A stretch of 64,000 nt of DNA, taken from Anadara kagoshimensis. Lineage: Eukaryota; Mollusca; Bivalvia; Arcoida; Arcidae. Position 1 is the first letter of the stretch, and every line of letters begins with the position of its first letter. Made by a program: the position numbers and the translations under genes. Location: the NCBI GenBank assembly GCA_021292105.1, contig CM037874.1, positions 7,242,678-7,306,677 of the forward strand, written 5' to 3'. The notes beneath the pieces were generated by a model. That model had not been told where the DNA came from and made no database searches. It saw only the letters and a program-made list of their open reading frames with translations. Shown in pieces: positions 1 to 64,000 of the stretch.

Positions 1-806
1 ATTTGTCAGTTCGCTCAGGTTTTACATTCTTGGCCATTCTAGAATTCTTATTCATTGAATCAAATAATGATATAAGTGAAATAATCTTGACACAGGAATG
101 AAACTCTATACTCTGCTATCCCGTTATCCTGATTATGTTGAGAAAAAAGTAAAAAAGTTTTCTCCAGAAATAAATCAAATGGTGTTGTTCAAACACAAAA
201 AGATATTAGCAGTCTGCAGCTGACGTTGGAATATTGTCATATCTAGGAGAGAAAGAGAGAGAGAGGAGAGAGAATTTGGATTTGCAGTGTCGTGTACATT
301 TTTCGTTCTGTTTAAAAATAATTCAAAAATGGTAAATCATGCAGTGTCAGATCCAGCGGGATTGCGGTAGGTTGGCGGGGAGGGGGGCACCCCAACATTT
401 GCCCCTGCTTTCCGACTTTTTTCCCTCTCGCTTACCGCAAATTGTCAAGCAACCAGTGGATGGACCAGTTAATTAGTGGTACTGATTAATTAATTCGTGT
501 ACAGGTAGGTAATTGCATTCAGGTGATGATGTAATGTACCAGTTCGCTGAGGTATGAAAGAATTCAGGTAGTGCTGACCAAGGCTTAGGTGATAATGTTA
601 TTTACATTAGGCATGAAAGAACCCAGTTAGTATTAGTAAATGACGTTAATTAGTAATACTAATTAAGACACTTCTGTCTTGTCAGAAAGCATGAATTTTA
701 AACAGGGTTGTTATCAGTACTTCAAAAATAATTCTTATTCAAGGACAGATTCCATAAAGAGTGATTCCATTAATCATAAATGAATATTGGGACCAAGGGT
801 CAGGGC

Positions 807-842
<36 letters not shown>

Positions 843-1190
843 AATTAGAATGGTACATTTTTAGCACATAAGATTATCTTTTTGTATATTTTTATAGCGC
901 AAAGTTCTATTTTCATATAAAAGTCCCAACTTTTTACATTTTTTGTACATTTTTTTTTTTTTAATTGGTTTTAATAGATAAATTCCATCTCATTTGACTT
1001 TTTATTCTATCCGTCCGTTATTGGCTTTATGGAAAAATCTAAAATGATAAGTGCTATTTTCTGGTAAAAAGGATTCTTGTGTGTTGCACCATTATACTGA
1101 TTATTTAGTATAATAATGTAATAATTTAATTAATATAATAAAATTAACTTGAATGTTCAGATGGATGTCATATAGATAATTTTAAACAAG
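1..1190. other. Intergenic, microsatellite-rich
   Basis: No open frame or splice-linked exon is convincing here. The stretch holds a GA tract at about 246-272, an (AG)n tract at 809-841 and T-rich runs near 950. Nothing else is recognised. Confidence 0.6.
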
Positions 1191-1191
1191 T

Positions 1192-1345
1192 GTGGAAAAA
1201 AGGGGAGGAAGGAGACCTTCCACTTCGGTAGCAGCCAGCTCGGTAGAGTGTCGACTGTCCGCTCCAGAAGTGGAAGGTCGCGGGTTTGGTCTCTGGCCGG
1301 GTCTGATCCAAAACTTGAAAAAGGGTAGTGACTATTCACTCGGAT
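1192..1345 (+). mobile_element. tRNA-derived SINE fragment
   Basis: A degenerate A-box-like segment (agctcggtagagtg) is followed by a B-box-like segment (gtcgcgggtttggtctc) and then ccgggtctgatcc and gggtagtgactattcac. The same order and words occur in the better preserved minus-strand SINE at 12488-12824, so this is a 5' fragment of that family. The 91-residue open frame across it is not a gene. Confidence 0.65.
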
Positions 1346-1478
1346 CCGCTTTTGAGTATGACAATGGTAATATTTTTTTAAACAGTTTTACCAGATTTAT
1401 AACAGTAGGAAATGTCGCTAGTTCTACTGTTTCAATTTGTAAAGAGTACTATTATTATAATGTTTAACATGTGCACCC

Positions 1479-1483
<5 letters not shown>

Positions 1484-1525
<42 letters not shown>
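1484..1525. repeat. (TC)n microsatellite
   Basis: About 21 uninterrupted TC dinucleotides directly downstream of the SINE fragment. Confidence 0.95.
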
Positions 1526-1529
<4 letters not shown>

Positions 1530-2620
1530 AATTGAATTAATTTCTGAAATTATTTTATTTAACATTCTCACTGTTTCCCTCATAAAACAGTCATTTAAGT
1601 TAAATGCGAGATTTTGAAGGATAGATTAAGATTATAACAAATTATCATTAAAACTCGTCCTTCCATTTTGTACAGATTATTAAATGTCGCTGGTACAATA
1701 TTATAGTTGTTTATCAAACAAGGAAATAAGTATTGGTATTACAACAAAAATGTAACTAAATTATAAAAGACAATTTTAAATAAAATTTACTTAAAATTAT
1801 TGTTTTAATTTCAAGAATTATTGAAATATTTTAATAAAAAGCAGTAGTATGATTAAGATTATACAAATAGGAATGGATATCTGATCGATAATTGATCTTT
1901 ATAAAAGTGATGTTTGCCAGTCAGATAAATAAGTGTATTACAGGTAAAGGTTTGATATGCCCGTCTTCCTTTGATCAGAAATCTTAAGTCAGTTAAATTA
2001 ACCTAAAAATTATTCCTCTCAAGAATGAAAGAGCAAACTATAATAATAATAATAATAATATAATAATAATAATAAAATATATTTTTAAATGGAGTAAAAC
2101 ATTTTATTTATATATTTTATTATTAAATCTGAAAGATTTAGAGCTAGTCACGTGATCCTTAGGCTACCGGGTACTATATAGTTTAAAAATATAAATGCAT
2201 ATTCATGTCTTCCGTGGCCTAATGGATAAGGATGTAGAGTCAGGAAAGGATGTAATCTGGGGAACTAAGGGTAGTGAGTTCAAGTCCCGCTGCGAGCGAA
2301 ATTAGATAAGTAAATTTGTAATAAATGATGTTAAATAATGTGTTCTTCTTTATTTGTGATTTCAGGACTACTTGCAAAACAACCAAAATTAGTATAAATT
2401 GATAAAGAAAAATGATTAAATAAATAAGTTTATTTTTTTATAAATTTACAAATTTTATAAATAAATAAAAAAAAAAAAAAATATAAATTTTTTTAAATAA
2501 AACAATAAAAAAATAAAACAGTGTAAGAGTATAATAAGTTAAATAATTATATTTAACATCACATTTATATAAATTTAAAATTTAAAAAAATGTAAAGAAA
2601 TTTGTTTTCTGTGTTTATTA
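1530..2620. other. Intergenic AT-rich stretch with one tRNA-like remnant
   Basis: Very AT-rich, with a (TAA)n tract at 2040-2074 and A/T runs at 2430-2600. On the plus strand about 2205-2295 looks like a tRNA or SINE head: an A-box-like tggcctaatggataagg and a B-box-like gagttcaagtcccgc. The acceptor ends do not pair and the middle is too long, so it is not called a tRNA gene. Confidence 0.45.
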
Positions 2621-2624
2621 AACG

Positions 2625-2812
2625 AATCCTTAAAGATCCTTAAAGCCGCCTTAAAGATCCTTAAAATTTCAGTTCCATTAAGGATCTTTAAGGATGTCCT
2701 TAAAGAGACCTTAAAGACACATTTAAGGTCCTTAAAGACCCCTTAAAGATCCTTAAAGCCCCATTTAATGAGTCTTTAAGGGGGCTTTAAGGATCCTTAA
2801 AGGTGACTTTTC
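2625..2812. repeat. Degenerate CCTTAAAG repeat, both orientations
   Basis: The word ccttaaaga and its complement tctttaagg recur about fifteen times with short, irregular spacing. The segment could fold on itself extensively. Its origin is not recognised. Confidence 0.7.
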
Positions 2813-3265
2813 TTCTTGTGGTACGTTGAGTGTAAAATACCTGTACTGACCGCTACATGAACTGTGTACTGACAGCTACATGAAATGTTATGTAAGGTCA
2901 CACTCACTATAGAAAACATTATAGTTACTGTTAATGTTGTCACATGTTACAGCTTCTGATATTATAACATGTATGTAGAGAAAGTCTCTGATAAGAGTTC
3001 AACCCCAAGACACTGTTTTACTTAAATCACTCATACTTTATATTGTACACAAGGAAAACATGACAGACTACCTGCATCTTAAAATGATTTTTTTTATTTT
3101 AATAACAATCCAAATAAAATAACATGTGCAAGGGACTGTGACAGTAAAGTGTACAAACATACATACAATCAAAATAGCTTTAAGAAAAGGTCCCTAAATA
3201 ATAAAACACAAGAAATTTCTTCATATACAAGTATTTACAAGGTATAAGTCACCTGGTTTACATGT

Positions 3266-3790
3266 GTATACCAAATAAGGGCCACCTTGCATAACATGTT
3301 TATACCAAATAAGGGCCACCTTACATTACATATTTATACCAAATAAGGGCCACCTTACATAACATGTTTATACCAAATAAGGGCCACCTTACATAACATA
3401 TTTATACCAAATAAGGGCCACCTAATTAACATGTTTATGCCAAATAAGGGCCACCTAATTAACATGTTTATGCCAAATAAGGGCCACCTAATTAACATGT
3501 TTATGCCAAATAAGGGCCACCTTAAATAACATATTTATACCAAATAAGGGCCACCTAATTAACATGTTTATACCAAATAAGGGCCACCTTAAATAACATG
3601 TTTATGCCAAATAAGGGTCACCTAATTAAGATGATTATATCAAATAAGGGCCATCTTACATAACCTAATTAACATGCTTATACCAAATAAGGACCACCTA
3701 ATTAACATTTTTATACCAAATAAGGGCCATTTTAAATAACATGTCTATACCAAATAAGGGCCACCTAATTAACATGTCAATACCAAGCAA
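3266..3790. repeat. Minisatellite, about 33-34 bp unit
   Basis: About sixteen tandem units built on taccaaataagggccacc followed by a short variable part (ttacataacatgttta or taattaacatgttta). The unit shares agg(g/a)ccacc and aacatg words with the larger satellite at 4010-5690, so it may be a shortened derivative. Confidence 0.9.
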
Positions 3791-4009
3791 GGGCCATTTA
3801 TTTACATGTACAAGTTAATCATGATGACAGAAATTGATAACATGTAAACGACATATAAATCAGATAAGGGTAGCCAGAAAACTTGAAATCTACTTTTTAG
3901 GGAAAATTTTTTTTATTCTTAACATCCCCAACCACCAAATTCTATATTGAATAGTTTTAAGTTTAGCTTTATTAGTCAATGCCCTTCCTTATAACTAAAC
4001 CAGTAAATA

Positions 4010-5690
4010 AAGACCACCTGTCTATACAAACCGATTATAATGTCCCCTGGGTAATCTTTAGACAGGTGTTGCTTTATATAAGTAAAGGTAAATAAAGACT
4101 ACCTGTATATAAAAACCACCTGTCTATACAGACTGGTTAACATGTTCCCTAGGTGATAAACCACCTGTCTATACAGACTAGTTAAAATGTTCCCTAGGTG
4201 ATAAACCACCTGTCTATACAGACTGGTTAAAATGTTCCCTATACAGACTTGTTAACATGTTCCCTAGGTGGTCTTTATAGACAGGTTTTGCTGTATATAA
4301 GTACCTGTATATAAGGATCATCTGTCTATACAGACTGGTTATCATGTGCCTTAGGTGGTTTTTATAGACAGGTTTTACTTATATAAGGACCACCTGTCTA
4401 TACAGACCAGACAGATTAACATGTCCCCTTGGTATTCTTTATGAACAGGATTTGATGTATATAAGTAACTGTATATAATGGCTACCTGTCTATACAGACT
4501 GGTTAACATGTGCCCTTGGTGGTCTTTATAGACAGTATTTGATGTATATTATAAACTGTATCTAAAGACTACCTGTCTATACAGACTGGTTAACATGTGC
4601 CCTTGGTGGTCTTTATAGACAGTATTTGATGTATATTATTAACTGTATATAATGGCTACCTGTCTATACAGACTGGTTAACATGTGCCCTTGGTGGTCTT
4701 TATAGACAGTATTTGATGTATATTATTAACTGTATATAATGACTACCTGTCTATACAGACTGGTTAACATGTGCCCTAGGTGGTCTATATACACAGGTTT
4801 TCATGTATATAAGTAACTGTATATAACGACTACCTGTCTATACAGACTGGTTAACATGTGCCCTAGGTGGTCTTTATAGACAGGTTTTCATGTATATAAG
4901 TAACTGTATCTAAAGACTACCTGTCTATACAGACTGGTTAATATGTGCCCTATGTGGTCTGTATAGACAGGTTTTCATGTATATAAGAACTGTATATAAA
5001 GACTATCTGTCTATACAGACTGGTTAACATGTGCCCTAGGTGGTCTATATACACAGGTTTTCATGTATATAAGTAACTGTATCTAAAGACTACCTGTCTA
5101 TACAGACTGGTTAACATGTGCCCTATGTGGTCTTTATAGACAGGTTTTCGTGTATATAAGTAAATGTATATAAAGACTACCTGTCTATACAGACTGGTTA
5201 ACATGTTCCCTATACAGACTGGTTAACATGTTCCCTAGGTGGTCTTTATAGACAGGTTTTGCTGTATATAAGTACCTATATATAACGACCACCTGTCTAT
5301 ACAGACTGGTTCATATATACCCTGGGTGGCCTTTATAGACAGATTTTACTGTATATGAGGATGACCTGTCTATACAGACCAGACAGATTAACATGTCCCC
5401 TGGGTGGCCTTTATAGAGATTTTACTGTATATAAGGACTACCTGTCTATACAGACCAGATAGATTAACATGTCTCCTGGGTGGCCTTTATAGACAGATTT
5501 TACTGTATATAAGGACTACCTGTCTATACAGACCAGATAGATTAACATGTCCCCTGGGTGGCCTTTATAGACAGATTTTACTGTATATAAGGACCACCTG
5601 TCTATACAGACCAGACATATTAGCATGTCCCCTGGGTGGTCTTTATAGACAAGTTTTTACTATATATAAGTACCTGTATGTAAGTGTTAT
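4010..5690. repeat. Satellite array, 78-87 bp unit
   Basis: About twenty tandem units. Each contains cctgtctatacagac, a linker with ttaacatgt, and ggtggtctttatagacagg, so each unit is an imperfect inverted repeat (cctgtctat versus atagacagg). The main unit is about 87 bp. Units at the right end (5360-5640) are about 78 bp and read caga(c/t)agatt. The 109-residue open frame at 5404-5733 is a by-product of the repeat. Single diverged relatives occur near 10250-10440, 40725-40805 and 47930-48020. Confidence 0.9.
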
Positions 5691-6629
5691 TCTGAAGTCT
5701 GTGAATGGTTTACACTGTTTACTGACAGCCTGACTGTACATAGACCTGTAATACAGGAAATAACAGTCTGTTAATACTCAAACACAGTATCCTGATAACT
5801 GGTAGTAATAGAACACAATGAAACTAGGATGTAAACAAGGACACTGATATAGCACATTAAAACATGTTTTCAGTTACTTGTTTGAAAATTTTTAACCAAG
5901 TGAATAAAAACTAAAGTTAACCCTGTTAAACTAAATTTTTTAATTCTAAAAACCCAAGAATCAACTATAACTCCATCAATTAAATTCCTGAATGATATTC
6001 AGTTCAGTTATCAAATTTTTAACTGGTTTTAAAAAGATCCCAAAAGCTATAGCTATATAGCAGAGCTTGAAAAATTAATTTCTGTCATAATTAAGGAAGT
6101 GTGATTCTAAGAATATCTCATAAGTTTTACATGTATTTTAAGACTTGACCAATTCTAATGTGATAGTATGGTAATTAGAATTCTGAACCTAGGTTTATTA
6201 ATAATTATATATACCAGTTTAATTTTACATCACTAGACAGACATTTCAAAATACAATTCCTTATTAGCAGTGCTTTGACCAAAATTGTAAAACCAATTCA
6301 AAACATACATATTTGTGAATTAGTTCATCAACTCAAGTACCTCAAACACAGACTTCAGAATAACCAACTATCTAAGTACCTCAAACACAGACTTCAGAAT
6401 AACCAACTATCTAGTACCTTTAGTCATAACAATCACATACAAATCATTCTTATTGTATTTTGAACAAACAGAGACACATCTAAATCAATATTACAACCTG
6501 CAATACAACTCTGCAATAATGAACACAACAATGTAAACATTATATATATAATGTACTATAAATCACTCTAATCCTGCACACAACACCAACTTGTCATAAA
6601 TTTGTTTGAATAAAGCATATACCGGTAAG
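5691..6629. other. Intergenic, with a 39-bp direct repeat
   Basis: AT-rich, with no gene seen. At about 6332-6410 a 39-bp unit beginning aagtacctcaaacacagac is present twice in tandem. Confidence 0.5.
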
Positions 6630-7492
6630 TATCCTCAAGTGCTCTAACTTCGTGGTAGCGTCAAGTTCGTGGCATTTTGTTTATACCGGATATCAATCAT
6701 AGGAAGCACATCACTGCACATGTTCAAAGTCAAAAAGGCGCCGTAAGTGTTCAACTTTCGATTTTTGTTAGAAAAAATTTAAAATGTGTTTGAAAATTAC
6801 GAAAATATGTAAAATTATCGGAAATTTCAATTTTGAGACAAATTTAACTATTCCCAAATTATTATTAAACTATCTCATTATTTTTTCGTCACATGTAAAA
6901 TATATCAAGATGTAAACTATGTCGTCTGCAAGTAGAGTCTCTGACTTATTTATCCGATCATAGTTTGAAACATTTAGTACCAGGTAAACATATTTTTTAA
7001 TGAAATCAAAAACGTGTGACACTTACGCCATTTTCAGTAAAATATATGCATTTTTCACTGTATAATATGATGTAAAAACGGGTCTAAAAACGAGGTCAAT
7101 TGCTCATGTCATACCGGAAGTGTATGATCGTCTTTTTCTTGTTATAAATTTTATTTTTTAACTAATTCTGTTGTTAATCTAAACGAGACTACTTAAAATA
7201 TATTTTTTTAATGAAAATCAGTTTTTTAGAATTAATCACGTAAAATTACATGATCCGGGAGACCTCCCACGAACTTTCCACACATTCTTCAAAACAGCAT
7301 CTAACTGGAGGGTATTGTTTACAAACGATGTTTACCGATATTTAACGAAAATAACCAAGATTATTTCCGGTTTCGAAATTGATTTGACAAGAAATTTAAA
7401 GTAAGACTCAAATGTTTATTGTTTGTTGACGATTGCCAATTAATTTTTTGACACAAACTGTTAGTACCACGAACTTAGGACACACGAGGATA
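6630..7492. mobile_element. Possible non-autonomous TIR element
   Basis: The ends form a diverged inverted repeat of about 28 bp: the left begins tatcctcaagtgctctaac and the right, read on the minus strand, begins tatcctcgtgtgtcctaag; both continue with ttcgtggta. No transposase frame lies between them. No clear target-site duplication was found, so this is tentative. Confidence 0.45.
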
Positions 7493-8387
7493 TATTATAT
7501 ATGTGGTATTCAAATCTCTGTGATCTTTGAAGCAATGATCTGATACTAACCATCAATTTTACTTTAACACATATCATTTTGTGATTCATTATACCTGTAT
7601 ATATACTCAACAAAAGTCTATTCTGAAAATAATTAACATTCAGATTTGCTGTAGCTGATCTTTCAGACTCATCTGTCTATAACATACTGTTTTCTTGACA
7701 GACCTTCTAACTCCAGTTTCACAATCATTCCTCAACTAATATTTTTCTAAACTTAAATTCAGTAATTTTTGGCAATCTTTTTTTTTTTTTGGTACTATGA
7801 AGGAACATTTTTGTCAGAACTTATTGTAATGCTATAAGCTAAACGTGATCTTCAAAACGACACCTAAAATCTCTTAACAATTAATAAAGTTATTTAAATT
7901 TCAAATTTGCCAGATTTAAGTTAAGAGTAGTTGAAAAGTATTGTGATACCAGGCCTGTAGGTCTAGGTGTCTTATTTGAGGCATAAATTTATAAAAAAAA
8001 CTTTAATTGACCAAGAAGATTGAAAAATGTGGTAAATTAAAAGCCAATATACCCAACATTGCTCTGATAATCTTTTTAATTAACTCTTACTAAATCATCA
8101 TTTCAAAATGGTAGGTACAAGTAGGTGTATATATATATATATATGAATTTAATAAATTATATATCAAACAAATAAAGCAAGGTGCTTGTGGAAAATAGTG
8201 ATTTAAAGTACAAGTATGAGATTCTTCAATTCTGATTAAATAATAGACAATTTATCACGAAAATAAAAAGTTTAAATATAAAAAAGACAAAATATGTCTA
8301 CAAGATAATTCAATTTGTAAATAGGATTCTGAGTAAAAAGTCTAAGTTAAATAAATATAAAATGAATAAATACAAAATAAATACACA
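7493..8387. other. Intergenic, no gene seen
   Basis: AT-rich sequence with a T11 run near 7780 and an (AT)n tract at 8128-8145. No supported feature. Confidence 0.5.
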
Positions 8388-8410
8388 GTACACACATTTG
8401 TGATCTTCAG

Positions 8411-8451
<41 letters not shown>

Positions 8452-8551
8452 AGTCAGTCATTATATTTAGTGTAAAGCTATTAGTTCATGGGGTTTAAAA
8501 TGTACAGATCTGAGCTCTTGAGCACAATGCACAAATTTCTGATCTTCAGAC

Positions 8552-8582
<31 letters not shown>

Positions 8583-8672
8583 TCTAAGTCATTATATTTG
8601 GTGCAAAGCTATTTGTTCATTGGGTCTAAAATGTACAGATCTGAGCCCTTGAGCACAATACACAACTTTGTG
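8388..8672. repeat. Tandem duplication around a (CT)n tract
   Basis: Two copies of a unit of about 140 bp, each with tgatcttcagacc, a long CT tract (8414-8450 and 8550-8585), cattatattt(a/g)gtg and atgtacagatctgagc. The copies are about 90% alike outside the microsatellite. Confidence 0.85.
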
Positions 8673-10800
8673 AGTTCTTAATTGAGCAGACAATAAAACA
8701 TCTGACAGATCACCAGTCACGCCCACAATGTACCGACAAAGGCCCAGCATGCTTGAATTACACACAAAAAGAATGAAAACTCTGCCTAAATTGCACTATT
8801 TAATGACATCACAGACACTAGTATGTCATTAGTTGTCTTGACGCTGCTTTAGTAGTGATAGGGGCTAGTGGTGGAAGATAAAAGGTGTGGTTAGCGATAT
8901 GTCATTTGCCAGACAACAATGTGATTGAAACTCTCTAGCATTTCTGGATGATAAACATTAGGAATAAAAAAAATTATAATATATTTGGTAGGATATTATT
9001 TTTTACTGGAAAACCCTAAAACAATGGTAGTCCATATACAATGTACATTACAATAGTCCCACACAATGTACATTATAACAGTTCCACAAAAACCATGGTG
9101 CATTTTATAAGAGAATAAAGCTTCATAGAGATGTACAACTTCCTGAAGAAATAACTTGGCTTGAGTTAACAGATATATCCAAGCTACATCAATAATCATC
9201 ATGTAAAATGACAGGTAACTAACAAATATTGCACAGACATAATAGTATTAATACAGATGAACACTGATAATATATTACACAATCCCAGAAGAATTAATTT
9301 ACAGTAAAACCTTGTTATGATGCCCTTTTTGATTTCTTTGCCATACTGTTTATCACTCATGTTATTGGTGCTCTCATAATTTCTTATCCAATCATATTGG
9401 CCAGATCTAATCTTGCCTAGTGCAATTTCTCAAGAATGCATTTACATGTATTTCATATAAATGATATGACTGTAAACACCTCACATCCACACTTTCAATA
9501 TATGTATGCTATTCCAAAGCCATAAAGGTAAAGCTATAATGTATGAAAATTATTTTGAAAATTTACAGCAGAAATTTAGAATAAATTATGATAATGGATC
9601 TGATGTCACAGGGATTTTTCTAGCCAGTCATAGGGTCTGTTCCCAATGCCAAAAAGTGCACATTTTTCCCAATTTTGTAGGTAAACATTTCTAATTGAAC
9701 TGCATTCAAATTGAATGGGAAACTCAACAAAAAGTGACCAAAATACCACCTCTCAGCACTCAGCATAGCTGGTATAGCTTCATAAAAACCCAAATTTAGA
9801 TATACAGTGATGAACATTCAAATAATTGTTACAGGTAAACCGATCTCATTTACAATAAATTATAATACATGTGTTACAATAAACATTGAACTTTCTAAAC
9901 ACACAAAACGTAAGATTATCATTAAAAGATGGCAAAATGAATATTTTCTTTTCCCCATTTTATAAATTTTGTTGACTGAGTTTTCCTAATTTCGTCCCAA
10001 GATCTCTTTCCTGATGTGGCAAGAAAAATTCCTGTGCCAGTGTCAGTATATGTTGTAGTGTAAAAAAGTCTTTCTGTACTTATACAGTGTGATGTATCTG
10101 AAAACGAATCTATCATACACATTGAGGAAAAATCTAAACCCATTACCAGTCCATTTTATCACAATTTATCAAATCTGACATCCAATAAAACACATTCAAA
10201 TTGCATGGGCACATTCATCTTACAGGAATCATGCACACAAACATCCACACAGTCAAACCTGCCTTAAAGACCAACCCTTAATATAAGGGTTTGTATATCT
10301 GCTACTAAAGGCCAGTAAACTTTTATTCCAATTTGTTTTTATACATGTTCTTTGAACCTGTACAAAAGGACCACTATCTTTAAGGGCCAATTTTGCTGGT
10401 TCTGTCAGGTAGTCGTTATAGACAGGTTTGACCGTATATTACAGTTAACAATGAAAATCTCCCTCAACACATCTAACTTGGTCATAAGTTAACACCTCCT
10501 GATTCTAAAGATAGACACAATGACACATTCAACACATACTAGTAGTAGAGGATTCCTTTACACAATATATAATGAATCAATGAATTGTAGTGTTGTTACT
10601 CTTTAGTTATTTAAGGGCTAAACATGCTGCTCAGTGTCAATATTCATTAAAAATCCATCTGATGGGCAATTTTCCTTTATTTTCTCAGTAACAATTGTCT
10701 CTATCTGAAAGTGAGTCAGGTTCAATCTTCATCAAAAGTCTGTCAAAGTTTCATGGATCAAACAGAAGCTATGGCGTGATGTGCTGACACCACACCACAA
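8673..10800. other. Intergenic, no supported gene
   Basis: Several frames of 60-73 codons occur on both strands, but none has a recognisable domain or linked splice sites. A single diverged copy of the 87-bp satellite unit lies near 10250-10440, with ggccaattttgctgg and cgttatagacaggtttgac. This could be 3' flank of the small membrane protein gene upstream on the minus strand. Confidence 0.4.
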
Positions 10801-10834
10801 GTAGATATCAGGAATGAGGTGCAATGTATTTATT

Positions 10835-11110
10835 ATTAAGAATGATATTCACAAAGTTTGCTTTGTAACACCTTGCAATAACACTGTTATTTGACATTAG
10901 GAGCATGTTAACATTCAGCATACCATCAACCCATAAGTACTGCATCTTCATGTTTATAATAAGAAAAATAACAGCTATGCTGATATGAGAGAATGATCTC
11001 AATTTACAGGTGTTACATCTTCAAGTTCAAAATAATGCAAAATTACAACTGTGCTGACTGATATGAAAGAATGGTATTAATCTATATGCCCTGCATCTTC
11101 AAGTTCAACA
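10835..11110. repeat. Local triplication touching the 3' end of a gene
   Basis: Three diverged copies of about 75-80 bp in tandem, each containing catcttca(a/t)gtt, an aac(a/t)(a/g)c(t/a)(a/g)tgc-like segment and, in the two downstream copies, gatatga(a/g)agaatg. The right-hand copy includes the last coding codons of the small membrane protein gene. The two copies to the left lie in its 3' flank. Confidence 0.6.
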
Positions 11111-11329
11111 CGACGTGCAACCACAACAGCTCCGATAATCACTGCTATTACAAAACAAAATGCAAATATATAGAAGCTTTCCTCATCAAAAACATCTGTA
11201 AATGCTGGAATATATGATGATAGTTTCCTTACAATTTTATGTTCTGCACCATCTTTAGGCAACATATTTGGTTTATACTGGTCACTTTATGGCACAGCAC
11301 AGATCAGAAGACTTCAATTGTGGTTGTTT
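11077..11329 (-). CDS. Small single-pass membrane protein, function unknown
   Basis: The frame from the ATG at 11265 to the TAA at 11077-11079 encodes 62 residues. A polar N-terminal half with SSYIPAFTDVFDEESF is followed by a clear membrane segment (about residues 31-50, FYIFAFCFVIAVIIGAVVVA) and a short charged tail with ARRVELEDAGHID, so a type III or tail-anchored topology is likely. A good acceptor (atatttacag) ends at 11330, giving a 5' UTR of about 64 bases in this exon. A possible upstream untranslated exon ends at 14441 with donor AAG|GTAAAT, which would place the transposon at 11894-13557 in an intron. I do not recognise the family. The clean open frame, codon order and splice acceptor favour a real gene. 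The coding 3' end is partly re-duplicated downstream. Confidence 0.55.
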
Positions 11330-11893
11330 CTGTAAATATAAAAGTTAAAGGAATGTATTCAATTTTAAAATGCTTTACCTAGAACACTTAACGCAACAGA
11401 GCTTCTTAATTAATCCTATAAACTGCAATAACACTTTCAGAGGGAATCAAGTGTAGGAATTTCAAGGAGGGAAGTTAGTGCTCAGCTACTGTAATGACTC
11501 AAAGCTCAGATTTATTGTAGAAAGATGGTGTAAAAATCAAGATTTTCAACAACAGTGTTAAAGCTGAAAAAGGTTTTGCCTTCTGCACATGTAAGCCACT
11601 GCTAAAGTCAGATTACAACAATATTTATTCTTTGTTCTGCAAAATCAAACACCACCAAAATATTGTATACCCATCATGTAACTTTCAACATTGAATGCAT
11701 GTCGAACAGTGAAAGAAGACATAACTGACTGTGAGACACCTATACTAGATTACATTCTATTTCTAAGGTTAAAACTAGGAACTATATCTATGGTATGACA
11801 ACTATGATGAAATATTACACTTTTACACTAGGTAATGGGAAGTGAATTTGCAAAATCAAAGCCATGCATCTCTCAGATTTATCATACAATAAA

Positions 11894-13557
11894 CAGGTCT
11901 GGGATCTGCCCAAAACGGGGGATCGCCCGATCGGGGGACAATCAAATGTGAGTAATTCTTGTGGATGTGCATGCGAGTACACAGAAGAGTTCCGATGATT
12001 GTGAGTAATACTACCTTATGTAAACATCCGGTAGATCGTACATAGATACTCACGGTTGTCAATAAAGCTTTGTAAATCTGGGTAATAATGGCAGACATAT
12101 CAGCAGTGTTTTCCAATGATGGCATAAAAGATTCAATAAAAGAAGAACAATTGAATGAAGATTTTTAATAAACACAAATTTACACTATTTTATCTTGTTT
12201 TTCGATCAGAGGACGACATTCATTTTGTCAGTTTTCTTCCTTTTATTTTTTGGTGTAAATGCTGAATAATTAGAAGAATTTTTGTATATAGTATAAACTG
12301 AGTTCGGAATTTTAGGCAAGTCACTACAAAGCCAATTTGATGATATTATCAATCGCAATAATTAATACCGCTTTTATTCATTATTATTATTTTTTATTAT
12401 TAGTAAATATGATTATTTTGTTTGAAATAAAGAACAGGAGGCTAAATGACAAATCATCTTCAGTTTAGAATAATAATGTTGGAACTAGAGTTGAGTAATG
12501 GTGTTTAACGTCCCAGTCAAGAATATTTCACTTATATCGAGACGTCGCCAGCTATAGGCGAAGGTGCAGAAATTTTGCCTGTGTGTTGCGCTGATGGCAT
12601 TATACAGCAGGGTTCTTTATCGTGCCAAGCCTACCAAGACACGGGACCTCGTTTATTTTAAGTTCCCATCCGAAAGAACCGTGACTTTCATTTCGTAATG
12701 TCGAGTGCTTGGCGAAAGAACAGTCACTACCCACTTTTAAGTCTTGGGTCAGACCCGGCCGGGGTTCGAACCCACGACCTCCCACTTACGGAGCGAGCAC
12801 TCTACCAACTGAGCTACCCCAGTGGTTGGAACTAAAAGCAGGATATAGATTTACCCTACACTCCCGACATTTCAATATATAGCTACATATACACGGGTAA
12901 AAACTGTTAGTATATTGAATTGAGAATTGAAACATATACTATTATTAGCTACATATTTACAAGCTTTTCACCTGACTTTACAACAGAATACAAGTCCTGA
13001 CACAACCTGGACATTTTATCCTGAACAATTACAAGTTATTTCATGAAAGAATGTGTAGATTGGTAAAAAATTTTTAAAAACATTTTGGTATTTAATGGGG
13101 GGAGGGAGACAAAATTCAGACAGAAAATGAAAAAAAAAATCTTCAAAGAGTTGGTTATCACACATTTGAACTAGGTAAGAAACAATCCTTTTAGCATTTC
13201 TATACCTGTACCTACGATCTATTTTTAACTGGAACATTTATAACCGAAAGTGCATTTTTAAGAGCTTATAACTTTTTTCCGCAAGACAGATTTTTTTTCC
13301 GGCATGACAGATCTTTAGAAATATAAGTTAACTCACTTTACTGTAACTGTTCAAAATTTTAAGTCCCTCTACTTAGAAATGAATCCCTGTAGCCGTTTTT
13401 TATAAAAGATCATCAACCTTACTCGATTTTAGGCCGTTTCTAGGCACACAAATGAAATACGCATACGCAATGTTATAGTCATAATACCGCTTAGACGCTT
13501 TATCCCCCGATCGGGAGATTTCGATTTATCCCCTGTTTCTGGCGGATCCAAGACCTG
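11894..13557. mobile_element. Non-autonomous TIR DNA transposon with CAGG ends
   Basis: The left end reads caggtctgggatctgcc. The right end, read on the minus strand, is caggtcttggatccgcc. Inner parts also match (cccgatcggggga on both sides). A 5-bp duplication ATAAA flanks the element at 11889-11893 and 13558-13562. The CAGG...CCTG ends recall hAT elements, but hAT makes 8-bp duplications, so the superfamily is left open. No transposase frame is present. The SINE at 12488-12824 lies inside it. Confidence 0.75.
12488..12824 (-). mobile_element. tRNA-derived SINE with target-site duplication
   Basis: Read on the minus strand, the head has a pol III A box (tagctcagttggtagag) and B box (gggttcgaaccc), followed by a body with acgtctcgatataagtg and gggacgttaaac words typical of mollusc SINEs. 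A perfect 10-bp duplication GTTGGAACTA flanks it (12478-12487 and 12825-12834), so the boundaries are certain. It sits inside the TIR transposon 11894-13557 and therefore inserted later. The precise SINE family cannot be named from memory. Confidence 0.9.
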
Positions 13558-13562
13558 ATAAA

Positions 13563-14103
13563 TATGTCTTTAATGGTACATGTGTTTTCTATATGTAACA
13601 AGTTTCCTACTTTCAATGTCATGAGAGATGTTCAGTTAGTATTTGAGAAATTTGCATTGAAACATTCTACTGGCCAAAGTGGTCCATCCAAGTAAAATTG
13701 TTACAAATTGCTACAAAATAATCCTCGGAGTGTGAAATTTTCACTTGGTAAGCTGTCTCGTTATGTGGCAATAACACATGTGTTATTACTTTGTATATAA
13801 GTAATTTATATATGGGCTATATAATGTTATGAATGGCTTAAATACATCCGTTTAGTGATAATTAAGTATAAATAAAAGAAATTTGTCATACTGGGTCAAA
13901 TAATACACAATTTTGACCAAAGTGTATTTGGCTTGTAATTAGTTACTTCATCAATTTCGTGAATAAAAATCACTGAATCATTTACTCAAATATTAAATTT
14001 ATTTATTCATATTTCAAAGATCTGGATATTATAGCTAGACATAAAATTTTACAAGTCCCTGTGGTTCGGTTTACTGAACAAGGGACTGTACTTAGGAAAT
14101 ACT
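13563..14103. other. Intergenic, no gene seen
   Basis: AT-rich single-copy-looking sequence. No supported feature. Confidence 0.4.
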
Positions 14104-14265
14104 AGTCAACTCGTTCCAATTCCAACTCGTTCCAACTGATTTTCGCCAACTCGTTCCACTTTTGACTACCAACTTGTTCCAACTAAATTACCAACTCGTT
14201 CCAACTTTTTTTGGACGAGTTGGCGGAAATCAGTTGGAACGATTTGGAATTGGAACGAGTTGACC
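14104..14265. repeat. Fold-back element with AACTCGTTCC motif
   Basis: Arms of about 53 bp (14105-14157 and 14212-14264) are inverted copies with a few mismatches, enclosing a loop of about 54 bp. The arms are made of repeated caactcgttccaa words. Read on either strand the transcript would form a long hairpin. The 61-residue minus frame at 14166-14351 only crosses it. Confidence 0.85.
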
Positions 14266-14919
14266 AGATACCGAGTGTACACTGCTGAAGTGTTGTAGCC
14301 CACAGTCAGTGTAGATACATTTGAATCCAACGAGAAAAGTAAATTCTTCATTCTGAAGACTTATTCTGATTGGTGATAATTTCATTTGATATTTACTACC
14401 AATCTCAATGTGGTCGGAAGTTACATATTTTCTTATTTACCTTAAAATGTCGTCTTCATTCACACAATAATCTTTCTGCTCTGTTGCTGCTAAAATGATA
14501 CGGAAGTTGTCTTTTACAGCTAAACAAAAAAGAAAACGGAATGGAACAAAACCGGATTGTTAATTTACATACTGAATAAGATCCGAGTAGGTATCAAATT
14601 ACCTTCGGCTAATTAACTCAGTATGTGTTCAAGATGATGAGTCGATAGGCACAAATAATTTCACGATGATACTCTGGTTATTTTCAAAATCTCGGTTTTC
14701 AAGATATTTTAAGATATTAATATGAAAAACTAGCCAAGAGGTTTTTTTTACATATGTGTCCTGTGCCACGTTCTCACTGAATAGCAGAACCGATTTTCAA
14801 TTTCAATTATTTAAACAGTACAATGTTGAGAGTAGATACATTTCATAACAGTGAGCAGTAAATATAATATATGACCAGATTAGCCCTGAGAACTGATTCT
14901 CTTGTTAATACATTTTATA

Positions 14920-15195
14920 ACACTGAGTAAGAAATCTTCCGTACTCAATAATTTATGTAAATCATTACATAAATTATAATGGACGGTAATTTATTGACTT
15001 GTAGTCAGTGCGTGGACACAAGTGAAACCCGACTACAGTTTTCTATTTTGGTACCTTTTTACTATAGAAATAATCATAACTCTTAAATATTTTCAACTGT
15101 TTACACTGAGTAAGAAATCTTCCGTACTCAATAATTTATGATTTACATAAATTATTGAGTACGGAAGATTTCTTACTCAATAAATTACCGTCCCA
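14920..15195. repeat. Palindrome with perfect 34-bp arms plus a partial copy
   Basis: Arms 15107-15140 and 15146-15179 are perfectly complementary and separated by five bases. The arm begins tgagtaagaaatcttccg. The same arm sequence is present once more in direct orientation at about 14923-14957, followed by a second small hairpin (taatttatgtaa / ttacataaatta). The words ggacggtaattta (about 14980) and taaattaccgtccc (about 15180) are further inverted partners, so the whole 270 bp is a nested inverted structure. Confidence 0.9.
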
Positions 15196-15424
15196 TTTTA
15201 TTCCAGCTACTTCGGAAGAGTAAAGGATACATTATTAAGTTTTAAATATAAAATACAATTTTTTAATTTTACAAAACCATTGATATTTATTGACCCATCA
15301 TGATATCCTAAATTATATGTGCTAAATTTAATTAAATATGTCCTTAATGAAATCAAGTTAATTTATAGATCTATTTATCAAAAGCTCAATTTCCGGTTCA
15401 CAGTAGGCCTACATGTTATACGTT

Positions 15425-15600
15425 GCTACACACTTAACAATTTAAAATTCTAAAAAGTTTTAAAAATTTGGATAGTTGAAATTTTAACTTAAAACCTAAA
15501 ATATCAAATTTACGAAATAGATTCGAGTTTTTAGAATTTTGGATTTTTGACCAATTTTAGAAACTTTTTAGAATTTTAAATTGTTAACTTGAGTGTTACA
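15425..15600. repeat. Short fold-back (MITE-like) element
   Basis: Inverted arms of about 27 bp (15435-15461 and 15561-15587), with aacaatttaaaattct on the left and its complement on the right, enclose about 100 bp. No target duplication was verified. Confidence 0.7.
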
Positions 15601-16206
15601 GGGACCGATGTTACTGATTCTCAGGAAGCAATCCAGCTTCTTATTAAATACAACGCTGGTAGAATTTCTCTGCATCTGCTCCAATTCCTTTTACTTGGTA
15701 ATTGTGTTCGGGTTTCAGATGGTAGAGCTATATTCCAACTTTAGTCTGACCGTTAGTATCTAGCTTCCTTTGAATTCTTTCGCCTTGGTTTGACAGTGTT
15801 TTCTGTCGCGCTTTAAACATCCTAATACTCTATAGATGCTCTTCTATGTGCAAATTGGACCTCATGGTGTTACTGAGCTCCAGATCTACCTGTAGGGAAT
15901 CCAGGACGTGTCCTGACATCTGGAATGCATTAATGGCTTTTCTTTCTTTTGTTTGTTGCGTACATGGTTGTACATTGTATATCATATCATTCAGTATATA
16001 TATTCCTTGTTAAACTTACGGTATACAATGGTTTTGCTCACGTATTTATTTCGTTAGCAATATGAATTGATTTAGTCTGATATCCATATGCCATCCGCAT
16101 ATGAGCATATGGTATCAAATAATTGAAAGTTTGGGCAGTTCAAAGTATAAAGAATGCCTTCATTGCTGAAAAAATCCATTGAGCACTGTATATTTGAAAT
16201 AACTCC

Positions 16207-16675
16207 TACTGTAGAAACCACTCTGTTTGTGACAGTGAAATATTCTTTATATCCACAGAAAATTATATAAAACTGAATAAAGATTGATATTTTTCACTTA
16301 CTTGTACCTAGTCGTAACAAGAAATCTGTATGCGCATCCGCTATTGTCATAAAGTATGTCTGTTGAAAGGGGTGGTGATTTTACATGGCGAAAAAATGGT
16401 GAAGTTTAAACCGGAAGTGATGTCCTTGGTGACGTTTTACGTCATATGCACAACAGAGTCCGCCATTTGCCTGTTTTTTAACATGTTAAATCCCCATAGC
16501 GTCTACGTTTTACCCTGTGCAGATATATTCTGGGCTAATCACGGATGCGCATACAGATTTCCTGTTATGACTAGGTACAAGTAAGTGAAAAATAACAATC
16601 TTTATTCAAATTTATTTGATTTTCTATGGATATGAAGAGTATTCCACTGTAACAAACAGAGTGATTCCTACAGTA
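16207..16675. mobile_element. MITE with long (about 135 bp) terminal inverted repeats
   Basis: The left arm runs from tactgtag through ttcacttacttgtacctagtc to tctgtatgcgcatccg. The right arm is its complement at about 90% identity, ending at 16675. The shared outer word is TACTGTAG, compatible with a TA target as used by Tc1/mariner elements. The central 200 bp is unique. The 84-residue frame at 16330-16584 lies in the loop and right arm and is not a gene. Confidence 0.8.
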
Positions 16676-16799
16676 CAATATAGTTTGTTATTACATGTAT
16701 TGATTTTTAATTTTAGTGTTATTGAAATGAAAATAACCTTTTTGTTAAATAACATTACTTTGGTTCTGTCTCTGTTGACTTTTAGTTCCTATTGTTCGC

Positions 16800-17460
16800 A
16801 GTACCGTTGAGTGCATCTAATATAGCCTATATAAGTATGTATACCCGATTGATTGACCGATAATAAGACATATAATTAATAATTTACTTCTGTAAAATCT
16901 AAATGTGAATGGGTTCTGTTTCTGAATAATTAAATATTTATTAATATCATTTATGTTAAATAGAAGAGGACTTAAAAGATCTCCCTGCTTTACACCTTTT
17001 CTCAGAGAAAGTATTCTGTCCAATCTTGTTATCTCTTCGGAAACAAAATTAAGAATTAGAATAAAAAACAAACATACTAATCCATGTTCGAATCATAATC
17101 CAGAATCGAAACAAAGTAAAAACTGACAAGTTGGGTTAAACACGTGAACTTCCACAAGGGAAGCGAGTCCGGGTGCTCCAGAAGGGTAAGCACCTGTTTA
17201 GCTAGCTACACCCGTCACGTGTGTAGACTGGCAATGATGTTATAGAAATAACCATGTATTCCTGCAGCTTTTATGTATTCATCAGATGTTTTAATATACA
17301 GATTTTTGTTTTGTAATAACTGAGTCAAATGCTTTAGAAAAGTCAACGAACCGAAAATTGATTGTCCTTTTTCTCTTTGTAACATATTCAATAAAAATAG
17401 TTTTAATTGCAAAAGAATGATCGGCACGTATTTGATGTTCGGTCTGTAACTTGACAATCT
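16800..17460 (-). pseudogene. LINE reverse-transcriptase relic, split by a dispersed repeat
   Basis: On the minus strand, from 17440 down, a frame reads RADHSFAIKTIF and FRFVDFSKAFDSV, the RT region with the first catalytic Asp. It continues through frameshifts to KTSDEYIKAAGIHGYFYN. After an interruption at about 17070-17222 the frame resumes with LRKGVKQGDLLSPLLFNI, the next RT block. The interrupting sequence is the short dispersed repeat found elsewhere in the window. The relic lacks the YxDD block and is frameshifted, so it is dead. Confidence 0.85.
17070..17222 (+). mobile_element. Short dispersed hairpin element, copy 1 (inserted in a LINE)
   Basis: This is the minimal copy of the family: aaacatactaatccatg, then gttaaacacgtgaacttcc, then the hairpin gggtgctcc...ggtaagcacc, then tagctagctacacccgtcac. 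It interrupts RT coding sequence between conserved blocks, so its ends can be located to within a few bases here. Confidence 0.75.
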
Positions 17461-17978
17461 AAACCAAATAAAACTTGACCGCTTATGCCTTAAATCTATA
17501 AGATCGCAGATCTCGGACGGCCGGGTGGAGGGTGGGTGTTTTTGGTTAAACCGGGGAACCTTAAGCGATTATTAGATTTGTTTTTTAGGATTGTCTGTAT
17601 AAGTGCTTTGTAGTTAATCGAATTTTCAAGTAAAAATTATGTAGATCTCTTTACTTCCAAAATTCCATTTTCAAGCTATATCATTGCTATACCATGTACA
17701 TTTGCTAAAGTACCTCTGTAGATGACGCTTACAGCTTAATGCGATTGAAACAGACTAAACAAGTGAAGAAGAGATAGATATATCAAAACTGTTTAATACA
17801 AGGGACTACTTTTAAACAACATGAAACTTTATTGACAACATTTTTATTCTAATGCGAGATCGTCCCATAAATCTCTTGTTATAAAAAGACAGAACCTATT
17901 TATTAACTTAAGTCCTGTGGTCACCTTGAATGTAGGTCAAGGTTAACCCTAGATTGCTAGAGTTACATTTAAAGGACT

Positions 17979-19676
17979 CTAGCTCTTAGCTTTAAAATAG
18001 TTTTGTCTGATCTTGTAGCAATAATAGTATGCATTGAAGTTGGACGCTATTATTGCGATTGGTAATGCTAATAACATCAAACCAAAAACTGCCGTGAAGC
18101 TTGCAACTAGATACCCTTGTGGTGAGGTCGGATAATGGTCACCATACCCCACTGACGTCATTGTTATTATCGCCCACCACACAGACGTCAACAAGTCCGG
18201 AAATGTGTCATTTACCGTTAACTCGACGTTAAACATGATTGAACCAAAGATAAACGAAAACGTACCAATCACCAAAAGCAAAATAAATAGTTCCTTAATG
18301 CTTGCCTTTACTGCAAGCGCAAGGATTTTCATTTCGTGTGCGTTCTCCGCCAAGCGGAGTAATCTAAACGCTCGAAGGGAAACAAAGAATACTAATGCCA
18401 TATACAAATAGCGAATATCCTCACCGTCTATCAAATCTTCATGTATAAATGAAAACATTATTGTAGATATAATCGCAAATATTTCTGAAACATTATGAAA
18501 GTCTTTCACAAATGTCTTCAAGCCTGGGCATGAAATAATCCTCATTATCATATCAACTATATAGAATACGTTTGTTAAAATCAAAATGTAATATAAAGAA
18601 TCGTGTGGTTTGGAACGTATTAAAGTTTCAAATTTAGTTGCCGTTGTGGTTGAATTTATATCCGAATTCTCTGCTGTTTGCCTGAATACCGCCATTGACG
18701 ATAAAGTAAGACCAACGAGTCCGAGTAGAATGATGAACATCATGAAATAAAACCATATCTGAAAATAAAATAAATAATTACATTAAATTCATTAAAGCTT
18801 AATCATATGGTTTTGTTAAGTGTCATGGAAACAGATAACTCTACACCACTTTTGTTGACGGCAACACAGTTAAACCGTATTGTTTTAAAAAGTGGCGTAA
18901 GTAACCAGGTGACCAATCCTAGATGTACCTATTTTATAATGTTAGCACTAGAGAGTTCGAGGTAAGCAACATGAGCACATATATGAAAACCATCTAAATG
19001 AGTTATGTGACGGACGGCACCGCCACAGAGGTGATATGACAAAAATGTTTGTGTCGCTGTGAACAATGCGGTCGTACAGTATTATTTGTATGGTTTTAGT
19101 CCATGCGATATTATTATCGGGATTTGTCTATTTCAGATGTAAACAGAAACATTTTACCTTAGCATATATAGAAGAACTAACATCCGTCAAAAATCTCCAT
19201 AGTTTCATCCTCCATGTCAGTGTCTTCTCGTCTCTATCTTCCTTGGTTTCTAAATCGGAAAGATTTTGATATATTTTGTCGTCATCAATGGGTGAAAATA
19301 ATGTCTTCCAACAACACTGCGATAACTCTGAGGTTTTTATTTCCCAAAATTGGATTTCCTTAATGATACTGTTTGGACAAAAATAAGAAGGAAAATGTAG
19401 TTCACCGGTGATGTGATAATCCAAAATGTAGTGAAAGTACACCGGATTTCTGTCGAAATAATATTCCTTAGTTCCTGGGTTGTATTCGATATCGGTCTCA
19501 GTCAAGTACGCCAATCGTGTCGAACAATCTTTGGATAAGGAAGATCTCCTGATTAAGAATACAGATCCCCGTAAATTTAATTTTATCAAATCTCCTTCTT
19601 CCATTACTGGAACCGACATGTTTCCATCATTACCCGTATCAGTTTGACTTTGTTCCATTGTAATGTGCCGGATCAA
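17979..19676 (-). CDS. Divergent voltage-gated potassium channel (Kv) subunit
   Basis: Two exons: 19158-19676 and 17979-18758, joined in phase 0 across a 399-bp intron (AAG|gtaaaa ... ttttcag|ATA). The product is 432 residues. Exon 1 encodes a T1/BTB tetramerisation domain with the zinc motif H-x5-C-x20-CC seen in Shab/Shal/Shaw-type but not Shaker channels. Exon 2 encodes S1-S6 with the pore TMTSVGYGD (filter at residues 376-380). Against Shaker-type S4, the first two arginine positions are Val, three basic residues remain (302, 305, 308) and the sixth position is Glu. The S6 PxP motif is PIA (406-408), as in 'silent' Kv subunits that only work in heteromers. The C-tail is very short. Candidate AATAAA signals lie at 17828-17833 and 17842-17847 (complement). 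It is surely a Kv family member; regulatory-subunit status is inferred. Confidence 0.92.
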
Positions 19677-19699
19677 TTATATGTCAATATGATACCATG

Positions 19700-20440
19700 T
19701 ACAAGCCTGTCAGAAGTTTAACACTAATTAACGAATTAGTGCCGAATCAGTCGTTCATATCGGTCTCTCGTTAGTTTGATCTCTGTATTCGTTGTTCGGC
19801 CACTAGGATATATCTCTGTCACACGACATCCAAACTTCGACACCTTTTAGTTAGCCCAGTGTTAACCTTTCGACGGGCTTGTACTGTACATTACTGGATA
19901 TTGTACCTCCATTAATATTTGTGATTTAACAAAGGCATGATAATTATAACTTTACTGGTTGTCATAAACAGTTCTGATTCTTTTACAAACATGTACGTGC
20001 CGGGAGAATTAGCTACATTGTACAATGACTTTTAAATAGCTCAATGTTGTCCCTAATTTCTATATAAATCCATTAATGAGGTCAGGAATCAGGATCAAAT
20101 ACCATCTAGATTTAAAGAATTGTTGATTTGATCGGGTTTAATGCTTGTTAAAGCTTTATAACATGAATTATTTAAAGGCTAATGAGAGCTTTTATAACAA
20201 ATCATTCAAAGGCTAATGAGAGAGAGAGAGTTTTAAATTCACAGTTTTCTTTGCTTTCATATGTTGTCGTAGAAAAACAATTAAGCAATTCAATGAACAA
20301 AAACGGTATGCAAACGCATATTAAAGACACCACCTTATGTTATCGCAACATAAATTACATGTCGTCTATATAACAACATGTAATGTACTTTAAATAATAT
20401 TTTACAGCGGGCGTAAACGGCGTACAGCGCGGGATTATAT
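19700..20440. other. Upstream flank of the Kv gene, no other gene seen
   Basis: This probably includes the Kv promoter, but no TATA box or start site can be supported. A short AGAG tract lies at 20219-20230. Confidence 0.35.
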
Positions 20441-20454
20441 TCGCAACTCATAGC

Positions 20455-20565
20455 GTCTGGCAAATCAAGTATTTTAACACCATCATGGAAGCGAGGCTGG
20501 GTGCTTCGGAAAGGTTCGTGTAAGCACCTCATATTTAGTTAGGTACAGGACCATGGGACTACAAA
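20455..20565 (+). repeat. Dispersed hairpin element, degraded copy
   Basis: The core agcgaggctgggtgcttcgg followed by gtaagcacctcatatttag matches the hairpin part of the dispersed family, with several mismatches. Only the centre is preserved. Confidence 0.6.
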
Positions 20566-20847
20566 CTTAACTTGTCTTCACATATTTGTTTGGTTGCTTG
20601 ATAGGAGTTAAGCGCTTTTTGCGGAGGCGATGAGGACATCAGTCAAGTAAAAATATCGATTCATCCATACCTGTTAAATTTTGACGTTAATGATATTTTT
20701 GCGATAAATCTGAGTGGGGGGGGGTTATAAAAGGAAACCATTGAAAACAGATTTTGTAACCTCATATTTTGTTTTTAGATTGAAACAAAGCCTTATCCAC
20801 TGTTGTAACATATTTATTATCAATAAATCTCATGTAAAATGGAAGTA

Positions 20848-21709
20848 TTAAGTAGTCTTAGTGCCGCAAGGTGGCACCACATTCTGGGGCCAATTACAGG
20901 TTTGTAAAACTTCATCAAACACCAATCCTGGAAAAAAATGGTTTAAAATATAATTCACCCATATATATATATATAATCGTGTAAGTTTGATAGATCATAC
21001 CTCACTCGTAAATCACTTTGTATCCTCGATCCCGTTATGGGTATATATCGACATACATAAGATTGTTTTGCGCACACGGCCATGATTTGTTACAAAGAGC
21101 GTAAATACAATCTATTTAACATAACAATTAAACCAAAAACAAACATATTTATCCATGTCCGAATCACAATTTAGAAGCAAAGTAAAAGCTTTGGAACTGA
21201 CAAGTCAGGCCAACCACGTGAACTTCCACCAGACCCCGGGAAGTGAGACCGGTTGCTCCAGAAGGGTAAGCACCTTCTGTTTAGCTAGCTACACCCTCCT
21301 TGTGTGTAATCAAAATTGTGTTAAAGGAACGCGATTCTAGTGTCACTAACTATTATGTGTATATCTATATATATATATACTAGTCAAAATGACATACAGT
21401 GATTTTCAGGAACGACTCGATTCTAATGAATGATACCCATCGGCATTGTATGATTAAAATGTATTGGTCAGACTATGTATGAAAAAATTGCAATATACGC
21501 AATTACAAATAAAAACATTTGTTGATTGTTGTCAATAATACCGTAGTAATTACGTATTATTAAATATGTAAATACACAATTACTTCTTTTTAAAAAACAA
21601 AAATCTTTCAAATACATGTAATTCAAAGATTCTAAAGAATTCCTTTTTTTCTAGCCCATCACACAGGTGCATAGTTTGATACTATGGAGTTAACTATGAC
21701 GTCATAAAT

Positions 21710-21763
<54 letters not shown>

Positions 21764-24089
21764 AAAAAATTATTTGAAAATCAAAATTAATGAGTATCGT
21801 AATGAAAAATTTTTTACAAAAAGAGAACAAGAATAAAACTCATATTAACCAGTTTCCTATGTATTTATAATATAACAATTTGTACAACATAGCATTAATT
21901 ACATACAATTAAGTAAAGCATTCAGTAGAACATTATGTATATACACACCGTTTGTACAGAGGTTATGACCAAAATATACATCTTTTTCACATGTGTAATA
22001 GGAGTGACAACCTAAACTTTTATCAGCATACCGCCCGTCTGCTACACCGACACAGTTTTTAACCAATCCACAAGGTGGCGCAACATTCTTTGGACTAAAA
22101 CAAAAGTACAGAAAGTCAATGTACTTAACAATAATTACAGACGTCAAATACACATAAAACACGTCATTAAAGGTTTCAGAAACCCCACGTATATTTAACT
22201 ATTTTCTCGTTACTTCTATGACCGTCAAAAATTTGCAAAATCCAAAAGCAATGTGTTTGTTCTAACTGATTCTTATTTTTCGTAGTTCTATTTATTGCCA
22301 AACACGAAGGATTATGTTTTTTCTTTCGTTTACAAAAGACCATATACCAATTTATTCACTCTATTACTGAATCTATACGTCTTGGTTACTTACTGACCAG
22401 ACGTTCTATAGGCCATCTTGGTAACCTACACGTCACATGCTCTTGTGTTATTGTTGCATACGTTGTCATGGTTACTTACACGTCACATGTTCTTGTGTTA
22501 TTGATGCATACGTTGTCATGGTTACTTACATGTCACATGTTCTTGTGTTATTGATGCATACGCTGTTTTGGTTACTTACTCGTCGCATGTTCTTGTGTAT
22601 TTGTTATATACGTAGTCTTGGTTACTTACTCGTCACGCGTTCTTGTGTACATTGGTGTATTCTACGTAGTCTTGGTTGCTTACTCGTCACACGTTCTTGT
22701 GTTATTGTTGTATACGTAGTCTTGGATACTTATTCGTCACACGTTCTTGTGTACATTGGTGTATTATACGTAGTCTTGGATACTTACTCGTCACACGTTC
22801 TTGTGTTATTGTTGTATACGTTGTCTTGGTTACTTACTCGTCACACGTTCTTGTGTACATTGGTGTATTATACGTAGTCTTGGATACTTATTCGTCACAC
22901 GTTCTTGTGTACATTGGTGTATTATACGTAGTCTTGGATACTTATTCGTCACACGTTCTTGTGTACATTGGTGTATTATACGTAGTCTTGGTTGCTTACT
23001 CGTCACACGTTTTTGTGTTATTGTTGTATACGTTGTCTTGGATACTTACTCGTCACACGTTCTTGTGTTATTGTTGTATACGTTGTCTTGGTTACTTACT
23101 CGTCACACGTTCTTGTGTAATTGGTGTATTATATGTATCCATGTATCGGACATGGATTACTATGTTTGTTTTTGATACGTAGTCTTGGTTACTAACTCGT
23201 CACATGTTATTGTGTTATTGTTGTATACGTTGTCTTGGTTACTAACTCGTCACATGTTCTTGTGTTATTGTTGTATACGTTGTCTTGGTTACTTACTCGT
23301 CACACGTTCTTGTGTAATTGGTGTATTATATGTATCCATGTATCGGACATGGATTACTATGTTTGTTTTTGATACGTAGTCTTGGTTACTAACTCGTCAC
23401 ATGTTATTGTGTTATTGTTGTATACGTTGTCTTGGTTACTTACTCGTCACACGTTCTTGTGTTATTGTTGTATACGAAGTCTTGATCACAATTGTGTAGT
23501 GACGGTGTCCCTCCAGCACATGTTAGGTATGAGCGACAGCTTATTTCGTAATTGCCATCAGATTTACCGGTACACACAATGCCATTAGCTAAAAAATCGG
23601 AAATGTGTTTTTATAGAATACAATAGTATTTTGTTTCAAAATTCTGCGCATCCAAGTAGTTGGACAGTTTATTTATAATATGACCATATAGGGACACGAA
23701 ATTATGATATATCATGATCGAGCGTTGTTACTACATGTAACACGTGGTGCAATAGTTTGAAGTTTCGCTTTAGCGATGTTGGTTTCTTGAATTATATAAA
23801 GCTCAAAATGAACAAAACTTTGTAGTTTTGGTATTTTCTATTTGCAGCCTTGAAACACATGAAAAAAATTATGTTATCGATAGAAATGGTTCTTGAAGTA
23901 CCACAATCATGATACGCAACCCGGTGCAATTAAAAGTTAGTTGCGAGGGAGTGAAGATAAGTGAATTAAAACCCTCAAATACGTTAGATAAATTAAAAAA
24001 ACATAATAAATAAATAAATAAATAAAATATTGCTTACTATTGTATGGTAGAAAACAGAGAACAGCTAGAAGACAAATATAGCGGTACAT
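20848..24089 (-). CDS. Small secreted protein with two chitin-binding (ChtBD2) domains, gene II
   Basis: Four exons with canonical sites and matching phases: 24038-24089, 23444-23588, 21949-22094, 20848-20927, giving 140 residues. Exon 1 is a signal peptide (MYRYICLLAVLCFLPYN). Exon 2 holds ChtBD2 domain 1 with the core DGNYEISCRSYLTC; it has five of the usual six cysteines, the first being absent. Exon 3 and the start of exon 4 make domain 2 (DGRYADKSLGCHSYYTC ... GLVFDEVLQTCNWP) with all six. The tail is PPCGTKTT. ChtBD2 (peritrophin-A) domains bind chitin outside cells, in peritrophic matrix, cuticle or shell. An AATAAA signal (complement of 20813-20818) lies about 30 bp past the stop. Intron 2 contains the minisatellite 22385-23485, which is made from the end of exon 2. 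The paralogue at 36879-40088 has the same structure. Confidence 0.88.
21125..21470 (+). mobile_element. Dispersed hairpin element, copy 3
   Basis: It contains atttatccatgtccgaatca, ccacgtgaacttccacc, ggttgctccagaagggtaag, tagctagctacaccctcc and aaaggaacgcgattctag, in the family order, upstream of exon 4 of the chitin-binding gene (in intron 3). An AT tract follows. Confidence 0.75.
21715..21761. repeat. (TG)n microsatellite
   Basis: About 23 TG dinucleotides, in intron 3 of the chitin-binding gene. Confidence 0.95.
22385..23485. repeat. Minisatellite derived from a coding exon end and its splice donor
   Basis: About 20 tandem units of 50-54 bp. Read on the minus strand each unit is tacgtatacaacaataacac, aagaacgtgtgacga, gtaagtaaccaagac, which is the last 35 or so coding bases of exon 2 of the chitin-binding gene plus its GTAAGT donor and the first intron bases. 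The first unit on the minus strand is the real exon end (donor at 23443). Roughly half the units keep an intact GAGTAAGT donor; others read GAATAAGT. Two units contain an extra insert (23136-23180 and 23329-23375) with cggacatggattactatg, a fragment of the dispersed hairpin element. Frames of 64-168 codons on the plus strand are artefacts of the repeat. Confidence 0.93.
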
Positions 24090-24239
24090 GTTGATGTATT
24101 ACACAATGCTGAATAACGCCACCAGAGTGAACATAACAGGTGATGTCTGTCTGTTTTAACTGGTCTTTATCTTTTGTTCGCCTTCTATTGCTACACACTT
24201 CAGGTGGTCGTAACCAAAAATTCATTTCTTTATCTGAAA

Positions 24240-25330
24240 GACGTTCCTTTAAATAGCTAAAAGTAAAAGAAAAATTTTCTGCTTTTCATTATTTGCATCG
24301 CATGGTAAACTTATTATGTATTTTATTCCAAAGGAAAATTATTTCTGCTTTTCTTAATTTTACGTCAATATTTCTGGCCAGTTTCAAATATATTTTATGT
24401 TTGCACTAAACTATTTACAAGCGGAATTCAATATCATTTTTCACAAATCTTTAGGTTTCTTTTCTTCACGTTTCAAGTTCAGGCGATCTTAACCAAAACG
24501 TTAGAATTATTTACAGTTACAAAGATAAAGCTAGCCAGAGACACAAAACAGTGTTTTTTAAAGCTTTTGTTTGGTATTTTGAGATTTTATATGAAAACAG
24601 CGATTAAGATACATACAAAGTGGTAACTTTAATCCGTGGATTTCTCTGAAAATGGTGGTTTGGAGTGGAATAATTGTGTTTTAATTCCCCAGCCAATATT
24701 CCCAATAAATATCGAGGTGGTCAATTCTGGAATGACAGAAGAAACTGAAGTACCCTTAAGAAAGTTCCTAAGCTTCGGAAGAAAAAAGGCCACTTAATAT
24801 TAAATAATTTTTTTTCTGCCATAAGAATTGTATTAAAGCCGGGTATTGGATATAAGAACATAATAACATCCTGTCGTTTGTTTGAAGTGCTATCTAGGTC
24901 TAGTAGCCTTCTCGCTTACTTAACAACAAATGTCACCTAAATTTATGAACTTCTTATGAGTTTTGACATACCAGAAAAGGGTTATATAAAATATTATGTA
25001 TATAACCCCCTTGAATTAAGTCTAAAATAGTTTGTACTTAGTATCATTTCTTATCGCATAAGCTGAAAACGTAAATGTGCACTTACCAAATTACCCAGTA
25101 TTTGTACGTCTGATCAATGGACTGTCATAGGACCATGATTATGATTGTAACAAACTTTATTATGGCGGTTTTGATAGGATTTTGTTCCAAATGGATAGTT
25201 TTGGTTTTTGAAAAAAAAATCTTAATATTCTTGTATTTAAATTAAAAAAATAACGTAATATATGTGAATTTTAGATTTTAGCTCCTACAAAGGTCTGTTT
25301 TATTCGAATTTTTCTTATTAAGCGCATCTT
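24240..25330. other. Upstream flank of chitin-binding gene II, nothing else seen
   Basis: AT-rich sequence between the signal-peptide exon and the fold-back region. It presumably holds the promoter, but no element can be supported. Confidence 0.35.
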
Positions 25331-25339
25331 AATGCTCTC

Positions 25340-26160
25340 ATATGCTAAAAGTTTCGAAAATGACCTGTGACATGGAAATCCCTTGCTTTTACCCATGTGG
25401 GATTTCCATTTCTTGCACCCCAGAGAGAAAAATCCATAAAAAAAGAGGTGCAAGATATTTCCATCTTGTACCCCCCCCCCCCCCCCCCCCTGTGCAAGAT
25501 AGCCTACACGCCGTTTTTCCCGCAAAATTTTATCAACAAAGCCAGAGGTGTTTCGAAAGTTGTAATTGATTTTAAATTGAAAAATTATAGTTTCTGGTGC
25601 AAGAAAAAGAATCAATCACTACTTGTACTGCCAGATAAGGAAATCCCAACCCTTGTTCTAATATATTTTATCCAGAACTCGGTAAGCCTCGTTCTGGACC
25701 AAATTATTAGAACTTGGGTTGAGATTTCCCTATCTGGCACCACAAGTTGTGATAGATTCTATTATTCTTCCATCTTCCTATGTTGGAAGATTTCCGCTTG
25801 AAGAAACGATGGAAGAAATTTCTATCTTCACCTCCACGTGCTTATCTTCACCTCCACGTGCTGCTTTCAGTGACGTCACAATCAAAGGACAATTAAATGA
25901 TGTCATATTGTGGAGACATGACGTCGTCTTGCGGGAAAATGACACCCGAGTCTACAAAATTTACGTGGAGGTGAAGATTATAAGAATCCATTATGAGTAT
26001 CCATGTAGGATAGGGAAATCTCACCCGAGGGGTCAAACGTTTCAGTCAGAGACGAGGCTTGCCGAGTCTCTGACCAGAAATGTTCAACCCCGAGGGTAAG
26101 ATTTCCCTATCCTACATGGATAAACTCATAATGGATTATTTTTCTTCCATTTTAGTGCCA
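25340..26160. mobile_element. Composite fold-back element with two hairpins
   Basis: Hairpin H1 (25618-25752) has arms running from acttgtactgccagataagg to ctatctggcaccacaagttg around the centre ctcggtaagcctcg. Hairpin H2 (25984-26139) has arms running from aatccattatgagtatccat to atggataaactcataatgga around the centre gaggcttgccgag. Between them atcttcacctccacgtgc is repeated twice in direct orientation (25826-25862) and once inverted (about 25962-25980). A poly-C run (C20, 25471-25490) lies to the left. No transposase is present. Part of the flank (gattctattattcttccatc) reappears inverted at 33800-33830. Confidence 0.8.
25471..25490. repeat. Poly-C homopolymer, 20 bases
   Basis: C20, flanked by a short inverted pair (ttgcacc / ggtgcaag). 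Homopolymers this long are prone to assembly length errors. Confidence 0.9.
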
Positions 26161-26487
26161 ATATTTGGCTTCAAGTACGATAAACATAGACATCGACGCC
26201 ATGTTTGTAAAATCTAACTTTTTAATTCGACATTCTACTTTAAAATAAATATGACCATTGGATAGATCGTACCGGATTTTGGTTTATACAATAAGTATAA
26301 ACTACAAAACAAAGTGGTTCATAAAAAATTCAATATTTATCATTTGAAACGCACTCAAAGGTTCTAAATTTTAAAGAATTTGGTGTCGTTTTCCCGCAAG
26401 ATGACGTCATGTTCTACACATTATGACGTCATGTAATTAAATTCATCAATAATACCAAAACACGCTACGTACAGTACATAAACAAAA

Positions 26488-28500
26488 ATGGACAAAATGT
26501 CAACGCTCACGTCAACGTCAGTCTCAACATTCAGCGACGATGACAAAGCACATGGTCAAAGACAAACTAAAACATCAAGTAAATTGAATGATTTTTTACT
26601 GTTTGATGACATTGAAAATATCGACGAACACAAACATAACAATCTGACTGACCAGATTGAGGTACCAAAAGTATGTGTACAATGTGACGGCAAAACGAAT
26701 AACGTCACATTCAAAACTAATATAGACAGAATTGATTTATGGAAGCAGGCCCTTAATGAAAAATTTGGTAACTCTAACACATTCACACTTCAAAAGGGAA
26801 AGGTGATCAAAATAGTAACAAAAAGTGGAAACACAACCAACAACATCAAGTTTAATTTTTATAAAACGGGGTCAATTGTCATCCAGGGAGGTAACTGTGC
26901 TGACTTTACAGTGGAACATTTCAGCTCGCTTAAAACGATGGTCGACTCGCTAGCCCATACAAAGGGGAACAACTCGCACGATAGTGACGAAACCCATGTC
27001 AAGCAAATTGATTCTCCGATTAAGACCAGTGCGTCGAATTCGCATACAACTCCGAAACAAACGCCAAAACAAAGGGTAGAGGCCCACCAAAAATTAATAG
27101 ATGAGAGACTAACAGATATGAACAACGCTCTGGACAATATCAACACTGCTATTGAATCCGTTTTTGACGTTTTTCAAAAATTAATTTCAGACTCAAACTC
27201 TAACAACCAGATGAACTCTACTATCAAAAATATCACGTTGGAAAATAAAAACAAGCTACAAGAATTTATCTGCTCATTCGATACAAAACTGAAACACACC
27301 AATCAAAGCATAGACTCTCTACACACCAAACTTAATGTATTGGATAGTAACATCAAAACAGTTCAGCCAGAAAATATAACTGACAGATTGAATCGGATTG
27401 AACACAGCCTTAACAAAGTACTTGATAAAATAGATTCATTAGAAAATAGCAACATATGCGACCAGGTAAGGATGCAGAAACATGTTGACAATGTCAAAGT
27501 CACGACACCCGAACAGAGAATAACCAACACACAACAAAATATTATGGAAGAACAACACAATAACACGTCTCCCTTAACAAGTGTTGAAGATGGAAATGAT
27601 GTAGTACCCGAGCACGATCTATGGATAATAGGATCATCTGTTATCAAAAACTTTAAAAGCTCAAGAATTTATAAACATCGTAAAACAAGAATTACAACTC
27701 TGAAGAACAAAACAATCGACGGTGCTAAAGAAATAATACAGACATCAAATACAACATGCAAAAATCTAGTCATACAAATTGGATCCAATGATTTGGAAAA
27801 AAGGACCCAGACGAAGTTGCGGATGATTTAAAAAATCTATTAGCACTAACAAAGCAAAAACATCAGCAAAGCAACATTACAATTTGTGAAATTCTTCCAA
27901 GATACTACAGAAACCAACAGAAAAGAAGACAATATGAAGCTAAACGCACTAGTTACAACGCAAAGTTACAACAAATAGTAAATGAACAAGAACGCTTACA
28001 CTTAGTTGTACATGACAATATCAATCAAGAAGATCTATACGATGAAGTTCATCCAAATTATAAGTCGGGAATTCCAAAAATGGTGCGAAACATTAAAAAG
28101 GTTACAAATACTTTATTGGGAGTCTCAAACACAGATAGTCATTTAGCGCAACGCATAACGATGTACTCGGACCACAACAACATGGCGAACGCTTACAACA
28201 CTACCCTCAAAGATGGAACTCTTGGAGAAACAATGCTTATTGGAACGGACGGAGAACAAGAGGGTTTAACACACAGAGAAACAACACGTATAACTACTAC
28301 AACGAACTTCCACTCCGACGACGAAATGTAAACCATACTGATAGATTTAGCAATCAAATGGCTGAGAACTGGAGCAAAAATGCTAACTACACACATGACA
28401 ATTTAAGACAACACAACCCTCTACATCTGGATTTCAACCAGGACAAACAAAAACATTTCGATATCAAATTGGCACTGACACAATTAATTAATAATCTATG
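26488..28500 (+). pseudogene. LINE ORF1: coiled coil plus SGNH-type esterase, frameshifted
   Basis: The first frame (26488-27831, 447 codons) has a module ending in FYKTGSIVIQGGN (about residues 125-137), a coiled-coil-like helical stretch (about residues 195-320), then an SGNH hydrolase: block I DLWIIGSSVIK and block III VIQIGSNDLE. At an A-run near 27797 the frame shifts and continues with DPDEVADDLKNLL, ending the esterase with LYDEVHPNYKSG (the DxxH block). A further shift near 28150 leads to an Asn/Arg-rich basic tail that stops at TGA about 28500. Esterase-bearing ORF1 proteins are known in CR1/L2-group LINEs, where they bind RNA and possibly membranes. Confidence 0.8.
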
Positions 28501-28513
28501 ACTATATCAAAAC

Positions 28514-28957
28514 ATGTATAGATTCAAGGGTCCATCTAACCCATTATCAAATTTTTTCCCATGCAAAATACACTTATTCAATTTGAATTTTTATAGTGCT
28601 GAACACCTTTATCAATATTGGAAAGCTTTATATCATAATCATTACAATTTAGCAAAAGAAATTCTCTATGCCAAAAATGCATTCAAAGCCAAAGACTTAT
28701 CAAAAAGCATTGCATGTAATGAACAGTGGTTTAAGAGAAAATAGTGTATATGTATATAATCTTGACAATTAAATTCCATCAAGTAGTAGAATTTCGTAAT
28801 TCACTTTGGTCTACAAGACATTCTACCTTGGTACACAATGTGTGTGATTATTACTGGGGAACTGGTACTCAGTATACTGGTCAAAACTATATGGGTAAAC
28901 TTCTTATGGTGTTAAGATCCAACAATCTTTTTGACATTATTACAAGGCAAACAATAT
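28514..28957 (+). pseudogene. NADAR (YbiA-like) domain inside the LINE, one frameshift
   Basis: The frame starting at the ATG 28514 reads MYRFKGPSNPLSNFFPCKI, then FYSAEHLYQYWKA, AFKAKDLSKSI and NEQWFKRK before a stop at 28742. After a frameshift it continues with FHQVVEFRNSLWST, LVHNVCDYYWGTG and GQNYMGKLLMVLR. These are the ordered blocks of NADAR domains, including FxGPxxPLSNFFPC, SAEHxYQ, YWGxG and GQNxxGKLL. NADAR proteins are hydrolases or N-glycosidases acting on ADP-ribose-linked and related N-glycosidic compounds. It begins 12 bases after the TGA ending ORF1 and in the same frame as the ORF1 tail, so it may once have been part of ORF1 or a separate cistron. The family match is firm; its role in the LINE is unknown. 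Confidence 0.85.
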
Positions 28958-28959
28958 GA

Positions 28960-29740
28960 TTGTGTGTTATATGATATAATTTCAATATTTCTTTAAAATA
29001 GGTACATATATGACATTGCATTATCATATTTTTTATAATTAGAAACAATACTGAGTACAACAGATGACGAAATCTTTAGTATGTCGTCTAAGGGACAGAC
29101 ATATGTTATAATCAATGACTATAAGGCATTACATTTATTAGTTTTAGCTAGTAGTTTGTATTCATTGTAATATTGGTCTCTTAAAGAGTACATAGACATG
29201 GTTGAATATATATTCTTTTTTTTACATTGTTATGTAATTACCTTAATTCAAAGTTTTCATATGGCACCTTTGTTTTAAAAATTATTTTCTAAAGAGACAA
29301 ATAGTCCTTTTCTTTCTAATTTATATATACTGACATAAATGTTTTGAAATTCGATGACTATGATTATTGTTACTAGCGTCTTGTTATATGTATATTTTTT
29401 TATGAATTAATTCTTTAGCAACAACTTGAAAATGTTCTGTCTACTAGAATCTATTTAATTAAGAGATAAATGTCATATGAAGACTTTTCTAATATAGATG
29501 TATATATACTATTATGGTTGTTTTAAAAACTCTGTGAATACTTAGTAGTGGAGAAATGTTGTTATATTTGTAGGCGATAATTTAATTTTTATACAACATG
29601 GACATTCTCTGTAAGCTGTTTTCATAATTTGCATAGTGCATAAGGTAAAGAATTGACAATTCTGTAGTTAAAAATACTCCATAATAGGGCTTACAGCAGA
29701 TTAATATAAAATTATCTCTTTAAATCAATTAGTAAAAATG
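28960..29740. other. AT-rich spacer between LINE NADAR and endonuclease
   Basis: No open frame of note. It is too long for a normal inter-ORF gap, so it may be decayed ORF2 5' sequence or a later insertion. No inserted element is recognised. Confidence 0.4.
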
Positions 29741-29819
29741 ATATGAAAAATTACAGAAATCAATTACATTTTACTTACCAAATTCAGATCAAATTACTTA
29801 ATGTATGCCGATCCCAACA

Positions 29820-30702
29820 CATAAATATTTCAACTATGAGTGACAATTTTAAAACTGACGTAAATTTTCTGAAAATTGGAACATGGAATATAGAAGGGTT
29901 ATCAGAGATAAAACAAAAAACCCTCATTTTATTAACACATTATCGAATCTCCATGTTGTATCATTTGTTGAAACATGGCTGGATGAAAATCAAATGCGCA
30001 ACATCCAAGGGTTTAGATATTTTGATAGTAATCAAAGGAAAAAACACAAAAAGGGCTGGCGTAATTCAGGGGGTATTTCTGTTTATATTAAAGAAAATAT
30101 TTATAAAGGTCTTAAAAGTAAAATCTAATCACACTGATATACTTTGGATAAAACTTGATAAAACTTTTTTTAAACTTTTTAAAGATCTTTACATAGCAAC
30201 AGTTTACATTTCCCCGGAACACACGAAAGGTAATGTGCCTGACGTAGAAAATGTTTACGCACAGTTGCTCAAAGACATTGAGAAATACTCCAATCTTGGT
30301 TCTGTTATTATACAAGGTGATTTTAATGCCTACACCAAAACTGAGGAAGATTTTATCATTAATGATACCACAAAACACTTGAATAATTTTGACGACCGAT
30401 ATATAACTGATTCAAATATTCCTAGAAACAATATGGACACAAAAGCCCCAAATAAAAGTGGTCGTTTTTTATTAAATTTATGCAAAGAGACAAGTCTAAG
30501 AATACTTAATGGTAGATACATAGGCGATTTATTTGGTAATTTCACTTGTTATAATTATAATGGCTGCAGTACTGTAGACTACATTATCTCTTCTGAAGAA
30601 TTCCTAAATAATATACAAACATTTAAAGTAAATAACATCTCCGCCTTATCAAACCATTGTCTAATAACTTGCTGTATAAAAACACTTTTCAATAACTCAT
30701 AG
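29820..30702 (+). pseudogene. LINE ORF2, endonuclease (EEP) domain, frameshifted
   Basis: Start KIGTWNIEGL in one frame, then FVETWLDENQMRNIQGFRYF and GGISVYIKENI in another (29883-30128). The first frame returns with ATVYISPE, VIIQGDFNAYT (GDFNA metal and catalytic block), TVDYIISSEEF and LSNHCLITC (the final catalytic His). This is the exonuclease-endonuclease-phosphatase domain that nicks target DNA for LINE insertion. At least two frameshifts break it. Confidence 0.88.
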
Positions 30703-31149
30703 AAGTTGTACTGACCTAGATCATTTACCTGCCAAATTTGTTTGGGCTGAAGAATCAAAAATTAAATTCCAAAATACACTTACAAACCAAGATATTAAAA
30801 CTAAACTAAAATGTTTTTTAAACAAATCATTTAATACTGCAGACGAAGCTGTTAAAAACATACAAGAAATTATAACAGAAACGGCCGAAAAATCACTTAA
30901 ACTTGTATACCACAAACATCATAAAAAACAAAAGAAAAAACACTGGTACTCCCAATCATGTAGAGATCTAAAAATTACACTACGAAAATACGAAAAATTG
31001 TTAAACAAAAATCCAAGTAACAACAATAACAGAAAAATGTTTTTTAACGTAAGATCAAAATACAGGAAACAGTGTAAGTATGAGGAAAAACTATTTAAAT
31101 CTAAAATGATAAACCAGTTGGAGACTGCAAAAAACGACAACAATTTTTT

Positions 31150-33271
31150 GGAATATAATTAACAAACTAAATCCTAGTAAACATAACTTACAAGAAGATA
31201 TACCAATAACTAACTTCATTAAATATTACAAAGAACTGACCACCAAACAATTCCCAAATAATAATGATCAAGTTAACATCTTAAAGAATATAAAAACATT
31301 AGAATCTAACACACCAATAAACACAGAACATCTACAACTACTGAACCACAAAATCACTCCAACAGAAATAATTCAAAACATTAGTAATCTTAAAAACGGA
31401 AAAAGTGCCGCAGCTGACAAGATCTGTAATGAAATGTTAAAATATGGTATAAATGAATTAATTCATCCACTTGTGAAATTGTTCAACATTGTTTTAGATT
31501 CAGGACGTTTCCCTCACCAGTGGAACGAAAGCCTCATCACACTTATTCACAAAAAGGGAAACATGTACGATCCCTCCAATTATAGAGGCATTTCAGTTAC
31601 TAATTGTATAGGAAAAGTATTTACTAAAATACTCAATACTCGTATTTACGATTTTTTGAATAAACAAGGCCTTATCTCTGAGAACCAAATTGGATTCAAG
31701 AAAAAATGCCGGACGTCTGATCATATTTTTATTCTTAAAACTTTGATAGATCTACAAAAGAAAAAGAAAGAAAAAGTATTTGCAGCCTTTATAGACCTGA
31801 AAAAAGCATTCGATTCGGTATGGCGAGAAGGATTATTATATAAACTATTAAAAAACGGCATTCATGGTAAAACGTATAATATAATAAAAAACATGTATTC
31901 AAAAACAGAAAATCGTATTAAATTCAAAAATGGAATGAGCCAAAAATTTGTATCAACAACTGGAGTAAAACAAGGTGATAATCTAAGTCCAACATTATTC
32001 AACATATACATAAACGACATTGTTTCATTTATAAAAAATTATCAATGTGATCCTATCATTGTAGGCGATAACAAGATCAACATTTTACTTTACGCTGATG
32101 ACATTGTATTAATATCTAAAAGCCCAGAAGGACTTCAAAACTGTTTGAACGCTTTATCATCATACTGTAATCATTGGAAACTGGAGGTAAATACAACAAA
32201 ATCCAACATTGTTGTATTCAATTCAAATGGTAAAACATATACAGACAAATTTTACTTTCAAAATGTCACATTAAAAACTCTAAAGTCTGCTTCCTATCTT
32301 GGCATAGACTTAAAATATAATGGCATTTTCAATATAACGCAAATCAACCTAGCCAATAAAGCCCAAAAAGCATATTTCAAAATCAAGAAAACAATAGGCT
32401 TGAACCAATCATGTTATCTTCTTAAAAAATTATTTGATTCATTAGTTATACCGGTTCTTCTTTATTGCAGTGAAATATGGGGTGCATTCAGTAACTATAA
32501 AGACTCTGAACCACACGAACATATTCACACAAAATTCCTTAAAGAAATACTGGGTGTACATTCTAAATCCTGCAATAATGCATGTAGAGCAGAGCTTAGT
32601 CGGATACCATTAACAGCAAAAATAAAATATAACATGATTAAATACTTGGCCCATATCGTTTCACAAGAAAATACTCTGTTATACAAAATCTATAAAGAAA
32701 CTTATAAAACAAATGCGTGGACAACACATGAAAAATATTTTAAATCGATTAGGTTACTCTTTTATCATAAGTAATCCAGAACTTATAAACTTGCATCTTA
32801 CAAACATTAAACAAAGAATCATTGATATAGAAAACCAAGAACAACTCAAAATGATAACAATGTCTCATAAACTCAAATATTCAATCAATTAATACAATCA
32901 CAATATGAACCCCCATACCTTAATCTTCTCCATACGCGCAAAGACAGATCCACCATAGCTAAACTCAGATTAAGCGCACATAAACTTGCTGTTGAAGCGG
33001 GAAGATATAATAATTTAGATGTTAACTCCAGAATATGCTTAAGTTGTAACAAAAACCAAATTGAAACTGAAATTCATTTCTTGTTATCCTGCGAACAATA
33101 CAAACAAAATAGGAATATATTATTTAAAGAAATTTCAAATCATAATCCTTATTTTACGAAGATGTCAGATGTATCACAAATAAAATATTTATTAAATAAT
33201 AACAATGAAAAAATATTAAAAGAAATAATAACCTTCATAACTTGCAGTCTTGACATCAGAAACAACACGTG
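31150..33271 (+). pseudogene. LINE ORF2, reverse transcriptase and C-terminal knuckle
   Basis: A long open stretch to 32774 has all core RT blocks in order: NYRGISVTNCIGKVFTKIL, AAFIDLKKAFDSVW (first catalytic Asp), TGVKQGDNLSPTLFNIYIND, LLYADDIVLISKS (YADD catalytic pair) and ASYLGIDLKYNG. After a frameshift near 32770 and a stop near 32890 the tail includes AKLRLSAHKLAVEAGRY and a C-x2-C-x9-H-x4-C knuckle (ICLSCNK ... IHFLLSC), ending at 33271. The RT itself is intact, with catalytic residues present. Confidence 0.9.
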
Positions 33272-33649
33272 ACTCACAAACTTAAAAAATGAGACAATCA
33301 AAACCCTTCGGATGTTGCACATTGATCTTAAATCCACTTTTATCTATTACATGTTGTTTTTTTTTCTTTATTTGTAAATTTGTATGGTGTTTGTTATGTT
33401 AAATATTTTATATTGCCTTAACCAATTATGTAAATTGTGTTTGAGCAATAAATTATTATTATTATTATTATTGCAGCAGAATTTATGTAAAACCGTTTTA
33501 ACTTGAAGGATGACTGTAACAAAACCATTTAACTCCACATATATACAGATACATGATGTCTGGTATAGGGTTTTATAATTCTAAATTCGAAGGTTTTTGT
33601 GAATGTCATCTATCTTAAGGATATTGAAATAAAAGATACAACTGTAATT

Positions 33650-33990
33650 GTCTTTTGATTGTGACGTCACTAAAGGTCACGTGGCCATGTGAGATACGCG
33701 TATCTCACATAGGGAAAACCCTATCTTACATGAGCAGATATGGAAGAAAGAAATTCCTTCCATCGTTTCTTCAAGCGGAAATCTCTATCTCAAACATAAG
33801 AAGATGGAAGAATAATAGAATCTGTCACCTGTTTGTGACCGATACCGTATGATCTCAGTTGAGGGTGATGTGATGTAACATATATCCTAATCGAGGCCGC
33901 TGTGCCGAGATTGGGATTTATTACATCACATCACCCGAAACTGAGATCAACACGTATCGGTCACAAACAGGTGACAGATTCTATTTCTCG
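33650..33990. mobile_element. Fold-back element with hairpin H3
   Basis: A perfect 24-bp palindrome lies at 33687-33710 (half-site atgtgagatacg). Hairpin H3 (33814-33985) has arms running from aatagaatctgtcacctg to caggtgacagattctatt around the centre tcgaggccgctgtgccgaga. The words caagcggaaatctctatctc and gaagatggaagaataataga also occur, inverted, in the composite element at 25.34-26.16 kb, so the two belong to one family. Confidence 0.8.
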
Positions 33991-34438
33991 TACCATTTAA
34001 AGTGTTTATAACTGTGATACGTACAAAACAAAACACGTACCCCTCATCGGGCCTCTTGCATTCCATTAGGCACCTAATGCATTGTACAAATCCGCCCTTT
34101 GAAAATAATCCCATCGAAGGTGATGTTAGTTAATACGTTATTCTAGTTTTCTGTTTATTACATAAAGATGAAAAATTAAAATTTTTGATGTTAAGGTTTG
34201 TTCAAGACCCTCGGCTCTTCAAGGAAAAATAAGTTTACAAAAACGAACATTGAGTGTTAATAGACCTTGTCTACAAAAACGAACATTGAGTGTTCATAGA
34301 CCTTGTCTTATTATAGAATGCGAAATCGTCAGGTGTTTAAAAATACATCGTACGTCATTTATCCGTTCAAGCAGGTGACAATGTAAATAAAAGCGCCATA
34401 TAATTAAATCTCTTTGATACTGAGAGGATGCCTTGAGT
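33991..34438. other. Intergenic, with a 38-bp direct repeat
   Basis: No gene. A unit containing acaaaaacgaacattgagtg and tagaccttgtct occurs twice in tandem at 34237-34310. Confidence 0.5.
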
Positions 34439-34439
34439 T

Positions 34440-35345
34440 ATTTATGTGCAGTGCTTTGTTTCGCAGGTTCGAACCCTTCATTGCAGTGTTTTTATACGTA
34501 GGCTCGAACCCCTCATTGCAGTGCTTTGATTTGCAGATTCGGCCCCTTCATTGCAGCGCTTTTATTCGGAGGCTCGAGTCCTTCAGTGCAGTGCTGCTTT
34601 GATTTGCAGGTTCAAGTCCTTCAGTGTAGTGTTTTTATTTGTAGGTTCGACCCACTCATTACAGTGCTTTGATTCGTAGGTTCGACCCACTCATTGCAGT
34701 GTTTTATTCGTAGGTTCGACACACTCATTGCGGTGCTTTGATTCGCAGGTTCGACCCACTCATTGCAGTGCCTTGATTCGCAGGTTCCACCCACTCATTG
34801 CAGTGCTTTGATTCGCAGGTTCGACCCACTCATTGCAGTGCTTTGATTCGCAGGTTCGAACCCCTCATTGCAGTGCTTTGATTCGCAGGTTCGACCCACT
34901 CATTGCAGTGCTTTGATTCGCAGGTTCGACCCACTCATTGCAGTGCTTTGATTCGCAGGTTCGACCCACTCATTGCAGTGCTTTAATGCGCAGGTTCAAG
35001 TCCTTCAGTGCAGTGCTTTGATTCGCAGGTTCAAGTCCTTCAGTGCAGTGCTTTGATTCGCAGGTTCGACCCACTCATTGCAGTGCTTTGATTCGCAGGT
35101 TCGACCCACTCATTGCAGTGCTTTGATTCGCAGGTTGCAGTGCTTTGATTCGCAGGTTCAAACCCCTCATTGCAGTGCTTTGATTCGCAGGTTCGACCCA
35201 CTCATTGCAGTGCTTTGATTCGCAGGTTCGACCCACTCATTGCAGTGCTTTAATTCGCAGGTTCGACCCCCTAATTGCAGTGCTTTGATTCGCAGATTCG
35301 AGTCTTTGATTCGCAGATTCGAGTCTTTGATTCGCAAGGTTGTGT
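34440..35345. repeat. Minisatellite, 35-bp unit with a B-box-like word
   Basis: About 25 units of cagtgctttgattcgcag followed by gttcgacccactcattg. Most units contain GGTTCGACCC or GGTTCGAACCC, close to the pol III B box GGTTCGANTCC. Units at the left edge (34440-34720) are more diverged than the centre, as expected if the array grows internally. The short frames on both strands across it are not genes. Confidence 0.93.
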
Positions 35346-35349
35346 CTTT

Positions 35350-35990
35350 GAGTGGACACTGCATGTATTAGCCATATACCAAGTGCCCAGTTGAAAATAG
35401 TTGTGAATACACAGTCGCACAGGCACCATAAAAAGCAATTCCAATTTTAGGTTTTTCGTTACGTAATGTACTTGGCAATGCCCAATGTAATTCAGAACAT
35501 TTCATATCCACCTAACGGAATACAAAATGAATCCAGATTGAGATAATTAATCATAAAACTGGATACAATAAACATAATGGTTAAGTTATTTTTGTAAACC
35601 TCTTACCATCTAATTTCTTCAAAAATATCGGGCTTTAAATATGCACACGATAAAAACAGTTTACAGTGGTGGCAAAAACTTTGCATTTTAGTAAAGAAAA
35701 CCCGTTCCAAATATATTTTAGATTCTTTCATTTTAACTCTAATGTGACTTAGCCGCCGAACGTGACGACTTGTAGATCACATTATCTCAACGCCTGGGCT
35801 CGAACCCCACTCTAGTAGATCCTAATGAGTGAAAGTTATTTTTGTTCGCTAGTCGAAGGTAGGTGATCTCCGGATATTTACCTCCACAATCTATGCTCTG
35901 TAACGTTATTCCACTTACTAGTAATCCGATGGCATGAAACAAACGCGCCTTTTCAATTCTTATTTTTGTGATTCGCAAGTTGTATTTATT
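35350..35990. other. Intergenic, with a tRNA-like remnant
   Basis: On the minus strand around 35750-35825 there is a good B-box match (gggttcgagccc) with weak sequence upstream, probably a SINE head or tRNA pseudogene. Nothing else is seen. Confidence 0.4.
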
Positions 35991-35992
35991 TT

Positions 35993-36310
35993 TTGGTACA
36001 AAAAGCTGTGAGTACAGCCAAGCCCCAGTCCGTGCCCAAACTACAATGCCGACAGCAAAATAAACCAGTTAAACACGTGAACTTCCACCTGGGAATTGAG
36101 GCCGTGGATGCTCCGAAACTAATGGTCAACAACTTCTGTCTAGCTACCTACACCAACTACGCACAAAATCCAAACTGAGAATGAAAGGAACAGGGGAGGC
36201 CAAATACACCCATTTGGGTATAAACCTTTAAATACAGAGACATCATACGCATCACAAATATCGTGATGACGGCCATAAAGTCTTTATAACACTAGGCTTA
36301 CAGTGATCCT
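35993..36310 (+). mobile_element. Dispersed hairpin element, copy 4
   Basis: It contains gttaaacacgtgaacttcc, ggaattgaggccgtggatgc, tctagctacctacaccaac, gaatgaaaggaacagg and atcgtgatgacggccataaa, in the order of the long copies at 41.3, 45.6 and 62.4 kb. The hairpin stem is damaged here. Confidence 0.7.
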
Positions 36311-36538
36311 TTGTCAACCAATTCATTTGTAAATAGCTTATTTCATTATTCTGTCATATACCATTTTTGAATATACTGAATGATAAAATAAAACAAAATA
36401 GTATATGACAACCACATACGGTTCATTAATAAACCGAGGATATCACAAACTCAGTAGGCAATAATTGTGTATTATTGTCAGAAATATACTATTGTTTACA
36501 TTTGCTGCTAGTTAAAATTTGGAATTCCTCTAAAACTA

Positions 36539-36608
36539 AGATAGGTAAAGTTAGCTACTAGTATCCAGCTACAAGAAGCCAGTTACTAGTAGCCAACTTT
36601 ACCTATCT
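36539..36608. repeat. Small hairpin, 25-bp arms
   Basis: Arms 36539-36563 (agataggtaaagttagctac...) and 36584-36608 are complementary with one mismatch and separated by 20 bases. Confidence 0.85.
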
Positions 36609-36878
36609 TTAAAACTAAGGTTTACTCCCTCGTGCAAATTATTTCCGTAGTTGATTTTGGTACCTTTGGATTTCTTTTCAACATCTTTTCAACGGTTTTG
36701 GTTTCAGTTTTGGTCCAATCACTACTGATGAGGAATTGTATTCCGAAACGACCGTCTAGTGATGTAAAATTAAGACTGGTATATGTAATATGCAACTATT
36801 ACATGAGTACTATAGTGTTATGTAGTGGATTATGTAATAAGATGCTAAGTCTGATAATATGTTTCATTATAAATATAT

Positions 36879-39800
36879 TTATTTGCCGAATACACTGAAT
36901 GTTCCACATGGTGGTTTTACCAGAAATGGATAGTTACAGACCTGAGCTCTCTCATCAAACACCAGACCTGAAAGTAAACAGTAGGGTGTTTAAGTAATAT
37001 AGATGCTAACCTGCTGCTTTGTTTGATTATGAATACAATGTTTAACTGCGTACCAAACAGTATAATAATAAAGGCTCATTGTGAAGCAAAAAGTAAAAAA
37101 AGGTTAACCCTTGTACCTTAAATATCACCAGAACCGACACACACAACCTTATGTATCGGGAAATAATTCTAGGTTCTGAAAAATGCTCGCGTTATCAAGA
37201 AAGCTACCATATATATTTTTCTTATTTTCAAGAAGATATCCATCTATATTTTCAAACTTGGTAATATTCAGTGAACATGTGCGTTTTTTAACAGGCTTCT
37301 TATGTTATATTTTCATCATTTATCTGCTTAGTTTTAGGCGATGTTATGTCAGTGTCGGAATGTGGTTTGCAAGGATTTGACGTGACCGCAATATAAGCAC
37401 ATTTAGTAAAGCAAATGATCAGTGGGCGAGCACCTTGCAGTTTGCTTGTGTATTTCACTAATAGGGAAACAACCTTTATTTGGTACATGTAGTAATTTTA
37501 GGCAATAGAATTGCTGACAATATTTATCCGCGACATATATTGGAATGTCGGGCTAAGAGAATGACTTGGCTGCCTGGTTGAGGGGTAGGACTTGGGTATA
37601 CCTTGGTTGCCTGGTTGAGGGGTATGGAGGGTATAACATAGGTTCTTCTGTATTTAACAGGGAATATAAAAATGAAAGGAACAAAATATCAATGTTTCGT
37701 AGTTACCTTTATTGCAGAAATAATGTCCATAAAAGTTCTTGTTGTAACACCTGTAGTAGGATTGACAGCCATTATTAATGTCAGCATAACGACCGTCTGG
37801 TGTTGACGTACAATCTTTTATATCATTGCACGGATAACTGGCATCGTAATAACTACAATCAAATGTATTGAAATTCATCGTTAATTACTTTGAATATGTC
37901 CAAAATTGCAAAGTTCAGAATACTGTGAAATCATCAATTTTCGTGGTTCTAATAAAAATATCATTTCGTGGGGGTTGGGGTGAATTCGTTGTTATGGGCG
38001 TAGCTATGACCGTTTTCCAGAAACATCTTCGTGTGTCTCGTAACTTCCTATTCTTTTATAATTAGTTCTATAACATACTGTATCGAATGGATTTACCTTT
38101 TCTTAGATAAACCACTTAGTTTCTAGAATTTGTCACTTAAATATTTTTCTTCAAAACGTTCCACACAACTGGTAAACAGAAAGTATAGACCACGTGATAC
38201 TTGGACTCCATTGTCGAGGTGGAACTAGTCTTAAGCTGATTAAAAACATACAATGTAAAATATAGAATAAAAACCCAAAGTTACTGTCAAATCATAATTT
38301 CAAATGTACGTTTATACTTAACGTGTGCAATGATTAATTAAACTATTTTTCACAGATTATTCATGGTTTTCACACTTGGTTTTCCCTTAAAAAAAGCATA
38401 ATTGTCTCGTGATGACGTATATAGAGGATCTTTAAGAAATACCTTCCACATCTTCCCGTTGTATTGACAAACGTTCCTCCCGCTGGACAGTGGACCAGTG
38501 TCGGTTTACTGGAGTTGCAGACGACATAGGACTGACAACTTAGTTCATAGATTCCATCGTCTCGGTTTGTACAATCAAAGGTAGCACAGGAGGCTGAACA
38601 GGAGGTAAGTAAAATGTACAAATAATCATACATAAGTTTGTTTAATTTTGTTCAATATATAATATAAAACAGGAAAGTTACTAGTAATCTTATTGACCAA
38701 ACAGCTGTATACTAGAGAAATGAGTGCCTCGGTATGAAGGAAATAATTTTATCGAAAACAAACATACCAATCCATGTACAATTCATAATGCAAAAGTAAA
38801 ATATAAACGCATCAATCAATGTTTAAATCATAAACCCGAAGCAAAGTAAAAACAAACATACCAATTGATGTCCAAATCAGAATCCGTAAGTAAAAGACAA
38901 ACATACAAATCCATGTCCAAATCATAATCACAAAGTAAAGTAAAAAACAAACATACAAATCCATGTCCAAATCATAATCACAAAGTAAAGTAAGAACATA
39001 CATACAAAATACATGTCCAAATCAGAATCCGTAAGTAAAGTAAGAACATACATACAAAATACATGTCCAAATCAGAATCCGTAAGTAAAGTAAGAACATA
39101 CATACAAAATACATGTCCAAAAAGATCACATGTCCACAAAATCAAAAACATATATACTTATCCATGTCCAACATTATTCCAAAGCAAAGTAAAAACATAC
39201 ATATCAATTAATACTCAAATCACACCCAAAGCAAGGTAAAAACAAACATACCAATCCATGTTCAAATCACAATCCCAAAGTCAAAAACAGACATACCAAT
39301 CCATGTCCGAATCACAATGCCAACGCAAAGTAAAAACAAACATACAAAGCCACGGTCAAATCACAATGCTAAAGCAAAGTAAACAGATATATACCAATCC
39401 ATGTTTAAATCACAATGCAAAAGCAAAGTAAAACGTATGAAAATAAACAATTAATTCAAACACGCGAACTTCCATCAGGTAAGTGAGGGTTATCAATAAG
39501 ACGTAAAACATACACCCATCAGATATTACCATTCAAATGTTCAGTAGAGATCTGTCGAACGTTTATACAAAGTTAACGGACAACCGGACCAGCAGCTTAT
39601 CTTGGCCTCTCGTTAGTTAGCTTTATCGACAGCTATTCGACAGCTACCATCTATTCTTCGGCAGCTTTCAGGTCACTTGCTATACGAACACATCGACTTG
39701 GCAGTCAAACTGACACCCTTTTGTTAGCACAGTGTTACACTTTCGAGGGCTCTAAACTGTAATTCGTTTTATTGCAAAAAACTTGGTAATTTTTACCTAA

Positions 39801-40088
39801 CCTTATTCAGAATTTTCCAATTCTTAATTAGAACGACTTAGAAGGTTTGTTTTCTTTTCAAAACATTTTATAAACCAAGGATAAGGTGCTGAATAATTTC
39901 TTGAAAACATGAAAATAAATCGAGCGATTTAAATGACGTTGTTCTTAACTGTATACAGAACTATCAATAATTTAGAACAAAATTCTAATAAAATGTGGTA
40001 GATCAAAGTAAAACAAACCACTGGCTATTGAATACTTACCTATAGCAAGAAGTGGTAACAGGTATGTCAGAATAACAGTGTTCTCCAT
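36879..40088 (-). CDS. Small secreted protein with two chitin-binding (ChtBD2) domains, gene I
   Basis: Four exons: 40040-40088, 38443-38593, 37707-37852, 36879-36967, phases 1, 2, 1, all GT/AG, giving 144 residues. Exon 1 is a signal peptide (MENTVILTYLLPLLAI, cleavage likely just after). Exon 2 encodes ChtBD2 domain 1 with six cysteines (DDGIYELSCQSYVVC core). Exon 3 (146 bp, the same length as in gene II) with the start of exon 4 encodes domain 2 (PDGRYADINNGCQSYYRC ... GLVFDERAQVCNYP). The tail is PPCGTFSVFGK. The protein would bind chitin outside the cell. The TAA stop overlaps an AATAAA. Gene II at 20848-24089 has identical exon structure, so the pair arose by gene duplication. The LINE and fold-back insertions now separate them. 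Confidence 0.9.
38750..39500 (+). repeat. Dispersed hairpin element with expanded end (tandem 45-50 bp units)
   Basis: About thirteen units of the form acaaacataccaatccatg, tccaaatcacaatcc, aaagcaaagtaaaa are followed at 39450-39490 by acacgcgaacttccatcag, the start of the hairpin part. The array lies in intron 1 of chitin-binding gene I. The same unit in opposite orientation makes the large array at 51.35-54.24 kb. Confidence 0.85.
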
Positions 40089-40241
40089 TTTGTAGATTTG
40101 TTTGTTTAGCTAGTATGTGTAAGGCCATCTGTTGTCCAGAGTTTAGTTTATATCTTCAAAATCGACCTATTTCGCATTTTCACCTTTAGTAGCATTTAAG
40201 TTCAAATTTCAAACTGAACGAAGTAACACCTCAACTGTCTG

Positions 40242-40247
40242 TTATAT
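40242..40247 (-). promoter_or_regulatory. Possible TATA box of chitin-binding gene I
   Basis: The complement reads cgtatataac about 155 bp upstream of the ATG at 40088, a plausible TATA position for a short 5' UTR. In DNA this AT-rich the word is not rare, so support is weak. Confidence 0.3.
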
Positions 40248-40499
40248 ACGACTTATAATATCTAAGTCAATATAACTTATGATATCTCGTCTACATAGAA
40301 TTATATTCCCTTAGGTTGACCTTTATGTTCAATACAAATTCAGGACAGCATGTTTGGGGTACTTGACCATTGTACTGGTAATGTTTGAAATACAAATATG
40401 TAATCAGAAACTTAGGTATTTTGTTTCTAAAATATAAGGGATGTTGTTGAATCAATGAATCTTCAAGATAAGTATTACTTTTAAACATGCACATGTTTT

Positions 40500-41100
40500 A
40501 CAGTTTACTTGGGTGGCCATGGCTCCACAAAGATACCCGAACCTAGAAATAATCATGTTTTATCATATCAGGTGCTTGTCTAAAGTCAGGAATATACGAT
40601 CCGTACCCCAATAAGTAATTGTAATTCATCGACTTTCGGCTGTTTTGTTATTTACCTCTGTATACGGGTCATCTGCTTATATATTTTTGACCCAGTTGCT
40701 CTTAATTTGTGTTATTTGAAGCTGTATACAAGGACCACCTGACTTCAAAGGCCGCTTTTACTTGTTTTCTTAGGCTGTCTTTATAGACAAGTTTGACTGT
40801 ATTGTAATTTGATCTTGGTTGCGTTGACTGGTTTGATTATTTATTTGTATTGCCCCATGTTCGTGGTTAGATTAGCTGTCACGTTTATGTTTTTCAGATC
40901 ACATATTGTTTTTCTTTCTGACACACTGTATCTTATTGTAGTGTCATGTGCTACATTTGAATTTTTAAAAATAACGCATTCAAAAGTAGCACATGACAAT
41001 TGTGACGTATTCTTGCTAATTCTGTTAATGGTCAAGTGCATATTATCCAGCTGCTTCGGTGTACATTATCGGAAGAGTGTCACGCGAAGAGGATTTTCTA
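40500..41100. other. Intergenic, with one hairpin and one satellite relative
   Basis: Near 40725-40805 is a single diverged 87-bp satellite unit (gtatacaaggaccacctgac, tgtctttatagacaagtttg). At 40941-40998 arms of about 23 bp (gtcatgtgctacatttgaa and complement) form a hairpin that is also present at 50112-50163. No gene. Confidence 0.55.
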
Positions 41101-41104
41101 ATTA

Positions 41105-41250
41105 AACAGCAAGTGCTTACCCTTCCGGAGCACCCGTCCTCACTTTTAGGTGGAAGTTCACGTGTTTGACTGAATTTGCCTTTTTCAAAATTTTATTTGC
41201 TTTGGGATTGTGAATTGGACATGGATTGTTATGTTTGTTTTTATTATCAC
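41105..41250 (-). mobile_element. Dispersed hairpin element, copy 6 (inverted partner)
   Basis: On the minus strand: catccatgtccaattcac-type start, then aaacacgtgaacttccacc and gggtgctccggaagggtaag. It faces copy 7 at 41285-41700 head to head with about 40 bp between, so the two form an inverted repeat with arms of about 140 bp. Confidence 0.75.
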
Positions 41251-41284
41251 ACTTACATTTAGTATATTGTTGTCATCATTTTGT

Positions 41285-41700
41285 AATTATCAAAACATAC
41301 ATACTAATCCATGTTTCGAATCACAATCCGAAGCAAAATACAAACTTTGGAACTGACAAATTTGGTTAGACACGGAAACGCCACCAGGGAAGTGAGGCCG
41401 GGTGCTCCGGTATGGTAAGCACCTCCTGTTTAGCCAGCTACACCCGTCACGTGTATAATCAAAATTTTGTGAAAGGAACACGAAACTATATATATATGGG
41501 ACGTCAAATATATTCAGGGCAATCCTGGACACAGAGACCTCCAAAATATCAACAATACTGTGATGAAGCCTTGAATAAACCTGGGTCAACAATGTATTTG
41601 CAAGCAGCCTGCTTCGTTGTCCCCGTAGATTCTTAAGGTGATTACCAGTATTCCATGACAAAGTTGATACAGTGTTCTTACAATTAGATACCTTTATCTT
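41285..41700 (+). mobile_element. Dispersed hairpin element, long copy 7
   Basis: One of the longest copies. Order: catactaatccatgtttcg, the accagggaagtgaggccggg hairpin region with gggtgctcc...taagcacc, ttagccagctacacccgtc, tgaaaggaacacgaaac, gacgtcaaatatattcagg, gatgaagccttgaataaacc, and the terminal hairpin gcaagcagcctgcttcgttg. The last word is a near-perfect inverted repeat (aagcag/ctgctt) conserved in the copies at 45.9 and 62.75 kb, and may mark the 3' end. Confidence 0.8.
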
Positions 41701-41814
41701 TAGGCAACAATCGATTATTACTTAAAACCATTCGAACACCAAACAGATATGGCAAGGTACAATGAGAACATACTCATACCACTCTTGCTAAAAGAACAGT
41801 GGTAGTATATATCA

Positions 41815-42115
41815 AAAAACAAATACTGTTCTAATCCACGTTCAAATCAAAATAAAAAAAAAATAAAGTGAAAATATTGAAAACTTGTAAATTTAGTTAA
41901 AAGCATGAACTTCGACCAGGGAAGTGAAGCAGCTCCAGAAGGAACCCTTTTGCTTAGCTACACCACCACGTCTATGACCAAAATTGAGAATGAAAGGAAA
42001 CCTGAAACTATGAACGTCAAATATATGTATAACAAGTCCTAAAATATCTGAAATACTTATGGATGACGATTTACTGGGCGTCTGAAGTTTTGTTCTCTGG
42101 GGTATTCTGGAGTTA
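41815..42115 (+). mobile_element. Dispersed hairpin element, copy 8
   Basis: It contains gaacttcgaccagggaagtg, agctacaccaccacgtctat, gagaatgaaaggaaacctg and gaacgtcaaatatatg. The hairpin loop is partly deleted. Confidence 0.65.
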
Positions 42116-42129
42116 TAAAACAAACCTGT

Positions 42130-42790
42130 ATTTGTGTGTTTTGGAAAACATAACTACTTGTTAAAATTCCTTATCTATATATAATTAATTCGTTTAACAG
42201 CAAAATAGTTTCAACTAAATATGGTAGTTTCTTAAATCTATAAACGTATGAAGTTTATTGTTAGCGCTATTTTGTATTTAAATCAGCTCCACAAATAACG
42301 TTTTTTAATCATAAAAGATGTTATCCATGTTCCCTTCAACATTTGTATTGAACTGTCATATATTATAATATCGCCGTACGCGTAAAATCATATAAATCAC
42401 GAAGCGGTTTATGGTTGAATTTCCCCAGTCATAACTTGATGAAAGATTACAAAATGTCAATTCTTACAGAATATCACAATGAACAGAAGGATATCGATTT
42501 AGAAATATCAGTTGGAAGTATTTGATGAGTTATAATTACGCATTATTACGCTTCGTACGTCATGACGGAATTATTTCAACAGTTCGTCGAAAATAATGTT
42601 AGTCCAAAAAAAGGGGTTCATATAGAAGGTGATTCAGATTCTAAATATATATAGTTTTAGTGGAAACCACAATGATACAATGCCTCACAAGTATTGTTTT
42701 TGCCTGACGTATCAGAAAGTTTTGCATAATGTTCCACTCGTTATCACTTATCACGTGATACAAGATGACGTATCACGTGATACATAATTG
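42130..42790. other. 3' flank of the DsbA-like gene, no gene seen
   Basis: AT-rich. Near 42740-42785 the word tatcacgtgata occurs twice around acaagatgacg, a small inverted structure (atcacttatcacgtgatac / tatcacgtgatac). Confidence 0.4.
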
Positions 42791-42798
42791 AACACTGC

Positions 42799-45700
42799 TT
42801 ATCCGACAAGACCAGGTTGTATGTTGCTAGTGGTTTGTGTGTCAGCTGTTGGTACAGTGGAATTATGAGCAGCTAGTAACGGGTCTATCAACGTCTTCCA
42901 ATCATTAACCGACCACGATGAATAAGCATTAACCAATACATCATTGATCATAAAGGTCGGAGTACCAGATACACCTCCTAAATAAAACAAATAAATTAAT
43001 TAATAAATAAATATATAAATTAATTATCAATAAATAAATAATACCAAATATATCTCCTATAAATAAATAAATCATACCAAATATATCTCCTATAAATAAA
43101 TAAATAGATAAATAAATAAATAATAATAAATAAATAATAAATAAATCATTATCATCATTTATCCATAAAGGTTGGCCTACCAGACACTCTATAAGTAAAT
43201 ATTTGCATTTGTGTGACTGAACTGGGTTCACAGTTTTTCTTTGGTTTTAATGAATAGTCCTTTATTCCATGTATATTAAAACATAAAAAACAGCAGGCTA
43301 GGGAGATCCTTCAATTGTTTTTTATTTGTACCTGTCACTGCATTTTTTATTTTGACTAAAAAGGAAGGATTTAAGCCATTTTCAAGGATTCAACGCACGG
43401 AAAGTGGTTGGAGTACTATTGTGCCTGATGACTCTACACGATACAGAAAGACTAAGTTCCAAACCACAAAAGACTGAACAAGCACCTGTCTGATGACTAG
43501 AATTAAGTAATATCATTACAGTATACTTACTGCTACATGTATATTTCCATCCTATCCTCGCTTTTACATTGATATCATTGTCATCCATCATTGTCATAAA
43601 TACAGACTTGGACACGCCTAAATGACCGGCAATCAGGGACAAATCTCTGTAAGTAATATTGTATATAAGCTTGTAATTCAATACAATATAAATGATAATA
43701 ACAAATAATAGATTGATGAAAGACAAGTTAAAAGCAAGTGAAGACATAAAACTTATACACATATACATATTGAGAACAGTGATTATAAAACAGCTGACTC
43801 TGAAATGGTGACAAAACAAATATACCAGGCCATGTCAAAATCACAAATGATATCTAGCGATTTGGTTTGTGGTTTTTTGTGCGGTCTGTCTGTTCTACTA
43901 CTGGGAGAATTAGGGGTCATTCACAACCAGATATATCAATACAGCTAGCCAGGGAGCTTTAACTACGAGGGGAAGTCAGAATGTTCATAGACAGCGTATT
44001 CAGCCAAGCGTAACACACATTTTCTTTACTTATTTAGACAACACAACATTCCGCCATTTTAAACATATCAAGTTTATTTGTCACAACATATTTGTGTAAT
44101 TCTTAAAAGCATTCAAAGTTGGTGACTATCAAGCAATGATGAAAATCAAAATGTTGAGTTTAGGGCAGTAATAAAGTTCTTCACAGTAGAGGGATCAAAT
44201 GCCAAAGAAATTCAGCAACGAATGGCCGAGGTGTACGGTGACAGTGGTCCTGCCTATTCACAGCGGCAAAACGGTCAGCTGAATTTAAACGTGGGCGCAC
44301 CTCACTGAAGGAATACCCACGGTCAGGTCGTCCAGCTGATGCTATTACAAAGGAAATTGTCATGTCTGTGGAGACCTTCATGAATGATCGTCGAATTAGA
44401 ATTGATGACATAGCTAGGGAGTGTGACATTTCACATGGAAGTGTATACACAGATATCTACGAGCATCTTTGGATGTCGAAAGTATTTGCAAGATGGGTCC
44501 CCAGAAACCTTTATGTGCAGGATCGCTTCCAAAGACTCCAGTCAAGTTGGGAGCTTCTTGACATTTATAATGATAACCCGGATAGCTTCCATTTACTTTA
44601 GTAACTGGTGATGAAACGTGGATTCATCATTTGGGACCCAGAAACCAAAAAAAGAGTCCATGCAATAGAAGCACCCTGGTTCACCCCCCCAAGGAAATTC
44701 AAAACCCAACCCTCAGCTGGCACAGTCATGGCCACTGTGTTTTGGGATTCTAAGGGTGTTCTGTTGATCAATTATAAACCTGCTGGAATCTCTATCACTG
44801 GGGCTTACTATGCTGATCTAATGAAGTAGCTGAAAGCTGCTATTAAAATAAAAAGGAGGGGAAAGTTGAGCCGATGGGTATTGCTTCTTCACGACAATGC
44901 TCCTGTGCACAAGTCAAGGATTGCACAAGCAGTGATTCGTTAATGCAAGTTCGAACAACTTAATCACCCACCCTACAGTTTCGCACCCAATGATTATTGC
45001 CTATTTAGAAATTAGAAATCCATTTACGGGGAATCAGATTTCCTGATGATAATGGACTTAAGTCTTCTACAGAGGCATGGTTTAAGGACCAAACTGAAGA
45101 CTTCTATTTCAAAGGTATAGACAGTCTGAAAGAAAAGTGGGCTATGTGCATTGGGGTAAATGGGGACTATATTGAATATAATAATAAAATGTATGGTTGC
45201 AGCAATATATACCCCGTTCTATGAACTTTTTGACCTCCCCTCATACCTATATATGAATCTCAACTTAAATAATTCATTCAATAAATGTAATTCATGTAAC
45301 TATATATATAATTTTTTCTATAATTTAAATCGGTACATTGACACAGTAAACAAACATTATATGATTATAGCATAGCGATGAGGTCAATAAGCGATTTATG
45401 GACTAAAGCAAATGTAAACAAAGAATATAACACGAAGCAGAAAATGATTCCGGAAAAACCAGGCACGTGCTCCAATTCAATATGGTTTTTGCACGCACCA
45501 CAATGCAATGCAATATTTATCAAAAACCACATGACGCAATTTAATTCAATAAAAATGATCAAATGGTATGATTTTATAATCAAAAACAAACAAATCTACG
45601 TCAAAATCAAAATCCCAAAACAAAGCAAACCAGGTTGAACATGTGAACTTCCACCAAGGAAGTAAGGCCGGGTACTGCGGAAGAGTAAATACCTCCAATT

Positions 45701-46940
45701 TATGTAGCTACACCCTCCACGTATAAAATACAAATTAAGAATGGAAGGAACATTGAAATATTGAATGTCAAATATATCAAGGGTAATTTTGCGTATACAC
45801 AGACACCCTACTTATAAACTATGTTTTAATGATGACCTTTAAACTTTTTTAGAGTTTTGATAAGCCTAGGCCTGCAATGTTCCTGTGTCAACAATTTATT
45901 TGCAAGCAGCTTGCTTCGTTGATAAATGTTACTGCAAAGTATCTATTTACGTTTTTGATTTGTAGGATTTACTTACTGTTTTATATCGTTCTCCGACATA
46001 TCAGCGGTAACAGAATTTACAAAATAAACCAGATTTGCGTAAATATTTGCCATCCAAGCGTATGACATATTACCATTAGTTACCTGATCCACAACATGCT
46101 GTCCCTGAAGAAGATGTACATAAATAAACAGTAAGACATTGAAATATATAATCTGTAAGTCCCGTCATGTGACCAGCGTAAATTTACTATATCCGGTTAC
46201 AAGAACAAAAAGCTTAATTGAAAATTGCGTAAAATGACGCCACGAAATCGTCGTCTTTTGCCATAACCAACGCCAACGTTTGTTGAAAAAAGTCAATTTG
46301 AGGAGAACATTTTATATCCGGATACAAACATTTTAGACGAGACTTAAAATCTCGATATTTACAGTAACAAAACCGCGGGATCTAAAAGTAAAACTTAAAA
46401 TTGAACAATCAACAACATAGCAGCAATATTAATGCTTCTTCTAGACGCAATGAATAAAAAATAACAATGGGTTCGCCGCTGTATCACATGATGCCCCAAA
46501 ACGTTTATGTTTATTTTTTCCATTGAATATGGAATCTTATCAGTTCATATTTTCCCAAAAATGACGCCTAAGTGATGGTAGAGCGGTGAACCATATTTAT
46601 TAGCAGTTATGTCTTGACACTGAATTTTAACGAAAATAATGCAACAAATATATGGTATTTATTATCTTACCATGGCAACCAAAAAGGAATTTCTGTGGTA
46701 AGGAAGCGGAAATAAATGTATTGTCAGCTTTAACGTGTCTGGTCCATATAACGATGCTAACTGTACAATTGTCGGAAATGCTTGCCTACTGTAAGGGCAA
46801 AGAGGTCCCATATAAGCGTCCAGATGAACCGGTGCATCAGCATCGCCGCCATTGAAAACAAAGCCTACCGGACGTTTTGGAATGGGAATCTGGCATAATG
46901 ATTCCCCTATTATTGTCAATATTAAAAACAGTCGAAACAT
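42799..46940 (-). CDS. Secreted DsbA/FrnE-like thioredoxin-fold protein
   Basis: Four exons: 46671-46940, 45977-46104, 43531-43646, 42799-42977, phases 0, 2, 1, all GT/AG, giving 230 residues. Residues 1-16 are a signal peptide (MFRLFLILTIIGESLC). The thioredoxin-like start is VHLDAYMGPLCPYSRQAFPT, with a CPYS active-site motif (one cysteine) where DsbA enzymes have CxxC. A helical insertion spans exons 2-3 (YAWMANIYANLVYFVNS; LSLIAGHLGVSKSVFMTMM), as in DsbA/FrnE proteins. The cis-proline loop is RGVSGTPTFMIND (exon 4). The tail is Thr/Ser-rich. With only one cysteine it would be a weak oxidoreductase, perhaps an isomerase-like or binding protein; this is inferred. Intron 2 carries a mariner and a dispersed repeat. 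Exon 1 is duplicated, truncated, at 61745-61926. Confidence 0.88.
43000..43145. repeat. (TAAA)n low-complexity tract
   Basis: Irregular taaa/ataaataaa repeats in intron 3 of the DsbA-like gene, with a duplicated caaatatatctcctataaat unit. Minus-strand frames over it are artefacts. Confidence 0.85.
43966..45243 (+). mobile_element. Mariner transposon, 1278 bp, with TIRs and TA target
   Basis: The left TIR begins cgaggggaagtcagaatgtt; the right TIR on the minus strand begins tgaggggaggtcaaaaagtt; both continue catag. TA dinucleotides flank both ends (43964-43965, 45244-45245). The length is typical for mariner. It lies in intron 2 of the DsbA-like gene, opposite to the gene's direction. Confidence 0.93.
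44137..45180 (+). pseudogene. Mariner transposase, multiply broken
   Basis: Pieces in three frames: FRAVIKFFTVEGSNAKEIQ (helix-turn-helix), EYPRSGRPADAITKEIV and IRIDDIARECDISHGSV (second helix-turn-helix), then TGDETWIHH (first catalytic Asp), LLLHDNAPVHKSR (second Asp) and FAPNDYCLF (third Asp), the DD34D pattern of mariner. Several stops and frameshifts interrupt it, so it is inactive. Confidence 0.92.
45575..45935 (+). mobile_element. Dispersed hairpin element, long copy 9
   Basis: It contains gttgaacatgtgaacttcca, ggccgggtactgcgg...gtaaatacctcc, gtagctacaccctccacgt, aagaatggaaggaacattg, gaatgtcaaatatatcaagg and the terminal hairpin gcaagcagcttgcttcgttg. In the inner hairpin one base pair differs on both sides of the stem (GGTACT / TACC against GGTGCT / CACC), consistent with kept pairing. 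Confidence 0.78.
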
Positions 46941-47107
46941 AATTATAATGATCGTTATAACACACTTGTTACAGCTTTAACATACATCCGTTATCACAAC
47001 TATTAATATGTCGACAGACGGGTACTTTTTGTTAAATTATAACATCACTAGTGATATGCTTAGAACAGAAACTATGGTAAGCTTATAACAATATCCATAC
47101 TTGTATG

Positions 47108-47152
<45 letters not shown>

Positions 47153-47750
47153 TTTTGTGACAAACATTACATTCTTTAAAGTTGGAGTATTTTTGGGTAA
47201 ACGCATTACATTGTCATCAATCTTGATGTGCACATTTTCGACCATTGACAATTTATCCAGTTATATTATCGGAAAAACTCTCATCCGTCGGCAAATTGTA
47301 AACCTCCAGCATCTGTCCCTGAAATTAAAATTAATGATGAAGAACAGTGTTAATTATAATAAGAAAAAATTTTAAAAAATAAATAAATAAATAAACAACT
47401 TTGCGTTGACCTTATAAAGAAAGACGTGATAATCAAAATGTTACGAGGTCAAAGGTGCCGGCTTACGGGTTACAGCACCTCACATCGTCTAGGTTTTCAC
47501 GTGAGAAATTCTGTCAGTTCATTTGCCAAGGGTAGATGTTTCCCTTGCGCACTTCTACTTCCTTCATTATTGTAGCAATGACCACCTGGATGCATTTACC
47601 CCACTCCAATTAAGCTACAGTTCTGAAGATAGAATGGAGCGCATTCTTTCAGAAATTCTGATCTATAAAACGTGTTCATTTAAGAATTGACTGTCATTTT
47701 TCCTGGTTCATCAAGTAACGAACCAGATTTTAAAACTAGCAAATCTGATG
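46680..47750. repeat. Segmental duplication, copy A
   Basis: The block from the middle of DsbA-like exon 1 through its promoter, an (AT)n tract (47110-47149) and the terminal exon of the dermatopontin gene is repeated at 61745-62160 and 63190-63750 with about 95% identity. In the second place about 1 kb is inserted, including a dispersed hairpin element. Confidence 0.9.
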
Positions 47751-48275
47751 AACTGCGAACCGAGAGAATAGAGAGATGGCTTAAATAAACTTCCATCTAC
47801 AATGTATCAGTTTTGATCAATTCGTGTTATTTTAATCTATAGCATTCATCTTTTAAATGCCATCTCTTAAATACAATATAAGGGCTATCTGTTTTTAAAA
47901 GCCACTCAAATTTCATCCCATTTGCTCTTTATTCGTGCTATATAAAGGTATACAGGTCCATAAAAACCACTTTTACTACTCCCACTGAGTAGCCTTTTGA
48001 ACATGTTTGACTATATATTCCCTGCTAACTTTTAAATTAACTCACCTATGTAACCAATGTCGCGATGACGTCGCTACTCCTGTGATGACGTAATCCTCCG
48101 GTGCTATATAGTCGAACGACTGCCTGTAGTCGTTAACATAGAGTGTCGTCAAACATTGACGGTTGACGTAATTATCTGTAAGGTAGAGCATTTCTTTATT
48201 ATTCCTTTCCTTTTTCTATACAGCAATATACCTACTTTGTTTCGAAATTAATGCACTATGGTAGAACTTGTTCCC

Positions 48276-48320
<45 letters not shown>

Positions 48321-50774
48321 TATTATATATATATATTACTACGGGAACTTTATACAACATATCAAACTGTTTACAGGTACATTGTTGACGCAGAGATGTT
48401 GCATGCTTAAGCTTATCAAAACCCTCAAAACTTTTTGACGGCCGTCCTCAAAATATTGTTTATAAGTATGATGTCCTAAAAATAAAAAATGGATATATTT
48501 GATGTCCCATAGTTCCACGTTCCTATCATTCTCAATTTCACACCTAGCTAAACAGCAGGTGCTTACTCTTCCAAGGCACCAGGCTTCACTTCCCTGGGAG
48601 AACTTCGTGTGTTTAACTTAATTTGTTGGCTTAAAAGTTTTTACTTTGCTTTGAGATTGTGATTTAGATATGCACTAGTTTGTTTGTTTTTTTTTTATTT
48701 ATATAATATCACGAAGAATGGAATTAAGTTTTAGAAAATTAAAATTAAAATAATTAATTATAATAACTTTAAGCCTAATCATTTGAAATGGAGGATAGAA
48801 AATAATCAGCAAAGGATGTACTTTACATTAATAAAAAATCAAAATACGCCAATCACATCATAGGAATAAAAAAAACAAATCAACATAACAGACTTCAACA
48901 ACGTACCACAAAATATAATGTAATAAACGTAATGAAATAATGAAATCTGCAGTTGAATAACATATACTCCGCTATCGTAAGAACAAATCGGGAATACGCC
49001 AGGAAACAACACAATCGAAAACAAATAAAGCATTGATAGGTGATACACATGTTCCTCAAATAGGGAAAACAAAATCCAGTTACCAAAAATTCATTGTTTT
49101 CTCTTTCTTTTGATATAATATTGAAAGGTTTTATTGTCTTCATTACATTTGAATTACCGTGTAAAGTTGCGACCCTGACGCAATATTTTCAGAAAATATG
49201 CGAAAAGATGACCCATTTACGTTACGCAACTTTCTTGAAGATGCGGCCTATCGCGTAACTTTAAAATTACCACAAATCAGTAAAATTCCATAAATCTTGG
49301 AAAAATTCACACCAAAATAAACAAAATTTATTACCGTGTCATTTAGGTAAAGAAAATGTCCATCTTCGATCACTTTTGAGACAGTTCATTGAGAAGAAAA
49401 TGAACCATATTTTCAGTAAAGAATTTGCTGGGTACACAGCGGGATTTGCCTAGTCGTGTGTCGTGGGATGAAAATAAAAATAAATACAACCAAATAACAA
49501 TAAAATAATATAAGTCCTTAAACTCTGTGCATACCGTCACCGTACGTTCAAGTATGAGTATGTCGATCAAATGTCTTCTACTACGTCCGTAACATATTTA
49601 TAAATAAACAAATATATGAGTCAAATATTAGACCGCAGTTTGAAAAGATTTTGTGATCACTTTTCACGACAATAAAATATCAGTGAAACTATTAAATATA
49701 AAGTCTCTATCAGTTACAGTAAAAGTGTGTTATCGATAATTTTATCCGGGTGAAAATGTCTCCGGGAGATATAAAATTATATGAAATTTTTCATGGCAAA
49801 ATCTATCCAGTGGAATAAATGTCATCGCGTATTCCGTTCAATATTACCCATGGATAATATTTACCTATAAAATATCATCCATGGAACTAATCTCACAAGG
49901 AAAATGTTATCCAAGGAAAATATTTCATGGTGAATAAAATAAACCGTTACAAAAGCAGTATTAAGATGCTTATGGTGTTGCGGCCATCTCAAGGTATCTC
50001 ACGGTTTGGGTTGATAGGCAAGTGAAAAAGAAATTTTTCAATGTCGTAGATCTCTAGTTAAATGGATATAGAGTCACCATCTATGATTAGATTCATTCTT
50101 CATTAGTAATGGCATGTGCTACTTTTGAATGCATTATTTAATAACGATTTAAAAGTAGCACATCTGTATTGCCACTAGTTATTTAAAACAATGTTAATTA
50201 ATGTCTCTACATAAAATTATTATAGTTAATATTTGGTTTTGGTTAACAGGTAACTTTATGTTGAATATAACACCTTTTAAGCATGAAATTTGGTAATAAG
50301 TGCACGTGACCTTTGACCTTCTAGTTGCTATGGGCAATGTCTCTTTTTCAAAATTTCATAAGTATAATTTTAAGGACTAAATAGTCTTAAAGTAAGAGTC
50401 ACTTCACCCTATTTGTACAAAGGGTTGACAGAACTGAGATTTTTGTTATGAAAAAAGCTTATTTTCGGCAAAAAATCATGATTTATATTGACCTTTGATC
50501 CCAGATCACGTGACCTATTTTCTATTTTTAGAATCGGCAATCATTTTAAAATCTTGCCGGACATATATACTGTACAATGGTACCACACACCATAGCATCA
50601 TCCCTTTTAATAATCATGTAATTTACATTTATTAAACCGCACTTGAAATCCATTGGAAATCTAGCATTTTATCCAGAACGGGAAGGGGTTAAATAAGTTG
50701 TTCCAGACAGGCACAAAAAATACTATGTCACGAAATGATATCAATAATTCTACAGCCTTAAGGTAATAACTAGC

Positions 50775-50819
<45 letters not shown>

Positions 50820-53800
50820 TTACTTACCAATTCTCCTGCAACATCGGAAACTCCAATCTCTGTCCTTCCTGGCTGAAACCCAAACGCCTTTTATGTCGTT
50901 TAAATAGTGATCTTTCTCGCAAACGTGACTGAAGGCGCCATTACCATAATAGTCTGGCAGAAAAAGTAAAAACATATGGCGTTTGAAAGAGTTCAGGCTA
51001 TAGCAACATCACTGATCGATACATCTTCAATCGAACTTTGTTAACTTTTCTATATGGTTTGGATGATGTACGGTCAAAAGGTCAATGTTTATTTTTTAGT
51101 TGAACTCAAACCCGTTTCTTAACATATCTACATTCAAATTTCTATTTTTTATCTGGAATCATCTATCTCTTTGGAGGTGTTTACTCTTCCTGTGTATCGG
51201 TCTCATTTCTTTGATGGAGGTAACGTGTTTAACTAATTCGCCAGTGTCAAAGTTTTTACTTTGCTTTGGGATCGCGATTTAGACATGGATTTAAAAAAAC
51301 AAAAACACAAGACTTTCTAAAATAATCTTTTGTCTAAGTATTATGTCACTAAGCAATCTCGGTCGGTATGTTAATGTTTTACTTTTGGGATTATTTTGAA
51401 CATGGATCGGTGTGTTTATGTTTTACTTTTATGATTTAAACGTGCATGGATCGGTGTGTTTGTGTTTTACTTTTATGATTTAAACATGGATCGGTGTGTT
51501 TGTGTTTTACTTTTGGGATTTAATTTAAACATGGATCGGTACGTTGTGTTTTACTTTTATGATTTAAACATGGATCGGTGTGTGTGTTTTACTTTTATGA
51601 TTTAAACATGGATCGGTGTATTTGTGTTTTACTTTTATGATTTAAACATGGATCGGTGTGTTTGTGTTTTACTTTTGGGATTTAATTTAAACATGGATCG
51701 GTATGTTTGTGTTTTACTTTCATGATTTAAACATGGATCGGTGTGTTTGTGTTTTACTTTTGCGATTTAATTTAAACATGGATCGGTATGTTTGAGTTTT
51801 ACTTTTGGGATTTAATTTAAACATGGATCGGTGTGTTTGTGTTTTACTTTTATGATTTAAACATGGATCGGTGTGTTTTGTGTTTTACTTTTATGATTTA
51901 AACATGGATCGTTGTGTTTGTGTTTTACTTTTATGATTTAAACATGGATCGGTGTGTTTGTGTTTTACTTTTGGGATTTAATTTAAACATGGATCGGTGT
52001 GTTTGTGTTTTACTTTTATGATTTAAACATGGATCGGTGTGTTTGTGTTTTACTTTTGGGATTTAATTTAAACATGGATCGGTGTGTTTGTGTTTTACTT
52101 TTATGATTTAAACATGGATAGTTGTGTTTGTGTTTTACTTTTGGGATTTAATTTAAACATGGATCGGTATGTTTGAGTTTTACTCTTGGGATTTAATTTA
52201 AACATGGATCGGTGTGTTTGTGTTTTACTTTTTGGATTATTTTGAACATGGATCGTTGTGTTTGAGTTTTAGTTTTGGGATTTAATTTAAACATTGATCG
52301 GTGTGTTTGTGTTTTACTTTAATGATTGAAACATGGATTGGTGTGTTTGTGTTTTACTTTTGGGATTTAAACATGGATCGGTGTGTTTGTGTTTTACTTT
52401 TATGATTTAAACATGGATCGTTGTGTTTGTGTTTTACTTTTGGGATTTAATTTAAGTATTATGTCACTTTGCAATCTCGGTCGGTATGTTAATGTTTTAC
52501 TTTTGGGATTATTTTTAACATGGATCGGTGTGTTTATGTTTTACTTTTATGACTTAACCATGGTTCGTTGTGTTTGTGTTTTACTTTTATGAGTTAAACA
52601 TGGATCGGTGTGTTTGTGTTTTACTTTTGGGATTTTATTTAAACATGGATCGTGTGTTTTGTTTTTACTTTTATGATTTAAACATGGATCGGTGTGTTTG
52701 TGTTTTACTTTTATGATTTAAACATGGATCGGTGTGTTTGTGTTTTACTTTTGGGATTTAACTTAAACATGGATAGGTGTGTTTGTGTTTTACTTTTATG
52801 ATTTAAACATGGATCGGTGTGTTTGTGTTTACTTTTGGGATTTAACTTAAACATGGATAGGTGTGTTTGTGTTTTACTTTTATGATTTAAACATGGATCG
52901 TTGTGTTTGTGTTTTACTTTTATGATTTAAACATGGATCGGTGTGTTTGTGGTTTACTTTTGGGATTTATTTTAAAATGGATCGGTGTGTTTGTGTTTTA
53001 CTTTTATGATTTAAACATGGATCGGTGTGTTTGTGTTTTACTTTTGGGATTTAATTTAAACATGGATAGGTGTGTTTGTGTTTTACTTTTATGATTTAAA
53101 CATGGATCGGTGTGTTTGTGTTTTAATTTTGGGATTTAATTTAAACATGGATCGGTGTGTTTGTGTTTTACTTTTATGACTTAAACGTGGATCGGTGTGT
53201 TTGTGTTTTACTTTTGGGATTTAATTTAAACATGGATCGGTGTGTTTGTGTTTTACTTTTATGACTTAAACATGGATCGGTGTGTTTGTGTTTTACTTTT
53301 GGGATTTAATTTAAACATGGATAGGTGTGTTTGTGTTTTACTTTTATGACTTAAACGTGGATCGGTGTGTTTGTGTTTTACTTTTGGGATTTAATTTAAA
53401 CATGGATCGGTGTGTTTGTGTTTTACTTTTATGACTTAAACATGGATCGGTGTGTTTGTGTTTTACTTTTGGGATTTAATTTAAACATGGATAGGTGTGT
53501 TTGTGTTTTACTTTTGGGATTATGATTTGAACATGGATCGTTGTGTTTGTGTTTATCTTTTGGGATTTAATTTAAACATGGATAGGTGTGTTTTGTTTTA
53601 CTTTTGGGATTTAAACATGGATCGGTGTGTTTGTGTTTTACTTTTGGTATTTAATTTAAACATGGATCGGTGTGTTTGTGTTTTACTTTTGGGATTTAAT
53701 TTTAACATGGATCGGTGTGTTTGTGTTTTACTTTTGGGATTTAATTTAAACATGGATAGGTGTGTTTGTGTTTTACTTTTGGGATTTAATTTAAACATGG

Positions 53801-56088
53801 ATCGGTGTGTTTGTGTTTTACTTTGGGATTTAATTTTAACATGGATCGGTGTGTTTGTCTTTTACTTTTATGATTTAAACATGGATCGGTGTGTTTGTCT
53901 TTTACTTTTATGATTTAAACATGGATCGGCGTGTTTGTGTTTTACTCTGGAATTATAATTTGAACATGGATCGTTGTGTTTGTGTTTATCTTTTGGGATT
54001 TAATTTAAACATGGATCGGTGTGTTTGTGTTTTACTTTTATGATTTTAACATGGATCGGTGTGTTTGTGTTTTACTTTTGGAATTATGATTTGATCATGG
54101 ATCGGTGTGTTTGTGTTTTACTTTTTGGATTATTTTGAACATGGATCGTTGTGTTTGAGTTTTACTTTTGGGATTTAATTTGAACATGGATCGGTATGTT
54201 TGTGATTTACTTTCGAAATTGCCATTTGAACATGGATCGGTATGTGCGTGGTTGAGATATATATAATACTGTAAGTTGTGATATCAAAGAATGCATTTAT
54301 TTTTTTTCCATTTGTTTTTGATATATTTGTACAAAACTAATTTGTCATGTGAGGTATTTATGTTTTACATATACTGACTTACTTTTCCAAGGTGTACAAA
54401 AGGCACTCAGTATACCAGCAGTGGTGCGGCATCTAAGATCAAATCGTCTATCCCGGTAAAAGGATGAATATCTAGACCTCATTCTGTATAAGTTTTGTGT
54501 CGCGGGACAGTAAACGGCAAGGTTCTCTTCGTAGTTATTGTCATACCAAGCATGGACTTCAAAGTCGCACAGACAGGCAAAGATGACAAGGATCAAGGCA
54601 ACTCGGAAGTGCTTCTATAAAAAAACAAGCAAATTTCAAAAAATGTTCTATGTAAACGATTTTATGCTTACCCTTCCGGAACCACCGGTCTCACTTCCCT
54701 GGTGGAAGTTCACGTGTTTAACCTAATTTACTATTTTAATATAGTTTGTTAGTTTCAAAACTAAATTTTGGATTTGGATTTAGACATGGATTAGAATGTT
54801 TATTTTTTATTTAATTGATCAAATATTGAAAATAAACATTAAAAACATCAGAAAATTCCAAGTTCAGAGTGAGTACCACCAGTGAAAGTACCACCCAGTC
54901 ATCATGGTTTGCCCATCATACACATATCCGTATAACAAACAGTAGGCAAAACGCACAGCAGTAGTACACTAACGTTAATACTGCGCTAGACTGCATATGC
55001 ACAATCCGCTAAAGCAAAGCGTATAGGGCCGAGTGAAATGTAGAACCTGATAGGACGAGTAATTTTACACAGGATGAGGAGGCAGTTTTAAATGCTTTAA
55101 ACTGCATTAAACAATATAGATGGAATATTTGTAATATAAAAAAGTTCTGAAAAATGTTTTAAATATCGATCAGAACCATACCACTGTTCGTTTACTCTGC
55201 TGGAGAGAAAGGAATAACGCTAATATCTCAAAGATTTAACTGACACAGTTAAAAATCAAATAATCATTTACTTACATGAGCGGAGTCGTTGCTAATAATC
55301 CTTATTTCGATCTAATCCGTGCATTATAACTCCTTTAATGCACCAAAACGTGTATTGGATGGGTGTTTACAATGGTAAAAATTTTGACAAAATGGCGGAG
55401 TCTTTCGTGTGACGTAATGATGACGGAAGAATTTGTTATTTACGTAGGTTCGCGAGGGGTACAATGAAGGGTAGTTCAAAGGTCGGGTTGAGTTTAAAAG
55501 TTTAAATTTACGTTAATTTTTCAAAAGATTAAAAATGCAGAAAGGTAGTTCACTTTATTACTTTTTTAACCAATTTTGGTCATCTCAGTTACGCCAAAAT
55601 CAATCCGTTCTGGAGCTGCACTAACCTACGTAAATAGTCGACTCTTTCGTCATGACTACGTAACATAAAGAACCCCGCCATTTCGTAAAAAAAGATTACC
55701 ATTGTAAACACCCACCCAGATTATATTTTGTCGCATAAAATGATATATTAAGAAAGGGTGAAACCGAAACAAAAAATTTTAAGTTACGACTCGGCTCATG
55801 TAAGTAAAGGAATTATTGATTTGTACCCATCGTATTGAAAATTTATAGAGTATTTTGCGATCTTGCTTTCTCCGAAATAGGCTAAATAAACAGTAGACAT
55901 CTTACTATTTCTGGTTCAATTATTAATTAGTCATTGTTAAAACGACTGACAAGACTGAAATCCTTCAGTAGCAGTGCGCAAACACGAACAAATGAAATAT
56001 ACAACAACAGTTTGTTATACTACTGTTCAATAATTCCAGCAATTAAAATATAGCATGATTTACTTACCAAACTTGTGCTACCTCCCAT
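47261..56088 (-). CDS. Dermatopontin-like secreted matrix protein
   Basis: Five coding exons: 56068-56088, 54383-54614, 50828-50953, 48046-48175, 47261-47318, phases 0, 1, 1, 2, all GT/AG, giving 188 residues. Seven residues (MGGSTSL) from exon 1 join a signal-anchor-like stretch (VALILVIFACLCDFEVHA) in exon 2. The mature part has the dermatopontin repeats: CPATQNLYRMRSRYSSFYRD then RRFDLRC; FSHVCEKDHYLNDIKGVWVS then RKDRDWSFRCC; NDYRQSFDYIAPEDYVITGV then RDRCWRFTIC. Each ends in the D-R-x-[W/F]-x-F-x-C signature. Dermatopontins are disulphide-rich extracellular matrix proteins and are known shell-matrix components in molluscs. Intron 2 holds a 2.9-kb minisatellite. A second first exon lies at 59037-59057, and the terminal exon of a paralogue at 63278-63341. 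Confidence 0.9.
48278..48337. repeat. (AT)n microsatellite
   Basis: About 60 bp of nearly pure TA in intron 3 of the dermatopontin gene. Confidence 0.95.
48540..48690 (-). mobile_element. Dispersed hairpin element, copy 10
   Basis: The plus strand reads tagctaaacagcaggtgctt, actcttccaaggcaccaggc, ttcgtgtgtttaacttaat and tgctttgagattgtgattta, the complement of the family core. In intron 3 of the dermatopontin gene. Confidence 0.72.
48700..50770. other. Dermatopontin intron 3, mostly featureless
   Basis: AT-rich. A hairpin with gcatgtgctacttttgaatg and complement lies at 50112-50163, matching that at 40941-40998. Around 49780-49940 the word atccatgga recurs irregularly. No exon was found. Confidence 0.4.
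50777..50818. repeat. (TG)n microsatellite beside exon 3
   Basis: About 21 TG units ending 10 bp past the donor of dermatopontin exon 3. On the transcript this is a (CA)n tract starting about 10 nt inside the intron; CA repeats there can bind hnRNP L, a known way to tune donor use. Confidence 0.85.
51090..54245 (-). repeat. Dispersed hairpin element with a giant expanded end; 40/45-bp minisatellite
   Basis: About 65-70 tandem units fill 51350-54245. Two main unit types alternate: catggatcggtgtgtttgtg, ttttacttttatgatttaaa (40 bp), and the same start followed by ttttacttttgggatttaat, ttaaa (45 bp). Read on the minus strand this is the acaaacataccaatccatg end of the dispersed element. A truncated element core (about 51170-51290) adjoins the array in the same orientation. 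It lies in intron 2 of the dermatopontin gene. Frames of 62-138 codons on both strands are artefacts. Confidence 0.92.
54655..54815 (-). mobile_element. Dispersed hairpin element, copy 12
   Basis: The plus strand reads atgcttacccttccggaacc, actggtctcacttccctgg-like and gtggaagttcacgtgtttaa, then tttagacatggattagaatg: the complement of the family. In intron 1 of the dermatopontin gene. Confidence 0.72.
55355..55720. mobile_element. MITE with about 100-bp TIRs
   Basis: The left end tggatgggtgtttacaatgg and the right end (minus strand) tgggtgggtgtttacaatgg begin inverted arms that continue through aaatggcgg(a/g)(g/t)tctt and atttacgtaggtt. The centre has no coding frame. In intron 1 of the dermatopontin gene. 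Confidence 0.8.
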
Positions 56089-56680
56089 GATGTACAACCG
56101 TGGTATATCTTTTCAGGTGAGAATATACAAATGTACAGAGCATCAATGTATATATATATATATAATATATATATGTTAGAGAGAATAAAAAATGAAAAAT
56201 TCGTGTTTATTTATGATCTAATTACTTTAAAAAAATAAACGATAAATTACAAAACAATAATTATTTATGCATTTCCCAGATTTTATGATAAGTAATTAAA
56301 ATGTAAATTCAAAATACATTATAATTGTTTTTATTTTTAGTATTATTTAAATATTTTGCCAAAAACAATATGAAAGATGAAGATAAATTAAGGGAAAAAG
56401 TCCCAGCTTTGAGGTTGATTTATGATGAATTTAATGTAATATTTATTTGAATATTTTTTTCGAAATATAGAAACCCATATTTTGAATATTTAAACCAATT
56501 TTCAAAAGATATTATTCAGTAAATATTTCAAATAGAAGAAAATTATCCAATCACAGTGATGGCGATATTTTACCAGGACCTCAAAAGTTCAGAAATGTAA
56601 TCGTAGTTTCTTGTCTTGAGCAGTATAATTGATTGGTTATTTGAAATAATACTAAAAATACAGACAGTAAAGCAGTAAAT
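56045..56680. repeat. First-exon duplication, copy A
   Basis: This block contains dermatopontin exon 1 (56068-56088) and about 590 bp upstream. It matches 59021-59620 at roughly 85-90%, e.g. atcttttcaggtgagaatat and ttaagggaaaaagtcccagc. Confidence 0.88.
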
Positions 56681-56739
56681 CAAGTCATATAGTAAATGAT
56701 ACTAGTAATTGCCTCTTATCACGTCCCACATTAAGGTCA

Positions 56740-58400
56740 GTCGACATACTCTCAGGATTAATTATTAGTAATGGCAAAATAAAATCATCCCCGTATAGTT
56801 ATCGCCCAGTATCTGTCAAAACTATTTAAAAAAATTGCTAATACGCAGACTTGAAAAATCTGATTCTATGCCTAACTTTAGCCGTTAACAACACGGATTT
56901 CAAGAAGGCCTTGGTACCACAACAGATTCATTTCAACTCCAGGAAACGATTCATCATAATTTGGAACTTGGTAAACGTTTGTTGCATTTCTTGATAGTCG
57001 CAAAGCATTCGATACAATGTGGAGAAAAGGATTGATGACTAAATTATACAACGGGGGATGCAAAGGAAAGCTATGGATGTTGATCGACGACTATCACATT
57101 AATGATCAAAGTGCGGTGATGATCAATCTAGATAGTTCGACATAAAACAAGGTGTTCGCCAAGGAGGTGTCACATCAGCATTCCTTTACTTGTTTTTTAA
57201 TGAATTACTCGTCAAACTTGAAGAATGTGATGCATCAGCAAAAATATTTGACATTAAATGTGGGAACCCAAGTTTAGCATATGACATCTGCTGCATAAGT
57301 ATATCTCCATCCGGTCTTCGGGAAATATCTTATGATTATTCGATAACGTGAAGATTCAATTTCAACCCAATTAAATCTTCTATTCTTGCTTTGGTGATAA
57401 TACTCGACAAAAATCTACACATCGCCTTAACTGGACACTCAGACAAAGTGAAATTCCAGTTAAAACTTCAATGTCTCATTTAGGTATCATCATAGACTCT
57501 AGTTTTAAGACAGAACAAAGGACTCGTCAAGCATGTGAAAAAAGTCGAAAATCTCTTTTTGAAACTGAAGGCATTAATATTATGAACCCTTTAACAGCAG
57601 TGTCACTGTACAACAAAGTTATTAAACCGTCTGTATTGTATGGTTGTGAAGTATGAAATTGAATCATACATGTAGATCATCAGCTGCTTATAAAGTTTCA
57701 ACATTTTGTGGACAAATATATTCAACATTTCCTAAGCTAACCAGATAAAACATATGTGAAAGCATGATCGGATTATTCCGCTTAGCTTCTGAAGTGGATC
57801 GACTTCAGCTCCTGTTTTAATCGATTGTGCAATTTTAATCCAAACTCTCTCTCTCTCTCTCAAAACAGATTTTCATATTTAGACTGTTTCAATGTCTTCT
57901 CAATCCAAACTATAATCATAGTGGATTTTCCAGCAATATTTTACTACTACTCTATAAGTATAATTTACTCTCGTACATTCATTAGTTTGCTTACAACGGT
58001 ACAATTATCAGCAAGTTTATCTGGAAACGGATAGCAAATAAAGCAATCAAACGCTATGAAACTACTCGGTTGAACCAAAGAACAAAACAAGACCACACTT
58101 TGCATCCATTTCGCAATTTACATCCTTCTATCTCTCAGGCTGCGGTATGGCTCTTTCCAAGACAGAGAAAGAACTTTCGTTATGCTGATTTATTGCAAAA
58201 CTTTGAACAGTCACACCAGCGACAGAAGTAAAGCGTTGTAATATATGCCAGTTATGCCACACAGACATACTTCAGCACATTCTCTGCGTATGTTCCCTTA
58301 CCGATTCGTATAGATCCAGTTTTTGGACCATGGTATCTTCATTATTCCATATAAATCTTACTGTCGGGCTAACGTTTTACGATGCTATTGAACTTACATA
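56740..58400 (+). pseudogene. Decayed LINE reverse-transcriptase fragment
   Basis: Frames shift repeatedly but RT blocks read in order: GFQEGLGTTTDSFQLQETIH, DSRKAFDTMWRKGLM (first Asp region), KQGVRQGGVTSAFLYLFFNE-like, SLAYDICCIS (YADD position, catalytic Asp kept in YD), SMSHLGIIIDSSF and NKVIKPSVLYGCEVW-like. The 5' part and tail are missing. It separates the two copies of the dermatopontin first-exon block. Confidence 0.8.
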
Positions 58401-58846
58401 GACCTTACTGGGTAAACCACCGCTCACAGACATTGGTGCAGTTGCGTTAAGACAATTCAGATTACACAGCTTCTGCTTCATACAATACGTTTCAGCAGTG
58501 TATGTCTCATGTTTAAAAACAACAATTATAGGCTCAATTCCATGCTTACACTGGGGAAGTGTTTCACTGCACTATATACATGTCATTGAATATAATATAT
58601 GTCATACTGCGCGGACATTGCAGACGGCTTGTTGGTGGGGATCGTTGCCCAATCACTTGTTTGCCTGCTTCGCTTGTCGTTCGACTGGAAATGTGCTGGT
58701 ATTTCATTTTATTTATATGCTTGTATGTCCGCGTAACACGGTCTAGTTGGATAGCATGTAACTTGTTGGTGGGGGTAGCTTTTCCAACCACTTGATCCTC
58801 TGCTCTGCTGTTGATCTAGAAGCGTGCCGTAAAATACACGTAAATA

Positions 58847-58866
58847 AACCCTAACCCTAACCCTAA
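58847..58866. repeat. Short interstitial telomere-type repeat (CCCTAA)3
   Basis: aaccctaaccctaaccctaa, three units of the animal telomere hexamer, just downstream of the LINE fragment. Confidence 0.8.
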
Positions 58867-58983
58867 TTATCGTTATGTATAGAAAATTGTTTGCGTAATT
58901 ATGTTTAGATTTATTGTTTATGTTCTGTGATTATAATTTTCTTATTATGACATAGTAATCTCTTTAATAGAGGCAATAAAGAT

Positions 58984-59022
<39 letters not shown>

Positions 59023-59023
59023 C
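58984..59023. repeat. (GAT)n microsatellite
   Basis: About 13 units ending where the duplicated first-exon block begins. The preceding aataaagat resembles a LINE 3' tail, so this may be the tail of the fragment at 56.74-58.4 kb. Confidence 0.85.
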
Positions 59024-59036
59024 ATAATTTACTTAC

Positions 59037-59057
59037 CAAACTTGTGTTACCTCCCAT
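59037..59057 (-). CDS. Alternative or orphan first exon of dermatopontin
   Basis: On the minus strand ATG GGA GGT AAC ACA AGT TTG is followed by gtaagtaaat: seven codons (MGGNTSL) with an intact donor in phase 0. It copies exon 1 at 56068-56088 with one amino-acid change. Lying upstream of the same gene, it could be used as an alternative first exon spliced to 54614. Transcription is not shown. It cannot belong to the paralogue whose last exon is at 63.3 kb, which lies further upstream. Confidence 0.55.
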
Positions 59058-59099
59058 GATGTACAATAGTAGTATATCTTTTTAGGTGAGAATATACAA

Positions 59100-61430
59100 A
59101 TGTACAGACAATCATTGTATTTATATTTATGTTAAGATAGAACAAAAAATTAGTGTTCATTTACGATCAAAAAACTTTGAAGGAAATAAGCGAGAAATTA
59201 CAAAAAAATAATTATTTATGCACATCCCGGATTTAATGATAAATGTTTAAAATTAAAATTCAAAATACATTATAATGGTTTTATTTTTTAGTATTATTTT
59301 AAATTTTGCCAAAAAACAATATAGAAGATAAAGATAAATTAAGGGAAAAAGTTCCAGCCTTGAGGTTAATTTATGATGCTTTTACTTAATTTTAATATTT
59401 TTTCTAAAAACAAAAACTCATATTTTGAATATTTTAACCAATTTTTAAATAATATTATACAGTAAGTATCTAAAATAGAAGAAAATTAACCAATCACGGT
59501 GATGGCGATATTTTTAAATATCTTTCCAGGACCTCAAAAGTTCTGAATTGTTAGCGCCTTTTCCTGTCTAGAGTCGGATAATTGATTGGTTGTTTGATAT
59601 AATACTAGAAAGTAAGGTCATTCGATATACTTCAATGTTTGAATATATATATCTTGTAAAATTTTATGTTTCTGACCCTGGAAATGCCGAAATAACCTTC
59701 GATTTAGATAATCCAGGGCATCTCAAAACACTGATAAAACTTATAACCACATATTTTTACCTACATTATAAACGAGTGTCACAAAAAGTTATAAGCTTGA
59801 GTGAATGAATACATGAGTAGAAGGCCTCGATGGTTGTCTGGTCTATTGTACAATCTTCAGGTTAACAACACCTCAGTTTTATCTCCTAGGTCCGAATCCC
59901 ACTCAAGACAGATGTGTAAGAAAGTCTGAAATTAAACAACTTCATGCGGCAAAAATTCATGAAAAAAGGTTATTGAATTTTCAACATTCAATTTGAAATG
60001 AAAAATATTTTACCAAAATACCTGTTTTGAACTAGCTTTTCCACACTTTTCGTCGTTTGTTTTTCTGGACTAGTAAATCAAATCGCTTTGGTGTCATTTA
60101 AGAACCACGTTTGTAAATAAATACGTGATGTAGATCGGTTTGGGCCCTTTAAAAGTTCTTAAACTACACCAGTGTTTGCCTAATGTTGGTGGTCTTGATA
60201 TTTTTACCTTGTCTTTCTAAACACGTGGTTTCAGTTTTCACATACTTACGCAAGTTATCACGTGCTCATACAAAAGTTACTCTGTGTTCGTATGTTGACG
60301 CAAAACTGATAACATTCGTTCGAGCACGCAATAATATATAACGCTCGCATAACACGCGATATAAAATATGTTTTGTGTCACCTCTCCCATGTCTTGATTT
60401 ACTGTATCTATATAGAATAATAATTATTATTATTATTTCAACAAAAACCGTATTACGATATACACTGTAGTTACCTATTGTATTTCCATAAATTGAGTGC
60501 ACTTGGGGTTTTATTATTTATTTCTTTTAATTGAAAATGTTTCCATTAAACTATCAATTGAAATGCACTGATCTAACCAAATCATATTTTAACTAAAAAC
60601 ATTATTGTTTAGTTCTCCTATACATAGAGACATTTTGCAAAATTTTTGGATATTTGATCAAGTTTATACACAAATTTAGCCTCATCCAAAGTTACATCGG
60701 GGCATCTAGGGTCAGGTAGGTCATTGTTGTTCGGGTTTTTTTCCAAGTGTGATCATCATGAATATTTCAATTATGACATAACGTTTATAGTTGTTCCAAG
60801 TAAGAAGGTACAGAAGGGATACTTTTGACATAGTCATATTTGTTGTTTTGTTAAAAAGTTTAAAAATTGCTCTATGTACAGAATTAAGTTCACTTTTTCA
60901 TAAATGAAAAATATTTTATATAGAAAAATATTTTATATTTTTTTCTATTAGGTCAGTACATTTTGTATTAAGTTTTGACAAATTTCTTGTGAGTTTGTTA
61001 TAGAACTGAAAAACTACTATGGTGATGGATATCCTTTACAATTTGAAACACCTACGGAATCATGAGAAGCATACGGCACTATGGCACTGCAGTTGGATAG
61101 GAATTTATAGGAGAAAAACAACTGCCTTCGTAAGTGTTTTTAGATGAGGGAGTTCGGGTAAGGTTTGTTTTGGACTCATTTATAAATATGCCATTAAATG
61201 AAATATTCTTGACTATAGCTGTTTATGTGTATTCTTAACATAATAAACTCAGCAATAGTATATGTTTTGTTGCATGAAATAAAAACAAAATCAAGTTCAA
61301 ATATTTTGTTATTTGTGTCTTTTATTTTTTCATATTTTGAAAGTATCAAACATAGTGTATAGGCTAGTATTAAAGAAGATTGAACTTGGATTCAGCATAA
61401 TGCTTCAGTATGGAAGTTTACGATATCATA
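59100..61430. other. Intergenic, mostly featureless
   Basis: 59021-59620 is copy B of the first-exon block. Around 59819-59905 a tRNA-like stretch (aggtccgaatcccactc B-box-like) suggests a SINE remnant. The rest is AT-rich without a supported gene. Confidence 0.4.
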
Positions 61431-61433
61431 TTG

Positions 61434-61547
61434 CTAACATCGGCATCCAACATTTGGAATACAATTTTCACCTGGCGTACAGCATTCAACTTTTCCTGGT
61501 AGAAATTCGCATTTCTTTGTTCCTATTTTACAGGTAGTGTTGCTCTT
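61434..61547 (-). CDS. Last exon of a cysteine-rich secreted peptide
   Basis: An acceptor (attttttttacag) precedes 61547. A phase-0 frame of 37 codons then runs to TAG (61434-61436). It has seven cysteines with spacing C-x6-C-x8-CC-x5-C-x5-C-x-C, ending at the last cysteine. Neighbouring glycines and prolines (CCTPGENC, PNVGCRC) fit a small disulphide-knotted secreted peptide such as an ICK-type or defence-like peptide. The upstream exon (signal peptide, perhaps an eighth cysteine) was not found. The truncated DsbA-like exon upstream carries a signal peptide but has no donor. The spacing and clean acceptor support a real exon; function and family are unknown. Confidence 0.55.
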   Translation of the reverse strand, partial: KSNTTCKIGTKKCEFLPGKVECCTPGENCIPNVGCRC

Positions 61548-61744
61548 CTGTAAAAAAAATAATTGATTTAGTCCTATTTTAACCGTTTTGTAATATTTTG
61601 GAAACAGTAAACTGAGTTTGTACGGTATCTTTAAGAATTACTAAAATAGGGTATGCAAGTATTGTATACGAAATGTTTTTACATCAAACCATAAATGTTG
61701 CATTAGTTGACACAAATAATTAATGATTCCACAACTTTAATGCT

Positions 61745-61926
61745 AACTGTACAATTGTCGGAAATGCTTGCCTACTGTAAGGGCAAAGTGGTCCCATATA
61801 AGCGTCCAGATGAACCGGTGCATCAGCATCGCCGCCATTGAAAACAAAGCCTACCGGGCGTTTTGGAATGGGAATCTGGCATAATGATTCCCCTATTATT
61901 GTCAATATTAAAAACAGTCGAAACAT
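61745..61926 (-). pseudogene. Truncated duplicate of DsbA-like exon 1
   Basis: It matches the start of the gene at 46940 almost exactly through QAFPTIVQLA, including signal peptide and CPYS motif, then breaks into unrelated sequence and stops at 61720. The donor site and the other exons are absent. Its promoter region (61927-62160) is also copied, so it may be transcribed. Confidence 0.85.
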
Positions 61927-62404
61927 AATTATAATGATCGTTATAACACACTTGTTACAGCTTTAACAGGTATACATCCGTTATCACAACTATTAATATG
62001 TCGACAGACGGGTACTTTTTGTTAAATTATAACATCACTAGTGATATGCTTAGAACAGAAACTATGGTAAGCTTATAACAATATCCATACTTGTATGATA
62101 TTATATATATATATATATATATATTCTTTTGACAAACATCACATTCTTTAAAGTTGGAGTATTCGTGGCAGCAGAAAAATTTTCTTCTGACTCGAATAAA
62201 AATTATCATAGTCATGCATGTACAACATACAGATACATGTATTACTTATTTCCAAATGTCTACGCCTAAATATGTAAAATGTATAGATTTAATTTATTGT
62301 CATTATATCCGATACCCGTTCATGGTCGAGTTTTATAATAACTACATGTGGTTTATCGTGGCTTTTGTTGGTGGTACCAATGCCGATGTCAGATAAGCAA
62401 AACC

Positions 62405-62800
62405 CAAGTATAATAAAAAAAAACGCATACCAATCCATGTCCAAATAAAAATCTCTAAGCAAAGTAAATACTTTGAAACTGGAAAATTAAGTTAAATACG
62501 TGAACTTCCACCATGGAAATGAGGTCGGGTGCTCAGGATAAATAAGCACCTCCTGTTTAGCTAGCTATACCGCCATGTGAAAAATTTAAAAAAAAACCAC
62601 ATGAACAGGGAACTGTGAGACGTCAAATATATCAAGGTTATTTTTGGATACAAAGACATCATACTTATCAAGAATACCGTGATGATGGCCATAAAACATT
62701 TTGAGAGCTTTGAAAAGCCTGAGTTTGGAATATCCCAACGTCAAAAATTTATCTTAAAGCAGTCTGCTTCGTTGTATAATGTCCCCGTATGAGGAACAAG
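62405..62800 (+). mobile_element. Dispersed hairpin element, long copy 13
   Basis: It contains ataccaatccatgtccaaat, aatacgtgaacttccaccat, gggtgctcaggataaataag, tagctagctataccgccatg, gacgtcaaatatatcaagg, ccgtgatgatggccataaaa and the terminal hairpin aaagcagtctgcttcgttgt. Present in duplication copy B only, so it inserted after the duplication or was lost from copy A. Confidence 0.8.
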
Positions 62801-63277
62801 CTTTACCATGGTGTATTGAATATGACAAAAATCCAATATAAGCCAGCCTAAGAAGTGAATATACGTATATTGTTGTACATTTTACTGCTATTACATAAGG
62901 TATCCATTTGGCTTAACACAAAGCTAAGCATTACTAGTCTAGCAGAAACACCCCTGTATCAGCCTAACAAAGATCAATGTTCTTAATTTATTTAGAAATT
63001 CAATTTCTCTGAAATGTAAATTATTAAATAACAAAGACTAGTTAGAACTACAATATGGACTTTATTTTAAAACTTCACACCACTGATTTTACAAAACAAT
63101 TCTTCATCAATCTAAAACTATCACGTATCAATTCTTTACAACAATATATTATGTATTCAAATAAAACAAAACGCTTGCTGGAAATTAAAAAAATATATGA
63201 GAAGAGATTTGGGTAAACGCATTAATTTTATCATCAATCTTGACGTTCACATTTTCGACCATTGACAATTTATCCAG

Positions 63278-63341
63278 TTATATCGGTAGTATCGGAAGAA
63301 CTCTCCTCTGTCGGCAAATTGTAAACCTCCAGCGTCTGTCC
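63278..63341 (-). CDS. Terminal exon of a second dermatopontin-like gene
   Basis: Acceptor ttaatttcag, then a phase-2 exon encoding RDRRWRFTICRQRRVLPILP followed by one more residue and TAA (63278-63280). It matches the terminal exon at 47261-47318, but the repeat signature here is the canonical DRRW (Cys in the other copy is Arg here). The rest of this gene would lie beyond 64000. Confidence 0.8.
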
Positions 63342-63759
63342 CTGAAATTAAAATTAATGATGATGAACATTGGTAATAATAATAAGAAGAAAATAATTTT
63401 AAAAAATAAATTAATAAATAAATACATGTAAATAAATAAATAAACAACCTTGCGTTGAACTTATAAAAAAGACGCGATAATCAAAATGTTACGAGGTCAA
63501 AGGTGCCGGCTTACGGGTTACAGCACCTCACACCGTTAGACTTGGGTTTTTATGTGAGAAATTCTGTCAGTTCATTGCCAAAGGTACACATATGGATGTT
63601 TCCCTTGGGCACTTCTACTGCCTTCATTATCAAAGAACTGACCACCTGGATGTATTTACTCCACTCCAATCAAACTACTGTTCTGAAGATAGAATGGAGC
63701 GCATTCTTCCAAGAGTGTCTAATCTATGAAAACGTTTTCATTTTGGTATAAAGTCTGTT

Positions 63760-64000
63760 TACAACCAATAAGTCTCTTGGGCTTTGCCCATTTTCATGGG
63801 GTTAACGTGTGAATAAAAACCATAGCTTTTTGCATCGTGAAAACAACCACATGCCGTAATTACATGCTATGTAATTTATTTTAGCGGCATTTTTCTAACC
63901 TTTGCGGTGATACCAAAAACAGGAGTGAAAGAGTTTTTCATATGCTAATCAGTTTCTGTTACGGGTCATTAAGACAATATCTTCTTCGACTCGACAAGGA
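63760..64000. other. Window end, likely intron of the second dermatopontin gene
   Basis: No exon seen. By analogy with the first gene (728 bp between the last two exons) the next exon would lie just past the window end. Confidence 0.4.

Follow-up and report, generated by a model that had tools for sequence, protein, structure and literature searches.

A minisatellite built on an exon end and its 5' splice site in a predicted CBM14 gene of the bivalve Anadara kagoshimensis

A predicted chitin-binding protein gene of Anadara kagoshimensis carries in its second intron a minisatellite whose units each combine a copy of the end of exon 2, a copy of its 5' splice site and the first bases of the intron. 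We consider it probable that this is a VNTR-type minisatellite seeded by duplication of the exon 2 end together with its 5' splice site, that the first donor wins over the decoy donors behind it, and that the array is nearly neutral. The gene lies in the stretch of DNA analyzed here, called the window: 64 kb of contig C18 in an assembly of 1.115 Gb and 36 contigs. Positions are those of the window unless a contig or locus is named, and in splice junctions a slash marks the exon-intron boundary.

Results and Discussion

The gene and its array

The gene is predicted to run on the minus strand from 24089 to 20848 and to have four exons (Table 1), whose boundaries are sequence-based predictions; in silico splicing of these exons gives a frame of 140 amino acids (aa) with no internal stop. 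The product matches Pfam CBM_14 in two stretches (E 1.5e-20), and its PF01607 score of 73.5 bits against a curated cut-off of 22.1 identifies it as a CBM14 (peritrophin-A) chitin-binding protein. CBM14 domains have six cysteines each, and the predicted exons divide those of domain 1 between them. Intron 2 is 1349 nt long on the predicted exon coordinates, and exon 2 ends in ...TGTGACGA/GTAAGTAAC. The gene looks to be under constraint, given a dN of 0.44 against a nearly saturated dS of 2.08 in the comparison with its nearest paralogue.

The first-pass annotation of the window had described roughly 20 repeat units that copy the exon 2 end, the donor and the intron start, with the genuine exon end as the first unit. 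Cutting the array into units bears out both points. There are 20 units, arranged head-to-tail and without gaps from 23484 to 22385; twelve of them are 50 nt long, five 54, two 97 and one 36. The corresponding TRF call covers 22416-23484 (period 50, 21.1 copies, score 1123). Unit 1 consists of the last 41 bases of predicted exon 2, all coding, plus nine intron bases, and 19 more copies come after it. Its donor is the predicted exon 2 donor, i.e. the exon's own donor heads the array. Past the array the intron continues with CAAGACGTATA, which is similar to the start of another unit, and then the pattern is lost.

Both 97-nt units contain the same piece of a dispersed repeat. A dispersed 49-50-bp repeat was considered as the source of the whole array and rejected because it contributes just this piece. 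Elsewhere in the window, the arrays at 38755-39433 and 51363-54245 have 40-50-bp units and are mutually similar by eye; a piece related to them is found inside the two 97-nt units and at many sites in the genome. A further minisatellite, at 34447-35351, has a 35-bp unit containing GGTTCGACCC, which resembles the B box of tRNA-type promoters. Since TRF returns 61 rows, partly overlapping, for the 64-kb window, arrays would be expected to land on exon ends now and then.

Table 1. Coordinates of the gene, the array and related exon-end copies
Feature	Position	Strand	Remarks
Exon 1 (predicted)	24038..24089	-	signal-peptide-like start, donor GTAAGC; from the 140-aa spliced frame
Exon 2 (predicted), 145 nt	23444..23588	-	CBM14 domain 1, first five cysteines
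Exon 2 5' splice site, GTAAGT	23438..23443	-	junction common to an array-free paralogue
Minisatellite, 20 units	22385..23484	-	TRF and cutting into units; exon-end copy, donor and intron start in each
Dispersed-repeat piece in 97-nt unit 3	23343..23381	-	query 320-358 matches elsewhere in the genome
Same dispersed-repeat piece in 97-nt unit 6	23146..23184	-	query 517-555, genome search
Exon 3 (predicted)	21949..22094	-	sixth cysteine of domain 1 and most of domain 2; from the spliced frame
Exon 4 (predicted), stop codon	20848..20927	-	from the 140-aa spliced frame
Decayed exon 2 pieces, intron 2 of paralogue	L012 1722-1811, 2265-2294; L011 1723-1802, 2261-2290		
137-bp duplication on C13	L052 4065-4340; also L037 1629-1904		

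Origin of the array

Does the array derive from the exon end, or was a minisatellite that was already present captured as the end of exon 2? The exon end is nearly identical to several units, as capture would have it, but we consider capture extremely unlikely on the following evidence. A tblastn search of the genome with exon 2 gave 33 hits at E values up to 10. The nearest relatives beyond the locus are at C18:54.446 and 54.875 Mb and have 59% identity over exon 2 residues 6-49; one of them (L011) shares 56 of 97 residues across exons 2 and 3, and its exons are predicted to be as long as those of the array gene, 145 and 146 nt. Exon 2 of this diverged paralogue likewise ends in TGTGACGAGTAAGT, and both 54-Mb paralogues have the junction TGTGACGA/GTAAGT and no tandem array. 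Because the same junction word stands in a paralogue free of the array, it is on this comparison the original exon end, from which the array was derived. Moreover, the exon has a TTC codon whose T is found in none of the other full units, 32 in the two copies of the locus together (see below); its place is taken by A in most and by G in A17, B11 and B13. Since no other full unit has this T, array sequence has not replaced that of the exon at this position. Lastly, among 40 scored genome matches to the array (from 113 candidates), the only array-long ones are the locus and its second copy, and the other 38 span just the embedded dispersed piece.

The first-pass annotation had let its exon-derived reading depend on whether exon 2 of related species ends in this word. 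Among paralogues of this genome, which served as the relatives compared here, the closest does. It had also pointed to a paralogous exon within the window, at 38443-38593, as the one to align. By eye, this exon and its pair end in AAG/GTATTT; it has no array, the array at 38755-39433 on its 5' side being a different, dispersed repeat, and it is the closest, 54-Mb paralogue that shares the junction. Three more distant pairs have, again by eye, predicted donors at the end of the hit that read TATGA/GTAAGT, AAAGA/GTAAGT and TGTAAA/GTAAGT.

A second copy of the locus

The window aligns with C18:6.36-6.43 Mb in 20 blocks (those above 400 bp, chosen greedily) of 82-99.6% identity separated by large gaps. 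Fifteen of the 20 are collinear with the window; of the others, four (47.2-51.3 kb) break the order and one (26.0-26.4 kb) is inverted. No block covers window regions 1-3.3 kb and 26.4-34.4 kb. Positions 3326-64000 are mostly present in this second copy, some 0.88 Mb away, with large insertions.

Within this one assembly the array has 20 units in the window copy and 16 in the second copy. In one alignment of the units there are 14 pairs, nine identical and five with one to three differences, which leaves without a partner six units in the window copy (2-4, 9, 11 and 12) and two in the second (12 and 13). Between the copies, 2 of 423 coding sites are different; divergence is 2.5-3.4% in introns 1 and 3 and in the remainder of intron 2, and 1.3% in the 311 upstream bases.

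The second copy may be the other haplotype, possibly unpurged, or a segmental duplicate. On the side of alleles, 24 of the 33 exon 2 hits form 12 same-chromosome pairs by eye; ten of the 12 gave best alignments of 87-94%, and one, on C13, just 83-91%. Among matches to the C-type-lectin family PF00059, for which 150 out of 866 candidates received a score, similar pairs can be seen by eye, uncounted. What speaks against a doubled assembly is the RNA-polymerase-subunit family, with six matches and no such pairs. A separate observation concerns an RNA-polymerase beta-like match (L057, contig C22:13117-14226) that has a 758-aa open frame, with two TGA within the match; contig C22 is possibly bacterial or organellar in origin.

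Decoy donors

Of the 20 units, 17 keep a GT (16 of the 19 distal ones), 11 keep GTAAGT (10 of the distal ones) and eight keep GACGA/GTAAGT, so that the first-pass estimate of about half the units with an intact donor after the same coding bases was a fair one. Three units have lost the GT, and the donors of others are weakened. The minus strand of the 64-kb window has 31 GTAAGT in all, 11 of them within 22385-23588.

Predicted pairing with U1 was expressed as the duplex energy with the U1 5' end. This is not a splice-site score, and the three units lacking GT still have -4.4 kcal/mol. On this measure the true exon 2 donor has -7.2 kcal/mol, the exon 1 donor -4.5 and the exon 3 donor -6.8. The window copy has 10 decoys at -7.1 kcal/mol or lower among its 19 distal units and the second copy 10 among 15, and the strongest, CGG/GTAAGTAT in unit 7 of the second copy, reaches -13.3 kcal/mol.

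Are the decoys under selection? We see no clear sign of it, as conservation is not clearly higher in the donor hexamer than elsewhere in the unit. In the window copy (with the truncated last unit excluded from the count) agreement with unit 1 is 0.917 for the donor hexamer and 0.902 over the exonic part of 41 bases. Counting the donor, 25 of the 45 six-base stretches agree as well as the hexamer does. When both copies, which share ancestry, are pooled, the values are 0.927 and 0.893, and 14 of 45 stretches (donor included) are as good, so that conservation of the donor looks slightly higher. Pseudo-exons or new introns within the array are unlikely, there being no usable acceptor among its 68 AG sites; the best of these has 8/16 pyrimidines, against 12-13/16 at the three genuine acceptors.

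The outcome of decoy use was predicted by joining the four exons in silico, with exon 2 prolonged to each unit in turn. Of the 20 positions, only unit 1 yields the 140-aa protein. From each of the 19 distal positions, 16 with a GT, comes one identical 66-aa product ending in NNTRTCDE, because GAG TAA stands in frame right behind the true exon end. Without exon 3, this product has neither domain 2 nor the sixth cysteine of domain 1. The claim that use of a distal donor would add units and often bring in a stop was therefore correct as to the stop and too cautious as to its frequency. Position 2 places the stop 46 bases ahead of the junction, and positions 3-20 place it 143-1046 bases ahead, so that most decoy-spliced transcripts would be expected to undergo nonsense-mediated decay (NMD). 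Protein diversity through decoys is ruled out, the truncated product being the same at every distal position; by the same token the array, as predicted from these frames, may lower output and cannot diversify the protein.

Neutral slippage or a functional array?

In the reading that we favor, an early slip between short direct repeats would have copied some 50 bp of exon end plus donor. Candidate repeats are CAAGAC followed by CGTATA in the exon, which recur, slightly different, at the distal edge. Later slippage, unequal exchange or conversion would have enlarged and reshuffled the array. The first donor would be chosen because it closes an ordinary exon of 145 nt, which any decoy would make 50 to 1050 nt longer. 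Were a decoy used, the transcript would run into the TAA, encode the truncated product and be subject to NMD. The net effect would be near neutrality, with perhaps a small loss of mRNA. The first-pass annotation had offered two outcomes, neutral slippage with the first donor winning or a source of splice variation. The former fits better because there is no clear excess of donor conservation, whole units turn over between the two copies and a single truncated product results; the latter survives as noise or dampened expression and fails as protein diversity. A dampening side effect on expression is possible. The well-pairing decoys (10/19, 10/15 and the one at -13.3) mean that neutrality must invoke exon definition or decay. 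The slightly higher donor agreement in the pooled copies also counts against it, although the copies share ancestry. Also counting against neutrality, by analogy, is that the human relatives of this architecture, as they are described, do affect splicing or expression (PMC5954066, PMC5188458).

Might the array then be a functional damper, in which competing donors divert transcripts into truncated, NMD-removed forms or into exon skipping, to an extent set by array length? About half of the decoys equal the true donor in predicted U1 pairing and one, in the second copy, is much stronger, and accounts of the two human cases link longer arrays to reduced ABCA7 expression with more exon 19 skipping (PMC5954066) and to lower CBS activity (PMC5188458, a review). 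That said, the donors of the window copy lack a clear excess of conservation, three units have no GT at all and others are weakened, and unit retention in ABCA7 is reported not to depend on length (PMC5954066); we regard a damper as unlikely. That the array is a selected, length-variable brake, with each unit a U1 site competing for one poison frame and individuals differing, seems to us improbable. If it were true, the strength of the brake would be set by the number of units and by very strong decoys such as CGG/GTAAGTAT, and brakes of this kind would have arisen repeatedly in the CBM14 family, three apparent cases being known here, through exon ends duplicated into the intron that follows them. 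Telescripting, i.e. U1 sites that shield the intron from premature cleavage and polyadenylation, or that keep U1 near the exon, is highly unlikely: an intron of 1349 nt is short and would have little need of protection, and the donors, although GT persists in 16 and GTAAGT in 10 of the 19 distal units, are not clearly conserved in excess. Some ten decoys that match the true donor and one that is much stronger provide a natural test of the spliceosome's fidelity to the first donor.

Exon-end copies at other CBM14 loci

Copies of a locus's own exon were sought at 29 of 30 loci from the exon 2 search (L032, inside the window array, was excluded); the loci are not independent, owing to pairs and overlaps, and the control, 60 mononucleotide shuffles, keeps base content and not dinucleotide content. 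Both copies of the array locus score above the shuffles. Downstream scores above the shuffles were found at L009-L012 and L037. L030 and L038 exceeded them as well; these two overlap and count as one locus, the copies there apparently being adjacent coding domains. An upstream score of 24 against 23 shuffled at L036 was taken as chance, and L028 and L034 tied with the shuffles.

Both copies of the 54-Mb paralogue have two decayed exon 2 pieces inside intron 2, above shuffles. The longer one (exon bases 56-142 in L012) scores 70 in L012 and 50 in L011, where 300 mononucleotide shuffles reached 29 at most; the second, of 30 bases, scores 50 and 40 against 29. At C13:13.327 Mb a 137-bp tandem duplication (2.0 copies) spans a CBM14 coding end and an ACAA/GTAAGT donor, which we infer to be a genuine exon end; a relative 43 kb off, in inverted orientation, has the CBM14 stretch once. 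The three apparent exon-end duplications (the array, the 54-Mb paralogue and C13) differ in extent and look like independent events. They suggest that genomes rich in minisatellites may have such arrays across splice junctions more often than one would gather from the human cases, which is a lead and no measured rate.

Comparison with known systems

The primary report of the 31-bp VNTR in human CBS is said to be that of Lievers in 2001. This repeat is written c.1444_1467+7(16_21) (PMC2630376), a name that we read as 24 coding plus seven intronic bases in 16-21 copies, and is placed at the exon 13/intron 13 boundary (PMC5188458, PMC1395315). According to a review, more units go with lower enzyme activity, and the repeat is there termed non-coding, contrary to its coding numbering (PMC5188458). 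Like the CBS repeat as described, the Anadara array tandemly repeats an exon end, its donor and the intron start (PMC2630376) and differs in unit number, here between the two copies of the locus, its unit comprising a coding exon end, the 5' splice site and the first intron bases. The gene and the sequence are unrelated, however, and the CBS units are all 31 bp whereas those here are of 50, 54 or 97 nt with an embedded piece of a dispersed repeat. Furthermore, an effect on activity is reported for CBS, whereas the present array is known from sequence alone.

The 25-bp VNTR in intron 18 of human ABCA7 is described as beginning at the exon 18 donor, with the intron's first base; retention of a single unit causes a frameshift, a premature stop and NMD, and a longer VNTR is associated with lower expression and more skipping of exon 19, although unit retention itself is independent of VNTR length (PMC5954066). 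There, as here, the array starts at the exon's own donor (in our case the predicted exon 2 donor) and has a potential donor in each unit; the ABCA7 VNTR starts with the intron, however, whereas 41 of 50 bases here are copied coding exon (PMC5954066). In intron gain by tandem duplication, splice signals are copied too, but an acceptor is needed; here donors alone are multiplied, with no acceptor and no intron. AGGT, on which that model is built, occurs in one of the 20 units (unit 19, by eye), and a usable acceptor is lacking. Among invertebrates, intronic minisatellites are described for an earthworm metallothionein, with copied donors unmentioned in the text available. A literature search of partial coverage, which does not establish absence, found no invertebrate array of exon end plus donor. 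By its structure, then, the Anadara array is a further case of the architecture described in the two human genes CBS and ABCA7, to which it adds an example from a non-human animal genome.
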